Origin: an uncultured Rhodospirillales bacterium
GTDB lineage: Bacteria > Pseudomonadota > Alphaproteobacteria > Azospirillales > Azospirillaceae
Length of the DNA: 57,714 bases
NCBI GenBank assembly: GCA_903931735.1
Contig: CAIZDL010000146.1
Location: 1-57,714 of the forward strand
Direction: 5' to 3'
This document shows, in pieces, positions 1-57,714 of the stretch. The notes beneath the pieces are model-generated. The model worked only from the letters and a program-made list of their open reading frames with translations, ran no database searches and was not told where the DNA came from. The translations under genes were made by a program, and so were the position numbers. Every line of letters starts with the position of its first letter. Position 1 is the stretch's first letter.

Positions 1-1210
1 CGATTGTGGTGGTCACCTCGCGGGTGCCGATCGACGCTTGTTGAACGTTGCGGGCAATCTCGGCGGTTGCCGTTCCTTGTTCTTCCACCGCCGCTGAAAT
101 GGTCGATGCGATGGCGTTGATTTCGTCGATGGTGGCCGAAATCTCTTTGATCGCGGTTACCGCCTCTTGGGTTGCGGCCTGCACCGAGGATATTTGCGCG
201 TCGATTTCCTCGGTGGCCTTGGCCGTTTGGTTGGCCAGACTTTTCACCTCGTTGGCCACCACCGCGAAACCGCGCCCGGCCTCTCCTGCGCGCGCCGCCT
301 CGATGGTGGCGTTAAGGGCGAGGAGATTGGTTTGGGAGGCGATCGAGTTGATCAGCTTGACCACCTCGCCAATTTTCTTGGCCGCGTGCGCGAGTTCGAT
401 CACCTTTTTGTTGGTCCGTCCGGCCTCATTTTTGGCGGCGCCGGTGATGCTCGCCGAGTGGGCAACCTGCCGGCGGATTTCAGAGATCGAGGCGGACAAC
501 TTATCGGCGGCGGCGGCAACGGTCTGGATGTTGACGGTGGCTTCTTCGGCGGCCGAGGCCACCGTGGTCGCCTGCCGGCTGGTTTCGTAGGACGATGCTG
601 CCAAGCGTGTGGCCGACACTTCCAACTGGTCGGTGGCGGAACTCACGGTTCGGACGACGCCCCGAATCTCCCGTTCAAACCGGTTGGCGGCGCCACCGAG
701 TTCGGTCTTGATCAGCGCTTGGGTGTTAACCTCGATGTAGACCGAGGTTGCCAGCTCCATATCGAGAAACACCGCCCGGTTCATCGCTTGAAGAATTTGC
801 GCCAGCCGTTCGGGCTTTTTGCGGTAGGTGACAATGGCGAGATCGACCAGCTTGTTGAGCGTGAAGCAATAGGCCCCGGTATACCAGCTTGGCTCCAGCC
901 CAATTCGCTGGTGGGTTTCTCCGATGGTGCGCACCTGGGCCATGTAGGCATCGTCGAATGTGCCGGTGAAGACGTTCTTCAGCCAATGATTCTTTTGCAG
1001 CGCGCGCGCCCGAGAGACCCGCTCGGCGTTGCCAAGCAGAGCGGCGGTTGCCGGGGTCGAGCGGAGGTAAGCGTAAAATTCGTCAAGGATCGGATCAATC
1101 TTCGGAGCGAGAACCAAGCAAAACTCCCGCAGTGCCGTTTTCGTCTGCTCATCAATTTTTAAAAACCGAATGCGATCTTCGATGCTTGTCAGCTTGCTGG
1201 GCGTTGCCAT
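1..1210 (-). CDS. Globin-coupled methyl-accepting chemotaxis protein (C-terminus cut by window edge)
   Basis: This is a soluble chemoreceptor with a haem-binding sensor, so it probably reports oxygen or another gas to a CheA/CheW array. The visible 403 residues begin with a protoglobin-like domain (about 1-165) with no membrane segment. His100, in [11 protein letters not shown], is the likely proximal haem ligand. A long helical signalling region follows, containing the conserved hairpin around [19 protein letters not shown]. The ATG start gives a natural globin N-terminus. The gene runs off the left edge, so the adaptation helices and any C-terminal CheR tether cannot be judged. The Wsp-like cluster on the other strand starts about 5 kb away, and whether the two interact is unknown. 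The family assignment is firm; the ligand is inferred from HemAT-type proteins. Confidence 0.9.
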
Positions 1211-1329
1211 GGCCAAACGTCCTTATCCGAAAGAGAGATGGGGGGGTGCGAATGACCGCGCCAATAGTGCCGGGACCAAGATTTCAGAGAGGAGACTTCA
1301 GAGATGACTTCAACGCCGCTCGCTAAAAA

Positions 1330-4300
1330 TTACGATGTCGGCGCGTCGAACAGGAAATCAAGATCGTCGGATGTGAGTGATCCCGCCCACGAGCCTTCAT
1401 CAAGCATCGCATCGGCGAGAGAGCCTTTGCGTTCTTGAAGTTCGAGGATGCGTTCTTCAACCGTGCCTGAGGCAATCAGCTTGTAGACAAACACGGCCTT
1501 ATCTTGACCGATCCGATGGGCACGGTCGGTGGCTTGGTTTTCCACCGCCGGGTTCCACCATGGGTCGTAGTGGATCACGGTATCGGCCGCCGTAAGGTTG
1601 AGTCCCCGGCCGCCAGCTTTGAGACTGATCAAAAAGAGCGGCACTTCGCACGCCTGAAAACGCTCGACCGGCGTTGCGCGGTCGGCGGTGCTGCCGCGCA
1701 GCTCGACATATTGAATGCCGGTCGGCTTCAAGGCTTCCTTGATCAGGTCCAGCATCGAGGTGAATTGGGAGAACAGCAAAATCCGCCGCCCTTCCTCGAT
1801 CATGCTCGGGACCATGTTGGTCAGCAGTTCCAGTTTGCCGCTGCCGGTAACCCGTCTTGCCGACTCCAGCTTAACCAACCGCGGGTCGCAGCAGGCCTGC
1901 CGAAGTTTCAGGAGCGCATCGAGAATCAGAATTTTGCTGCGGGCAAGGCCGATGCGGGCGATTTCCTCCCGCACCTTTTGGTGCATGGAAAGGCGAATCG
2001 TCTCGTAAAGATCGCGTTGGTCGGAGGCAAGCTCGACCCGGTTGACGATGTTGGTTTTTGGCGGCAAATCGGTGGCAACCGCAGCCTTGGTCCGCCGAAG
2101 CACAAAGGGCCGAAGACGCTTGGCGAGCTGTTTGCGCTTGTCATTGTCGCCCCGCTTCTCGATTGGCGTGCGATAGCGGGCGGTGAATGTTTTGTGATCG
2201 CTGAGAACACCGGGCATCAGGAAGGCAAACTGTGACCAGACTTCGCCCAAATGGTTCTCGATCGGCGTACCCGACAGGCACAAGCGGTGGTGGGCCTTGA
2301 GCTTGCACGCGGCGCGGGTGGATTTGGCCAGCGGGTTCTTGATCGCCTGGGCTTCGTCCAGCACCACCATGTGAAACTCGATCGCGGCCAGGAAATCCAC
2401 GTCCCGGGCCAAAATCGCGTAGGTGGTGATCACTAGGTTGGCCTTCGACACTTCAGAGCGTCGGCTGTGGCGGTCGAGGCCGTGAAAGACCAGCACCGAA
2501 AGACCGGGGGTGAAGCGCCCGGCCTCGGCAACCCAGTTTGGCACCAGGCTGGTCGGGACCACAATCAGGCAGGGCTTATTCAGCCGGCCTTCATGGTTTT
2601 CCACCGCGATGTGGGCCAGGGTTTGCGCGGTTTTGCCCAGGCCCATGTCGTCGGCGAGAATTCCGCCCATTTCGTTGGCGCGCAGAAATTGCAACCAATC
2701 GAGGCCATCACGCTGATAGGGCCGAAGCGAGGCGCGGAAACCGGGCGGCGGCTCAATTTTGGTCGGGACATTGGCGGTGCGCAGGCGTCGCCCAAGGTCC
2801 CGCAGTCGGTCGCCGCCATTCCAGCGGGTCCCGACGATGGCTTCAAGATCCACCAGAGTTGGGACGTCGGCCGAGGGCATCGATAGGCGGCCGTCTTTGG
2901 TCACCCGGCCGTTGGTGATCATTTCTTCGAGAGTGGCGAGGAATTTGGCCACCCGCTCTGCCGGCAGGGCGAGGATGCGGCCATCATCGAGCATCGCCCG
3001 CACTTTGCCATCGGCGGCGAGCGCCGAGGCCATGCCGCCGCGCTCGATGATGCCGATCAGGATTGGCAGCAGCGGAACGCGCCGTCCCTCGATCTCGATG
3101 CCGACATCGAGAGAGAACCAGCCATTGCCGGCCTCGACGACATCAACATCCCAATCGTCGGCGATTTCGATTACCCGGTAGGGGAAGGTTTCCCCCAGCT
3201 CGACCTTCCAACCCTTACGGCGCAAATCCTCGGCGCCGCTCAATACCAGCCATTGCCAGCTTTCCTTTGGGTTGCGGCTTCGAAAGGCGTAGCCACGGCC
3301 ACCGGTGGCGGCGATCCCGGGTGCCGTTACCCGGACGGCGGTGAGCCCAAGCCCGCGCAAGGTTGCGGTGGCGGCTTCCTCCAGCCGACGGTCGCGGCGG
3401 ATGAAGATCGGGCCGTTATCATCCTCGTCGTCTTCCTCGGTGCGGACGAATTGGTTGGCATCATCCTCGCGCACCAGTTGGTCGCCATAGGCGAACTGCA
3501 ACAACAGCACATCGCTACTGCCGTTTTCGCCGGCCGCTGCGGTTAATACCGGCACCGGCACAACATCGATCACGGTCGGCGCCGCCTCGGAACGCCAGGA
3601 GCTGCGTGAGGGCTGGTGCGTGCTTTGGGGGGCTACCTCGTCGATCACCGCCGAGCCGATGTGGCCGGTGGTTTCCGCGACATACCAAGCGGGATCGTTG
3701 CCAAAGAGCCGGGTTTTGGGCGGACGGTTGAGGAACTTATGGGAGCCGGTGCGGGGATTGGTTTCGAGCAAAAACCGTTTGGAAGGGCCGCGCACCAGCT
3801 TTGGGCCATTGAGACCCCAGCGGGCGCGGCCGGTTTCCAGCAGCGCGACGATCAAATCTTCAACGTTTTCCTCATCATCGAGCGAGACCGCAACCAGCGG
3901 CAGGCTGGAGAGCCCGAGCAACCGGCACACGGCGCGGTCGGCTTCTCCCGCCGGACCGGTGAGGGCGTTGTTTTGCGCCCGCTTGGGCGAGCACCCCTCG
4001 ATCCGTCTGGAATTGCGATCTGAAATTTCGGTTGCCACCGTGACATAGAGCGAATCGTCGCCCTCGGCCGCTTCCAGGCCGTAAATGGTTTGGCGGTGTT
4101 CAACTTGGGCATCGGGAACGGCCAAGCGCTCGATGAACGCGCTTTGCGTCGGCCTGACCAGCGCCGGAAACCGTTCAAGCAGCGCAAAAGCGCTGGCGGC
4201 GCCATGGGGACAGCCGGGGGCGCGGCAGGAGCAGGCAACGACGATCATCGAAATGTCTTTAACTTCCGTCACCTCCAGCACAACCCGGTAGCGGTGATGT

Positions 4301-4515
4301 CCGTCTTCGACCATTGCCCGCATTTGGGGCGATTTTAGTGTTTCGTCGGTGGTAACGAAGCCTTCCGCCGCGAGTGCCCGGCCTTTTTCAGCGCGAACGG
4401 GGCCGAAGGCCCTAATAATATCCTCCTCGGCGAAGCGGGCGCGTCCGGGCCGCCGTGCCGCTTTCGCGCCCTGCGCGACCTGCGAACCTGCGGTGGTATT
4501 GTGCCCAACTGCCAT
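1330..4515 (-). CDS. SNF2-family helicase with N-terminal SWIM zinc finger
   Basis: This is a DNA-dependent ATPase/translocase of the bacterial SNF2 (HepA/RapA-related) group, probably remodelling protein-DNA or transcription complexes. Near residue 95 a CxC...CxH pattern (CSCRAPGCPH) forms a SWIM zinc-binding motif. Walker A is DDMGLGKTAQT near residue 620 and the DEAQ box (VVLDEAQAIKN) is near 720. The helicase C-terminal domain includes LLFSQFTSMLDLI and ends with the motif around ATDRAHRIGQ. I chose the ATG at 4515, preceded by an AGAGGAT-like ribosome site. An in-frame ATG 54 bases upstream has no usable spacing and would add 18 residues. It is transcribed alone and divergently from tsaD. 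The ATPase family is clear; the cellular role is not known. Confidence 0.9.
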   Translation of the reverse strand: MAVGHNTTAGSQVAQGAKAARRPGRARFAEEDIIRAFGPVRAEKGRALAAEGFVTTDETLKSPQMRAMVEDGHHRYRVVLEVTEVKDISMIVVACSCRAPGCPHGAASAFALLERFPALVRPTQSAFIERLAVPDAQVEHRQTIYGLEAAEGDDSLYVTVATEISDRNSRRIEGCSPKRAQNNALTGPAGEADRAVCRLLGLSSLPLVAVSLDDEENVEDLIVALLETGRARWGLNGPKLVRGPSKRFLLETNPRTGSHKFLNRPPKTRLFGNDPAWYVAETTGHIGSAVIDEVAPQSTHQPSRSSWRSEAAPTVIDVVPVPVLTAAAGENGSSDVLLLQFAYGDQLVREDDANQFVRTEEDDEDDNGPIFIRRDRRLEEAATATLRGLGLTAVRVTAPGIAATGGRGYAFRSRNPKESWQWLVLSGAEDLRRKGWKVELGETFPYRVIEIADDWDVDVVEAGNGWFSLDVGIEIEGRRVPLLPILIGIIERGGMASALAADGKVRAMLDDGRILALPAERVAKFLATLEEMITNGRVTKDGRLSMPSADVPTLVDLEAIVGTRWNGGDRLRDLGRRLRTANVPTKIEPPPGFRASLRPYQRDGLDWLQFLRANEMGGILADDMGLGKTAQTLAHIAVENHEGRLNKPCLIVVPTSLVPNWVAEAGRFTPGLSVLVFHGLDRHSRRSEVSKANLVITTYAILARDVDFLAAIEFHMVVLDEAQAIKNPLAKSTRAACKLKAHHRLCLSGTPIENHLGEVWSQFAFLMPGVLSDHKTFTARYRTPIEKRGDNDKRKQLAKRLRPFVLRRTKAAVATDLPPKTNIVNRVELASDQRDLYETIRLSMHQKVREEIARIGLARSKILILDALLKLRQACCDPRLVKLESARRVTGSGKLELLTNMVPSMIEEGRRILLFSQFTSMLDLIKEALKPTGIQYVELRGSTADRATPVERFQACEVPLFLISLKAGGRGLNLTAADTVIHYDPWWNPAVENQATDRAHRIGQDKAVFVYKLIASGTVEERILELQERKGSLADAMLDEGSWAGSLTSDDLDFLFDAPTS

Positions 4516-4823
4516 CCCTAACGATCCTCTCGAGTCCCCAGTGCCAAATGGCCGCAACCTGTGGCGCATCCTGGCGTTTTGCCAAATCTATGTCCCAGCG
4601 CTAGTTACCACAAGATGTAGCCGCCGTCACGCCAAACAGCACAAGCTGCGCTTCCGTTCCCGAACCCAAAGCAGGGCGAAGCAATAGCGAGCCCTCTATG
4701 ATATGGTGAAAAATTATTGAGATCAATAAGTTATAAAAGAATTGCTTGCCGTCTTCCGGCCGGCTTGCCAAAATCAGCGGACCGAAAAAAAATTTACGGG
4801 CGCGTAAGTCTGGAGCTGGTTAG
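4516..4823. other. Divergent intergenic region between SNF2 helicase and tsaD
   Basis: This gap must hold promoters for both flanking genes. Its right half (about 4695-4800) is clearly richer in A and T than the surrounding DNA. I find no convincing -35/-10 pair at normal spacing. A short inverted repeat at 4715-4728 is listed separately. No supported coding region is present. Confidence 0.5.
4715..4728. promoter_or_regulatory. Candidate operator: inverted repeat TATTGA-GA-TCAATA
   Basis: A perfect 6-base inverted repeat separated by GA sits in the AT-rich part of the helicase/tsaD divergent region. It resembles an FNR/CRP half-site pair, but the spacer is 2 bases rather than the 4 expected of TTGAT-N4-ATCAA. 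It could therefore be another regulator's site or chance. Confidence 0.2.
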
Positions 4824-5882
4824 ATGATTGTCCTCGGTATCGAAACAAGCTGCGATGAAACCTCCGCCGCGCTTGTGAATGAGAATAAGCAAATATTATC
4901 AAATGTCATCCTGTCTCAAATTGCCGAGCACGAGCCTTATGGCGGCGTTGTACCGGAGATTGCGGCGCGTGCGCACCTTGATCATCTCGATCGATTGATC
5001 AGGGAAGCGCTGGAGATAGCGGGAGTGGATCTTGGCAAGGTTTCAGGGGTCGCTGCCGCCGCCGGACCGGGTTTGATTGGCGGCGTAATCGTGGGTGTAA
5101 TGACCGCTAAAGCGATTGCCTTGGCGCGCGGCCTGCCATTTATTGCCGTCAATCATCTTGAAGGCCATGCGCTCACCGCGCGTCTCACCAACGACGTTGA
5201 ATGGCCGTTTTTGCTTCTTCTCGTGTCGGGCGGGCATTGTCAGCTCTTATTGGTTGAAGGTGTCGGGCGGTATCGGCGGCTCGGCACCACTATCGATGAT
5301 GCGGTGGGGGAGGCGTTTGATAAGGCGGCGAAGCTGATCGGGCTCGGCTACCCCGGCGGCCCGCGGTTGGAACAGGCGGCGCTGCGCGCGCGCGATCCCG
5401 GCCGTTTTGATCTGCCGCGGCCGATGCTGGGGCGACCGGGGTGCGATTTTTCGTTTTCGGGTTTGAAGACCGCCGTTCGCCGGTGTCTCGACGAGTTGCC
5501 CAAGCCCTTACCCGCGCAAGATGGCGCCGATTTGGCCTCGGCCTTTCAGAGCGCGGTGGGCGACGCGCTGGCCGACCGCACCGCCCGAGCAATGGATTTG
5601 GCGGCAACTTTGGCGCCCGAATGCCGGACTTTGGTGGTGGCCGGCGGAGTCGCGGCCAATATGAGCGTCCGGGCAAGGCTCGATGCCCAATCCGCGCGCA
5701 AAGGCTGGCGCTTTGTGGCGCCCCCGCTGGGCCTTTGCACCGATAATGCCGCCATGATCGCCTGGGCCGGGCTGGAGCGGTTGCGTCTGGGCATGACCGA
5801 TGGCCTCGATTTTGCCCCCCGTCCGCGGTGGCCGCTCGATCCCGATGCGCCCAAAGCGCGCGGCGCCGGGGTGAAAGCGTAG
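4824..5882 (+). CDS. tsaD: tRNA N6-adenosine threonylcarbamoyltransferase TsaD
   Basis: TsaD transfers the threonylcarbamoyl group from threonylcarbamoyl-AMP to A37 of tRNAs that read ANN codons, working with TsaB and TsaE in the cytoplasm. The 352-residue length is typical. The N-terminus has the family signature [14 protein letters not shown]. The metal-binding histidines His111 and His115 lie in [12 protein letters not shown]. The ATP-binding fold is supported by VSGGHCQL and [15 protein letters not shown] is placed 8 bases before the ATG. TsaB and TsaE are not in this window. The next gene on the same strand is unrelated in function. I see no truncation or missing key residue. Confidence 0.97.
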
Positions 5883-5973
5883 CCGCTTATGGTGGGCAAG
5901 ATGTTGGGCAAGCGCGCGTCTTTTCTGTTAAAATGCCATCGCATCCTGTCCACCAGGCAAGGGAGACGAGGAC

Positions 5974-6351
5974 ATGTCGCTTGAAGGAGAGATCGACAAG
6001 GCTGTTGGCGCGCATCGCGCGTGGAAGCAGCGTCTTAAGGCCGTCATCGAGACTGGGGAATCCGAAATCACCGTTGAAGCTGCGTCGAGGGATGATCTCT
6101 GCGCGTTTGGACAGTGGCTCTATGGCACGACGATTGCCCAAGGGGCGAAGGAGCTACCGGATTATAAAGGGGTTAAGGCCCTCCATGCCAGTTTTCACCA
6201 CTATGCCGCGGAAATTCTCGATCTCGCGCTTCAGGGCAAAAAGGCCGAGGCGTCGGCCTTGCTTGGGGTTACCGCCAACTACAGCAAGGTTTCGGCCCAG
6301 CTCACCCAGGCCATGATAAAGTGGCAAAAAGATGCCGGGGGGAGATTTTGA
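5974..6351 (+). CDS. Stand-alone CZB (chemoreceptor zinc-binding) domain protein
   Basis: The whole 125-residue protein is a CZB domain, a zinc-binding four-helix unit usually fused to chemoreceptors or diguanylate cyclases. The expected ligands are visible as His14 (in AHRAWKQRL), Cys43 (in LCAFGQWLYG), His71 and His75 (in LHASFHHYAAEIL). In characterised family members the Cys/Zn centre responds to zinc or oxidants such as HOCl. No other domain, signal peptide or membrane segment is present, so it would have to act through a partner. It lies about 190 bases upstream of the Wsp-like operon on the same strand, which makes a soluble sensory accessory to that system plausible but unproven. Family call strong, role inferred. 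Confidence 0.85.
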   Translation: MSLEGEIDKAVGAHRAWKQRLKAVIETGESEITVEAASRDDLCAFGQWLYGTTIAQGAKELPDYKGVKALHASFHHYAAEILDLALQGKKAEASALLGVTANYSKVSAQLTQAMIKWQKDAGGRF

Positions 6352-6539
6352 TAAAGGGCGGCATTTGTCTTAAGGTACGGCAGGGGCATTTTAGCGACGT
6401 TGGAGCAATTCGGGGGCATTAAAGGATGCGAGGGCGATTGCGGCAGCGTCGCTCCTGATCTACATTGGTTGTTACGGGCACTTGCGTTGGGGGACACGCT
6501 GTCTGCGACATGGAGGCTGGGGGAGTATTGGACCGTTCG

Positions 6540-7010
6540 ATGCTCAAAGTGCTGGTGGTCGATGATTTGGCCGTTGTCCGGGCACTGATCCGTCAGCAAC
6601 TCGCGGTCCTTGGGATCACCTGGGTCGCGGAGGCGGCCGATGGCGCCGATGCTCTGCATCGGTTGTCGCGGGAACCCGATATCGACCTGATCCTGTGCGA
6701 CTGGCACATGATGCCGATGGATGGGTTTGATTTTTGCGCCCGGGTTCAGGCCACGCCCTATTTGGGCGGGCGCAAGATTCCGGTGGTGTTCATTACCGGG
6801 GATCAACGGCTGGCGGATGCGGATCGACGGCGCCGGGCGCTTGACTCGGCCCGGGGGCTGGGCATCGTTGATATTCTGGTCAAGCCTTTTGGCACCGAAG
6901 AGTTGCGGGCGGTGCTGGCTCAGTGCGCGCCTTCGTGGTCGCGGTTCAAGGCTGGGGCGCCAGCACAGGAGGAAGCCGTGCGGCCGGTGACCCCAGACGG
7001 GGAAACATAA
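6540..7010 (+). CDS. Single-domain response regulator (CheY-like) at head of Wsp-like operon
   Basis: A 156-residue receiver domain without an output domain. The acidic pair Asp8/Asp9 is in VLVVDDLAVVR. The phosphoacceptor is Asp54 (LILCDWHMMPMDG), the Thr position is in FITGDQ, and the conserved Lys115 is in ILVKPFG. It has a longer loop before beta5 than CheY and a 30-residue tail. The start is uncertain: the ATG used here gives the standard receiver N-terminus, but a TTG four codons upstream has a better-spaced GGGGGAG, and another in-frame ATG lies at 6510. The next gene begins 10 bases after the stop, so it belongs to the operon. It may be a phosphate sink or output for the CheA encoded downstream. 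Confidence 0.85.
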   Translation: MLKVLVVDDLAVVRALIRQQLAVLGITWVAEAADGADALHRLSREPDIDLILCDWHMMPMDGFDFCARVQATPYLGGRKIPVVFITGDQRLADADRRRRALDSARGLGIVDILVKPFGTEELRAVLAQCAPSWSRFKAGAPAQEEAVRPVTPDGET

Positions 7011-7019
7011 GGCAATACC

Positions 7020-7517
7020 ATGCCAAAGTTGCTGATTTTCGACGTGGCCGATACGGTTCTGGCGCTTCCGGTTGGTGGTGTTTGTGAAGTCCTGCCGGTG
7101 CCGCTTTTATCGCGGCCACCACAAACGCCATTGTTGATCGAGGGGTTCTTTAACCTGCGCGGCGCGGCGGCGTCGGTGGTGCGGCTTGATGTGTTGCTTG
7201 GTTTGGCAGGTGGGGGCGCTGCGATTTATGCGCCGTTGCTGCTGTTGAAACCGGGCGCGATGGGGACCGGGGCGGGGCCATTGGCCCTGCTGGTGGATCG
7301 GGTGCGCGGTATCCGGGCCGTTGCCGCGAGTGCGGTGTTGCCGGTGTCTGAAACCGGCAGCCTCAATGGCTGTGTCGTGGCGGAAGTCGCCGATGGTGGG
7401 CCGCTGATCCATCTTTTGTCGCTGGAGCGCTTGTTGCTGGAAAAGGAGCGCCGTTGCATCACCGAGCATCGGGCGCTGGCGGCGCGGCGGCTGGCTGGGC
7501 TTGGGGATGCCGGATGA
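7020..7517 (+). CDS. cheW: CheW-like adaptor (WspB-like)
   Basis: A 165-residue CheW-type SH3-like adaptor that would link the receptor to the CheA kinase. It shows the CheW core pattern: LIFDVADTVLALPVGGVCEVL, then FFNLRGAAASVVRLDVLLGL and LLVDRVRGIRAVA. It is the first of two CheW proteins in the cluster, as WspB and WspD are in Pseudomonas. Its stop codon overlaps the start of the CheR gene in an ATGA arrangement, so translation is probably coupled. Sequence conservation is low compared with taxis CheW proteins, which fits an alternative-function chemosensory system. Confidence 0.85.
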   Translation: MPKLLIFDVADTVLALPVGGVCEVLPVPLLSRPPQTPLLIEGFFNLRGAAASVVRLDVLLGLAGGGAAIYAPLLLLKPGAMGTGAGPLALLVDRVRGIRAVAASAVLPVSETGSLNGCVVAEVADGGPLIHLLSLERLLLEKERRCITEHRALAARRLAGLGDAG

Positions 7518-8923
7518 GCGAGGCGCTGGTTTCGGTTGGGGCGCTGGTGCGGGATAGCGGCTTCAGCAGGCTCAAGAGTTACATCATTGGCCTGACCGGT
7601 CTTGCCTATTACGACGACAAAGACGATGCGCTGGCGGAGCGCCTGGCCCGCAGGCTGCGGGCGAATGGCCGCGCCGATTGCACCGGCTATCTGGAGTTGC
7701 TCATGTCGGACCCCGAGGGGCGGCGTGAGCTTGATGAGCTGATTTCAGAACTGACCATCGGCGAAACTTTCTTTTTCCGTTATCCCGAACAGTTTGAGGC
7801 CTTGCGTACGATCATCCTGCCAGACTGCATCGCCCGCAATCGGGATGAGCGGCGCCTGCGCGTGTGGTCGGCGGGATGCTCGACCGGAGCCGAGCCTTAT
7901 TCTATCGCCGTGCTGGTCCATGAAGTTTTGGGCGAACATTTGCCCGACTGGCATGTCACGATTCTGGCAACCGACATCAACCGTGATTTTTTGGCCCGCG
8001 CCCGCACCGGCAGGTTTGGCGACTGGGCGTTGCGCTCGGTTGCCGAAAGCCAGCGCGCGGCGTTGTTCGTGGCCGATAACGGCCAGTGGTTGCTCCGAAA
8101 TCCTTATCGCGGCATGGTCAGCTTTGCCCACCACAACCTGATTTCTCCCGGCGACTGTTGGATGCCGCCCGATGGGTTTGGCGGTGGCGGTTTTGACATT
8201 ATCCTGTGTCGCAATGTGTTGATTTATTTTGACCGGGAGACGATCCAGCTTTTGCTGCCGCGTCTTGCCGATGGGCTGAAGGCGGATGGCTGGTTGCTGG
8301 TTGGCTCCTCCGAGCCGAACGAGGATTTCAACCGGGTCTTTGCCACCGTGAACGCTCCCGGCACCACGCTTTATCGCAAGGCCGCTCCGGCATCCCCTCC
8401 GCTTTGGGCGGCCGAGGCGCCACAAATTCGGGTTTTGCCGCCGCGGCCCGCCCGTATTGCGCGGTCGCGGGCGCTGCCGCCAAGGCGCTCGCCCCCGCCA
8501 GCGGTGCCGGTGGAGCGCCCCCGGCCGTCGCTTTCAGAAATCATCGACCTTGCCGACCGTGGTCGCTGGGATGAAGCGCGGCGGGTCTGCGATCAGTGCC
8601 TTGCCGTTGATGCCATGAACCCGGTAACGCACTATCTGTCCGCACTGGTTCATCATCATGGCGGTACGGGGTCGCTGGAGGCTGAACAAAGTTGCCGCAA
8701 GGCGATTTACCTCGATCGGAATTTCGCCCTGGCCCATTACCAGCTTGGTGCCATCCTTGCCGGACGCGGGGAGCCGGCGGGGGCCAGGCGGGCGCTGCTC
8801 AACGTGCTGCGGATATTGGAGCAGTTGCCCGACACCGCCCCGTTGCCGGCGGGTGATGGCTTGACTGCGGGGGGCCTCCGCGCGATGGTCAAGCTTCGTC
8901 TTGAGGGAAGGGGACGCTCTTGA
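7514..8923 (+). CDS. cheR: Chemoreceptor glutamate methyltransferase CheR with C-terminal TPR region (WspC-like)
   Basis: CheR uses S-adenosylmethionine to methylate glutamates on the receptor signalling helices. The 469-residue protein starts with the all-alpha CheR N-domain. The catalytic domain has the SAM motif WSAGCSTGAEPYSIAVL and DIILCRNVLIYFDRE. After a Pro/Arg-rich linker (about 305-345) come tetratricopeptide-like repeats, including AIYLDRNFALAHYQLGAILA. This CheR-TPR layout is that of WspC. I chose the ATG that overlaps the cheW stop (ATGA); a longer in-frame reading would lie inside cheW. The following gene starts in a TTGA overlap with this stop, indicating strong translational coupling. 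Confidence 0.93.
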   Translation: MSEALVSVGALVRDSGFSRLKSYIIGLTGLAYYDDKDDALAERLARRLRANGRADCTGYLELLMSDPEGRRELDELISELTIGETFFFRYPEQFEALRTIILPDCIARNRDERRLRVWSAGCSTGAEPYSIAVLVHEVLGEHLPDWHVTILATDINRDFLARARTGRFGDWALRSVAESQRAALFVADNGQWLLRNPYRGMVSFAHHNLISPGDCWMPPDGFGGGGFDIILCRNVLIYFDRETIQLLLPRLADGLKADGWLLVGSSEPNEDFNRVFATVNAPGTTLYRKAAPASPPLWAAEAPQIRVLPPRPARIARSRALPPRRSPPPAVPVERPRPSLSEIIDLADRGRWDEARRVCDQCLAVDAMNPVTHYLSALVHHHGGTGSLEAEQSCRKAIYLDRNFALAHYQLGAILAGRGEPAGARRALLNVLRILEQLPDTAPLPAGDGLTAGGLRAMVKLRLEGRGRS

Positions 8924-9504
8924 TTCGGCGCGCCATCGATTGGGCCGATGTTCACCGTCGCCTGGAGCAGAGCCAGGCCGCTTTGTCTGACACGTCTGAG
9001 CAGAGTTCAGAGCGTGTCCGGCAGATTTTGGCCGAGCGCACCCGGCGGATGGCAGCCGTCGTCGTGGATACCCGCAAAGAGCGTTTGGCGCTGCTGCTGG
9101 TCTGCCGGCTGGGGGCCGAGCGCTATGCCATGCATCTGGGCGAGGTGGCGGAGGTTGCGGCGCTGGGGGCGCTGGCCTTGCCGCCGCGCGCTCCGCCCGC
9201 CCTGCTTGGCGCTATGAACCTGCGTGGAGTTGTGCACCGGGTGTTCGATCTGGGCCGGCTGATGGGCGGGGCGGGGTTGGTGGGGGCGGGGGAGCCCGGC
9301 GGGCATGTCGTGGTTCTGCGCCGCCAGGAGTTTCCAACCGGTTTGCGGGTTGATCAGGCCGAGGGCATCGTTCCCATTCTCGCCGACCGGCTGGCGGTGA
9401 ACGCCAGTGCGCACCAAAACTGTTTTACCAAAACCATGGTCGACGGCCTTCTGATCCTTGATCTCGACAAAATCAAGGCGCTGATCGCCGGGCCGGGGAA
9501 GTAA
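8920..9504 (+). CDS. cheW: CheW-like adaptor with N-terminal helical extension (WspD-like)
   Basis: The second CheW-type adaptor of the cluster, 194 residues. An N-terminal helical extension of about 60 residues contains ILAERTRRMA, a pattern common in WspD-type proteins. The CheW fold then starts at LALLLVCRLGAERYAMHLGEV and includes ALLGAMNLRGVVHRVFDLGRL. The likely start is TTG, overlapping the cheR stop by four bases, with GGGAAGGGGA just upstream; no ATG would preserve the extension. The 45-base gap to the receptor gene is the largest inside the operon. Both CheW proteins probably join the receptor, CheA and CheR in one array. Confidence 0.87.
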   Translation: MIRRAIDWADVHRRLEQSQAALSDTSEQSSERVRQILAERTRRMAAVVVDTRKERLALLLVCRLGAERYAMHLGEVAEVAALGALALPPRAPPALLGAMNLRGVVHRVFDLGRLMGGAGLVGAGEPGGHVVVLRRQEFPTGLRVDQAEGIVPILADRLAVNASAHQNCFTKTMVDGLLILDLDKIKALIAGPGK

Positions 9505-9549
9505 CGTCGTATATCGGTCAACCGATGCAGCACTCAGAAGGACGGCGCC

Positions 9550-11559
9550 ATGCGTTTTACAGTGAAGGCTAAACTGATCGCCTCGTTCGCACTGGTTATT
9601 TTGCTCACCGGCGGAATGGCCCTGGTTGCAAAAGATGGCATCGTTCGGCTCGACGAAACCGCGCGTAACCTCGCCGGGCTGTATACCGATCGCATCGTGG
9701 TGGCGAATGAGATCAGGCACGCCCTGGATAGTTCGACCCGCGACGAAAAAGATATGCTCCTGGAGACGGATGACGAGAAAATACGAAGCCGAGATGTTCT
9801 AATATTGAACAGTCGTAAAGAATCCCACGATGGTATCAAGAAGTTATTGGCGATATCTGTGGACGCCCAAAAGAAAAACCTCGATAAGCTCGAAGAAACC
9901 CTAATCCGTTATGATGCTATCCAGGATCGGGTTCGGGTTCTTGGTAAAAGTAATGGTCTGACCCATGCCATGAACCAAAGTATGGGGGAGGGCGAAAAAG
10001 AATTCCAGACGATACAATCCATCCTGAGACAGATTAGCGAACGGTCGGTTGGAGCGGTGGAGAGCGCGCCGATCGAGCGGTTGCGGGTGGCCTTTATGGC
10101 CGAGCGCCTGATGCACTATTTTCAATCCTCGATGAAGTATGAACGGACCACGATTCTCGCGCCCAATGATGCGGCAACCGATACTGCGATAAAGATGAGC
10201 GAGGCCCGGCAGGATGCCGTGAGCACGCTCTTGCCGGCGTTCGTTAAGGCGCTTTCCGGTCCGGATCAGCACTTTGCCGATGAGTTGAAGGATCGCTTTT
10301 TGCACTGGCGGCAAATTCATGAAGAGGTTATGGCGTTGGCGCGGGAGAACAGCAATCTTCATGCAACCGAGTTATCGCAAGGGGAATCCCGGGTCGTGGC
10401 GGGCGAGCTGGAAAACCAGATCGACGCGATTATTGGTGTCGCCCGGGGCGTGATGGCCGATGCAAGTGCGGAGGCCAAAGATCTAGCGCTCCACCTTCGT
10501 TTGTCGTTGCTGATTACTGTCGTTTTGGTGATGCTGATTGCCATTGGCGCCGCCATTTGGCTGGTGGTCTCGATTACTCGGGGCTTGAGCCGGGCCGTTA
10601 CTTTGGCGAACGCGGTGGCGGTGGGCGATCTTAGCCAGACTATCATGGTTACCAGCAACGATGAGATTAAAGATCTCTCGGTTGCGCTTACCACCATGAC
10701 CGGTAATTTGCGGGAGATCGCGACCCAAACCCGCTCTGCCACCGAGAACCTCAATTCGGCAACCGCAGAGATCCGCGCCTCGACCCAACAGCAGGCGGCC
10801 GGCGTCGAGGAGCAATTGGCGGCAGTCCAGGAAACCTCGGCCACGCTCGACGAGATCACCCAGTCGGGCGTTCAAATGGCCCGGCGCGCCAAGGAAGTGG
10901 CGTCGGCGGCCGAGATCGCGGTTCAGGCCAGCCATGCCGGCCTTCATGCGGCGGAAGACACCACCAAAGCGATGGACGCTATTCGTGATCAGGCGGAATC
11001 GGTGGCTGAAAACATCGTGATGCTCAGCGAAAAGACCCAGGCAATTGGCGAAATCATCATCACCGTGAACGATATTGCGGAGCGCTCGCATTTGTTGGCG
11101 CTAAACGCCGCGATTGAGGCTGCTTCGGCCGGCGAGCATGGCCGAAGCTTTGCGGTGGTTGCCGCCGAGATCAAGAATTTGGCCGATCAAGCCAAGGACG
11201 CGACCTCCCAGGTTCGAACTATTCTGAGCGAGATTCAGCGGGGCATCAACTCGTCTGTCATGCTGACCGAAGAGGCAGTTAAGCGGGTCGCCTATGGGAA
11301 AGAGCAAACCGATACCACGCAGCGGACTATTCACGATATGTCCGACAACATCCAAATCAGCGTCCAGACCTTTCAACAAATCGTCGCCGCCACCAATCAG
11401 CACCAGATCGGCCTCGAACAAACCATGCAGGCGCTCCAAAATATTCGTCAGGCCAGCAAACAAACCACCGATAGCACCCGGCAACTGGATGGTGCCGCCG
11501 CCAATCTTAGCGCCCTGGGCCAGCAGCTCGCGCGGGCAGTAAGCCAGTACCGGCTATGA
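9550..11559 (+). CDS. Transmembrane methyl-accepting chemotaxis protein (WspA-position receptor)
   Basis: This is the sensory receptor of the cluster, 669 residues in the inner membrane. TM1 lies at about residues 8-28. A helical periplasmic sensor of roughly 285 residues follows, rich in charged heptads and possibly a long four-helix bundle. TM2 is at about 315-342, followed by HAMP. The cytoplasmic signalling domain has its hairpin tip at about 500-545, with ERSHLLALNAAIEAASAGEH. There is no C-terminal CheR-binding pentapeptide; the protein ends in AVSQYRL. Its stop overlaps the cheA start (ATGA). The position between cheW and cheA differs from Pseudomonas, where wspA comes first. The ligand or stimulus cannot be read from sequence. 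Confidence 0.93.
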   Translation: MRFTVKAKLIASFALVILLTGGMALVAKDGIVRLDETARNLAGLYTDRIVVANEIRHALDSSTRDEKDMLLETDDEKIRSRDVLILNSRKESHDGIKKLLAISVDAQKKNLDKLEETLIRYDAIQDRVRVLGKSNGLTHAMNQSMGEGEKEFQTIQSILRQISERSVGAVESAPIERLRVAFMAERLMHYFQSSMKYERTTILAPNDAATDTAIKMSEARQDAVSTLLPAFVKALSGPDQHFADELKDRFLHWRQIHEEVMALARENSNLHATELSQGESRVVAGELENQIDAIIGVARGVMADASAEAKDLALHLRLSLLITVVLVMLIAIGAAIWLVVSITRGLSRAVTLANAVAVGDLSQTIMVTSNDEIKDLSVALTTMTGNLREIATQTRSATENLNSATAEIRASTQQQAAGVEEQLAAVQETSATLDEITQSGVQMARRAKEVASAAEIAVQASHAGLHAAEDTTKAMDAIRDQAESVAENIVMLSEKTQAIGEIIITVNDIAERSHLLALNAAIEAASAGEHGRSFAVVAAEIKNLADQAKDATSQVRTILSEIQRGINSSVMLTEEAVKRVAYGKEQTDTTQRTIHDMSDNIQISVQTFQQIVAATNQHQIGLEQTMQALQNIRQASKQTTDSTRQLDGAAANLSALGQQLARAVSQYRL

Positions 11560-13826
11560 GGGATATTCGCCAGCGCTTGCTGGCCGCCTTCGACATTGAG
11601 TACCGGGAGCATTTGGCCGCGATCCGTCAGTTGTTGCCGGGGGCGGCCGATGCTGTTGACGCCGCCGTTGGGGAATGGCGGTTGGTCGAGGTTATCCGCC
11701 GGGCGCACAGCCTTAAGGGCGCCGCCCGGGCGGTGGATATGCGCGCCGTTGAAATGTTGGCCCACCGGCTCGAATCGTTGCTTGTGATGGTTCAGAAGGG
11801 GGGGGCGGTTCTCGACGGCGTGAGCGTGCTGGTCATTCTCCAAACCCTCGATCAGATCGAGGATCTGGTTGCTTCGGCGGGCGATGCCGCGGCGGCGGCG
11901 CTCGTCCCCGATTTGGGGCCGCTCGACCGTTTGCTCGCGGGGGAGCGTCCGCCTCCACCCAAGGTGGAGCCTGAATTGCCGAAAGCGGCCGTTCAGCCGG
12001 CCGTTCAGCCGGCGGCTGAGCCGGGCGGCTCTGTTGAAGCGGGAGAGTTGGCGCCGCTGTCTCATCACAGCGTTCTGCGGGGCGAGGAGATGATGCGGGT
12101 CGATGCCGCCAGCCTCGATCGGCTTTTGCTCTCGAGCGGCCGGCTTGGCGCCGAGATTTCGCGGCACACCGGCAGGAGCGGCGAGGTTCGTCAGGTCCAC
12201 CGCGATCTGACCGAAGCGCTCCATGATTGGGAGCGCTTTCGCAAGGTGTTTGGCCGGCAGTTGCGCGAGCTTGCCGGCACGCCCGCTTATGGCCGGATCG
12301 CGACCCAGATCGAGGTGATGGAAACCCGGGTCTCCACTGTGGCGCGAGCTTTGAGCCGGGTGGCCAAATCCGCCGAGCGCGGCTCGTGGACGTTGCTTCA
12401 GCTTGCCGAGCACCTTCAGCACGATGTGCAGCGGGTGCGCACGGTGCCGGCCGAGCATGTGTTCGGCGGTTTTCGTAAAATGGTGCGCGACATTGCGCGG
12501 GAGCACGACAAACAGATCGCGGTTCAAATCAGCGGGCTGGAGGTGGAGATTGACCGCCTGATCCTTCAGCAATTGAAGGACCCGGTGATGCACATGTTGC
12601 GCAATGCGGTCAGCCATGGCATTGAGCGGCCCGCTGAGCGGATTGCCGCCGGCAAGCCCGCCGAAGCCCGGATCAGTCTTGATCTTTCCGCCGCCGGGGG
12701 ACGGCTGACGGTGACGGTTGCCGATGATGGCCGTGGCCTGGATTACCGCCGGATTGCCGAGGTGGCGGTCTTGTCCGGGCTGATGACCGCGCCGGAAGCA
12801 GCGGCGGCGGCGCCTGAAATTTTGTCGCGCTTGCTGCTGCGTCCTGGTTTTTCCACGGCCGAAGAGGTGGATACTCTGTCTGGCCGGGGGGTCGGTCTTT
12901 CGGTTTTACACGCGGCGGTCAGCCGGTTGCGCGGTGTTATCGATATTCGTCCGGCGGCCGGGGCCGGCACGGTGGTTGAAGTCATCACACCGTTGACCGT
13001 TTCTCGTCAGCATTTGTTGCTGGTGACTTGCTGCGGCCAAACGTATGGCGTTCCCAGCTTCACCGTGGAGCGGTTGCACCATGTCCGGGCGGAGCATGTA
13101 ACGACGGCTGAGGGGCGGCCGGTGATCATCCTCGATGCCAAAGTGGTGCCGTTGGCGCAGCTTCACCGGGTGCTTGGCGTTGGCGTTGCCCCCGAGCCAG
13201 CCCCCGGCACCGCCCAGCCGGTTATGGTGCTGCGCCTTGCCGGGCGGCGCCTCGCGCTGATCGTCGATGCCTTGCTTCAGGTCCGCGATTGCCTGATCAG
13301 CGACCCGATGAAGGGCGCCGACCGCTCGGTGATGGGCACTATTTTGCTCGATGGCGGCGAGGTCGCTTTCGTGCTCGATCCGGCGGTGCTGTTCGATGCG
13401 CCGGCCTTCAGCGCTTTGGACGGCCCGGCGGGGGCATCGGCCCGGAACATCCCGCCGCCCGCCGCGCGCACTATTTTGGTGGTCGATGATTCGGTGACCA
13501 CCCGGACGCTGGAGAAAAGCATCCTCGAGGCCCAAGGGTTTCGGGTTCGGCTTGCCGTGGATGGTGTGGACGCGCTGGCGGAGTTGCGCCAAAACCCGGT
13601 GGATCTGGTGATCAGCGACGTTGAAATGCCCCGAATGAATGGCCTCGTGTTGCTGGACACCATCAAACGGGACAGCGCGCTCCAAAAGATCCCGGTTATC
13701 CTGGTAACGTCGCACAGTAACCCCGAGGATGTGCAGCGCGGGCTCGACCTTGGCGCCGATGCCTATATCATCAAGCAGCGATTTGATCAGCACGATCTTT
13801 TGGACGCAATCGAGCAGCTTTTATGA
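11556..13826 (+). CDS. cheA: Hybrid chemotaxis kinase CheA with C-terminal receiver (WspE-like)
   Basis: A CheA histidine kinase of 756 residues, very close to WspE in size and layout. The P1 Hpt domain carries His51 in IRRAHSLKGAARAV. A Pro/Ala-rich linker (about 140-165, with short AVQP repeats) is followed by the dimerisation domain. The ATPase domain has the N-box HMLRNAVSHGIE, VADDGRGLDY and GRGVGLSVLH, and a CheW-like P5 domain follows. The last 125 residues are a receiver with phosphoacceptor Asp688 in LVISDVEMPRMNG. Phosphate could go to this receiver, CheB, the small receiver protein or the N-terminal receivers of the hybrid kinase. A run of eight G bases lies within the P1-linker coding region near 11808-11815. 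Confidence 0.95.
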   Translation: MRDIRQRLLAAFDIEYREHLAAIRQLLPGAADAVDAAVGEWRLVEVIRRAHSLKGAARAVDMRAVEMLAHRLESLLVMVQKGGAVLDGVSVLVILQTLDQIEDLVASAGDAAAAALVPDLGPLDRLLAGERPPPPKVEPELPKAAVQPAVQPAAEPGGSVEAGELAPLSHHSVLRGEEMMRVDAASLDRLLLSSGRLGAEISRHTGRSGEVRQVHRDLTEALHDWERFRKVFGRQLRELAGTPAYGRIATQIEVMETRVSTVARALSRVAKSAERGSWTLLQLAEHLQHDVQRVRTVPAEHVFGGFRKMVRDIAREHDKQIAVQISGLEVEIDRLILQQLKDPVMHMLRNAVSHGIERPAERIAAGKPAEARISLDLSAAGGRLTVTVADDGRGLDYRRIAEVAVLSGLMTAPEAAAAAPEILSRLLLRPGFSTAEEVDTLSGRGVGLSVLHAAVSRLRGVIDIRPAAGAGTVVEVITPLTVSRQHLLLVTCCGQTYGVPSFTVERLHHVRAEHVTTAEGRPVIILDAKVVPLAQLHRVLGVGVAPEPAPGTAQPVMVLRLAGRRLALIVDALLQVRDCLISDPMKGADRSVMGTILLDGGEVAFVLDPAVLFDAPAFSALDGPAGASARNIPPPAARTILVVDDSVTTRTLEKSILEAQGFRVRLAVDGVDALAELRQNPVDLVISDVEMPRMNGLVLLDTIKRDSALQKIPVILVTSHSNPEDVQRGLDLGADAYIIKQRFDQHDLLDAIEQLL

Positions 13827-14923
13827 GATCAGGTAAAAAGAAAATCCGGGTTCTGATCGTTGAAGATTCGCTCGTGGTCCGAACCGCGCTTGAATACATC
13901 ATCGAGCGCCATCCGCGTCTTGCCGTGGCCGGCAGCGCAACCAGCGCAGAACAGGCGCTGGCCATGCTCGAACGGGTGGCGCCGGATGTCATCTCGATGG
14001 ACATTCGCTTGCCGGGCATGAACGGCTTGGAGGCTACCCGGCGTATCATGACCGACCATCCGACACCGATTGTGGTAATTTCTTCGGCGGTTGAGGATGA
14101 GCAGCTCAATATCTCGATGAACGCGCTGCGCGCGGGTGCTCTTAGTGTGGTCGAAAAGCCGGTCGGCACCACTCATGAAGATTATGAGCGGATCGCCAAC
14201 CATATTTGTACCCAGCTTTACATTATGAGCGAGGTTCGGGTCGTTCGTCAGCGCTTTCATACTCCGGCTATGGCGAAGGCGGTTTCGGCTCCGCTTGGGT
14301 CGTCTGGAGCCGGGTTGGGGCCGGTGCCGGGCCGGGGGGCGGGGGCGGCGTTCCAGATGTTGGGTCTGGTCGCATCCACCGGCGGACCGAACGCACTGGT
14401 TAAGGTTCTTGGCGCGCTGCCGGCGGGGTTTCCGCTGCCGATTTGCGTTGTGCAACATATCGGCGATGATTTCGTCGGTGGATTCGCCTTGTGGTTGGGC
14501 GGCCTGCTCCGTTTGCCCGTGAGCTTGGCCGAGGATGGCGAGAGTCCTCTCCCCGGCCATGTTTATGTGGCGCCGGCTCATCACCATCTTCGGGTTGGCG
14601 CGGGCCGGTTTCATCTTGGCAGGGATGCTCAGGTCAGCACTCAGCGGCCATCGGGAACGGTGTTGTTTTCCAGCATGGCCGCGAGTTATGGCCCGCGTGC
14701 GATCGGGGTTTTGCTGACCGGCATGGGCGATGACGGGGCGGCGGGGTTGCTGGCGATGCGTCAGGCTGGCGCTTTCACCATTGCCGAGGATGCCTCGACG
14801 GCGGTGGTGTATGGTATGCCAGCGGTCGCCGTTCATTCCGGGGCGGTGATGGCTGAGTTGCCGCTCGATGCCATCGGCGCCCGGCTGCTCCAATTGGTTG
14901 ATCTTCCGGCGAGGGCGATATGA
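13823..14923 (+). CDS. cheB: Chemotaxis response regulator glutamate methylesterase CheB (WspF-like)
   Basis: CheB removes methyl groups from receptor glutamates when its receiver is phosphorylated. The 366-residue protein has a receiver domain (1-125, phosphoacceptor Asp in [19 protein letters not shown]), a Gly/Ala/Pro linker, and the methylesterase domain. The catalytic serine lies in [12 protein letters not shown], and later family motifs include [10 protein letters not shown] and [10 protein letters not shown]. It overlaps the cheA stop and the next gene's start by four bases each. In Pseudomonas the corresponding WspF is the negative regulator of the pathway, and the same logic is likely here. 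Confidence 0.95.
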
Positions 14924-17895
14924 TGGCACCTCCCCCCCGTTTGATGATCGTCGAGGACTCGCGAACCCAGGCGTTGCAATTGCAGTTTTTGCTGGAGGAG
15001 CAGGGGTGGGCCGCCGATTGCTGCTATTCGGCCGAAGATGCCCTCGACCGGATACGGGATTGGTTGCCCGACCTGATCATCGTCGATTACCGTTTGCCGC
15101 GCATGAATGGCGACGAGTTCGCCCGTCAAATCAGGATGACGCTGCGGACCCGTGAGATTCCGTTGCTGATGTTGACCGACGCCGTGGGCGCCGAGACCGA
15201 GCGGATGGGGCTGGAAAGCGGCGCCGATGCCTATGTGTCGAAATCCGCCGACACCGATGTTTTGCTGATGCGGATCACGGCGTTGCTGCGCAAGTCCCCC
15301 AACCGGGGCAGCCTCGCCGGGTTGGAGCCATCCCCAAATCGTTCGCGATTGTTGATCGTTGATGACAGCCCAACCTACTTGCAATATTTGCGCGAGAACC
15401 TGGAACAGGATGGTTATGACGTTACCGCCGTCGACAACAGCGCCGAAGTTCTGAAGCGGGTTGAGGAAGATTTCTTCGATTGTTTGGTGGTCGATCTGAT
15501 CATGCCCGACATGAGCGGAACCGAACTTTGTTTCAAGCTCGATGCCATCCGGCGCAAACGCGACCGCTTATTCCAAATTGTTATGCTCACCAGCCGGGAA
15601 ACCAAAGAAGACATGATGCGTGGCCTTGAAGCCGGCGCGGATGATTTCGTTGGAAAATCGGGCGATATTGAAATCATCCGGGCGCGCATCCGGGCCTTGC
15701 TCCGGCGCAAATCGCTCCACGATGAAAACCGGCGCATCATGGATGAGTTTCTCAGCAAAGAGCTGGAACTGGCCCAGACCCGGCGGGATATGGAGGTGGC
15801 TGAAGCCCGGGCCGGCTTGGTCGAAGAATTGCATCGTGCCAACCGGGAACTGGAGGCGGCAAATGCGGCCCTGCGGACAACACAGCTAGAGTTGACCCAA
15901 GCAAAGGAGCTGGCTGAAAAGGCCAACCGCGCCAAATCAGACTTTCTTGCTCACATGAGCCACGAAATCCGTACCCCGATCAATGGCATTATTGGCATGA
16001 ATGCGCTGATGCTGGCAACTGATCTCGACCCGGAGCGGCGGGAATGTGCCGAGGCGATTCGTGAGTCTGCCGCAGTGTTGCGAACGGTTCTCAACGATAT
16101 TCTGGATATTTCGAAACTGGAGGCGGGGCAGGTCAACCTTGAAGCCATTCCGTTCCGGGTCGATCGGGTGCTGGAATCGGTGGTTCAGTTGATGGCCTCG
16201 AAATGCCTCGAAAAGGGCATTGAAATTGTGCCCTACGTCGCACCGAAGTTGCACCGCTCTTTTCTCGGTGACCCGACCCGGCTGCGGCAGGTTTTCCTCA
16301 ATTTGATCGAGAACGCGGTTAAATTCACCAGCAGGGGCGGTGTCGCGATTGAGGTGGAGGCCGAACCGGGGGCCGATGGCGTGGTGGTTATCGGCTGCCG
16401 GGTCATCGATACCGGCATCGGCATGACCGAGGGGATTGCCAAACACCTTTTTCAAAAGTTCACCCAGGCCGACAGCTCGATCAATCGCCGCTTTGGCGGC
16501 ACGGGTCTGGGCTTGGCCATCTGTCGGCAACTCATCGAATTGATGGGCGGGCAGATTGGCGCCATCGGGGTTCCGGGACAGGGCAGCACCTTTTGGTTCA
16601 AGGTGCCGCTCCGCGCGGCGGATGATGCAGCGCCGGCCATCCCGGTTACGGCGCTGCTCGCCGGCAAGCGCGCTTTGGTGATCGATGGCTTTCCGTTCGG
16701 CCGCAAGATTTTAGCCCGTCAACTTGGCGAGCTTGGTGTTCATGTCTTGGTCGAGGCGCATCCTGTCTCTGATTTAGAGGAGGCGGTGTTTGATTTAGAG
16801 CGGGCGGTGCTGGCTGAAATGGCGTTCGACATGGTGCTGATCGATCAGGCCGTGCCCGAGATCGCGCGCTCGCTGCTGGTAACGCGGTTACGGTTCCTGG
16901 CTTCGACCGCCAATGCGAAGGTGTTGCTTGTGCTGCCGTTGGGCGCACTGCGCGATCCCGTGCGGATGGCGCCGGGGTATGATGGCGTAGTCGTCAAGCC
17001 GGCCTCGGGCCTTGCGTTGTATGAGGCGCTGTCCAGGGTATTGGATCTCGGACCGAGCTTGGGGGCAGAGTCGAAAGTCACCGCCCGGTCTTCATCGTCC
17101 GTTGCCCCAAGCCAGATGGCATTGGAAGGTGCCGGCAAGCGTATTTTGCTAGCCGAGGACAACATCATCAACCAGCGGGTAGCAGAACTTATGCTAACCA
17201 AGCAGGGTTATGAAGTAACAATTGCAAGCAATGGTAAAGAAGCGGTCGAGTGGGCGACATCCGCTGAGTATGATTTGATCTTGATGGATGTTCAAATGCC
17301 CGACATGGATGGCCTGGAGGCGACCCGGCGAATCCGGGCTCTTGCCGGGTTCAGAGGACGCATTCCGATTGTTGCCATGACCGCAAACGCTTTCACCGGC
17401 ATCGAGGGTGAATATGCGGCGGCGGGAATGGATGATTACATCGCAAAGCCAATCGATCCGCCTTTGTTTTTGACCAAGGTTGCGACTTGGGCTAAAGGCC
17501 CCTCTGTCTCACCTCTTGTCTCGCCCTCCGCTTCGACAGATCAATTTGACGGCTGCATTTTATGGGGGATGAAATCTGCCCTGTCGGATGAGAAATTTCG
17601 GGAGATGATTCGGGATTTCATCGGGGATTCGACACGGCGGATCGACCGAATGCGCGCTGCTGCCGCCGATGGCAACCTCAGCGCATTGTCGCGCGATGCT
17701 CATGACTTGGTTACCACGTCGGGTTACTTTGGAAGCTCCCCGCTTCCGACCCTTGGTGAGGCGATTAGCAGCGCGTGCCGAACCGGGGCGGTGGAAGAGG
17801 CGCGGCAGCGGGTGGCCGAGGTGGTCACGGTGGCGAAGCAATTATGGGTTGCGGTGAGGGCACGGTTTTTGCCGGGCGACGCCGACGCTCGCTGA
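14920..17895 (+). CDS. Multi-receiver hybrid histidine kinase with Hpt domain (CheS-like output of the Wsp-type cluster)
   Basis: A soluble 991-residue phosphorelay protein. Order: receiver 1 (about 6-120, [13 protein letters not shown]), receiver 2 (about 143-262, [12 protein letters not shown]), a coiled coil (about 270-335), HisKA with His348 ([13 protein letters not shown]), and HATPase ending in [19 protein letters not shown] degenerate receiver-like domain (about 580-700) follows, then receiver 3 (about 742-860, [13 protein letters not shown]), and a C-terminal Hpt-like domain with His928 in [13 protein letters not shown]. No membrane segment or PAS domain is visible. The ATGA overlap with cheB ties it to the chemosensory operon. 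The N-terminal receivers are natural CheA phosphate acceptors, as described for CheS3 in Rhodospirillum centenum; this would replace the WspR cyclase as output. No downstream target regulator is encoded beside it. Confidence 0.92.
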
Positions 17896-17901
17896 TTTTG
17901 C

Positions 17902-19416
17902 CTAAGGTTGTGCGGCGCGGGGCAACTCCCGGCGCAAGAGTTTTCCGTTGGCGGTGCGCGGAAGCTTATCGAGAAAAATGATTTTGTGCGGGCATTTATA
18001 GCCAGCCAGATGAGCCGCCGCCCAGCTTCGTATTTCCGGCTCGCCAATGGTGGAATCATGGCGCACGACGAAGGCCACGAGCAGGGTGGTGTCGTTGGAG
18101 ATCGCGAATTCTCCCACCGCAACTTCGTTGATGCCGGGATGATGCTCGAGTACTTGCTCTATTTCCAGCGGCGAGAGACGATAGCCTTGGGGGTTGAGGA
18201 TATCGTCGTTGCGGCCATGAAACCATAAATAGCCGTCGGCGTCGAAATGGGCAAGATCGCCTCCGGTGAACCACTCGCCGCGATAAACCAGCGCTTCTTC
18301 CTCGGGCCGCCGCCAGTAGCCGAGCATCAAGCCAGGGTCGCTGCGATGGACGCCGAGCAAGCCGGTTTGGCCCGCCGCCAGCACCTCGCCGGTCTGGGGA
18401 TCGAGGATGGCGATTTTTCGGCCGGGTTGGGGCTTGCCTGGGCTGCCGGGGCGAAGGGTGATGCCTGGACCGGTCGAAATATAGGTGGAAATTTCGCTCA
18501 TGCCGAGAGCTTCAAAGAGGTCTTTGCCGGTTCGGTCTTGCCATTCGGCCAATAGGGCCGGCGGCAGGGCTTCCCCGGCGGTCAGGCCATAGCGCAGGCT
18601 GGCAAGCTTGGCCGGGCTTGGGTCGCCGTATTTGAGAATGCGCCGATAAAGGCTCGGCACGGTTGCAAAAATGGTGACATTGTGTCGCGCGATCAACTCC
18701 GGCCACAGTGCCGGGTTGGGGGCACCGTTATAAAGCACGGTGGTCGAGCCGCACGCCCAGGGGTCGAGCACGCCCACGCCGATTGTGTAGGTCCAGTTGA
18801 AGGCGCCAGCGTGGAGCACGATATCGTCTGCGCCAATTCCGTGCCAGCCCGCTGTCATCGGGCGCCGCCCCCAAGCGGTGCGATGGCCGTGGAGCACGCC
18901 CTTTGGTTGACCCGTGGTGCCGGAAGTATAAATCAAAAATGCCGGGTCGTCGTCGGCGGTGTCGGCGGGGGCAAGGGCCGGTCCGCTTGCGGCCAACCAG
19001 GTAATTTCGTCTTCCGACAGGACCCGGACACCGGTTGGCGGAGCGTGGCCGAGGGCAAGGTCGCGGGACAGTGCGAGCCAGCGTGCCCCTGAGTCGGCCA
19101 ACAAAAATTCGGCTTCCTCTCCGGTCAACGCGGCCGAGGAGGGAAACGACACCAGCCCGGCCGCAAGCCCGGCGAAAAAGGTGATGAGATAGGAGACGTC
19201 GTTGTCCATCCGGATCATTAACCGCTCGCCCGGCAGCGCTCCCGCCCGGCAGAGGGCACCAGCCAGACGGCGGACTGCGAGATCCAATGCGCCATAACTC
19301 CACCGCCGCTCCCGCCCGCCATCGCCGATGATGATCAGCGCGGTTTTGTCGGGGTGGCGGCGTGCCGGCTCGGTCAGGCAATAGCGGGCAATGTTGAAGC
19401 GCTCGGGCAGGGTCAT
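17902..19416 (-). CDS. AMP-forming acyl-CoA synthetase (ANL superfamily)
   Basis: This enzyme activates a carboxylic acid to the acyl-adenylate and then to acyl-CoA, using ATP and CoA. The 504-residue protein has the phosphate-binding motif YTSGTTGQPKGVLHGH, the adenylate motif around GEWFTGGDLAHFDADGYL, and the C-terminal lysine region RTANGKLLRREL. No targeting signal is present. The sequence resembles the medium-chain acyl, benzoate and acetate-CoA ligase group, but the acid cannot be assigned by eye. It is convergent with the hybrid kinase gene (6-base gap) and lies 15 bases downstream of a small gene on the same strand, so the two are probably co-transcribed. Confidence 0.92.
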   Translation of the reverse strand: MTLPERFNIARYCLTEPARRHPDKTALIIIGDGGRERRWSYGALDLAVRRLAGALCRAGALPGERLMIRMDNDVSYLITFFAGLAAGLVSFPSSAALTGEEAEFLLADSGARWLALSRDLALGHAPPTGVRVLSEDEITWLAASGPALAPADTADDDPAFLIYTSGTTGQPKGVLHGHRTAWGRRPMTAGWHGIGADDIVLHAGAFNWTYTIGVGVLDPWACGSTTVLYNGAPNPALWPELIARHNVTIFATVPSLYRRILKYGDPSPAKLASLRYGLTAGEALPPALLAEWQDRTGKDLFEALGMSEISTYISTGPGITLRPGSPGKPQPGRKIAILDPQTGEVLAAGQTGLLGVHRSDPGLMLGYWRRPEEEALVYRGEWFTGGDLAHFDADGYLWFHGRNDDILNPQGYRLSPLEIEQVLEHHPGINEVAVGEFAISNDTTLLVAFVVRHDSTIGEPEIRSWAAAHLAGYKCPHKIIFLDKLPRTANGKLLRRELPRAAQP

Positions 19417-19431
19417 GCAGACGAAAAACTT

Positions 19432-19752
19432 TTAGCGGTCGGCCAGCGCCTCTATGGTGCGGGCAGAGGCGACTCGGGCGGGGAGGGGGCGGACGCCATT
19501 TCTGGGGGTGCCGCGCCGCTCGGTGGGCAGGTGCTTGTCGATCAATTCGGCGATAAAAATAGCGATCTCGTCATGGTCGGTCCGCAGGCGATCGCTTACA
19601 TTGGGAGCAAGATGCAGGATTTTTGAATCGGCGGAGTCCAGTTGGCGAAGCGCCGCCGACAGCATGTGGGCGCCGGTTTCGATGGAAGCCAGGATCGCGG
19701 CGCGCGCTTGTGTTGCGGCGCGAAGCGGGCTGGGACGGGAATTATTTGGCAC
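19432..19752 (-). CDS. Conserved-looking hypothetical protein upstream of acyl-CoA synthetase
   Basis: A 106-residue protein that I do not recognise. It looks mostly helical in its first two thirds, with an acidic-hydrophobic segment DHDEIAIFIAELIDKHL and a basic, Pro-rich tail. There is no signal peptide, membrane segment or cysteine. The start is GTG, supported by GGGAG six bases upstream. It is placed 15 bases before the acyl-CoA synthetase on the same strand, so a shared transcript is likely. A long open frame also exists on the opposite strand here, but it has no comparable ribosome site. Confidence 0.6.
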   Translation of the reverse strand: MPNNSRPSPLRAATQARAAILASIETGAHMLSAALRQLDSADSKILHLAPNVSDRLRTDHDEIAIFIAELIDKHLPTERRGTPRNGVRPLPARVASARTIEALADR

Positions 19753-19961
19753 CGTAAGTCTCCCGGATCAACCGGCAACCGCGAAGTCGGAAGCCTGTCG
19801 CACTCTAGTGTAGCCGATGCCAAATAAAAGGCTATCCCCGTTGATACCTAGCCGAGGCAAATTTTTTGTTGAGGCGCAGCCCACGATAACGCACGCTTCG
19901 TTGGCGCAGGTGGCATTGCCTCCTGATACCAACCGGGGCGGGAACCTGCCGGGATGAGGAT

Positions 19962-20741
19962 ATGACGAAAGCGGCCAGAGAAATGCGTCTTTTGGAGTTT
20001 CCCGAGGGGTATGAGCTGATTCGCCAGGGCGATCTTGGCGATCAGGCTTGGCTGGTGGAAAATGGCAAACTTGAAGTTGTCCAGACGACGCCCGAGGGGG
20101 TGCGTTCGTTGGCGATAATCGGCCGGGGCGCAATTGTTGGCGAGATGGCGTTGATCGACCACGGGTTGCGCAGCGCCAGTGTGTTTGCGCGCACCGATGT
20201 GAGTTGCATCGAACTCAGCCGGGCGATGTTTGAGCAACTCATTCGGCAATGCCAGCCCTTGGCGAGCTATCTTTTGGAGAGTTTGGTTGCGGCGATCCGG
20301 CGGGTCTACGGCTTGCCCCAGGATGAGCGGACATTTGGCAGCTCTGAAATCCGCTCGATGCGCAACAACGAGAAGATTTTGGATCGTCGGGTTTATTGCG
20401 AAGGTTACCGCTTTTTCAGTCAGGGCGATCCGGGGGTCTCGGCTTATCTGGTGCAGACCGGGCGGGTGGCCATCCGGCGCACGGTCGGGACCCACGAAGA
20501 GGAATTGGCGCAATTGGGGCCGGGTCGAATTTTCGGTGAGCTTGCGCTGCTCCAATCGGCCCCGCGTTTGGCCTCCGCCGTCGCCCTCGATCGCACGGTA
20601 TGCGAGGTGATCCGCAAAGACCAATTTGATAAGGTGATTGCGTCGATGCCGCCGATTCTGCGGGCCTTGACAAAAATATACATGACCCAGCTCTCGACGG
20701 CCGCAAAGAAGACCGTCGAGCCGCTTTCAGATCCGGGGTGA
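19962..20741 (+). CDS. Tandem cyclic-nucleotide-binding-domain protein without output domain
   Basis: The 259-residue protein consists of two cyclic nucleotide-binding (Crp-like beta-roll) domains. Domain 1 is about 10-110 (LIRQGDLGDQAWLVENGKLE, then GRGAIVGEMALIDHGLRSAS). Domain 2 is about 140-240 (FSQGDPGVSAYLVQTGRVA, then GPGRIFGELALLQSAPRLAS). Both have the G-E-[ML]-A-L phosphate-binding-cassette pattern, although the position after it differs from classical cAMP binders (DHGLRSAS and QSAPRLAS), so the ligand is uncertain. No helix-turn-helix, kinase or membrane segment is visible, so it must act through a partner. GGGATGAGGAT precedes the ATG. It is transcribed alone and convergent with the lipoprotein gene. 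Confidence 0.88.
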   Translation: MTKAAREMRLLEFPEGYELIRQGDLGDQAWLVENGKLEVVQTTPEGVRSLAIIGRGAIVGEMALIDHGLRSASVFARTDVSCIELSRAMFEQLIRQCQPLASYLLESLVAAIRRVYGLPQDERTFGSSEIRSMRNNEKILDRRVYCEGYRFFSQGDPGVSAYLVQTGRVAIRRTVGTHEEELAQLGPGRIFGELALLQSAPRLASAVALDRTVCEVIRKDQFDKVIASMPPILRALTKIYMTQLSTAAKKTVEPLSDPG

Positions 20742-20763
20742 AAGCGGGGCGGAGCGGACCGGA

Positions 20764-21450
20764 TCAGGGTGGCAGTGTGCCGCTGAGCCCGGTTTCCCCG
20801 ATGCGGATGGTGAAGGCCAGCGCGATATCCTGAGAGCCGCGCGGCGGGAGTCGTGACAGGCGGCGGTTATGGGCCGCGATATCGGGGACGGCCGCGTTGG
20901 ATTTATCGAGCGCCATCAACGCTGGAACGAAGGCCAGCGCGGCGTCGTTGTTGCCGGTGAGCGGGTAGGCGTTGATGAAGGCGTGGCCCTGATGGCAGCC
21001 GGTGACCAGCCAATAAAAACTGGATGACGGCAGCGACAAGCCGACCGGGGGCGGGCCGAAAGCGCCAGCGGAGGCGATCGCCCCCTGTAATTCGGTGCTT
21101 TGTGCGGGGGTCAGCCGAACGTCGGCGCGCGTTCCCCGCCAGGGGTCAAGCAGGCCCTCCCGACTCACATCGACGATGCTGCCCGCCGGCATCACCCGAA
21201 TTGCCAGATCGCCACCGCCGGCTTTGGCGTCAACCGTGAGGTCGTAGGTGCGGACATGCTCGGCGTAATCGGCGTTGAACACCAACCGCAGACGCTCGGG
21301 GGAACCGGGGCCGCAGGTGGGTTTGATATCATCGGCGTTGAGGTAGCTGAACCAGGCGAGCTTGCGCACGCCAAGCCCGTCGTCGGGGCCAGCGGTGTAA
21401 CATCCGGCGACCAGCAGGGCCATTGCTGCGGCAAGGGCGATTTTTTTCAT
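20764..21450 (-). CDS. Putative outer-membrane or periplasmic lipoprotein
   Basis: A 228-residue protein with a clear lipoprotein signal: MKKIALAAAMALLVAGCYTA, with lipobox LVAGC and acylated Cys17. The residue after Cys is Tyr, not Asp, so sorting to the outer membrane is expected. The mature part is predicted beta-rich and has no family motif I recognise. GGGGAG sits 10 bases before the ATG. It lies 35 bases downstream of the RND permease gene on the same strand and may be part of that transcript. It is not an outer membrane factor (TolC type), being far too short. Function unknown. Confidence 0.75.
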   Translation of the reverse strand: MKKIALAAAMALLVAGCYTAGPDDGLGVRKLAWFSYLNADDIKPTCGPGSPERLRLVFNADYAEHVRTYDLTVDAKAGGGDLAIRVMPAGSIVDVSREGLLDPWRGTRADVRLTPAQSTELQGAIASAGAFGPPPVGLSLPSSSFYWLVTGCHQGHAFINAYPLTGNNDAALAFVPALMALDKSNAAVPDIAAHNRRLSRLPPRGSQDIALAFTIRIGETGLSGTLPP

Positions 21451-21485
21451 TGGCTGACACTCCCCTGACAGGACGGCGGACGATG

Positions 21486-24400
21486 TTACCGACGCGGTTG
21501 GCCAAACAAAGCCCGGACCACAACGTAAAACACCGGGGTAAATAGCAGGCCGAAACCGGTAACGCCAAGCATTCCGAAAAACACTGTGGTGCCAAGGGAC
21601 TGGCGCATTTCCGCGCCGGCCCCCACGGCCAGTACCAAGGGCAGAACGCCAAACACAAAAGCGAGCGAGGTCATGAGAATCGGCCGAAGCCGGGTGCGGG
21701 CGGCATGGATAGCGGCATCGAATCGGTTTTTGCCCAACTCCTCACCCTGGCGGGCGAACTCAACGATGAGAATAGCGTTTTTGGCGGCAAGCCCAACCAG
21801 CACCACAAACCCGACTTCGGCCAGAATATTGACATCCATGCCGCGTGCCAGCAGGCCGCTGACGGCGGCCAGCAGGCACATCGGCACGATCAGGATCACC
21901 GAGAGCGGCAGGCTCCAGCTTTCATATTGCGCGGCCAGCAGCAGAAACACGAAGACCACCGAGGCGGCGAAGACCATCATCCCGGTGTTGCCAGCGGCTT
22001 TTTCCTGGAATGCCAACTCGGTCCACTCATAGGCAAACCCGTCGGGCAGGCGTTGGCTGATCAACTTTTCCATGGCTTCAAGGCCGTAGCTGGAGGAAAA
22101 GCCGGGCAGGGTGCCGCCCTGAATCTCGGCCGCGGGGTAGAGATTGTAGCGCGGCACCCGGTAAGGCCCCGCCACATCGCGGAAGGTCGTGACCGAGCTG
22201 ATTGGGACCATGGCCCCGCGGTCGTTGCGGGTTTTGAGGTTGCCGATATCGCGCACGGTTTGGCGGTAGGGGGCATCGGCCTGGGCGATCACCCGATAGG
22301 TATGGCCGAGGTAATTGAATTCGTTGACGAAGGTGGAGCCGACATAAACTTCCAGTGTTTTGAACACCCGATCGGCCGGGACACCCAGCATTTGGGCTTT
22401 TACGCGGTCGATATCGGCATAAACCTTGGGGGTCCGGGTGTTGAAGAGCGAAAATACTCCGACCAATCCCGGCGTTTGGTTTGCTGCGGCGACGATCTCT
22501 TGGGCTGCGGCTTCGAGGGCCACCGGGCCACGGCCGCGTTTATCTTGCAGCATGACCTTGAAGCCGCCCGAAGTGCCGATGCCGCGGACCGGTGGCGGTG
22601 GCAGCGCGATCACAAACGCCTCTTGAACGCCGCTGAGGCGCTGGCGCAGGTTGGCCAGAATGACGTTGGCCGAAAGCCCCTGCTCGGCGCGTTCGGCAAA
22701 GGGCTTGAGCGGCGTGAAAAGGGCGCCGGCATTGGCGGCGTTGGTGAAGGTGGCGCCGTCAAACCCGGCAAAGCCCACGGCATGGGCAACGCCCGGCGTA
22801 TCCTGGATGATTTTGGTGACTTTGCGCAGCACCTCGTCGGTGCGCGCCAGCGATGAGCCCGGCGGCAGTTGCAGCACCGTGATCAGATACCCCTGGTCGA
22901 GCTGCGGAATGAAGCCGGTCGGCGCGCGGTTGAACTGGTAGCTGGCAAAGCCGATCAGGGCGCAATAGACCAGCACGACCATGGCTGATATCCGCACCAG
23001 CCGTCCCGTAAGACCGGCATAACTTTCGGCCAGCCGCTCGAAGATTTGGTTGAAGACCCGGAAGAACCAGGCGACCGGCCGGAGCAGCAGTGGCTTGTGC
23101 TCGTGCTCCGGGTGGGGTTTCAACAGGATGGCGCAGAGGGCCGGACTGAGGGTCAGCGAGATGAAGCACGAAATTATCGTGGCGGCGGCGATCGTTACCG
23201 CGAACTGTCGGAAAAACTGGCCCGTGATGCCGGGAATGAACGCTGCGGGGATGAACACCGCCGACAGCACCAGCGCGATGGCGATCAGCGCGCCGCCCAC
23301 CTCGTCCATGGTTTCATGGGCGGCATCGCGCGGGTTGATCCCCTGGCGCATCATGCGCTCGACGTTTTCCACCACCACGATGGCGTCGTCGACCACGATG
23401 CCCACCGCCAGCACCAGCCCAAATAACGATAGGTTGTTGAGCGAATAGCCACAGGCCGCGAGCACCCCAAATGTGCCAATCAGCGATACCGGAATGGCCA
23501 CGATGGGGATGATCGAGGCGCGCCACGTCTGGAGAAAGACAATAACCACCACCACCACCAGCGCCACCGCGATGAAGATGGTTTTGATCACCTCCTCCAC
23601 CGATTGCGCGATAAAAATGGTCGGGTCATAGTGAATATTATACTGGATGCCGGGCGGGAAACTTTTGGACAAACCCTCCATGGTCGCCCGAATCCGCTCG
23701 GCGGTGGCGAGAGCGTTGGTGCCCGGCAATTGGAACATCACGATCGGCACGGCGGGTCGGCCATCGAGATAACCGTTTGCAGTGTAATCCTGGGCGGCCA
23801 GTTCCACCCGGCCGATATCGCGCAGGCGGGTAATCCGGCCGTCGCTGTCAGTGCGCACCACGATGGCTTCAAACTGGGCCGGGTCCTGGAGGCGGCCGAG
23901 GGTCTCGATGTTGAGCTGAAACGGCCCCTGCTTCGGCACGGGCGGCTGGTTGAGCACGCCCGCCGCCACCTGAACGTTTTGAGCCTGAAGCGCCGCGATC
24001 ACTTCGGTTGCGGTAAGGCCGCGCGCCGCCGTCCGCTCGGGATCGAGCCAGACCCGCATGGCATAATCGCGGGCCCCAAACACCTTGATATCGCCGACGC
24101 CTTTAATGCGCGCCAAAACATCCTTGACCTGAAGCGTCGCGTAATTTGAAATATAAAGAATATCGCGCGAACTGTCGGGCGAACTCATGTGGACGACCAT
24201 CAGCATATCGGGCGAATTTTTCTTCACCGTAACGCCGATATGTTGCACCTCGCTTGGGAGGCGGGGCAGGGCGATGGCCACCCGGTTTTGCACCAACACT
24301 TGGGCGGTATCGAGATTGGTGCCCAGAGCGAAGGTGATGGTGACCGAGACGCTGCCATCGCCGGTGGCCTGCGAGGTCATGTAGAGCATGTTTTCGACGC

Positions 24401-24617
24401 CGTTGATCTGCTCTTCGAGCGGCGTCGCCACGGTGTCGCTGACCACGGCTGCGGCAGCGCCGGGGTAACTGGCGCTGACCACAATGGTGGGGGGGGCGAT
24501 TTCAGGATATTGGGCGATCGGCAGCGCCAAAAAGGCGACCCCGCCCAAGAGGGTGATCAAGATCGACAGCACGGCGGCGAAGATCGGGCGGTCGATGAAG
24601 AAATGACAGATTTTCAT
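21486..24617 (-). CDS. RND efflux permease of the HAE1 (AcrB/MexB) family
   Basis: An inner-membrane proton/drug antiporter of the hydrophobe/amphiphile efflux group, 1043 residues, the usual length. The N-terminus has the first TM helix (FFIDRPIFAAVLSILITLLG) followed by a large periplasmic pore domain. TM4 carries the proton-relay pair in GIVVDDAIVVVENVERMM, and a second TM bundle has LVGLAAKNAILIVEFARQ. It lies 13 bases after the membrane fusion protein gene, so the two form an operon. No TolC-type outer membrane factor is encoded here, so the pump must recruit one from elsewhere. Substrates cannot be predicted from sequence. Confidence 0.95.
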   Translation of the reverse strand: MKICHFFIDRPIFAAVLSILITLLGGVAFLALPIAQYPEIAPPTIVVSASYPGAAAAVVSDTVATPLEEQINGVENMLYMTSQATGDGSVSVTITFALGTNLDTAQVLVQNRVAIALPRLPSEVQHIGVTVKKNSPDMLMVVHMSSPDSSRDILYISNYATLQVKDVLARIKGVGDIKVFGARDYAMRVWLDPERTAARGLTATEVIAALQAQNVQVAAGVLNQPPVPKQGPFQLNIETLGRLQDPAQFEAIVVRTDSDGRITRLRDIGRVELAAQDYTANGYLDGRPAVPIVMFQLPGTNALATAERIRATMEGLSKSFPPGIQYNIHYDPTIFIAQSVEEVIKTIFIAVALVVVVVIVFLQTWRASIIPIVAIPVSLIGTFGVLAACGYSLNNLSLFGLVLAVGIVVDDAIVVVENVERMMRQGINPRDAAHETMDEVGGALIAIALVLSAVFIPAAFIPGITGQFFRQFAVTIAAATIISCFISLTLSPALCAILLKPHPEHEHKPLLLRPVAWFFRVFNQIFERLAESYAGLTGRLVRISAMVVLVYCALIGFASYQFNRAPTGFIPQLDQGYLITVLQLPPGSSLARTDEVLRKVTKIIQDTPGVAHAVGFAGFDGATFTNAANAGALFTPLKPFAERAEQGLSANVILANLRQRLSGVQEAFVIALPPPPVRGIGTSGGFKVMLQDKRGRGPVALEAAAQEIVAAANQTPGLVGVFSLFNTRTPKVYADIDRVKAQMLGVPADRVFKTLEVYVGSTFVNEFNYLGHTYRVIAQADAPYRQTVRDIGNLKTRNDRGAMVPISSVTTFRDVAGPYRVPRYNLYPAAEIQGGTLPGFSSSYGLEAMEKLISQRLPDGFAYEWTELAFQEKAAGNTGMMVFAASVVFVFLLLAAQYESWSLPLSVILIVPMCLLAAVSGLLARGMDVNILAEVGFVVLVGLAAKNAILIVEFARQGEELGKNRFDAAIHAARTRLRPILMTSLAFVFGVLPLVLAVGAGAEMRQSLGTTVFFGMLGVTGFGLLFTPVFYVVVRALFGQPRR

Positions 24618-24630
24618 GATGGCGGCCCGA

Positions 24631-25860
24631 TCAGTCGGTGCCGGGAAGGGCGGTGATGGCGCCCTGCTGCGGTGTCACCTTTGCTCCCGGCCGAACGCGC
24701 ATCAGGCCGTCGATGATGATTTTGTCGTTGGCGGTAACACCGTTGCGGATAATGCGCAGGCCATCGGTGGTTGGGCCGAGCGTCACTTGTCGGGGCTCCA
24801 CCGCACCGCTCTCGGTCACGATCATCAGCAGCTTGCGCGACTGGTCGGTGACAATGGCGCTGTCGGGCACCAGCAACGCCATATGGGGCTCCGAGATCGG
24901 CGCCCGCGCTTGTGCGAACTGGCCGGGGATCAGCAATTGGCTGGGATTGGGAAACACGGCGCGCAGGCGCAACGTGCCGGCGCCGGGGTTGATCTGGTTA
25001 TCGACGAAATCGATTTGGCCGTTGTGGCTCCAGTTTTTCTCATCGACCAGCCGCGCCTCGATCGGCACCGCGCTGTCTCGGGCCGACCGCACCTGACCTG
25101 CCGCCACCCGACGTTGGTAAACCAGTTGGTCGGCCTCGCTGATATCGAAAACAAAGTGAATCGGGTCGAGGGAAACGATAGTGGTCAAAAGGGTGGTGGT
25201 GGGGGCAGAACTGCCGATCACCAGATTTCCCACGCTAACTTGGTGGCCACCGATGCGCCCCCCGACCGGCGCGGTAATGTGGGTGAAGTCCAGGTTGAGT
25301 TGGGCCTGGGCAACCATTGCCTGATCGGCCTTGACGGTTGCGGCGGCGCCATCGGCCACGGCGCGCGCATTGTCGTATTGCTGGCGGGTGGCAAAGTCTT
25401 TTTTGGCCAGCTCGGCATAGCGCTTGAGGTCTTGATTGGCCCGAAGCAGCAACGCTTTGTCGCGCTCGAGGTTGGCCATCGCCTGGGCGAGATCGGCCTC
25501 AAAGGGGCGGGGATCGATGACGAACAGCAGGTCTCCCTTGGCGACCTGCTGGCCATCCTTGAAATGAATCTCGGTCAGGTAGCCGCTGACCCGCGCCCGC
25601 AGCTCGACATATTCCACCGCCGCGAATTGGCCGGTGTACTCGGCCCACTCGATCACGTCGCGTTCCAGCGGGTGGGCCACGGTCACGGTGGGCGGCGGCA
25701 TCGCGCCTTGGGGCGGGGCGCCACCCACGCCGCTGGTTTTTGGCCCGAACAGCACGACGCCGCCGATCATCGCCAGCCCGATAATGCTGGTCAGAACTCC
25801 GCGAGTGCTCACTCGTCTGGCTGGCACCGAGTCGTGTTCGCCGTTTTGTTGCGCGGTCAT
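24631..25860 (-). CDS. RND efflux membrane fusion protein (AcrA/MexA family)
   Basis: The periplasmic adaptor that connects the downstream RND permease to an outer membrane channel. It is 409 residues, with a short cytoplasmic N-terminus and one anchor helix (about 25-42, TSIIGLAMIGGVVLFG) instead of a lipobox. A biotinyl/lipoyl half-domain (VELRARVSGYLTEIHFKDGQ) follows, then a helical hairpin (about 130-180), the second lipoyl half (ITAPVGGRIGGHQVSVGNLV) and the beta-barrel and membrane-proximal domains. It is the first gene of the pump operon. Its own upstream region (25861-26071, 211 bases) has no regulator gene, unlike many AcrAB-type operons. Confidence 0.94.
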   Translation of the reverse strand: MTAQQNGEHDSVPARRVSTRGVLTSIIGLAMIGGVVLFGPKTSGVGGAPPQGAMPPPTVTVAHPLERDVIEWAEYTGQFAAVEYVELRARVSGYLTEIHFKDGQQVAKGDLLFVIDPRPFEADLAQAMANLERDKALLLRANQDLKRYAELAKKDFATRQQYDNARAVADGAAATVKADQAMVAQAQLNLDFTHITAPVGGRIGGHQVSVGNLVIGSSAPTTTLLTTIVSLDPIHFVFDISEADQLVYQRRVAAGQVRSARDSAVPIEARLVDEKNWSHNGQIDFVDNQINPGAGTLRLRAVFPNPSQLLIPGQFAQARAPISEPHMALLVPDSAIVTDQSRKLLMIVTESGAVEPRQVTLGPTTDGLRIIRNGVTANDKIIIDGLMRVRPGAKVTPQQGAITALPGTD

Positions 25861-26071
25861 AGCAGTGCCCTGTTTCTTGGCCTTTCGCGGCCTTCGGCGT
25901 GTGACTGCCGAGTTTTCAGAGCCAGACTTTGGCCACCCGGCGCGTCAAGTCAAGCCGAACCATCACAATAACCCGCGTGGCAGAATTGCAAATGCCTTTT
26001 ACACCCGTTCCGGGCAAATCGGGAGAGATAATCACTGCGCATGACGGGGTGTCCCCCCTTCGCGACCTGCT

Positions 26072-27694
26072 TTAGCTGCGCACAGCATCTCCCGCCACGG
26101 CTTCCAGGTTCAGGGCAGCAGTGAGCAACGCGCGAGTGTAGGCCTCACGCGGGGCGGCGAAGATCGATTCGGTTGGCCCCTGCTCAACCACCTTGCCGTC
26201 TTTCATCACGATCACCTCGTTGGAAAGCGCGCGCACCACCTTGAGATCGTGGCTGATGAAGAGATAGGCAAGGCCGTGCTTGGCCTGAAGGTCTCGCAGC
26301 AGATCGACGATTTGGGCTTGAACCGACATATCGAGGGCTGAGGTCGGCTCGTCGAGCACGACGAAACGCGGCTTTAAAACCATGGCGCGGGCGATGGCGA
26401 CCCGTTGGCGCTGGCCGCCGGAAAACTCATGCGGGTAGCGGTGCCGGGTGGCCGGGTCCAGCCCCACCTCTTCCAGCGCGTTGGCGATCATCGCCTCGCG
26501 CTCGCACTGGGTGCCGAGTTGGTGAATCTTCAGCCCTTCTGCGATTATGTCGCCGATGGAAAGGCGGGGGCTGAGGCTGCCGAACGGGTCTTGGAAGACC
26601 ACCTGAATTTGGCGCCGTAACGGCCGCATGGCGGCTCTGCTCCATCCTTGGATGTTTTGGCCGTCGAAGCGGATGGCGCCTTGGCTCTCGGTGAGGCGGA
26701 GCAGGGCGAGGCCAAGGGTGGTTTTGCCCGAGCCTGATTCGCCGACCACGCCCACAGTATGACCGGCGCGGACCCGTACGCTGATCCCGTCCACGGCCTT
26801 GATGTGATCGACAGTACGGCGGAGCAAGCCCTTGCGGATCGGAAAATGAACCTTGATGTCATCCCCGGCCAGCACTTCCGGCGCATCCTGGGGTGGGTTT
26901 GGCGGCGCGCCTTTCGGCTCGGCCTCCAGCAGGCGGCGGGTATAAGGGTGAGCGGGGGCGGCGAAAACCTCGGCGACTTCGCCCGCTTCAACCACCAGCC
27001 CTTCCGACATAACGCACACCCGGTCGGCCATTTTGCGGACGATGCCAAGGTCGTGGGTGATCAGCAGCAGCGCCATGCCGAAGCGCTTTTGCAAATCTTT
27101 CAGCAGCGCCAGGATTTGAGCCTGGATCGTCACATCGAGGGCGGTGGTCGGCTCGTCGGCGATTAGCAGATCGGGCTCGTTGGCCAGGGCCATCGCGATC
27201 ATCACCCGCTGGCGCTGGCCGCCGGAAAGCTCGTGGGGAAAGGCGCCAAGGCGTTGCCCGGCGTTGGCGAGCCCCACCAGGGTCAAGAGATCCAACGTGC
27301 GCGCGCGCGCTTCGGCCCGCCCCAGCCCCTTGTGAACAAACAGAGTTTCGGTAATCTGGCGCTCAATGGAGTGGAGTGGGTTGAGCGAGGTCATCGGCTC
27401 TTGAAACACCATGGCGATGCGGTTGCCGCGCACCGCCCGCAACACCGGCTCGGGCGCGCCCACCAGTTCGGTGTCTTGAAACCGGATGCTCCCGCTCGGA
27501 TGGCGGGCTTGGGGATAGGGCAAAAGTTGCAAAATCGAGAGCGCGCTCACCGATTTGCCCGAGCCGGACTCGCCGACCAGCGCCAAAGTTTCACCCGGCT
27601 GGACATCGAACGACACCCCGCGCACCGCAGGAACTTCAACACCGGACACCCGGAAGCTGACGGCAAGGTCGCGGACGGAGAGGAGGGCGGACAT
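26072..27694 (-). CDS. Fused two-domain ABC transporter ATPase (YejF/DppDF type), without neighbouring permeases
   Basis: A 540-residue ATPase subunit with two complete nucleotide-binding domains, as in YejF or fused DppD-DppF of peptide and opine importers. Domain 1 has Walker A GESGSGKSVSAL, signature LSGGQRQRVMIAMAL and LLIADEPTTALDV. Domain 2 has GESGSGKTTLGLAL, FSGGQRQRVAIARAM and VVLDEPTSALDM. The oligopeptide-type C-terminal motif follows each domain (for example HPYTRRLLEAEP). It starts 14 bases after the hybrid kinase gene, so it looks like the last gene of the two-kinase operon. No permease or binding-protein gene is adjacent in the window, which is unusual for this family. Confidence 0.92.
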   Translation of the reverse strand: MSALLSVRDLAVSFRVSGVEVPAVRGVSFDVQPGETLALVGESGSGKSVSALSILQLLPYPQARHPSGSIRFQDTELVGAPEPVLRAVRGNRIAMVFQEPMTSLNPLHSIERQITETLFVHKGLGRAEARARTLDLLTLVGLANAGQRLGAFPHELSGGQRQRVMIAMALANEPDLLIADEPTTALDVTIQAQILALLKDLQKRFGMALLLITHDLGIVRKMADRVCVMSEGLVVEAGEVAEVFAAPAHPYTRRLLEAEPKGAPPNPPQDAPEVLAGDDIKVHFPIRKGLLRRTVDHIKAVDGISVRVRAGHTVGVVGESGSGKTTLGLALLRLTESQGAIRFDGQNIQGWSRAAMRPLRRQIQVVFQDPFGSLSPRLSIGDIIAEGLKIHQLGTQCEREAMIANALEEVGLDPATRHRYPHEFSGGQRQRVAIARAMVLKPRFVVLDEPTSALDMSVQAQIVDLLRDLQAKHGLAYLFISHDLKVVRALSNEVIVMKDGKVVEQGPTESIFAAPREAYTRALLTAALNLEAVAGDAVRS

Positions 27695-27708
27695 TGGAGG
27701 CAGGCTTC

Positions 27709-30700
27709 CTAAAGTTGCTCGATATGAAGGGCGGCTCTGCTCATTTCGGCCTGAACGGCCTCGGCGAGGCGGGTCACTTCGGGCCAGGATGCCGTTTCAG
27801 CAGCGACCTCAAGCTCACGGGCGGCGGCAGCAAGGTCACGGGCGCCTGCGGTGCGCGATGAGCCTTTGAGGTTATGGGCGCAGTGGCGCACGGCCGCCGG
27901 CTGATGCCGTTGGATCGCAGTGGCAAGCTCTGTGCAGATGTGCCGGCTGACGGTGACGAAATCTCCAAACATTTCGCGGATCAGCGCCGGATCGTCGCCG
28001 CAAAGGGCGGCCATGGGCGCGGCATCAATGGGCGGCGCCGATTTTGCCGGGGCGGGCGGTGGCGGTGGCGGTGGTGCGGGGAGCGCTGGCGAGGCGGGTT
28101 TGGCGCTGGCCAGCCAACGCTCGATGGTTTCCTGGAGCTTGGTGAGTTGCACCGGCTTACAGAGGTAGTCGTCCATGCCGGCGGCGTGAAAGCGCTCGGA
28201 CTCACCTTCAAAGGCGTTGGCGGTGATGGCGATGATCGGCATGTGTTTGCCGGTGTTCTTTTCCCGGTCGCGGACATGTCGGGTCAGCTCGAAGCCATCC
28301 ATTTCCGGCATATGGCAGTCGGTGAGGAGCAGGGCATAGTCTTTTAGCGCCAAGGCATCCAGCGCTTGCTTGCCGTCGTTCACCATGTCGATGGTCAGGC
28401 CCATGGTTGCGAGCTGCATCGAGATCACGCGCCGGTTGATGGCGTTGTCTTCGGCGATCAGGATCAGCGGGCCATCGCCGGCATCCGGTGTTTTTGCCGT
28501 TCCGGCACCCGGCGTTCCTGCCGTTCCGGCACCCGGCGTTTTTGCCGTTAAGGGGCCATTGCGCCGTTGTGCTGGCAGGTCTGAGGTCCGGCGGTTGGGG
28601 AGGTCGGCATCGTGATGAGGCTTCGGGCGGTCGCCAACACGGTCGGCATCGGTGGTGATGCGCCCGGCTGCGGTGGCCACCGCACGGATCAACGCCGCCC
28701 GCCGCACCGGCTTGTTCACGGTTAGCGCGGCGTCGGTGGCGCGGGTGCGGCGGGTTTTGCCTTCGCCCGACCGCTGGGCGATCAACACCGTTGGGATCGG
28801 AATTCCGCTCGGGCCAAGGCTGAGCGCCTCGCGCACCGCGACCAGCCAAGTTTGGTAAAGCCGGCCGTCCAGCACCGCCACGTCAAACGGTTTGCCCGAG
28901 GCCAGGGTGGCGTGGGCGCTGTTGAGCAGGGCATGGCCGCTAGCGCTCGTGATCACCGATGCTCCGGCGGCTTCGAGATAGCGGGTGAGGAACGAGCCCG
29001 CAACCTCATCGGCGTCGGCAACGGCGATGGTCAACCCTGCGAGCGCGTGGGCATCGCCGCCGCCGGGGCTGCCGGCCCGCGCGGGACCGATGGGCGCAAC
29101 CTTAAGGCTGGCGAGAAACGAGAAGGTCGCCCCGAGCCCGGTGTCGCTTTCGACATCCACGGTGCCGTCCATCATTTCGGCCAGCCGGCGGCAGATCGAG
29201 AGACCAAGGCCGGTGCCGCCGAAGCGTCGCGCCGTGGAGTGCTCGGCTTGGGCGTAGGGCTGAAACAAAACCCCCTGCACTTCCGAAGGGATGCCGATGC
29301 CGGTATCGCTGACGCTCATGCAAATGCTGGCCCGGGTGCCGCCGTCTTCGTGCAGCTCCAGCCCTTTGAAGTCGACCCGCAGCGTGACCCGGCCATGCTC
29401 GGTGAATTTGATGGCGTTGCCGCCAAGATTGAACAAAATCTGGCGCAGGCGCAGGGGGTCGCCGATCAGCGCGGGGGGGATGGCCGGGTCCACGAAGGTC
29501 AGCAGGTCCAGCTCTTTTCGCCAAGCGCTCGGGGCGAGGGTTTCGGCCACGCCCTCGACGATGGCGCCGATTGACACCGGCACTTCTTCCAGCACCAGCT
29601 TTTCGGCCTCGATTTTTGAAAAGTCGAGAATATCGTCGATGATGCGCAGCAGGGCCGTGGCCGACTCGCGGATCGTCGAAACGGTTTCCAATTGCTGGGG
29701 GTCAAGGGGGGTGCGTTCCAGCAACTCGACCATGCCGAGCACGCCGTTCATCGGGGTGCGGATTTCGTGGCTCATGGTGGCAAGAAAGGCCGACTTGGCG
29801 CGCGTTGCCTGTTCGGCTTGGTCTTTGGCGGCGTTGAGGTCGGCCTCGGTTTGCTTCAAGCGCGAGATATCGTGAATCCAGCCCAGATACCCCTGCTCGC
29901 CGGAAAAGCCGCGCGGGTCTCCCGAGAGCAGCGCCCAGAAGGCCGAGCCGTCGTTTCGGCGCAGGCGCAACTCGGTGTCCCGCATCGCCTCCCCCTCGGC
30001 GATGCGTTGGGCATAGTGGCCGCGTTCGTTTTCTTCGAGCAGCAGTTCCGGCATCGCGACGCCGATCAGGCTTTCCTGATTGCCGCCAAACAACTCGGCA
30101 AAGCGCCGGTTGGCGAAGGTCAGGCGCCCGTCGTTGGTCATGGCGCCGACCCCGACCGGGCTGCTCTCAAGGATTGCGCGCAGATGTTCGCGGCTTTCCA
30201 GCAGCTCGCGCGTTCGTTCGGTGACTTTGACCTCAATGGAGATAATATGTTCGTAAGATCGGAGCGCCGCGATAATTGAAATAATGAGATCGTCGGCGGT
30301 TAGTTCCGCCTTGGAGCGATAGTCGTTAATGTCATAATCCAGAACCACTTGGCGTTGTGGCGCTCGCCCAGGCTGGCCGGTGCGCAAAATCAGGCGGATA
30401 TCGCTGTTGTCCAATTCTCGACGGATGGCGCGGATTAAGTGGAGGCCGGCGTGGTCGTCTTCCATCACCACGTCGACCAATGCCACGGCGATTTGCGGCT
30501 GGCGCTCCAGGTGCCGTTTGGCTTCGGCCGCAGAATAGGCGCTGATGAGTTTGAGCGGCCGGTCGCGGTAACGCAGGCCCGTGAGAATGAGCGCGGTCAT
30601 GGCGTGAATATCGGGTTCGTCGTCGACCACCAGGATCAGCCAGGCGTTTTCTTCGTCGGCTGCCGGGCTGGTCTCCTCGGCGTACAAAATTTCTTCGCCG

Positions 30701-30771
30701 GCCGGAGGGGGAGCGGCGATAGTCAACGGGTCGGGCGTTGCGGGATCGGGCGTTAAGGGATCGGGAGTCAT
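27709..30771 (-). CDS. Soluble hybrid histidine kinase: REC-PAS-HisKA-HATPase-pseudoREC-REC-Hpt
   Basis: A 1020-residue phosphorelay protein. The N-terminus has TPDP repeats. Receiver 1 (about 40-165) is of the type with the long LILRTGQPGRAPQRQVVLDY segment, and its acidic site is in VALVDVVMEDDHAG. A PAS domain (about 205-320) precedes HisKA with His335 ([17 protein letters not shown]) and HATPase ending GTGLGLSICRRLAEMMDG. A receiver-like domain (about 575-690) is degenerate. A linker with 8-residue repeats leads to receiver 3 (LLLTDCHMPEMDG) and a C-terminal Hpt (HCAHNLKGSSRTAGA). Its ATG overlaps the stop of the upstream kinase by four bases. It may take phosphate from that partner through receiver 1. 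Confidence 0.92.
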   Translation of the reverse strand: MTPDPLTPDPATPDPLTIAAPPPAGEEILYAEETSPAADEENAWLILVVDDEPDIHAMTALILTGLRYRDRPLKLISAYSAAEAKRHLERQPQIAVALVDVVMEDDHAGLHLIRAIRRELDNSDIRLILRTGQPGRAPQRQVVLDYDINDYRSKAELTADDLIISIIAALRSYEHIISIEVKVTERTRELLESREHLRAILESSPVGVGAMTNDGRLTFANRRFAELFGGNQESLIGVAMPELLLEENERGHYAQRIAEGEAMRDTELRLRRNDGSAFWALLSGDPRGFSGEQGYLGWIHDISRLKQTEADLNAAKDQAEQATRAKSAFLATMSHEIRTPMNGVLGMVELLERTPLDPQQLETVSTIRESATALLRIIDDILDFSKIEAEKLVLEEVPVSIGAIVEGVAETLAPSAWRKELDLLTFVDPAIPPALIGDPLRLRQILFNLGGNAIKFTEHGRVTLRVDFKGLELHEDGGTRASICMSVSDTGIGIPSEVQGVLFQPYAQAEHSTARRFGGTGLGLSICRRLAEMMDGTVDVESDTGLGATFSFLASLKVAPIGPARAGSPGGGDAHALAGLTIAVADADEVAGSFLTRYLEAAGASVITSASGHALLNSAHATLASGKPFDVAVLDGRLYQTWLVAVREALSLGPSGIPIPTVLIAQRSGEGKTRRTRATDAALTVNKPVRRAALIRAVATAAGRITTDADRVGDRPKPHHDADLPNRRTSDLPAQRRNGPLTAKTPGAGTAGTPGAGTAKTPDAGDGPLILIAEDNAINRRVISMQLATMGLTIDMVNDGKQALDALALKDYALLLTDCHMPEMDGFELTRHVRDREKNTGKHMPIIAITANAFEGESERFHAAGMDDYLCKPVQLTKLQETIERWLASAKPASPALPAPPPPPPPAPAKSAPPIDAAPMAALCGDDPALIREMFGDFVTVSRHICTELATAIQRHQPAAVRHCAHNLKGSSRTAGARDLAAAARELEVAAETASWPEVTRLAEAVQAEMSRAALHIEQL
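28477..28553. repeat. 24-bp coding minisatellite (about three copies) in hybrid kinase linker
   Basis: Two full 24-base units (28491-28514 and 28515-28538) differ at only two positions and are flanked by partial copies. On the coding strand they encode an 8-residue repeat of the KTPGAGTA / GTPGAGTA type in the flexible linker before the third receiver. Because the unit is a multiple of three, copy-number changes would stay in frame and alter only linker length. Confidence 0.85.
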
Positions 30772-33044
30772 GCCGCCTGCTCTTGCGTGCTTGCGCCGCT
30801 TGGGGCGACGCGGGGGAAACGCATATGGAAGGTGGTGCCTTTGCCCTCAACGCTGTCAACGGTTATTCGGCCGCCCAGCGACTTGGTGACAAGATTGAAA
30901 ACAATGTGCAGCCCAAGGCCGCTGCCTCCCGAGCCGCGCCGGGTGGTGAAGAACGGCTCGAAAATCTTCTCCTTTGACGCTGGCGGAATCCCTTTGCCGT
31001 CGTCGCAAAAGCTCAGCTCGATCTCGCCGCCATCGGCCGGGGACTCGACGGTGATGGTGATGGTGCCTTCAGGCTTGGTTTCAAAAGCGTGGTCGAGGGC
31101 GTTGATCACAAGATTGGTCACCACCTGAGAAAATGCGCCGGGGTAACCATCGATGATGATATCGCCGGGGCAGGTCACGATCACCCGGTGCGGTGTGCTG
31201 CGAAGGCGCGGCCCAAGGCTGGTTACGACCTCGTTGAGATAGGTCTTGAGGTTGAAGCGGCGCAACTCGGCGCTGGCCTGATCCACCGCAACCTGTTTGA
31301 AGCTGCGGATAAGCTCGGCCGCCCGGCTTAAATTGCCCGACATCAGCCGCGTCGATTCGGCCGCTGCCGCACCATAGGCGGTCAGCTCGGATTTCTTGAG
31401 ATTGCCGCCCTCCAGCGCCTCGACCAATTGCCGGGTGCGGGTGGCCAGCAGGCTGGCGCAACTGAACGCGATGCCGACCGGGGTGTTGATCTCGTGAGCG
31501 ATGCCGGCGACCAGCAGCCCGAGCGAGGCCATTTTTTCGGCCTGAACCAAACTGGCCTGGGTATCCTTGAGTTCGGCGTAGGCGCGCTCGGTCGCCTGCA
31601 TTGCCGCCATGGTTTCCTCGGTGGCGCGGGTCTCGGCGGTAACATCGGTGTAGGTGCAGACGAAGCCGCCCATGAACAGCGGATTGGAGCAGATTTTGAT
31701 AACCGTGCCGTCGGGCCGGCGGTGATTGAAGGTGAAGTATTCGGTCGGCATTCGGCGCCAGAGGATGGCCAGCTCGTTGGAGCCGCCCTCGCCGCCGAAT
31801 TCTCCGCGCTCGATCTGGTATTGGGTCATTTCGTCGAAGCTCGGGCGCTTGACCAGCACCTTGAGCGGAACGTTGAGCAGGTCGGCCGCGCGCCGGTTGA
31901 AGGTGACCAAGCGAAGATCATGGTCGAACATCACGATGCCTTGGTCCACGTTTTCGAGCGTGGCCTGAAGGATCGCCCGTTCGCTGGCCAGGTCCAGCTC
32001 CGCTTGTTTGCGCTCGGTGACATCGGCGATGACGCCGGTGAGGCGCAGGGCGACGCCGCTCGCGTCCCGGAGCGCGGTCGCCCGGTCTTCCACCCACAAA
32101 ATCCGCCCGTCCTTGGCGCGGAGGCGATAAACGTTGCTGTAGCTTTCGGTTTCCCCGACGATGTGGCGTAACGATTCGGCGAGCACCCGGTCGCGGTCGT
32201 CGGGATGGATCAGGCTTTCGAGGGTTTCTGCGGTCATTGGCAGCTCATCGGGGGCATAGCCGAGAATCCCCGGAAACTCCGACGACCACCAGACCTGGCC
32301 GTTGGTCAGGTCCATATCCCAGACCGAGGAGCGGGTGGCGGCGATGGCGAGGCTGAGGCGCTCCCCGCTTTTGCGTAAGGACACCTCTTCGTAGGCGAGT
32401 TTGACCAGCAGCCGGTTGTAAGCGGCGATCACGTTGCCCAGTTCATCGTTGGACTGCCACTCCACCAGTTCGCGCCGCCCCTTTTGCTCGGCGGCCCGGA
32501 TCGAGGCGATGAGCTTTTCCAGCGGGACTCCGGTGGTGATGCGAAACGCAAACAGTGCCGTCACCACGGTCACCACCAAAAGCAGCAGGAGTAAGGTGGC
32601 GGCGTTGACGATTTCGGTGCGGAGCAGGGCGTTGGCGGCGTCGAAGGTATAGCGCAGGGTCATCCGGCCGATGGCCCGCCCGGGCTCCCCGGTGATGTCG
32701 CGGGTTACTTTGGGCGCGGTTTCGGGGAGGTGGCAGCCGGCACGCGGCCAGGAAAAACCGGGGCGCTCGCTTGCGAGTGCAATCTCGATACAGCGAATTT
32801 CCCGGTTGGCCGACATTGCCGACAAAATCGCTTGGGTCGCGGCCGGATCTCCCGAAGAAAGGCTGCGCTCCAAAGCAATGGCGTTGATATCGGCCATGGC
32901 GGTTATGCGGTCGGTGATGCCTTTGCGGAGTTCTGCCGATTTATTGAAAAAGAATACGGTCGCGAACGCCACCGTCGACAGGGCGAGAATTGGGATCAGG
33001 ATCAGCAGAAACTTGGCCCAGGCCGTGGGTATTCTTGTCCACAT
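30768..33044 (-). CDS. Membrane PAS sensor histidine kinase
   Basis: An inner-membrane sensor kinase of 758 residues from the start chosen here. TM1 (about 11-32) and TM2 (about 165-185) flank a periplasmic sensor of roughly 130 residues that contains two cysteines. HAMP follows, then two PAS domains, the first with LIHPDDRDRVLAES and the second with IVMFDHDLRLVTFNRRAADL. HisKA has His517 in VAGIAHEINTPVG, and HATPase has DDGKGIPPASKEK and GSGLGLHIVFNLV. GGGAG four bases upstream supports the ATG at 33044, which gives a typical kinase N-terminus (MWTRIPTAW). A GTG at 33137 would add 31 polar residues but lacks a ribosome site. It is first in an operon with the hybrid kinase and the ABC ATPase. 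Confidence 0.9.
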   Translation of the reverse strand: MWTRIPTAWAKFLLILIPILALSTVAFATVFFFNKSAELRKGITDRITAMADINAIALERSLSSGDPAATQAILSAMSANREIRCIEIALASERPGFSWPRAGCHLPETAPKVTRDITGEPGRAIGRMTLRYTFDAANALLRTEIVNAATLLLLLLVVTVVTALFAFRITTGVPLEKLIASIRAAEQKGRRELVEWQSNDELGNVIAAYNRLLVKLAYEEVSLRKSGERLSLAIAATRSSVWDMDLTNGQVWWSSEFPGILGYAPDELPMTAETLESLIHPDDRDRVLAESLRHIVGETESYSNVYRLRAKDGRILWVEDRATALRDASGVALRLTGVIADVTERKQAELDLASERAILQATLENVDQGIVMFDHDLRLVTFNRRAADLLNVPLKVLVKRPSFDEMTQYQIERGEFGGEGGSNELAILWRRMPTEYFTFNHRRPDGTVIKICSNPLFMGGFVCTYTDVTAETRATEETMAAMQATERAYAELKDTQASLVQAEKMASLGLLVAGIAHEINTPVGIAFSCASLLATRTRQLVEALEGGNLKKSELTAYGAAAAESTRLMSGNLSRAAELIRSFKQVAVDQASAELRRFNLKTYLNEVVTSLGPRLRSTPHRVIVTCPGDIIIDGYPGAFSQVVTNLVINALDHAFETKPEGTITITVESPADGGEIELSFCDDGKGIPPASKEKIFEPFFTTRRGSGGSGLGLHIVFNLVTKSLGGRITVDSVEGKGTTFHMRFPRVAPSGASTQEQAA

Positions 33045-33404
33045 CGCACTCCCGATCATCGACGCCACCGCTGGTCTTTTGGCCGCTTCATCGTTCAGCC
33101 TTCCTTGCTCTGCGTCCGTGTCCGCCCGTTTTGGCACTATATCAGAGGTGCCGGGGCGCTGTCGTGGCCTTGCGGCGGGAGTTAAGGGTTTCTTGTTTCG
33201 GTGGGGGCTTTGTCAGCGGGCTTGAGAGGCGGGCTGGTATAGGTTAGTGTGGCGAAAGACAGGGTAAACCGGGGGCAGGCGATCTTGCCCCGGTTTTCAT
33301 CGACAGGGGATGCAAGACCTCGTTGGAAACACGGGTTCGTTGGTCGGGGGGTCCGGCTGTGGGCGCGTTTTAGACGATGGCGATGGCGTGAAAGTGAGGA
33401 TACG
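33045..33404. other. Divergent intergenic region between the PAS kinase operon and the partner-switching cassette
   Basis: The left 93 bases (33045-33137) could encode an N-terminal extension of the PAS kinase from a GTG start. The rest is non-coding and must contain promoters for two divergent operons. I see no convincing -35/-10 pair or operator. An open frame runs into the STAS gene from about 33249, but it lacks a start signal comparable to the GTGAGGA before 33405. Confidence 0.45.
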
Positions 33405-33710
33405 ATGGAGTTTCAAGCGCGCAACCTGGCAGATGCAATAGAGGCGCGTCTTACCGGGCGGCTGGAGTTCACTGCCCATGACCGCCTGCGGGATATTGTG
33501 GCGTTGTTGGATGCTCCCAATTTACGCCGGTTCGTGGTCGACGTATCGGGGCTGGATTTCATTGATTCCGCTGGGCTGGGGATGATTTTGATCCTCCAGG
33601 AGGAAGCGGAGCAAAAGAATATCAAGCTGGTCGTGCGCGGGCCGCGTGACGACGTGAAGCGCTCGATCGATCTCGCGAAGATCGGTGAGATCGTGTCCAT
33701 CGAGTATTAG
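33405..33710 (+). CDS. STAS-domain anti-sigma-factor antagonist (RsbV/SpoIIAA type)
   Basis: A single STAS domain of 101 residues. In partner switching the unphosphorylated form binds the HATPase partner and frees its other target. The phosphorylatable serine is Ser55 in VSGLDFIDSAGLGMILILQE, the standard position. GTGAGGA four bases before the ATG decides this start over longer readings. The next two genes encode the expected kinase and phosphatase partners on the same strand with almost no gaps, so this is a three-gene cassette. No sigma factor gene is adjacent, so the final target is unknown. Confidence 0.93.
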   Translation: MEFQARNLADAIEARLTGRLEFTAHDRLRDIVALLDAPNLRRFVVDVSGLDFIDSAGLGMILILQEEAEQKNIKLVVRGPRDDVKRSIDLAKIGEIVSIEY

Positions 33711-34449
33711 AGAGGCGAGCATCAACACGATACCATTTAGCGTCGTCGCCGATCTGATCCCGGCAGAAGCGGGAGGACGGTGCGCCGCGCGTTTTGGCGC
33801 GTTTGACGATGCCGACGAGGCCGTGCCGGAAGAGGGGCGTTGCCGGCGGGTTTTGCTCGTGTCGGATGTGGACCGGGAGGTTTTGGCCACCAGTCTGTCT
33901 GAGCCCGGCGCGGTGGTGGTGGAAGCCTGCGAAGGCGGACTGCCGGCCGGCGATTGGGCTGCGGTGTCGGTACCGGCGAATGGTTTTTATCTGTCCCTCG
34001 CGACCGCGACGGCGTTTTCGCTGGTGTTGGCGCCGTTGGTGGGCGGGGTGTTGGCGGCCCGCCGGGTCCTGGCGAGCGATAAGCAATCGGTCGTTGAGTT
34101 GTGTCTCCAGGAGGCGGTGGCCAACGCCGTCATTCACGGCAACCTCGGAATTTCGAGCAGCGCGAAAGACCACCCCGAGGGGTATCGGGTCTATAGCCAA
34201 TTGGTGAATAGCCGCCTCGGCGATCTGGAGTTGCGTCAACGGCGTGTCGAGGTGTTCGCGCGCTGGAGCGGCGGCGCCCTTGATATCAGCGTTGCCGATC
34301 AGGGGATCGGGTTTGACGTGGCGAAACTGCCCGCCGAAATTGGTAGCCACAGCCGGTCTGGGCGTGGGTTTGTGTTTATGCGGGCGCTGGCGGGCCAAGT
34401 TGTGGTTACCGATGGCGGGCGCTGTACGTCTTTGCGCTTTGAGCGTTGA
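33685..34449 (+). CDS. RsbW-like HATPase/serine kinase with N-terminal extension
   Basis: The switch-protein kinase expected to phosphorylate the upstream STAS protein. The C-terminal half is a GHKL ATPase with an N-box (LQEAVANAVIHGN), G1 box (VADQGIGFDV) and G2 region (SHSRSGRGFVFMRAL). The first 115 or so residues are an extra region with a receiver-like secondary pattern (RRVLLVSDVDREVLATSL) but no clear phosphorylation site. The only standard start that keeps this region is GTG at 33685, inside the STAS gene. However, the best ribosome site points to an ATC codon at 33721. The true N-terminus is therefore uncertain by 12 residues. The stop is 13 bases before the phosphatase gene. Confidence 0.85.
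   Translation: MRSCPSSIREASINTIPFSVVADLIPAEAGGRCAARFGAFDDADEAVPEEGRCRRVLLVSDVDREVLATSLSEPGAVVVEACEGGLPAGDWAAVSVPANGFYLSLATATAFSLVLAPLVGGVLAARRVLASDKQSVVELCLQEAVANAVIHGNLGISSSAKDHPEGYRVYSQLVNSRLGDLELRQRRVEVFARWSGGALDISVADQGIGFDVAKLPAEIGSHSRSGRGFVFMRALAGQVVVTDGGRCTSLRFER
33709..33716 (+). promoter_or_regulatory. Ribosome binding site AGAGAGGC preceding an ATC codon
   Basis: The octamer AGAGAGGC occurs here and again at 34451-34458, before the receiver-PP2C gene. In both places a four-base spacer follows. At the second site the next codon is ATG; here it is ATC (33721-33723). The match suggests that translation of the HATPase gene may begin at this rare codon. Confidence 0.45.
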
Positions 34450-34462
34450 TAGAGAGGCTGAT

Positions 34463-35617
34463 ATGGCCATTTCTCTTGATGACAGCCGCGTTTTAATTGT
34501 CGACGATAACGAGTTTAATCGTAAGTCGCTTTCCATGCTGTTGCTGCGGAGCGGTATCAGTAATCTGGAATTCGCGGTGGATGGTGTCGACGGTCTTGCT
34601 AAAGTCGATATGTTCCGGCCCGACCTGATTTTACTCGATGTTGATATGCCCAACATGGATGGGCTGGAGATGTGCCAGCGGCTCCGTGCCAGTGCTCTTC
34701 ATTCTGACCTGCCAATTCTGTTTCAGACCGCGCTCGATAGTGACGAAGAACAGGTCGCTTGCTTTAAGGCCGGCGGCAACGATTTTATCAGCAAGCCGAT
34801 CAAACCCGGGGAGTGCGTGGCCCGGGTTCGGCATCAATTGGAACGGCGCAAGTTGTTCAACGATCTCACCGCCTTTCGCGAGCGGGTGGAGAAGGAGTTG
34901 CGGCACGCCCATGCTATGCAAATGTCTCTGTTGCCAGAACCGCGTAAGGTCGCCGCGATTGGTCTTGCCCATGGTCTCGATATTTCCAGCCATTTCGAGA
35001 CCTCTTCGGAGCTTGGCGGCGATCTTTGGAGCGTCTTCGAACTGGATGAGCACCGAGTCGGGATTTTGATTGTCGATTTTGCGGGGCACGGCATTACCGC
35101 AGCGATCAATACCTTTCGGTTGCATACATTGTTTGAGCGAATTCCGGCAAAAGACCTGGACCCTGCGGAATGGTTGGGCGCACTGAATGCGTCGCTTAAA
35201 GATGTGCTGCCGACCGGGCAATTTGCTACCGCATTTTATTGTATCCTTGATAAACGCACCGATGTTTTGACCTTCTCCGGTGCGGGGGCGCCCAACCCGA
35301 TTTTGTGCGAGGGCGATACGTTGACATTGTTGGATTCGGCGGGGATGTTGCTGGGGATTTCCCGGCGCGCCAAATACCATACTCAGCAAGTAACGTTGCC
35401 TCCCGGCGGTTTTCTGGTGCTGTATAGCGATGCTCTGATCGAGTGTCGGGATGCTCTCGGCGTGCCGTTTGGCCAGGATGCCGTAATGGAGACGGTGCGG
35501 GCGATTGTTGATGACCGGCCGGCGGACCCGGTTCAAGCGCTGCTTCAGCCGTTTCTTTCGCGCATTGCCCGCCCTTTTCGCGATGATTTGACGCTGATTT
35601 GGGTCGGTCGCCGTTAG
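34463..35617 (+). CDS. Response regulator with PP2C-type (SpoIIE/RsbU) serine phosphatase output
   Basis: A 384-residue protein whose receiver domain would control dephosphorylation of the STAS protein. The receiver (1-125) has the acidic pair in VLIVDDNEFNRK, phosphoacceptor in LILLDVDMPNMDG and Lys in FISKPIKPGE. After a helical linker, the PPM phosphatase domain retains its metal-binding acids: GGDLW, VDFAGHGITAA, LYSDALIECRD and FRDDLTLIWV. AGAGAGGC four bases before the ATG fixes the start. Together with the STAS and HATPase genes it forms a complete switch in which phosphorylation by an unknown kinase would set the phosphatase. The PAS kinase operon transcribed divergently next door is a natural candidate for that kinase. 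Confidence 0.94.
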   Translation: MAISLDDSRVLIVDDNEFNRKSLSMLLLRSGISNLEFAVDGVDGLAKVDMFRPDLILLDVDMPNMDGLEMCQRLRASALHSDLPILFQTALDSDEEQVACFKAGGNDFISKPIKPGECVARVRHQLERRKLFNDLTAFRERVEKELRHAHAMQMSLLPEPRKVAAIGLAHGLDISSHFETSSELGGDLWSVFELDEHRVGILIVDFAGHGITAAINTFRLHTLFERIPAKDLDPAEWLGALNASLKDVLPTGQFATAFYCILDKRTDVLTFSGAGAPNPILCEGDTLTLLDSAGMLLGISRRAKYHTQQVTLPPGGFLVLYSDALIECRDALGVPFGQDAVMETVRAIVDDRPADPVQALLQPFLSRIARPFRDDLTLIWVGRR

Positions 35618-35680
35618 AGCGGGCAGCTTCGGGGTGGAGTCCCCCCATGCGGCTCCGCATAATCGCATTATGCTCTAATA

Positions 35681-36301
35681 CTAGGCTCGGCGTGGCGGCG
35701 TTTCGATTGGCGGTATCGCCCCTGGGTTTGGCGTTCCGAGAAATTCGGCGAAATTTTTGTCGGAAATTAACACATGGCCAGACCACCACGACCCTACGAA
35801 GAATAAAAATTCCTCAATTCCATAGTCTTCGTCTTTTATGCTGTCCATAAGCATCATAATATCAACAAGGAACTCATCGTGTTGTTTTTTGTGGAGGCGT
35901 ATTCGTGGATAGTTGTGATTTCTCATCTCTCGTTCTTCAGAAATAAAATAATCGCTGATTGCTGTTATCAGGGTGGAGATTCGGTGAAAGACCGACTTCA
36001 TATCGATTGTGTGACTGTTGGCGATGCTAAATTCGGTCACCAAGCTGTTAAACATTAAGGCGATGATCCGATGGTGGCTATCAATTGATGCGATTCCGAC
36101 AGTATAATCATCGCCAATCCCGATATTCGATAGTTGCGTGATTAGCTTTTCACCTTTATGAGGTTGTGGTTTTTTCTCTTTCCAAATAGATTTCCGAATC
36201 GACCGTTGGCGGGTGGCTTGAAGTTCAGATAAAAAACGACAAAATGTCTCCTGAATCCAAGGGCTGAGTTGGATAACGGAGCGCGATAGCTTAACGATCA
36301 T
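35681..36301 (-). CDS. Bacteriohemerythrin-like protein with one substituted iron ligand
   Basis: A 206-residue protein with an N-terminal region of about 85 basic residues followed by a hemerythrin domain (about 88-205). Hemerythrins bind O2 at a di-iron site. Recognisable ligand motifs are VGIASIDSHHRI, SEEREMRNHNYP, LHKKQHDEF and WWSGHVLISDKNF. The histidine normally found in HFxxEE is tyrosine here (DYFISEE), so one canonical ligand is missing. GGGGAG nine bases upstream supports this ATG; an open frame extends 62 codons further but has no better start. Its codon use is more A+T-rich than its neighbours. It is transcribed toward the PP2C gene and stands alone. Confidence 0.85.
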   Translation of the reverse strand: MIVKLSRSVIQLSPWIQETFCRFLSELQATRQRSIRKSIWKEKKPQPHKGEKLITQLSNIGIGDDYTVGIASIDSHHRIIALMFNSLVTEFSIANSHTIDMKSVFHRISTLITAISDYFISEEREMRNHNYPRIRLHKKQHDEFLVDIMMLMDSIKDEDYGIEEFLFFVGSWWSGHVLISDKNFAEFLGTPNPGAIPPIETPPRRA

Positions 36302-36469
36302 TACGACAAACTCCCCGGCGATCAGCCGGATTAAGGGGCGCGTCTTGAAAAAGCAGCCCCGCCATATTTTCCGGACCAGCCTCCCCGCGCTCGCCTGCTG
36401 CTTACCGATCAAACACCACTTGGCCCGGGAGCGCAAGCGAGGTGACCTTCGTATTCCCAATGAAGCCGC

Positions 36470-36497
36470 TTGTTTCTTCGATGGCAATGCCTATAGT
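36470..36497 (+). promoter_or_regulatory. Candidate sigma70-type promoter for tRNA-Leu
   Basis: TTGTTT (36470-36475) and TATAGT (36492-36497) are 16 bases apart. The -10 box matches five of six consensus positions and the -35 box three. The -10 box ends 10 bases before the tRNA 5' end, which allows a very short leader. Confidence 0.35.
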
Positions 36498-36507
36498 CGG
36501 CAGGCCC

Positions 36508-36593
36508 GCGGGCGTGGCGAAACCGGTAGACGCACCAGACTTAAAATCTGTCGGCCTATGGCTGTGGGGGTTCGAGTCCCCCCGCCCGCACCA
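36508..36593 (+). tRNA. tRNA-Leu (anticodon UAA)
   Basis: The 86 bases fold as a class II tRNA. The 7-bp acceptor stem pairs GCGGGCG (36508-36514) with CGCCCGC, followed by discriminator A and an encoded CCA end. The D-arm has the usual GGTAGACGC. The anticodon loop is CTTAAAA (anticodon TAA). A long variable arm follows, and the T-arm is GGGGG-TTCGAGT-CCCCC. It reads UUA and UUG leucine codons, which are rare in GC-rich genomes. Confidence 0.97.
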
Positions 36594-36694
36594 TGCCTGC
36601 CCGTACCTTTGGCCCGTACTTAAGTTAAGGAGCGGGGAGAGATTCACATCGGGTCTCGATACAGCGTCCGTGGTTCAATGCGGTACAGCATGTG

Positions 36695-37516
36695 ATGCAG
36701 GAAATTTTACCGACTATCGATCCAGGGTTCGAGGCTGACGCCGCCGATGCCGTGTCTGCCATGTCTGCGCTGGGGGGGACGGCGGGGGTTAGCCGGGATC
36801 CGTTGCTTGGCGGGCGGTTGGTGGTGGCTCAGCCGGTTCGGGGCTATCGGGTGGCGATTGATGCGGTGCTGCTGGCGGCCGCCGTTTCGGCGCATCCGGG
36901 GGAGCGGGTGCTGGAATTGGGGACCGGGGTGGGGGCCAGCGCATTGTGCCTTGCGGCGCGGGTGCCGGGAGTGGCGGTGGTCGGGTTGGAAATCCAGGCG
37001 CATCTTGCTGCGTTGGCGGCGGCGAATATTGCGGACAACGGCCTTGGGGCGTGGGTATCGGTGGTGACGGGCGATCTCCGGCAGCCGCCGGCCGCTCTGG
37101 CTCCGGGCAGCTTCGATCGGGTGATGGCCAACCCGCCTTATCTCCGGGCTGGGGCCCACACGCCCTCTCCTGATCCTTCGCGGGCCATGGCGAATGGCGA
37201 GGGCGACGCTGAATTGGCCGATTGGGTGGACGCTGCGGCAAAAATGTTACGCCCCAGTGGTCATTTTACGGTGATCTATCGGGCCGATCGGCTGGACGAA
37301 GCGATCTCGGTGATACATAAGAGGTTTGGTGCGGTGGTGCTGTTTCCGCTCTGGCCCCGGGCCGGGGTTGCGGCCAAGCGGGTTTTGTTGACCGGCCGGC
37401 TTGGCGCTGCGTCGCCTGCACGGTTATCGGCGGGCTTGGTGCTCCACGGGGCCGGCGGCGGTTTCAGCGCCGACGTTGAAGCGGTGCTGAGGGGGGCGGG
37501 CGCGTTGGAGCTTTAG
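36695..37516 (+). CDS. SAM-dependent methyltransferase, TrmN6-like (tRNA1Val m6A37 type)
   Basis: A 273-residue Rossmann-fold methyltransferase of the small-domain N6-adenine group. The SAM motif is VLELGTGVGASALCLAAR, and the catalytic NPPY motif is in VMANPPYLRAG, which indicates methylation of an exocyclic amino group of adenine. The N-terminal RVAIDAVLLAAAV segment is typical of TrmN6 (YfiC), which modifies A37 of tRNA1(Val). ATG at 36695 directly follows an in-frame GTG; neither has a strong ribosome site. It lies about 100 bases after tRNA-Leu. The substrate is inferred from family resemblance. Confidence 0.85.
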   Translation: MQEILPTIDPGFEADAADAVSAMSALGGTAGVSRDPLLGGRLVVAQPVRGYRVAIDAVLLAAAVSAHPGERVLELGTGVGASALCLAARVPGVAVVGLEIQAHLAALAAANIADNGLGAWVSVVTGDLRQPPAALAPGSFDRVMANPPYLRAGAHTPSPDPSRAMANGEGDAELADWVDAAAKMLRPSGHFTVIYRADRLDEAISVIHKRFGAVVLFPLWPRAGVAAKRVLLTGRLGAASPARLSAGLVLHGAGGGFSADVEAVLRGAGALEL

Positions 37517-37653
37517 AGCGGATCGCAACGAAAATGATCCGGGCGGTCGATGCCCGGGAGCGGTCGGTAATATTAAGATCGTAAATCGTTCGTGGGCTGT
37601 CTTGGCGATGGCGCCGGTCCGAGCGCGCCTGATGAGGATGAGAGGATTTCCGA

Positions 37654-38322
37654 ATGAGCGGAGTTGGGCTGCGCGGTGGCGTAGGAATTGAGGTTTTGGA
37701 GCAGGCGTGCTCGCGCATTTGCCATGATCTGGCCGGACCTATCGGAGCGATCCGCAATGGCCTGGAATTGATCGCGGATACCGGCGAAGACGGCGCCGCT
37801 CCCAATGCCGACCCGGCGATGGAGCTGATTTGCCATAGCGCCGAGCACGGAGCCAAGCGGCTGCGTCTCTATCGGCTGGCTTATGGCCGGGCGACCAGCG
37901 AGGGTGTGCGGGGCTTCACCGAGCTGCGGGAGGCCGCAACCGAGTGGCTGGCTGGCGGCAGGGTGTCGTTGCAATGGCCGGCGGGCGTTCCCGAGGATAG
38001 TTTGGCGGCCCGGCCCGGGCTTGCCAAAACCATGCTCAATCTGGTGGTGCTGGCGAGCGAGGCCATTCCCCAGGGCGGCATGGTCACGGTGCTGGTGGAG
38101 GGCAGTCTGGAAACCGGCCGGGTGGTGGTTGCTGCCGCCGGGCGGGGTGTTAAGTGGCCGCCTGAATTGCCCCAGGCGCTTTTGGGGCGGCTGGATTCCG
38201 GGGGGCCGGGGCCGCGCACCATTCACGCCGTGATCACGGGCCGATTCGCCGAGCATTATGGCCTCTCCCTGAACTGGGATACCTCGGATGGCGATCATTT
38301 GGCTCTGCGGCTGACTTGGTGA
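37654..38322 (+). CDS. chpT: Histidine phosphotransferase ChpT-like protein
   Basis: ChpT is the dimeric phosphotransferase that, in alphaproteobacteria, passes phosphate from CckA to CtrA and CpdR. The 222-residue protein has the DHp-type helix with His24 in RICHDLAGPIGAIRNGLEL, a close match to the family. The second part is a degenerate HATPase-like fold without intact nucleotide-binding boxes, as expected for ChpT. It sits 322 bases upstream of cheA on the same strand. Whether it serves CtrA signalling, the chemotaxis operon or both cannot be decided from this window. Confidence 0.85.
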   Translation: MSGVGLRGGVGIEVLEQACSRICHDLAGPIGAIRNGLELIADTGEDGAAPNADPAMELICHSAEHGAKRLRLYRLAYGRATSEGVRGFTELREAATEWLAGGRVSLQWPAGVPEDSLAARPGLAKTMLNLVVLASEAIPQGGMVTVLVEGSLETGRVVVAAAGRGVKWPPELPQALLGRLDSGGPGPRTIHAVITGRFAEHYGLSLNWDTSDGDHLALRLTW

Positions 38323-38644
38323 CCCTTTTTTAGTTGCGGGGTGGCCGCGCCCATCGGGTTGGTGCTCGTGCCGGTAATTTCCGGTGTTATAAAGTTGATC
38401 ATATTCGGGGGATCGGCAGTGATATTGCAACAGCATACGAGCCAGCGTCCCTTGAAACGTAGGAATGCCCGAAACAGCATTTGATTGCGGGCCGATATTC
38501 TGGAATTATGGGGCGTTGCCGATGTTCGTGTCGTCGGCAACTCGGGTACGTGCGCAGGGCGGGGCTGGGTTGAAAGCGTCAGGCTGGCTAGTGTCCGTTT
38601 TATGGTAGCGCGGATCGTGGTAACAACATTCTGGGGACTGCGAC
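38323..38644 (+). other. Intergenic region upstream of the main che operon
   Basis: A non-coding stretch between chpT and cheA. The only promoter-like pair I can point to is TTGATT (38481-38486) and AATTAT (38504-38509), 17 bases apart, with four of six matches in each box, which is weak. No stable hairpin followed by a T-run is visible after chpT, so read-through into cheA is possible. Short open frames on the minus strand here lack ribosome sites. Confidence 0.35.
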
Positions 38645-41368
38645 ATGGATGACTTGCTCAGCGAATTTCTGACCGAGACCGCAGAAAATCTGTCTGTGCT
38701 CGATGTGGAGCTGGTCCGCCTGGAGCAGAATCCGAATAATCCCGAGTTGCTGAGCAATATTTTCCGGTTGGTTCATACCATCAAGGGGACGTGTGGTTTT
38801 CTGGGTTTGCCTCGGCTGGAAGCGGTGGCTCATGCCTCTGAAAACGTGCTGGGCAAGTTTCGGGATGGCACTTTGCACATCACACCCGGCGCGGTGTCGG
38901 TGATCTTGCGCTCTCTCGATACCATTAAGGGCATTCTGGCGGTGCTGGAAGCAACCGAGGCGGAGCCGCCCGGCGACGATAGCGCGTTGATTGTTTTGCT
39001 GCATGAGGTGGAGGAGGGGAAAGAGGTTTCAGCCGCCGGTGGTGGCATGGCCCCGATGCCCACGAAGCCGGCAAAAGCGGCCGCCAAGCCCCTGGTGGTG
39101 GAAATGCGCCCGCAACCCGATCTCGACATCGATTTTGAGCCGGTCCGGGCCGTGAGGCAAGACCCGGACCCCGAGCCGGAACCCGTGAAGGTGGCGCCCG
39201 CAAAGCCGGCCGCCGCGCCCAAGCGCGAGGTGGCGGTGGTCGAGGCCGCGCCGTCCGAGCCGCCCCCGGTGCGGGATAGCGGCGAGGATCCTCGGGAGTC
39301 GGCGCCAAAAGAATCAGCGGTGGCGGCCCAGACGATTCGGGTCAACGTCGACCTGCTGGAAAACCTGATGACGATGGTTAGCGAATTGGTGCTGACCCGG
39401 AATCAGTTGTTGCAAATTCTGCGGAGCCAGAAAGACAGCGAGTTCGCGGCGCCTCTTCAGCGGCTCAATCACGTTACGTCCGAGTTGCAAGAAGGCGTGA
39501 TGAAGACCCGAATGCAGCCGATTGGCAACGCATGGGCCAAGTTACCGCGACTGGTTCGCGATCTTGCACATGAACTTGGCAAGAAAATCGATCTTCAAAT
39601 GTTGGGCGCGGACACCGAGCTTGATCGCCAGGTGTTGGAGTTGATCAAAGATCCACTCACCCACATGGTGCGCAATTCTGCCGATCATGGTTTGGAGACC
39701 GGGGCGGATCGTTTGCGGGTGGGCAAGCCGGAAATCGGCCGCGTCACGCTCAACGCTTACCACGAGGGCGGGCATATCATCATCGAGATTTCCGATGATG
39801 GTCGGGGCATCGATCTCGAGGGGATCAAGCGGAAGGTGGTGCAAAACGGCATCGCCACCGAAAGTGAAATTTCGGCGATGACGGATCAACAGATCCAGCA
39901 GTTCATCATGAAGGCGGGCTTTTCAACCGCGGCCAAGATCACCAGCGTTTCCGGCCGTGGCGTCGGAATGGACGTGGTTAAGACCAACATTGAAAAGATT
40001 GGCGGCACGATCGAGATTAAGTCCTCAAAAGGGCGCGGATCGACCTTTATCATCAAGATTCCGCTGACATTGGCCATTGTGTCTGCGCTGATTGTTGAAT
40101 GTGCTGGCGAGCGGTTCGCCATTCCGCAAATTAGTGTGGTCGAGTTGGTTCGGGCAGCAGCGGACAGCGAGCATACAATCGAGCGGCTGAAGGGGACGCC
40201 GGTTTTGCGCTTGCGTAATCGTTTGCTGCCGTTGGTTTCTCTCCAGACATTGCTGAAACTGGAAGGTGTCGACGGGGCGAGCGACGACGAGACCTTTATC
40301 GTCGTGACGCAGGTCGGAACTTATACCTTCGGCATCATGGTCGACCGGGTGTTTGATACCGAAGAAATCGTGGTGAAGCCGGTGGCGCCGATCCTGCGCC
40401 ATATCGAAATGTTCTCGGGGAATACGATCTTGGGTGATGGTAGTGTCATCATGATCCTTGATCCCAACGGCATTGCTTCTGGGAGCGGCAACATTACGCT
40501 GGGCGAGAGCCGGGGTAGCGAGGCGATGGCCGTTCAGGCGGCGCGTCAGGACGACAAGATGGCGCTGCTGCTGTTCATGGCCGGCGGCGGGGCACCCAAG
40601 GCGGTTCCGCTCTCGTTGGTTGCGCGCTTGGAAGATGTCGATATGGCATCGATCGAACTCTCCAACGGCCAACCGGTGGTTCAGTATCGCGGGCGGTTGA
40701 TGCCGTTGGTGCCAATCGACCCGTGTTTTGAGCGTCACAGCGAGGGGCGGCAACCGGTGCTGGTGTTTGCCGACGGCGATCGGTCGATGGGCCTGATTGT
40801 CGATGAGATCCTTGATATCGTTGAAGAAAAGCTCCAGGTCCAGTTGGCTGCCGAGCGCCAGGGTTACATGGGCAGCGCGATCATCGCCGGAAAGGCGACC
40901 GACGTCCTCGACGCCGGCTTCTATCTGACCCAAGCGTATAAAGACTGGTTTGGCTCGTCGGCGACCGAAGCGTTTGAGGAAGATAAGGTCCATCGGGTGC
41001 TGTTGGTGGATGACAGTCCCTTCTTCCGCAATCTGTTGACGCCGTTGTTGTCGGTGGCGGGGTACAATGTCACGACCGTGCCAAGCGCGCTCGAGGCGCT
41101 TAATCTTTGTGAGGCGGGCGAGTCGTTTGATGTGATTGTCAGCGACATTGAGATGCCGGGGATGACCGGGTTGGAATTTGCCGCGGCGGTGCGCAATGGC
41201 AGCCGTTGGCAACATCTGCCGCTGGTGGCACTCTCCAGCCATGCCTCTCCGCGCGATCTCGACCGCGGGCGGGCGGCGGGCTTTGATGATTACGTGGCTA
41301 AGTTTGATCGGGATGCGCTACTTTACACGTTATCGCAGACCCTCTCCGCGCATAAAGGTGCCGCATGA
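38645..41368 (+). CDS. cheA: Chemotaxis histidine kinase CheA with two CheW-like domains and C-terminal receiver
   Basis: The 907-residue kinase of the main chemotaxis system. P1 carries His44 (LVHTIKGTCGFLGL). A long Pro/Ala/Glu-rich linker (about 125-225) follows and then the dimerisation domain. The ATPase domain has HMVRNSADHGLE, ISDDGRGIDLEGI and GRGVGMDVVKTNIEKIGG. The first CheW-like domain (P5) covers about 470-610. A second CheW-like domain (about 635-765, including VVQYRGRLMPLVPID) and a receiver with Asp834 (VIVSDIEMPGMTG) complete the protein. GGGGACTGCGAC precedes the ATG. It overlaps cheW by four bases. The extra CheW-like domain and receiver are additions to the classical five-domain CheA; the receiver may act as a phosphate sink. 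Confidence 0.95.
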   Translation: MDDLLSEFLTETAENLSVLDVELVRLEQNPNNPELLSNIFRLVHTIKGTCGFLGLPRLEAVAHASENVLGKFRDGTLHITPGAVSVILRSLDTIKGILAVLEATEAEPPGDDSALIVLLHEVEEGKEVSAAGGGMAPMPTKPAKAAAKPLVVEMRPQPDLDIDFEPVRAVRQDPDPEPEPVKVAPAKPAAAPKREVAVVEAAPSEPPPVRDSGEDPRESAPKESAVAAQTIRVNVDLLENLMTMVSELVLTRNQLLQILRSQKDSEFAAPLQRLNHVTSELQEGVMKTRMQPIGNAWAKLPRLVRDLAHELGKKIDLQMLGADTELDRQVLELIKDPLTHMVRNSADHGLETGADRLRVGKPEIGRVTLNAYHEGGHIIIEISDDGRGIDLEGIKRKVVQNGIATESEISAMTDQQIQQFIMKAGFSTAAKITSVSGRGVGMDVVKTNIEKIGGTIEIKSSKGRGSTFIIKIPLTLAIVSALIVECAGERFAIPQISVVELVRAAADSEHTIERLKGTPVLRLRNRLLPLVSLQTLLKLEGVDGASDDETFIVVTQVGTYTFGIMVDRVFDTEEIVVKPVAPILRHIEMFSGNTILGDGSVIMILDPNGIASGSGNITLGESRGSEAMAVQAARQDDKMALLLFMAGGGAPKAVPLSLVARLEDVDMASIELSNGQPVVQYRGRLMPLVPIDPCFERHSEGRQPVLVFADGDRSMGLIVDEILDIVEEKLQVQLAAERQGYMGSAIIAGKATDVLDAGFYLTQAYKDWFGSSATEAFEEDKVHRVLLVDDSPFFRNLLTPLLSVAGYNVTTVPSALEALNLCEAGESFDVIVSDIEMPGMTGLEFAAAVRNGSRWQHLPLVALSSHASPRDLDRGRAAGFDDYVAKFDRDALLYTLSQTLSAHKGAA

Positions 41369-41856
41369 GCAACGCAAAACTGCCCGCTAAGAAGGCGAAA
41401 TCCGAGGAGCCGAGTTCCGGTCACATGGATTTTGTGACGATGACGATTGCCAACCAGTTGTTTGGCATTCCGGTCCTTCAGGTTCAGGATGTGCTTGGTC
41501 ATCAACGGATTACGAGGATTCCCCTGGCGCCGCCCGAGGTGGCTGGGTCGCTTAATCTTCGTGGCCGGATCGTTACCGCCATTGATGTCCGGTTGCGACT
41601 GGGCCTGTCCGGACGTCCCAAGGACAAGCCGGAGATGAGCATCGTTGTGGATCTGCGGGGGGAGCTTTATAGTTTGATCGTCGATGCGGTGGGAGAGGTT
41701 TTGAGCCTGTCCACCGACGATTTCGAGCGTAACCCCGCGACGCTGGACGCCCGTTGGCGCGAGGTGTCCACAGGTATCTACCGGCTTAATAATCAGTTGA
41801 TGGTGGTTTTGGATGTGTCGCGTCTGCTTAACTTCGCCAATCTGGAGGTGGCATAG
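41365..41856 (+). CDS. cheW: Chemotaxis adaptor CheW
   Basis: The 163-residue adaptor that couples receptors to CheA in the taxis operon. It shows a complete CheW domain after a 25-residue charged N-terminus: DFVTMTIANQLFGIPVLQVQ, then GSLNLRGRIVTAIDVRLRL and LIVDAVGEVLSL. Its ATG overlaps the cheA stop, indicating translational coupling. Conservation is much closer to classical CheW than in the two adaptors of the Wsp-like cluster, supporting different roles for the two systems. Confidence 0.95.
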   Translation: MSNAKLPAKKAKSEEPSSGHMDFVTMTIANQLFGIPVLQVQDVLGHQRITRIPLAPPEVAGSLNLRGRIVTAIDVRLRLGLSGRPKDKPEMSIVVDLRGELYSLIVDAVGEVLSLSTDDFERNPATLDARWREVSTGIYRLNNQLMVVLDVSRLLNFANLEVA

Positions 41857-41901
41857 AGCTGCTAACGCTCTTGCCGCCCTATCCCGGCCGAGGCTCGCCT
41901 G

Positions 41902-42267
<366 letters not shown>

Positions 42268-42284
42268 AGGTTTGAGCGCAACGA

Positions 42285-43451
42285 ATGAGTGATTTTACGA
42301 GCAGGGGCAATCCCCCGGTCAAGGCAGAGGCGGGGGACCCTTACCGGGTCATGGTGGTCGATGATTCCGCCGTGATTCGGGGGCTGCTGACCCGTGCCTT
42401 GGAAGGCGACCCGGATATTCGGGTTGTGGCGTCGGTGGGCGATGGTCAGATGGCGATCAACTCCCTTCAGCGTAATACGATCGACGTTATTGTTCTCGAT
42501 GTTGAAATGCCGGTGATGGATGGCCTGACGGCTATTCCGAAATTGTTGGCGGTTTGTCCATCGGTTAAAATAATCATGGCGTCGACGTTGACTATTCGGA
42601 ACGCCGATATCAGTATGCGTGCGCTCCAGGCGGGGGCCGCTGATTATATTCCGAAGCCGACGACGACTCGTGAGATTAGCGGTGCCGACGTTTTTAAACG
42701 TGAGCTGGTCTCTAAAGTTAAGGCGCTGGGCGGAACGGCCCGCCGGGGCGGGACTCGCAGCCGGACTGACGTGCGGGCGCAGGCGTTGCCGGCGCCGGTC
42801 GCCCCCGGTTATCGCCCCCGGGCTGAGCCGGCCGGGCAGCCAGTTTTGCGGCCGATCGGCACCCAGGTTCGCCCCGATATCATTGCTATTGGCAGTTCGA
42901 CCGGCGGTCCGCAGGCCCTTTTCGAGGTATTGTCCCATCTTAAAGTTGGGATCACACAGCCCATTCTAATTACTCAGCATATGCCGGCCACGTTTACGAC
43001 GATTTTAGCGGAGCACATCTCGCGGCAATGCGGTATCGTCTGCGCTGAAGGCAAAGACGGTGAGCCCATTGTGGAAAATCGGGCTTATGTTGCGCCGGGT
43101 GATTATCACATGGTTGTGGTGAATCGGGGGGGGGCGAGTACCTTGAGCTTGACTAAAGACCCCCCAGAGAATTTCTGTCGGCCGGCGGTTGACCCGATGT
43201 TGCGGAGTATTGTGCGCGCTTATGGGCGCAAGGTCTTAACTGTTATTTTAACCGGCATGGGGCAGGATGGAATGAAGGGTTGCCAGGAGGTCACCGCGGC
43301 AGGCGGTGTGGTGATCGGCCAGGATGAGGCGTCGAGCGTGGTGTGGGGGATGCCGGGAGCGGTTGCGACTGCCGGCTTGTGCAGCGCGATCTTGCCGCTG
43401 CGGGAGATCGGGCCTTACATTCGCAAGTTGGCATCGAGGACCGGGACATGA
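42285..43451 (+). CDS. cheB: Protein-glutamate methylesterase CheB
   Basis: The 388-residue methylesterase of the main system, reversing CheR methylation when phosphorylated. The receiver (about 20-140) has VMVVDDSAVIRG and VIVLDVEMPVMDG. A linker with basic and Pro-rich sequence follows, and the esterase domain has the catalytic serine in AIGSSTGGPQALFEV, with HMPATFTTILAEH and LTGMGQDGMKG. It overlaps cheR (ATGA). A run of nine G bases at 43126-43134 encodes part of NRGGAST; this is the longest homopolymer I noticed in a gene here and a possible slippage point. Confidence 0.95.
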   Translation: MSDFTSRGNPPVKAEAGDPYRVMVVDDSAVIRGLLTRALEGDPDIRVVASVGDGQMAINSLQRNTIDVIVLDVEMPVMDGLTAIPKLLAVCPSVKIIMASTLTIRNADISMRALQAGAADYIPKPTTTREISGADVFKRELVSKVKALGGTARRGGTRSRTDVRAQALPAPVAPGYRPRAEPAGQPVLRPIGTQVRPDIIAIGSSTGGPQALFEVLSHLKVGITQPILITQHMPATFTTILAEHISRQCGIVCAEGKDGEPIVENRAYVAPGDYHMVVVNRGGASTLSLTKDPPENFCRPAVDPMLRSIVRAYGRKVLTVILTGMGQDGMKGCQEVTAAGGVVIGQDEASSVVWGMPGAVATAGLCSAILPLREIGPYIRKLASRTGT

Positions 43452-44296
43452 AGGTCGAAGATTTCGACATGTTTTCCACCCTGCTTAAGCAGCGCTCGGG
43501 GTTGGTCCTGACAAAGGACAAGGCGTATCTGCTTGAATCCCGGCTGATGCCGGTCGCGCGCAAATGGAACATGAAGGGTCTCGAAGATCTGGCCCAGATC
43601 GTACGGGCCCGCAAGGAAGAGGCGTTACTTCGCGATATTACCGAGGCGATGACGACGAATGAGTCGTCTTTTTTTCGGGACCAAAAGCCCTTTGATATGT
43701 TCAAGCAGTTGGTGCTGCCTAAACTTTTAGAGGCGCGGTCCGCGCGGCGGCAGATCAGGATTTGGTCGGCCGCGTGTTCAAGCGGGCAAGAGGCATACTC
43801 TTTGGCCATGCTGCTTCAGGAGGAGGCCCCGCGGCTGTCGGGCTGGAAAATCGAAATCATTGGGACCGATATTTCTGCCGAGATGGTTGAGCGCTGTAAA
43901 ACCGGTGTTTACACCCAGTTTGAAGTTCAGCGCGGTCTTCCGATCACTATGCTGGTCAAAAATTTCAAACAAAATGGAGATAAGTGGCAGATCAGCCCCC
44001 AGATCAGGCAAATGGCTAGCTTTCGGGAGTTTAATTTATTGGGGGATCTGACGCCATTAGGTCAGTTTGACGTTGTGTTTTGTCGCAATGTTTTGATTTA
44101 TTTCGATCAGGTGACCAAGGGAAAGGTTCTGGAGCAGATTTCGCGGGTCATGCCCGCCGATGCTGTCCTCTATCTGGGCGGGGCGGAAACTGTGCTTGGT
44201 ATTACCGATCGTTTTAAGCCATTGGAAGGGCAGCGGGGACTCTATGTCGTTGCCGATAGCGGCGCTGCTGGGGCTAAGAGTAAGGCGTTCGGCTGA
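43448..44296 (+). CDS. cheR: Chemotaxis methyltransferase CheR
   Basis: A 282-residue, classical-length CheR that methylates chemoreceptor glutamates using SAM. The N-domain has FDMFSTLLKQRSGLVL and ITEAMTTNESSFFRD. The catalytic domain has IWSAACSSGQEAYSLAML, ISAEMVERCKTGVY and VVFCRNVLIYFDQ. It has no TPR extension, unlike the CheR of the Wsp-like cluster. The ATG overlapping the cheB stop is the natural start; a longer in-frame reading would lie inside cheB. It is the last gene of the chemotaxis operon. Confidence 0.95.
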   Translation: MKVEDFDMFSTLLKQRSGLVLTKDKAYLLESRLMPVARKWNMKGLEDLAQIVRARKEEALLRDITEAMTTNESSFFRDQKPFDMFKQLVLPKLLEARSARRQIRIWSAACSSGQEAYSLAMLLQEEAPRLSGWKIEIIGTDISAEMVERCKTGVYTQFEVQRGLPITMLVKNFKQNGDKWQISPQIRQMASFREFNLLGDLTPLGQFDVVFCRNVLIYFDQVTKGKVLEQISRVMPADAVLYLGGAETVLGITDRFKPLEGQRGLYVVADSGAAGAKSKAFG

Positions 44297-44571
44297 TTCG
44301 TTTTTGTTTTGCGGTGTGGTTCGAATGCGCAGGCTCGCCAATTGGCTGGCGGTGAGTCGGTCTCTGGATTAAGCTGGCCGCGGAACCCCTGCTTGTGAGG
44401 GGCGGTCTGAGGGTGGGCCGTTTGGAGGTTTTGGGGGCTTGGATCGGTTCGGGGAACGGCCCGGGGACGTGGGCGGGGCGTGTCGATTCGGTTTATTTTC
44501 GTTTTGTTTCGCGGCATAGTGCTGGTGGTCTTCGGCTTGATCGCGGCGGATACCCAAACGAGGGGATTACA

Positions 44572-45513
44572 ATGGAATTTACCGGTTTTACGCTATTCGA
44601 GGTTGCGATCTTTGCGTTTGCCCTGATTTTGGTCTGGCTGGGAGTGCAGACCATACCGCAGGGTAAGGAATATACGGTTGAACGGTTTGGTCGGTATACG
44701 CGAACACTGTCGCCGGGTTTGCACTTGATTGTGCCGTTGATCGACAAGATCGGTCACCGGATCAGCATGATGGAAACGGTGCTCGACGTGCCGTCGCAAG
44801 AAGTGATCACCAAAGACAACGCCATGGTTACAGTGGATGGTGTGGTGTTTTACTCGGTGCTTGATGCCGCAAAAGCCTCGTATGAGGTTAGTAATATGCA
44901 TCTGGCGATACTGAACCTGACAATGACCAATATCCGGACTGTTATGGGGTCGATGGATCTTGACGAGTTGCTTTCTCAACGCGACAAGATTAACCAGCAA
45001 TTGTTGCATGTCGTGGACGATGCCACCAGCCCTTGGGGCGTTAAGGTGACGCGGATCGAAATCCGAGACATTCAGCCGCCCCGCGATTTGGTCGATAGCA
45101 TGGCCCGCCAAATGAAAGCGGAACGTGACCGGCGTGCCTCGATCCTGGAAGCAGAGGGCCAGCGTCAAGCGGCGATTTTGCGGGCCGAGGGACAAAAGCA
45201 GGCGATTATTCTGGAGGCTGAAGGCCGTCGTGAGGCTGGGTATCGCGACGCGGAAGCCCGCGAGCGTGCGGCCCAGGCTGAGGCTGAGGCGACTCGGTTG
45301 ATGTCGGTGGCGATCCAGGGCGGCGATGTTAAGGCGATCAATTACTTTGTCGCCCAACAATATGTTGGGGCACTCAAGGCGATTGCCTCGGCGCCAAACC
45401 AGAAGGTTTTGTTCCTGCCGCTTGAGGCGGCGAACGTCATTGGGGCGCTTGGAGGTATTGCCGAGATTGCGCGGGATGCCTTTTGTAGCGACTCCGGGGG
45501 CGGCAAAGCTTAA
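44572..45513 (+). CDS. qmcA: SPFH/Band 7 membrane protease-associated protein, QmcA-like (stomatin family)
   Basis: A 313-residue integral inner-membrane protein of the stomatin/prohibitin family that forms large oligomers and is linked to membrane quality control. One N-terminal TM helix (about 7-24) precedes the SPFH domain (TIPQGKEYTVERFGRYTRTL, SPGLHLIVPLIDKI). A long coiled coil rich in Ala, Glu, Gln and Arg (about 180-255) with EAEGQRQAAILRAEGQKQAI follows. GAGGGG five bases before the ATG supports the start. The next gene encodes its usual NfeD-type partner (YbbK in E. coli). An in-frame extension of 59 codons upstream has no start signal. Confidence 0.92.
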   Translation: MEFTGFTLFEVAIFAFALILVWLGVQTIPQGKEYTVERFGRYTRTLSPGLHLIVPLIDKIGHRISMMETVLDVPSQEVITKDNAMVTVDGVVFYSVLDAAKASYEVSNMHLAILNLTMTNIRTVMGSMDLDELLSQRDKINQQLLHVVDDATSPWGVKVTRIEIRDIQPPRDLVDSMARQMKAERDRRASILEAEGQRQAAILRAEGQKQAIILEAEGRREAGYRDAEARERAAQAEAEATRLMSVAIQGGDVKAINYFVAQQYVGALKAIASAPNQKVLFLPLEAANVIGALGGIAEIARDAFCSDSGGGKA

Positions 45514-45630
45514 GGGGCACTGCGGTGGGCCGGAAACGACGCCCCGTTTGGCAACACCGTTCACCGATTGGGAGGACTGAGGGGGCCCCGGTAGGGAGCG
45601 CTCTCAGAGCCTCGACCCGAGAGGGCGCGG

Positions 45631-46086
45631 GTGAGCCAGCACATGATTGAATTGGAATTTTGGCACTGGTGGGGGGCTGCTGCTGCTCTTGGCGCCTTGG
45701 ATATGTTGGCGCGGCGCGGATATTTTCTGTGGCTCGGCGTTGCTGCGCTCATCGTCGGGCTCGTGGTCTGCGTCTTCCCCGACCTCCCCATACTCAGTCA
45801 GGCTCTTGTTTTCGCTGGGATTGCAATTGTGGTCCTGGTGGTATCCCGTCAGGTGATTCGGCGGGGGGCTGCTGACTTTGTGAATGACGAAGCCAATCGT
45901 CGGAGCCACTATTCTCTTGGTCAACTGATTGTCCTCGAGTCGCCAATCGCCAATGGGCGTGGTCGGGCGTTTATCGGCGATACGCTGTGGCTGGTCGCGG
46001 GCGAGGACATGCCAGCGGGAACCACAGTGAAGGTTGTCGGCTTCGATGGTATCTTGCTGAAGGTTGAAGCCTTTAGCGAAGAGTAA
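45631..46086 (+). CDS. NfeD-like membrane protein (YbbK type), partner of QmcA
   Basis: A 151-residue NfeD short-form protein: two TM regions (about 12-25 and 32-67) followed by an OB-fold C-terminal domain (about 90-148, LIVLESPIANGRGRAFIGDTLWLVAGEDMPAG). NfeD proteins are almost always encoded next to SPFH proteins and are thought to regulate or assemble with them in the membrane. The likely start is GTG; an ATG four codons later (45643) is the alternative, with GAGGGCGCGG upstream of both. It is 117 bases downstream of qmcA on the same strand. Confidence 0.9.
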   Translation: MSQHMIELEFWHWWGAAAALGALDMLARRGYFLWLGVAALIVGLVVCVFPDLPILSQALVFAGIAIVVLVVSRQVIRRGAADFVNDEANRRSHYSLGQLIVLESPIANGRGRAFIGDTLWLVAGEDMPAGTTVKVVGFDGILLKVEAFSEE

Positions 46087-46110
46087 ACCTCACCTCGCTT
46101 GAAATCGCTT

Positions 46111-46151
46111 GAAAAACGAAGGGCGGCAAACCACCGAATGGTTCGCCGCCC
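46111..46151 (-). terminator. Rho-independent terminator for the small membrane protein gene
   Basis: Read on the minus strand, a 13-bp stem (GGGCGGCGAACCA with TGGTTTGCCGCCC, one G-T wobble) closes a five-base TTCGG loop and is followed by TTCGTTTTTC. It lies 73 bases after the stop of the small gene at 46225-46590. On the plus strand the same hairpin would end nfeD transcripts, but no T-run follows there. Confidence 0.85.
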
Positions 46152-46224
46152 TATCGCTTGGTGGTAAATTTCAAGATCAGCCGTTAGCCAACCGAGATCG
46201 GTGCTATCGCGGCTTATGTGTGGC

Positions 46225-46590
46225 TTAGTGCCCTGCCTTTACCGGCTCACCGGACCCCATCAACGGGGCAATCGCCTGCTTCACGATGTCTTGGCCGTAA
46301 TATCCCCCAAGGAGGATTGCCAGGATGGCTGCGGGCACAGGCAGCCCGGCGCCAACTTCCATCGCTTCAACGAAAGAGGTGCCCTGGGTCACCATTGCCC
46401 CGGCATTATACATGTTGACCAAGCCGCTGGCCGTGACCAGGGCGAGTAAGCCGCCGCCGACGGTGGCAAGGTCGATCGTGACCGACATCGACCGATCGGT
46501 CTGTTTTTGGTCGGCACGAGTCTGGGCCATGGCGGGAGAGGCGACTGCCATGGCCAACGCAATCACCAGTGTTGCTGTCATCGTACGCAT
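46225..46590 (-). CDS. Small exported membrane protein, unknown function
   Basis: A 121-residue protein that I cannot assign to a family. It starts with a Sec-type signal peptide (MRTMTATLVIALAMAVASPAMAQ, likely cleavage after AMA). After a polar stretch come two hydrophobic segments rich in Gly and Ala (about 42-62, VGGGLLALVTASGLVNMY, and about 85-103, PAAILAILLGGYYG). AAGGAG seven bases before the ATG is a near-ideal ribosome site and suggests good expression. A strong terminator follows the gene. General layout resembles three other small proteins in this window (50775-51110, 52975-53322, 53404-53694). It is encoded just downstream of greA in the same direction, 120 bases away. Confidence 0.75.
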   Translation of the reverse strand: MRTMTATLVIALAMAVASPAMAQTRADQKQTDRSMSVTIDLATVGGGLLALVTASGLVNMYNAGAMVTQGTSFVEAMEVGAGLPVPAAILAILLGGYYGQDIVKQAIAPLMGSGEPVKAGH

Positions 46591-46710
46591 CAACTATCTC
46601 CTTCGTCGTGATATCGATCATCAAAAACAAACCCACACCACCCGCAAAGAACTGCTATTGGGGGAGCGGAGGGCTTTCCTTATCGAAGAGGCGAAGGGGC
46701 TTCGTCTCTG

Positions 46711-47184
46711 TCAGCGATAAACAATTTTCATCACCTCGTAGCTCTTGGAGCCACCGGGGGTGGTTACTTCAACGTTATCTCCAACCGACTTGCCAATCAA
46801 TGCCCGTGCCAGCGGCGAGGTTATTGATAACAGGCCCGCTTTGATGTTGCTCTCGTCTTGACCGACAATCTGGAATATCGATTCTTCATCGGTATCCTCG
46901 TCGGCAACGGTGACGGTCGCGCCAAACTTTACCGCATTTCCGGAGAGTTTTGAAACGTCGATCACCTCGGCGCGGCTGATCCGGTCCTCCAGCTCAAGCA
47001 CGCGGCCCTCGATGAAGCTCTGACGCTCGCGCGCGGCATGATACTCGGCGTTTTCCGAGAGATCGCCGTGCTCTCGCGCTTCAGCGATGGCTTTGATCAC
47101 CGCCGGACGTTCGACGGACTTCAGTTGCTTCAGTTCCTCCTGCAGGCGAATGTAGCCTGGGGCGGTCATCGGGATTTTTTCCAT
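46711..47184 (-). CDS. greA: Transcription elongation factor GreA
   Basis: GreA rescues backtracked RNA polymerase by stimulating transcript cleavage. The 157-residue protein is full length: N-terminal coiled coil with the catalytic acidic tip ([13 protein letters not shown]-type sequence, here [20 protein letters not shown]) and the C-terminal FKBP-like domain with [17 protein letters not shown] chose the ATG that gives [10 protein letters not shown], the usual GreA N-terminus, with AGGGAC close upstream. It lies 200 bases downstream of carB on the same strand, a common alphaproteobacterial order. Confidence 0.97.
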
Positions 47185-47384
47185 TGTCCCTGGTCCGTTA
47201 TCCTGTCCTGGTGCCGCTAGATAGGGCACCGCACCACAAAAAATTTAGCGCGGGAGGGCGCCCGTCAATATAGCTCAAAGGGCCCCGCGGGAAGATGATT
47301 CCTCAAAAACCGGGTATTTCAGAGCCCAGGCAAACCCACCACAACGACAATCGGGAAACAGCGGCCGCCCCTTAGCGTCACTGC

Positions 47385-50300
47385 CTAGTACGATCCGGTA
47401 AGATACGATTGTAGAGGCGCAACTTCAAGACTGCCGTTGCGTAAAGCCATGATTGCGGTCACCGCGGCGCGCGCTCCGGCAACGGTGGTGTAGTAGGGGA
47501 TATTGTTAACCAGCGCAGTCCGACGCAGGCTGAAACTGTCGGCGATGGTCTGGGCGCCCTCGGTCGTGTTGATGACCAGATGGACATCGCCGTCGACCAT
47601 GGCGTCGACCACATGGGGTTGACCTTCTAGCACCTTATTGATTCTCTTCACCGGCAGATCGGCGGCGGCAAACACCCGGGCCGTGCCTTCTGTTGCAAGC
47701 AGGGTGAAGCCCATTTCGTGAAGACGCCGGGCGATTACCACCAGCGCCGCCTTATCGCGGTCTTTTACCGAGATAAAGACGGCCCCCTTGACCGGCAGCA
47801 TAGTGCCGGCACCGAGCTGAGACTTGGCAAAAGCGCGGCTGAAATCATGATCCAGGCCCATAACTTCGCCGGTCGACCGCATCTCCGGCCCGAGCAAAAT
47901 ATCGACTCCGGGAAAGCGGGCAAACGGAAACACCGCTTCCTTGACCGCAGTGTGGGGCGGGTTGGGGCCGGGCAGCGTAAAGTTGCACAGCTTTTCGCCG
48001 GCCATCACCCGCGCCGCGATCTTGGCGATCGGCGCGCCGGTGGCTTTGGCAACAAAGGGAACGGTTCGGCTCGCGCGCGGGTTCACTTCGAGAATAAATA
48101 CCGTATCGTCCTTGATGGCAAACTGGACGTTCATCAGCCCGACCACCTGGAGCGCGCGGGCGAGTTGGGTCGCCTGGGCGGTGATCTCGGCGATCATCGG
48201 CGGTTTGAGGGTATAGGGGGGCAGGGCGCAAGCGCTGTCGCCCGAATGAATACCGGCCTCCTCGATATGCTCCATGATGCCGGCGACATACACATCATCG
48301 GCGTCGGCCACCACGTCGACATCCACCTCGATGGCGTCTTGAAGATAACGGTCGATCAGCACCGGGTTGTTGCCCGACACGATCACGGCTTGGCCCATGT
48401 ATCGTTGCAGGCCGGCGCGATCGTGAACGATCTCCATCGCTCGGCCGCCAAGGACATAGGACGGCCGGATAACAACCGGAAAACCAATGGTTTCGGCGAT
48501 CTTTTCGGCTTCGGCGAGGCTGCGGGCAAGGCCATTGTTGGGCTGGCGCAGCCCCAGGCGATGCAGCAATTGTTGAAAGCGCTCGCGGTCTTCGGCAAGG
48601 TCGATGGCGTCGGGCGAGGTGCCGAGAATCGGGATATTTGCGGCCTCGAGGCTGCGCGCCAGTTTCAGCGGCGTCTGGCCGCCAAATTGAACGATCAGCC
48701 CAAGGAGCGTTCCCTTGCGTTGCTCCACCCGGACCAGTTCAACCACGTCTTCTGCGGTCAATGGCTCAAAGTATAGCCGGTCAGAGGTATCGTAGTCGGT
48801 GGAGACTGTCTCGGGATTGCAGTTGACCATGATCGTCTCGATACCGGCATCGCGCAGGGCGTAGGCGGCGTGGACGCAACAATAATCAAACTCGATGCCC
48901 TGGCCGATGCGGTTGGGACCGCCGCCCAGGATGATCACCTTTCGCCGGTCCCCCGGCTCCGCCTCGCACTCGGAGGTGCCGTCGAGGTCGGAGTCGTAGG
49001 TTGAATACATGTACGGCGTTCGCGAGGCGAACTCGGCGGCGCAGGTGTCGATGCGCTTATAGACCGGCGTAACCCCCTCGGCGCGCCGGGCCTGGGCGAC
49101 CGTGGCTTCGTCGGTCGCCGCAAGCTGCGCCAGGCGGGCGTCGGAAAAGCCCATTTGTTTCAGGCTGCGCCAGCCCTCTGCCGTTGCGGGCAGGCCCGTG
49201 CGGCGAACCTGTTGCTCGGTATCGACGATGGCCTTGATCTGGTCCAAAAACCAGGGGTCGTATTTGCAGGCGCGCTGTACCTCGGTCACGGTCAGCCCGA
49301 CCCGAAACGCATCGGCGATCACCAGCATACGATCGGGGGTCGGTTTGGAGAGAGCCGCCAAAACGGTTTTGGGGTCGGCCCCTTCGCTGGTGGTCTCATT
49401 GAAGCCGGTAAGCCCGGTTTCCATGGAGCGCAGGGCCTTTTGCAGCGATTCGGCAAAGCTGCGTCCGATGGCCATGGCCTCGCCCACCGATTTCATGGAG
49501 GTGGTGAGCAGAGCCTCGGCGCCGGGAAATTTTTCAAAGGTAAAGCGCGGAATTTTGGTGACCACATAATCGATGGTCGGCTCAAACGATGCGGGGGTTA
49601 CCCCTGTGATATCGTTGAGTAATTCGTCGAGCGTGTAGCCAACCGCCAGCTTGGCCGCAATCTTGGCGATGGGGAAGCCGGTGGCCTTCGATGCCAGGGC
49701 CGATGACCGGCTCACGCGCGGGTTCATTTCGATGACCACCAAGCGGCCATCCTCGGGATTGACCGCGAACTGAACGTTGGAGCCGCCGGTATCAACGCCG
49801 ATTTCGCGCAGAACCGCGATCGAGGCGTTGCGCATGATCTGGTATTCTTTGTCGGTCAGCGTCAGCGCCGGGGCTACCGTGATCGAGTCTCCGGTATGAA
49901 CGCCCATCGGATCGACATTTTCGATGGAGCAAATAATGATGCAGTTGTCGGCGGTGTCGCGCACCACCTCCATTTCATATTCTTTCCAGCCGAGAACCGA
50001 TTCCTCAACCAGAACTTCTCCAACCGGCGAGGCGCGCAAGCCACTGCGCACGATTTCTTCATATTGGCCTTTGTTGTAGGCGATGCCGCCGCCCGAACCG
50101 CCCAAGGTAAAGCTGGGGCGGATGATTGCCGGCAGCCCGATTTCGGGCAGGATCGCAAGACCCTCGCGCTCCGAGCGCACGATTCGGCTTTTGGGGCATT
50201 CCAGACCGATTTTGGTCATGGCGTCGCGGAACAGCAACCGGTCTTCGGCCTTGGCGATCACGTCCCGCTTGGCGCCAATCAACTCGATGCCAAGACGGGC

Positions 50301-50624
50301 AAGAGTGCCGTTATCGGCCAGGGCCATGGCGGTGTTAAGCGCGGTCTGCCCGCCCATGGTCGGCAGCAACGCGCAGGGGCGCTCCTTTTCCAGGATGCGC
50401 GCCACCATCTCGGGGGTGATCGGCTCGATGTAGGTGGCGTCGGCCAGCGCCGGATCGGTCATGATCGTGGCGGGATTGGAGTTGACCAGGACGACCCGGT
50501 ACCCTTCCTGACGCAGGGCCTTGCACGCCTGTGCGCCGGAATAATCGAACTCGCACGCCTGACCGATCACGATCGGGCCGGCACCGATGATGCAGATGGA
50601 CTTTATGTCGGTACGTTTGGGCAT
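47385..50624 (-). CDS. carB: Carbamoyl-phosphate synthase large subunit
   Basis: CarB makes carbamoyl phosphate from ammonia (supplied by CarA from glutamine), bicarbonate and two ATP, feeding arginine and pyrimidine synthesis. The 1079-residue length is normal. Two ATP-grasp halves are visible, each opening with an ATP/Rossmann motif: [19 protein letters not shown] at the N-terminus and [17 protein letters not shown] near residue 560. The C-terminal MGS-like regulatory domain includes [18 protein letters not shown] and [16 protein letters not shown]. The chosen ATG gives [10 protein letters not shown], the family N-terminus; a longer frame adds 16 Pro-rich residues. carA is not in the window. 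Confidence 0.97.
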
Positions 50625-50774
50625 GGCGCCTGAAATTGGGAGCGGTGTTACTTGAGGCGGGGCGGCCGGCACGCTAAGCGGCCCTCTCTTGGCCAGAGGG
50701 GCCGCTGCGCGAAACCGCCGCTGTTATAACGGCAAGGGGGCACTGTCGCCTAGCCCCGGCGTGCAACCAAACGC

Positions 50775-51110
50775 CTACTTAACAGGGGTGGTCGCCCATT
50801 TACCGAACAATCCGCCAGCGCTGGCAAAAAACACGGTGCCGATGCCGCCGGTGCCCACCACGTCGGCGACCAGCAAGCCGCCGAGCAGGCCCACGCCCAC
50901 CGCATAGAGCTGTTCGTCGCTGAGACCGCTCGCAGTTTTTGCTTCGGTCAGCAGATTGCCGATAAACTGCCGGGACTGATTGAGTGCTCCACGCACCCCC
51001 TCACGAATTTCATCTCCGCCTGCTGCTTGCTGGGTTTGAGCCTGTGCGGTATGGACGGCGACCACTGGCATGGCGAGCAGCAGCATGAAGGCGAGGGCGA
51101 GAATGCGCAT
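50775..51110 (-). CDS. Small exported glycine-rich membrane protein, unknown function
   Basis: A 111-residue protein with a signal peptide (MRILALAFMLLLAMPVVAVH, likely cleaved at AQA), then a polar helical part (about 27-66) and a C-terminal hydrophobic region rich in Gly (about 68-100, LYAVGVGLLGGLLVADVVG and GIGTVFFASAGGLFG) that could form one or two glycine-zipper TM helices. GAGAG five bases before the ATG supports this start; a longer frame would add 34 basic residues. It is transcribed in the direction of carB, 150 bases upstream of it. No family recognised. Confidence 0.7.
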   Translation of the reverse strand: MRILALAFMLLLAMPVVAVHTAQAQTQQAAGGDEIREGVRGALNQSRQFIGNLLTEAKTASGLSDEQLYAVGVGLLGGLLVADVVGTGGIGTVFFASAGGLFGKWATTPVK

Positions 51111-51229
51111 TTTGGCTCTCCGCGAGAGGTTATCGATCAGCCTTGATAGCACACTTGCCCGGCCTTCCGCCAGCACAAGGCGGCGTCGCCCTCGGTAATA
51201 AAGCGGCATCAAAAAGGGGAGCCAACTAA

Positions 51230-52297
51230 ATGGAGGGGGCGTTGTCGGAGGTAAAATACCCTTGGTGGTATCCGGAGGCTTTGGCTGGCCGGCGGGCCAA
51301 CCTGGAAATTCGGGGGCGGGTGCTGACGGGCTTGCGGGCCTTCATGGCCGAGCGGGATATCGTTGAGGTCGAGACCCCGGCGCTTCAGGTTTCGCCGGGG
51401 TTGGAGCCGCATCTTCTGGCGTTTGCGACCGAACTGCACGGCGTACACCCCGATCAGCGCCGGCAACTCTATCTTCATACCAGCCCCGAATTCGCCATGA
51501 AGAAGCTGTTGGTGGCGGGAATGCCCCGGCTGTGGCAGTTGGCGCGGGTGTTTCGAAACGGCGAGCGTTCCGCTACGCATCACCCCGAGTTTGCGATGGT
51601 GGAGTGGTATCGGGCCGGAGCCGGCCTGGCCGAGGTGATGGCGGATTGCAGAGCGCTGGTGCGGATGGCGGCCACGGTTTCCGGGCGCGATGTCTTTCGG
51701 TTTCAGGGCATCGACGCTGATCCGTATGCCGAATGGCATACGCTAACGGTGGCGGATGCATTCGGCACGTACACCGGAATCGACCTCTTGGCGACCTGTC
51801 CAGACCCGTATGCTCCCGACCAGCGGTTGTTGGCCAAGGCGGCGGTATCCGCCGGCATACGGGTTGGCGATGGTGACCGTTGGGACGATATTTTCTTTCG
51901 GGTGATGTTGGAACGGATCGAGCCGATGCTGGGCGCCGGGGCGCCGACCTTTCTAACCGATTATCCGGTGTCGATGGCAGCGCTGGCCCGGCCCAAGCCC
52001 GATGATCCTCGGCTGGCCGAGCGTTTTGAGCTGTACGTCTGCGGTGTCGAGCTGGCTAATGCCTTTGGTGAACTCACCGATCCTGCGGTGCAGCGGGCCA
52101 GATTTGAATCCGACATGGATTTGCAGTTCCAACTTTATGGCCGGCGCACCCCGATCGATGAAGAGTTTTTGGCCGCACTGACATACGGTATGCCGGATAG
52201 CTCGGGCATCGCCCTTGGCTTCGATCGGCTGGTTATGCTGTGCGCTGGGGCAGGCGCGATTGAAGAGGTGTTGTGGGCACCCGTGACAGTGCCCTGA
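51230..52297 (+). CDS. epmA: EF-P beta-lysylation protein EpmA (GenX/PoxA, lysyl-tRNA synthetase-like)
   Basis: EpmA is a class II lysyl-tRNA synthetase paralogue lacking the anticodon domain; it attaches beta-lysine to a conserved lysine of elongation factor P. The 355-residue protein begins directly at the catalytic core: motif 1 region VETPALQVSPGLEPHL, motif 2 FRNGERSATHHPEFAMVEWY and motif 3 SSGIALGFDRLVML. GGGGAG eight bases before the ATG supports the start. epmB and efp are not in this window. Its last 65 bases overlap the end of ampD on the opposite strand. Confidence 0.95.
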   Translation: MEGALSEVKYPWWYPEALAGRRANLEIRGRVLTGLRAFMAERDIVEVETPALQVSPGLEPHLLAFATELHGVHPDQRRQLYLHTSPEFAMKKLLVAGMPRLWQLARVFRNGERSATHHPEFAMVEWYRAGAGLAEVMADCRALVRMAATVSGRDVFRFQGIDADPYAEWHTLTVADAFGTYTGIDLLATCPDPYAPDQRLLAKAAVSAGIRVGDGDRWDDIFFRVMLERIEPMLGAGAPTFLTDYPVSMAALARPKPDDPRLAERFELYVCGVELANAFGELTDPAVQRARFESDMDLQFQLYGRRTPIDEEFLAALTYGMPDSSGIALGFDRLVMLCAGAGAIEEVLWAPVTVP

Positions 52298-52952
52298 GCC
52301 GGCGCACGGTTTCGGCCAGCGGCAACGCCGACAGCCATTCGGGGTGGAAGTGGCGTTGAAAGGCCAGGAGCGCCAGCGGCAGGCCGGTGGTGGCTATGTC
52401 GTAGCCAAACCGGCTCAGCAACCCCGCCACTTCCGACTCGGAGGCGAGGGCGTCGTCGTCGGGAGTTGGCTCAGGCCAAACCCCGATACCGCTGGCGGCA
52501 AGCCCCCGCCAATCAAACAACTCGCCGGGGTCCTGCTTGCGGGCGGGGGCGATGTCGGAGTGACCGAGCACCCGCTCGGGCGGAATGTGGTGCCGCTGCA
52601 CGATATCGCGCGCCAATGTTTGGAAGGCGGCCATTTGGGCCGGCGGAAATGGCCGGTAACCGAACTCGTGGCCGGGGTTGACCAACTCAACGCCAATGGA
52701 AATCGAGTTGATGTCCCGGCAGCCTTGCCAGCCGCCGACTCCGGCGTGCCAAGCACGCCGATCCTCGGCGACATGGCGATAGATTGTGCCGTCTTCGTCG
52801 ATGGTGTAGTGGGCGCTGACACCGGATTCTGCGTTGGTCAGCCGGTCGAGGGCGATGGCGGCGGAGGGCAGGCCGGTGAAGTGAACCAGCAAAATATCGA
52901 CCACTGCCCCGTCGGGACGGGGGCCATGGTTTGCGGAGGGGTGATCGATCAC
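52233..52952 (-). CDS. N-acetylmuramoyl-L-alanine amidase, AmpD/AmiD family
   Basis: A zinc amidase that cleaves the MurNAc-L-Ala bond of muropeptides or peptidoglycan. The amidase_2 domain covers about 15-160. Zinc and catalytic residues are visible in LLVHFTGLP (His24), ISIGVELVNPG and VLGHSDIAPARKQDPG. The C-terminal 70 residues resemble a peptidoglycan-binding domain (FGYDIATTGLPLALLAFQRHF), which points to the AmiD type rather than the short AmpD. No clear signal peptide is seen, so location is uncertain. The start is GTG. A small exported protein gene precedes it by 22 bases on the same strand. Confidence 0.9.
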   Translation of the reverse strand: MIDHPSANHGPRPDGAVVDILLVHFTGLPSAAIALDRLTNAESGVSAHYTIDEDGTIYRHVAEDRRAWHAGVGGWQGCRDINSISIGVELVNPGHEFGYRPFPPAQMAAFQTLARDIVQRHHIPPERVLGHSDIAPARKQDPGELFDWRGLAASGIGVWPEPTPDDDALASESEVAGLLSRFGYDIATTGLPLALLAFQRHFHPEWLSALPLAETVRRLRALSRVPTTPLQSRLPQRTA

Positions 52953-52974
52953 GGCACTTATCGCCTTGGTGGGA

Positions 52975-53322
52975 TCAGGTCACCGAGTCCCGGCTTTTTT
53001 GTGGCACCGTCGGCCCCATTGGCATTGCCGGAATGGTTTCGGTGGGGTTCAACCGGTCGTAAAGGGCGCTGAAGCCATAGGCGGCCATCGCGCCGACCAT
53101 GCCGAGGCCGCAGCCGAAAATGGTGTTGCCAATAACCAGGGTGGTCGCGGGCAGCGTGGTGGCGCCCGAGGCGACGGCGGGATAAAGCACCATTGCCGCC
53201 GAAACCCCGAGGGCCGCCGCGCCAAAGAAACAGGCCCGGCCCGACTCGCGCCAGAAGTCATCGGCGTGGGAGGGCGTGGCGGTCGCGACCAAAAATACCA
53301 ATGCCAGAAGCAGTCGTTTCAT
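52975..53322 (-). CDS. Small exported two-helix membrane protein with conserved cysteines (paralogue 1)
   Basis: A 115-residue protein with a signal peptide (MKRLLLALVFLVATATPSHA) followed by two hydrophobic segments with GxxxA/G spacing (about 30-55 and 60-90). Cys in RACFFGAAALG and in FGCGLGMVGAM are shared with the upstream paralogue, as is the ending YGFSALYDRL versus VVGWVYDLIF. The tail beyond (about 92-115) is Pro/Thr rich. GGGAGG six bases before the ATG fixes the start. It is 22 bases upstream of the amidase gene, so both are probably in one transcript. No family recognised; the link with an amidase suggests an envelope role. Confidence 0.75.
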   Translation of the reverse strand: MKRLLLALVFLVATATPSHADDFWRESGRACFFGAAALGVSAAMVLYPAVASGATTLPATTLVIGNTIFGCGLGMVGAMAAYGFSALYDRLNPTETIPAMPMGPTVPQKSRDSVT

Positions 53323-53358
53323 CAATCGCCTCCCGGGGCGCCCAAAGGAACAAGACGA

Positions 53359-53404
53359 GAGCGGGTCGCCAAGGGGCGACTCACCCCGTAGCCTGAATCC
53401 GCTC
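53359..53404 (-). other. Intercistronic hairpin between the paired small membrane protein genes
   Basis: A perfect six-base stem with a four-base loop (GTCGCC-CCTT-GGCGAC on the minus strand, 53365-53380) is enclosed by a second pairing of 53399-53404 with 53359-53364. It lies directly after the stop of the upstream paralogue. No T-run follows, so it may be an RNA-processing or stability element, or a weak attenuator, rather than a full terminator. Confidence 0.3.
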
Positions 53405-53694
53405 TAAAAGATCAGGTCGTAAACCCAGCCAACCACGCTGGCGCTGACGGCCCCGGCAACGCCAACGCCGCAGCCGATAATGGCGTTGGCGGTTATTATT
53501 TCGGTTACCGGCAAGGCCAGTGCGCCGGTGGCGAGGGCCGGGGTGAGGCCGTAATAGGTGGTGGCTGCGAAAACACCGGCGCCAAAAGCGCAGGTTTGCA
53601 CCACATTGCGCATGAGCGGCGCCGCTTCCGCAGCCCGGGTCGGCGGCATGGCAAAGGCAACGACGAGAACCAGGGCGACAAGGAGTCGTTTCAT
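53404..53694 (-). CDS. Small exported two-helix membrane protein with conserved cysteines (paralogue 2)
   Basis: A 96-residue relative of the next gene downstream. The signal peptide is MKRLLVALVLVVAFAMPPTRA. Two Gly/Ala-rich hydrophobic segments follow (about 33-58 and 64-90), with Cys in QTCAFGAGVFAAT and IIGCGVGVAGAV at the same positions as in the paralogue, and the end is VVGWVYDLIF. The conserved cysteines lie at the ends of the helices and could form a disulfide or bind a ligand. GAGGGGAC before the ATG supports the start. The gene order (two copies then an amidase, same strand) suggests a recent duplication inside an envelope operon. Confidence 0.75.
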   Translation of the reverse strand: MKRLLVALVLVVAFAMPPTRAAEAAPLMRNVVQTCAFGAGVFAATTYYGLTPALATGALALPVTEIITANAIIGCGVGVAGAVSASVVGWVYDLIF

Positions 53695-53782
53695 TGGCAA
53701 GTCCCCTCTTGTGGGTGCGGATGGGATCACGGCATTAAACCTACGCCGAATAGCGGGGGGGTCAAGCGAAAGGGCGCATGGC

Positions 53783-55603
53783 TCAGCGTTCCAGATCTTC
53801 GCGCAGGGCTTCAAGTTCCAGCCAACGCTCCTCGGCTGCGGCAAGCGCGGCGGTGCGGGCCTCCAGGTCGGCGGTGAGGCGGCCAAAGGCGGCGGCATCG
53901 CGGGCAAAGAGCGCGTGGTCGGCCAAGCGATCGGTGAGCGCTGTGATCTCCCCGCCGAGGGTATCGATGCGGGCCGGCAACTGATCGAGTTCGCGCTGTT
54001 CTTTGTAGCCCAGTTTGCGTTTGGCTTTTGGTTGCACCAAACCCTGGGGCGTCATGCTGGGCTTGGTGACGATAGCCGGGATGGTTACCGCCGGCTGTGG
54101 ACGTTGGCGCCGATAATCGCTATAACCGCCGGGATACTCGGCGGTGACGCCATCGCCTTCGACGATGATGGTTGAAGTAACCAGCCGGTCGAGAAAGTCG
54201 CGATCGTGGCTGACCAACAGCAGCGTGCCTTTATACTCGCTTAGCACTTCTTGCAGCAGGTCAAGCGTGTCCATGTCGAGGTCGTTGGTCGGCTCGTCCA
54301 TGATCAGCAGGTTGGAGGGCAACGCGAAGAGTTTTGCCAGCAGCAGCCGGTTGCGCTCTCCGCCCGAAAGACTGCGCACCGGGCTATCGAGGGCGCGGGT
54401 GTCGAAGAGGAAGTCTTTGAGGTAGGAGGCGACGTGGCGGGATTTGCCATCCACCACGATCGCGTCACCGCCAAATGGGCAAAGCACCTGCCGCAAGGTG
54501 GCGTCGGGCGGAAGGGACTCGCGCTTTTGGTCGAAATAGGCGGTTTCCAGGGTCGGCGCTAACCGCACCATGCCTTGGTCCGGCTCCAGCTTGCCGGTCA
54601 GCAGGCGCAGCAGCGTGGTTTTTCCGGCGCCGTTGCGTCCGATCAACCCCACCCGGTCGCCGCGCAAAATTCGGGTTGAAAAGTCTTTGACCATGTAGCG
54701 CAGGCCAGAAGAGGTTTGAAATTGCTTGGAAACCTTTTCGGCCTCAAGAACCAGCCGGCCGCCGGTATCGGCTTCGGAGACCGCGAGTTTGACCTGCTTC
54801 CCGCCCCGGATTTCGGCCGAGCGATCACGTCTGAGTTGCTGAAGCGAGCGGACCCGGCCCATGTTGCGGGTGCGCCGGGCGCTGATTCCCTCGCGCATCC
54901 ACAACAGTTCAGAAGCGATTTTGCGGTCAAGCTTGTGGGAAGCCAGCTCATCGGCGGCGAATTGGTCGGCTTGCCAGGTTTCAAACTCGGAAAACGGCCG
55001 CTCGGCCACCCGCAGCCGGCCGCGATCGAGCCACAGGACGTTGCGGGCGAGGCGATTGAGGAAGGCGCGATCGTGGCTGATCAGTAAAAGTCCGCCGCGA
55101 AAGGCCAGCAACTCGGATTCCAGCCACTCGATGGTTGGAAGGTCGAGGTGGTTGGTCGGCTCATCGAGCAGCAGGACGTCGGGCTGGCTGACCAGTGCCC
55201 GCCCCAGCGCCGCCCGTCGCAGCTTTCCGCCCGAGAGCAGGGCCAACTCGCGGTCGCCGGGGAGTTGCAACCGGTCGAGCACGGCGGAGACCCGGTGCAG
55301 CGCGTCCTCATCTCCCAGCGCGAGCCCCGCCGCCACGAAGTCTTGAACCGTCTTGAAGCCGGCGATATCCGGCTCTTGGGGCAGGGTGCCGATCCGGCAG
55401 CCGGGCTGAATGAAGCGTTCGCCCCCGTCGGGGTGGATCTCTCCTGCCAACAGGCGGAGCAGTGTCGACTTCCCGGCGCCGTTTCGTCCCACCAGCGTCA
55501 GCTTGTCGCCGCGGGTGATGGGCAGGTCTACGCCTTCAAACAGCGGCGTGCCGCCAAAGGTGACGGTGACGCCCTGAAGGGCAATGAGAGGGGGAGCTGC
55601 CAT
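53783..55603 (-). CDS. uup: ABC-F family ATPase, Uup-like
   Basis: A soluble 606-residue protein with two ABC ATPase domains and no membrane part. ABC-F proteins act on the ribosome or, for Uup, on ribosome- and DNA-linked processes. Domain 1: GRNGAGKSTLLRLLAG, LLSGGKLRRAALGRAL, LLLDEPTNHLDLP. Domain 2: GRNGAGKTTLLRLLTG, LSGGERNRLLLAKLF, LIMDEPTNDLDMDTLDLL. The linker contains the helical hairpin around residues 240-280. A C-terminal coiled coil (about 530-605, YKEQRELDQLPARIDTL) is the Uup-type extension. It stands alone on the minus strand. Confidence 0.93.
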   Translation of the reverse strand: MAAPPLIALQGVTVTFGGTPLFEGVDLPITRGDKLTLVGRNGAGKSTLLRLLAGEIHPDGGERFIQPGCRIGTLPQEPDIAGFKTVQDFVAAGLALGDEDALHRVSAVLDRLQLPGDRELALLSGGKLRRAALGRALVSQPDVLLLDEPTNHLDLPTIEWLESELLAFRGGLLLISHDRAFLNRLARNVLWLDRGRLRVAERPFSEFETWQADQFAADELASHKLDRKIASELLWMREGISARRTRNMGRVRSLQQLRRDRSAEIRGGKQVKLAVSEADTGGRLVLEAEKVSKQFQTSSGLRYMVKDFSTRILRGDRVGLIGRNGAGKTTLLRLLTGKLEPDQGMVRLAPTLETAYFDQKRESLPPDATLRQVLCPFGGDAIVVDGKSRHVASYLKDFLFDTRALDSPVRSLSGGERNRLLLAKLFALPSNLLIMDEPTNDLDMDTLDLLQEVLSEYKGTLLLVSHDRDFLDRLVTSTIIVEGDGVTAEYPGGYSDYRRQRPQPAVTIPAIVTKPSMTPQGLVQPKAKRKLGYKEQRELDQLPARIDTLGGEITALTDRLADHALFARDAAAFGRLTADLEARTAALAAAEERWLELEALREDLER

Positions 55604-56011
55604 GGAGCCGTGAACACCTTGCCGTTTCGCATCCGTGATATTGAACGCCCGCCATATATAGCGTCTGGAGCCGGTTCCGGGTGCGGCGACCTGTCACAGC
55701 CCCGGACTTTCCTTATTCGGTGAACGGATAGCGCGGCGGGGGTAGACTTCTGGCGTGATTGAATGGGAGATGTTGCATTTGGGTGGTACTACGCAATAAT
55801 TGGAATGATGTGCGCCGAATTTCAGGCGTTTTTCGTGCGTTGCAAAAAACGCATTGGTGTTATCCCGCCGAATCGACGACAGTGCCCTCAACCTGATCAA
55901 AAAGGTTGGGGGTGAGCGTGCTGGTGTGTCGCTTATTAGCGTTGCGCTGGCCGCGCACAAGAGAATGTCCTGGGGTTGGGAAGCGGCTGCAAAGGGGGCG
56001 AATGTCTAGCC
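55604..56011. other. Intergenic region with two hairpins upstream of the GNAT gene
   Basis: About 400 bases between the divergent uup and GNAT genes. Two stem-loops can be drawn: GCGTTTTT (55826-55833) with AAAAACGC (55845-55852), and CCTCAACC (55886-55893) with GGTTGGGG (55904-55911, one wobble). The second overlaps the possible short gene listed separately. I see no strong sigma70 promoter and no repeat or mobile-element end. Confidence 0.4.
55854..56009 (+). CDS. Possible short gene or gene remnant upstream of GNAT
   Basis: A 51-codon open frame from TTG (or GTG at 55857) whose product includes SRRIDDSALNLIKKVGGERA and continues with VSLISVALAAHKRM. It reads like an amphipathic helical protein and its third-codon positions are GC-rich, as in real genes here. 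Its stop is two bases before the ATG of the GNAT gene, which fits an operon. Against it, there is no ATG near the beginning and no ribosome site, so it may be the remnant of a longer gene. The family is not recognised. Confidence 0.25.
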   Translation: MVLSRRIDDSALNLIKKVGGERAGVSLISVALAAHKRMSWGWEAAAKGANV

Positions 56012-56587
56012 ATGAGAAGTGGTGCCATGAACGCCTTTCGTAAACTTTTCCCCAATGAAATGTCCCGCTATCGCGCACATCTCTTGAGACTCGAATCGGT
56101 TGATCGCCATTTGCGTTTTGGTGGTTCTGTTTCAGATGCGGTGATCGAGCAACATTGTCTGCGGATGGATTGGCACGATACCATCGTGATTGGCTATTTT
56201 GTCGATGGGGAGTTGCGGGGGGCAGCAGAACTGCGCACCGCCGGAGATCTGTTCCCTAGTCGCGGCGAGTTGGCCTTTAGTGTTGAGCGCGTTTACCAGG
56301 GGCGCGGCGTCGGCAGTGCGTTGATGGGCAGGGTGTTGAATATCGCCCGCAACCGGGGGATACGGCAGGTTAACTTGGTCTGTCTGCTCGAAAATCGGGC
56401 GATGCAAAATCTGGCGGTCAAGTTCTCGGGCGCTCGCGTGGTTGATGCCGGTGAGGTTGGAGTCAGTATTCGCCTGGACCGGGCCGACCAGATCAGCCTG
56501 ATGACCGAAGCGCTGGAAGAGAGCGCCGCCCTGGTGGCCTCGATGTTTAGCGGGCTGCCCTTTTGTTCTGGCAAGACCGTGCATTGA
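56012..56587 (+). CDS. GNAT-family N-acetyltransferase
   Basis: A 191-residue acetyl-CoA-dependent acyltransferase fold. The acetyl-CoA pyrophosphate loop (motif A, R/Q-x-x-G-x-G/A) is VYQGRGVGSALMGRVLNIAR, preceded by the beta4 strand ELAFSVERV; LENRAMQNLAVKFSGARVV is the motif B helix. The substrate is unknown; the sequence resembles the broad GNAT group without a specific subfamily signature. Two ATG codons are possible; I used 56012. The alternative at 56027 has AGAAG about eight bases upstream and would shorten the protein by five residues. Confidence 0.85.
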   Translation: MRSGAMNAFRKLFPNEMSRYRAHLLRLESVDRHLRFGGSVSDAVIEQHCLRMDWHDTIVIGYFVDGELRGAAELRTAGDLFPSRGELAFSVERVYQGRGVGSALMGRVLNIARNRGIRQVNLVCLLENRAMQNLAVKFSGARVVDAGEVGVSIRLDRADQISLMTEALEESAALVASMFSGLPFCSGKTVH

Positions 56588-56910
56588 GGCCTTAGGTCGC
56601 ATTCGGAACGTTCTGAATACAGCATGTGATGGTAAGATTGAGTTAAGAATCGGTTGGATTGACCAACGCCTCGCCCCGGGTCTCGCCATTGATTTTTTTG
56701 GCATTATGACCCGCGCGAGAGCTTTTTTCGTGGTCGTTTTATTCAGGTATCGGCCGTTGACGCTGCGACTTTGGGCTGGAGCGCCCAACCTCCGGTTGTT
56801 AAAAAATTGGCATTGACTTCATTTATCACGCTTGCGTGGTGTGGCGTTGGTGCCATACTGGGGCAGGGGCGTTTGGTCCGCACCCGTTCTAGCCTCGCTT
56901 AGGAGCTGTT
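56588..56910 (+). other. Intergenic region between GNAT gene and serralysin-like gene
   Basis: Just over 300 bases, more A+T-rich than the operons to the left, with several T and A runs (for example near 56690, 56720 and 56800). GGAGCTGTT immediately before 56911 serves as a ribosome site for the protease gene. No convincing promoter pair, repeat or supported open frame is visible. Confidence 0.4.
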
Positions 56911-57621
56911 ATGCCAACCAGTGGAGACAGCCGAATTGATGCACTGTGCTACATTGATTCGGGTTTGGTCAGTGCCCGTTGGAATTTTCCTGCGTCTGTT
57001 GGAACGTCGGTCGATAATCCAGGTGGAATTGGTACATCTGCCCAGATAACATATAGTTTTTCCAGCTCTGTTCCAAATTATTACGCGGCTGGTGACAGCG
57101 AACGTCTCGGTTATGCGCCGTTGACAAATAGCCAACGAACGGGGGTTCGTACCGCACTAAACTTATTACACGAGTGTGCCAATGTAACATTTACAGAAGT
57201 CCCTGGCGTTGGGGAAATGGTGTTTAGCCAGTCTGATTTTACGGGGACTTCTAATCAGAACAGTGCGGCATATGCCTATGCGCCCACGTTTGGCTGGACT
57301 TATTCTGGTAGTACAATTCAAAGCGTTAGCGAAAGTGACGTTGGCGGCGATGTTTGGCTTGATACGTCATCGGTAAGCAACCAGACCGATACGGTCGGTT
57401 CATATGGTCTGCTTACGCTGATTCATGAAATCGGACATGCGCTAGGCCTGAAGCACCCATTCGAGAGTCCAAATGTGTTGCCGACGGCAGACGACAATCG
57501 ATGCCGAACGGTGATGTCTTATACGGATGTGGCGAATTCCGGCACTGTTACTGTAACCGGCGATCAGTCTTCCATGCCTATCCGGTTGACGCAGACACCC
57601 ACTAGGTATAGTATTTTATAG
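56911..57621 (+). CDS. Serralysin-like zinc metalloprotease lacking RTX repeats (truncated or degraded)
   Basis: A 236-residue M10-type (metzincin) protease domain. The zinc site HEIGHALGLKHP (His172, Glu173, His176, His182) and the Met-turn RTVMSYTD (Met202) are intact. The N-terminal SGDSRIDAL and ITYSFSSSVPNYY segments match serralysins, which lack a Sec signal and are exported by type I secretion through C-terminal RTX repeats. Here the protein stops 34 residues after the Met-turn, at a point where the tail QTPTRYSIL resembles the start of the conserved TPMLYDI region, and no Gly-Asp repeats follow before the window ends. A frameshift or premature stop is likely, but a natural short form is possible. 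Codon use is more A+T-rich than in the neighbours. Confidence 0.8.
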   Translation: MPTSGDSRIDALCYIDSGLVSARWNFPASVGTSVDNPGGIGTSAQITYSFSSSVPNYYAAGDSERLGYAPLTNSQRTGVRTALNLLHECANVTFTEVPGVGEMVFSQSDFTGTSNQNSAAYAYAPTFGWTYSGSTIQSVSESDVGGDVWLDTSSVSNQTDTVGSYGLLTLIHEIGHALGLKHPFESPNVLPTADDNRCRTVMSYTDVANSGTVTVTGDQSSMPIRLTQTPTRYSIL

Positions 57622-57714
57622 AAAGTTGCTGGTCTGGCCAGCAATGCGTTGGAAATGGCGATCTGGGATGAATGCATCTGCCCCGAAGTTGATGGATGTT
57701 GAGCAACGCCCTGA

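Follow-up and report, generated by a model that had tools for sequence, protein, structure and literature searches.

In this uncultured Rhodospirillales bacterium, a partner switch encoded by three genes includes a HATPase kinase that is probably translated from an AUC codon at positions 33,721–33,723 of the forward strand, a reading from comparative sequence evidence to which we assign a probability of roughly 0.83. Few natural AUC starts are documented, and gene-finding software limited to ATG, GTG and TTG would misplace the N-terminus of this kinase in all five genomes of the genus. While non-NTG starts in regulatory genes are already known, the genus-wide use of AUC on a partner-switch kinase is new, and we met no precedent for it in the open-licence literature. 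The stretch of DNA analyzed here (57,714 nucleotides, hereafter the window) is a single contig of a 3.48-Mb genome in 291 contigs.

The partner-switch operon

Three adjoining genes, all on the forward strand and all with Pfam matches over cut-off, make up the operon, and their order is the same in relatives. The first (33,405–33,710, with an ATG start and a TAG stop at 33,708–33,710) encodes a STAS protein, the antagonist and kinase substrate, which matches STAS_2 (5.7e-14) and STAS (9e-13). The second, of 242 codons from the ATC (33,721–34,449), encodes the kinase, with a match to HATPase_c_2 (6.9e-14). The third (34,463–35,617) had been called a PP2C gene in an earlier, sequence-only reading of this DNA; the phosphatase is there (SpoIIE, 4.2e-42), and the name is incomplete in that the product joins a receiver domain (Response_reg, 5e-27) to the SpoIIE/PP2C phosphatase. 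Together these genes are the gene set of a partner switch of the RsbV/RsbW/RsbU or SpoIIAA/SpoIIAB/SpoIIE type, in which phosphorylation of the STAS protein by the kinase is undone by the phosphatase.

Structural comparison agrees with the domain assignments. Foldseek searches with the AlphaFold model of the kinase found LvrC as the best match (3.9e-7), followed by SpoIIAB (E = 1.1e-5) and the RsbV/RsbW complex (4.5e-5), and the predicted fold is thus of the RsbW/SpoIIAB type. The model is of middling quality (mean pLDDT 62.8) and is uninformative about the first residue of the protein because residues 1–44 all have pLDDT below 50. The kinase is expected to work like SpoIIAB, yet it lies outside the SpoIIAB equivalog by the NCBIfam cut-off (TIGR01925; 25.5 bits versus a curated cut-off of 135). 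Searches of the kinase against PHROGs and PDB sequences returned no match.

The surroundings of the operon were also inspected. No sigma factor gene, a possible kinase target, was recognized by eye among the open reading frames of positions 31,500–37,000. Downstream lie an open reading frame on the reverse strand (35,681–36,487) that by eye resembles a hemerythrin-type protein and, on the forward strand, a tRNA gene identified by the Rfam tRNA model (36,508–36,590). A second set of STAS, HATPase and PP2C genes is present elsewhere in the genome (locus L002, G000:C234:9690–12731) and is 34–39% identical to the set studied here.

The kinase start codon within the genus

The family search covered 82 genomes, 52 of them matching at E ≤ 1e-30, and an order-level search covered the same 82. 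Five genomes belong to the genus, that of the window included, and the kinases of the other four (loci L063, L064, L065 and L066) are 62–75% identical to that of the window. In all five, the codon at the position of 33,721 is ATC. Codons −3 and −2 (GAG GCG) are likewise invariant, and codons −4, −1, 2, 3 and 4 vary. The invariance of the ATC is weak evidence taken alone, since 26 of 99 third positions in the STAS gene are also unchanged across the five genomes (the other 73 have changed). Among other start-like codons between −9 and 15, ATT at −5 and ATA at 2 each occur in three of the five genomes, and none occurs in all five.

The kinase is alone in this oddity, because its neighbors start canonically in all six genomes compared (the five of the genus plus G011, of genus g8): the STAS start is ATG in each, and the PP2C start is ATG in five and GTG in one. 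That GTG, in G002 (L063:3736–3738), stands behind AGAGAGGC plus four bases, the arrangement seen in the window, so start-codon strength varies inside the operon.

The proposed ribosome binding site

The sequence-only reading had noted an identical motif and four-base spacer ahead of both the PP2C start and the proposed kinase start, and its coordinates proved exact. The proposed ribosome binding site of the kinase, AGAGAGGC at 33,709–33,716, overlaps the STAS stop and is followed by GAGC (33,717–33,720) and then by the ATC in the HATPase frame; the same octamer at 34,451–34,458 is followed by TGAT (34,459–34,462) and the ATG at 34,463. Within the kinase site, GAGGCG is invariant in the five congeners. 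Predicted pairing with the anti-Shine-Dalgarno (anti-SD) sequence is −6.4 kcal/mol at the ATC and −6.4 at the PP2C ATG. Of 4000 random positions in the window, about 10% match the ATC site in pairing strength, and the kinase ribosome site is therefore only moderate, which weakens the case for AUC.

The repetition of the octamer adds little. It occurs twice in the window against 1.26 occurrences expected, and at least two occurrences were found in 35 of 100 shuffles. Moreover, the other four congeners carry AGTGAGGC before the kinase rather than AGAGAGGC, and only the window and L063, among the congeners, have AGAGAGGC before PP2C. The repeated octamer is weak evidence alone, and the case for the AUC start rests on the relatives, not on the motif.

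RNA structure was considered as well. Folds of 80 nt around the ATC in the five species showed no shared structure (z-scores −1.08, 1.21, −0.30, −0.51 and −1.99), and a structure masking the start was accordingly rejected.

Kinase starts in wider relatives

Beyond the genus, we read the STAS–kinase junction at 55 loci, of which 13 repeated junctions already seen. The 42 that were left comprise the five of the genus, G011 and 36 others (35 from Azospirillum, genus g11, and one from a Magnetospirillum sp. MAG); they represent part of the 52 matching genomes. The start-codon count was confined to these nearer homologs. Among the 36 distinct junctions listed, 31 have an in-frame ATG after the STAS stop and ahead of the conserved kinase block, and one has a GTG there (L059).

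The remaining four junctions (L043, L044, L048 and L055, all of genus g11) have no in-frame ATG or GTG from the STAS stop to the conserved kinase block. Their nearest candidates lie inside the STAS gene, for example a TTG 8 bases or an ATG/GTG 23 bases before the stop, and their kinase starts seem, from these codons, to be unusual too.

Some Azospirillum junctions can be aligned with that of the window codon by codon. L057 (the same place as L009 and as L070 of Azospirillum cavernae) reads ATG GAC ACG ATC CCT where the window reads ATC AAC ACG ATA CCA, and ATG stands at the matching codon in L009/L057 and in L058. Comparison of close relatives thus returned ATC throughout the genus and ATG at the matching codon of these Azospirillum loci, and a conserved N-terminus starting with GTG was not found among them.

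The kinase of G011 (43% identity) also appears to read ATC, less clearly than the kinases of the genus. Its ATC AAG ACG follows AGGAAAGGG, and codon −14 of the frame is a TGA; the anti-SD pairing of −5.6 kcal/mol is matched by 18% of random positions, and codon 17 is a GTG that could be the start instead. In a tree of STAS plus PP2C (29 sequences), the genus is supported at 0.998 and the placement of G011 at just 0.319. The tree is therefore compatible with a single origin of the ATC, shared with G011, and equally with two.

Alternative explanations

The alternative that survives best is nested in the AUC reading and shares its confidence. It holds that the AUC start carries no regulatory meaning, being a weak start that is tolerated, rescued by coupling to STAS translation and simply inherited, which we consider possible though somewhat doubtful. 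Coupling is plausible because the STAS stop, the Shine-Dalgarno sequence (SD) and the ATC are packed into 16 bases, and the variety of kinase start sites across Azospirillum described above also fits a junction of this tolerant kind. Two observations pull the other way: none of the five genomes has reverted from ATC to ATG, a single base change, although 73 of 99 third positions of STAS differ among them, and in Listeria an ATA or ATT start on rsbW is reported to lower output and alter SigB activity (PMC13068326).

That the kinase instead starts at an ordinary downstream NTG, different in each species, is improbable. Each species does have such a codon (the first is at codon 35 in the window, 27 in L063, 23 in L066, 12 in L065 and 47 in L064), anti-SD pairing is fair at some of them (−6.3 kcal/mol in L066, −6.6 in L064), and some positions recur in two or three species (on raw codon counts, the window and L065 share codon 35, and the window, L065 and L064 share codon 47), but no downstream ATG, GTG or TTG is common to all five congeners. 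In L065, for instance, the earliest such codon is the TTG at codon 12, where the others have CTG or CTT. Codons 5–22, moreover, judging by their substitutions, are evolving as coding sequence: variable columns number 3, 4 and 14 of 18 at codon positions 1, 2 and 3, respectively (p = 0.0018), and the pairwise codon differences, from pairs that are non-independent, comprise 60 synonymous versus 34 nonsynonymous changes. This constraint argues against a downstream start, as do eight residues (P5, V8, D11, P14, A15, R20, R24 and F25) that are invariant across the genus and Azospirillum, whose ATG precedes them.

An ordinary overlapping gene, starting at the GTG at 33,685–33,687 or at another NTG inside the STAS gene, is less probable still. 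The claim that this GTG is the only standard alternative, with a poor ribosome site, stood up: it is the sole ATG, GTG or TTG of the HATPase frame after the upstream in-frame stop and before codon 35, and it pairs with the anti-SD at −0.3 kcal/mol. The codon is GTG in L066 and L064 as well as in the window, and four of the five genomes have an open frame upstream, but L063 and L065 have GCG at this position, and pairing where the GTG does occur is −1.9 kcal/mol in L066 and +0.1 in L064. In L065, an in-frame TGA lies nine codons 5′ of the ATC with no ATG, GTG or TTG between the two, which excludes an upstream start there; given this codon and the TGA in G011, a start within the STAS gene is, by the reading frames, already refuted for both. 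L065 is also the genome in which the marks of a non-NTG start are found together most cleanly, namely no usable ATG, GTG or TTG, a codon of the AUU/AUC/AUA/GUC type behind a ribosome site, and conservation of that codon.

Least credible of all is a programmed frameshift at the STAS stop that would yield a STAS–HATPase fusion and leave the ATC an ordinary isoleucine codon: the kinase frame is indeed open across the STAS stop in the congeners, but one conserved frameshift cannot serve both the genus and G011 because their ATC frames relative to STAS differ (stop+13, frame +1, versus stop+20, frame +2), Azospirillum kinase frames vary too and have their own ATG, a second in-frame stop directly follows the STAS stop (TAG TGA) in four of five congeners, and no recognized slippery sequence was seen by eye at that stop.

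infC and the initiator tRNA

The gene for initiation factor 3 (IF3), infC, apparently starts with ATA in this lineage. In all six genomes (the five of the genus and G011), the gene reads ATA behind a purine-rich site (loci L098 to L103, from G011, G002, G003, G004, G001 and G000, in that order). The putative start is clean in L101, L102 and L103, which have no ATG, GTG or TTG between the in-frame stop and the ATA, and less so in L098 and L100, because a TTG intervenes, and in L099, because the frame is open further upstream. The infC start of Azospirillum G014 is ambiguous, since an ATG abutting the SD is followed, two codons on, by an ATA. A non-NTG start in this gene has company in Myxococcus, whose infC (dsg) has an AUC start.

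An altered initiator tRNA reading AUC was considered and rejected, as the initiators found, in four of seven genomes, were ordinary. A stem-loop pattern search of the window genome (G000) had no match; a wider pattern located initiator tRNAs in four of seven genomes (G001, G002, G011 and G014), and none in G000, G003 or G004. ARAGORN, given one locus from each of the four, assigned the anticodon CAT every time. With the tRNA family model, G000 had 35 matches and G002 had 43.

A possible role in kinase dosage

Under the AUC reading, ribosomes ending STAS at the TAG (33,708–33,710), or loading at the overlapping GAGG, would use the ordinary initiator tRNA to start at the AUC, even though the third base is mismatched. 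A review counts AUU, AUC and AUA among the triplets that serve naturally for initiation while falling outside the canonical, G-ending class (PMC4611024), and in a reconstituted system, weak third-base pairs such as AUU with CAU are described as losing ground as IF3 rose (PMC10158994). IF3 would be expected to reject many AUC initiation complexes, and the kinase would therefore be made at a lower level than its STAS partner and the phosphatase, both of which have canonical starts. A low dose of kinase would in turn favor unphosphorylated STAS protein and hence more active STAS. We infer the low initiation rate, the coupling to STAS termination, the sensitivity to IF3 and the effect on the switch.

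The presence of ATC in all five species suggests that a weak start has been kept to hold the kinase scarce, and we put the odds that selection has maintained the codon for such a dosage role at about even. This reading is credible because of published work on the rsbW start codon in Listeria and on RsbV/RsbW stoichiometry in Bacillus. In the former study, rsbW reporter output in L. monocytogenes is reported to have fallen in the order ATG > ATA > ATT, and the ATA and ATT starts raised SigB activity (PMC13068326); in B. subtilis, SigB is described as hypersensitive to the RsbV/RsbW ratio, which was disturbed at the overlap of their stop and start codons (PMC8073009). Against it stands the report, in the same Listeria study, that sigB-operon genes near-always keep canonical starts across 60,690 genomes (PMC13068326), which would not be expected if weak starts on rsbW were favored in general.

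A further and rather unlikely idea is that, through the AUC, the partner switch reports on the state of translation initiation. The kinase and IF3 itself (infC, ATA) would share a class of start that is repressed by IF3 in other bacteria. Reduced IF3 activity or initiation stringency would then lead to more kinase and so turn off the STAS branch, and the AUC would have become fixed for initiation-state sensing in one genus, perhaps two, of the family.

Comparison with known systems

The nearest parallels for the codon itself are genes with fixed starts outside the canonical class. The Listeria study gives infC (ATT) and rnhC (ATC) as confirmed fixed non-canonical starts (PMC13068326). Like infC, which has an ATT or ATC start and is autoregulated by IF3, the kinase gene would have a conserved non-NTG start of the class that IF3 discriminates against; unlike infC, which encodes a translation factor, it encodes a signaling kinase, for which control by IF3 is only inferred. 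Listeria rnhC offers a natural fixed ATC start, reported as experimentally confirmed, in a gene that is not a comparable regulator (PMC13068326).

Among regulators, Streptomyces sigR is the closest case. Its start is given as GTC in 32 of 34 species and as repressed by IF3, with the infC of Streptomyces reading ATC (PMC5472188). As in our genus, the non-NTG start of sigR is conserved, and it is described as setting the stoichiometry of a regulatory pair; unlike the situation here, the weak start is on the sigma factor rather than on the kinase/antagonist, and its repression by IF3 was shown experimentally (PMC5472188). If AUC sets the dose of the kinase, it would be another non-NTG start, beside that of sigR, that sets the stoichiometry of such a pair.

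For the gene, the parallel is with partner switches. The Listeria rsbW mutants likewise have a weak AUN start at a partner-switch kinase behind a STAS gene, and there the change is reported to lower kinase output; those starts are mutations acquired under selection in a gene that in the wild is near-always ATG, whereas the AUC is fixed in the genus studied here (PMC13068326). If AUC sets the dose, it would be a natural, fixed equivalent of the Listeria changes at the rsbW start codon, by which SigB is tuned. The start of rbaW in R. capsulatus overlaps with rbaV, and a coupling of the two has been suggested (PMC3999984). The junction described here resembles both rbaV–rbaW and rsbV–rsbW of B. 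subtilis, where translation across the junction bears on the kinase/STAS ratio and coupling has been proposed (PMC8073009, PMC3999984). In B. subtilis, the stop and an ordinary start overlap as AUGA (PMC8073009), whereas the kinase of our genus would be reached across a 10-base gap and begun at AUC.
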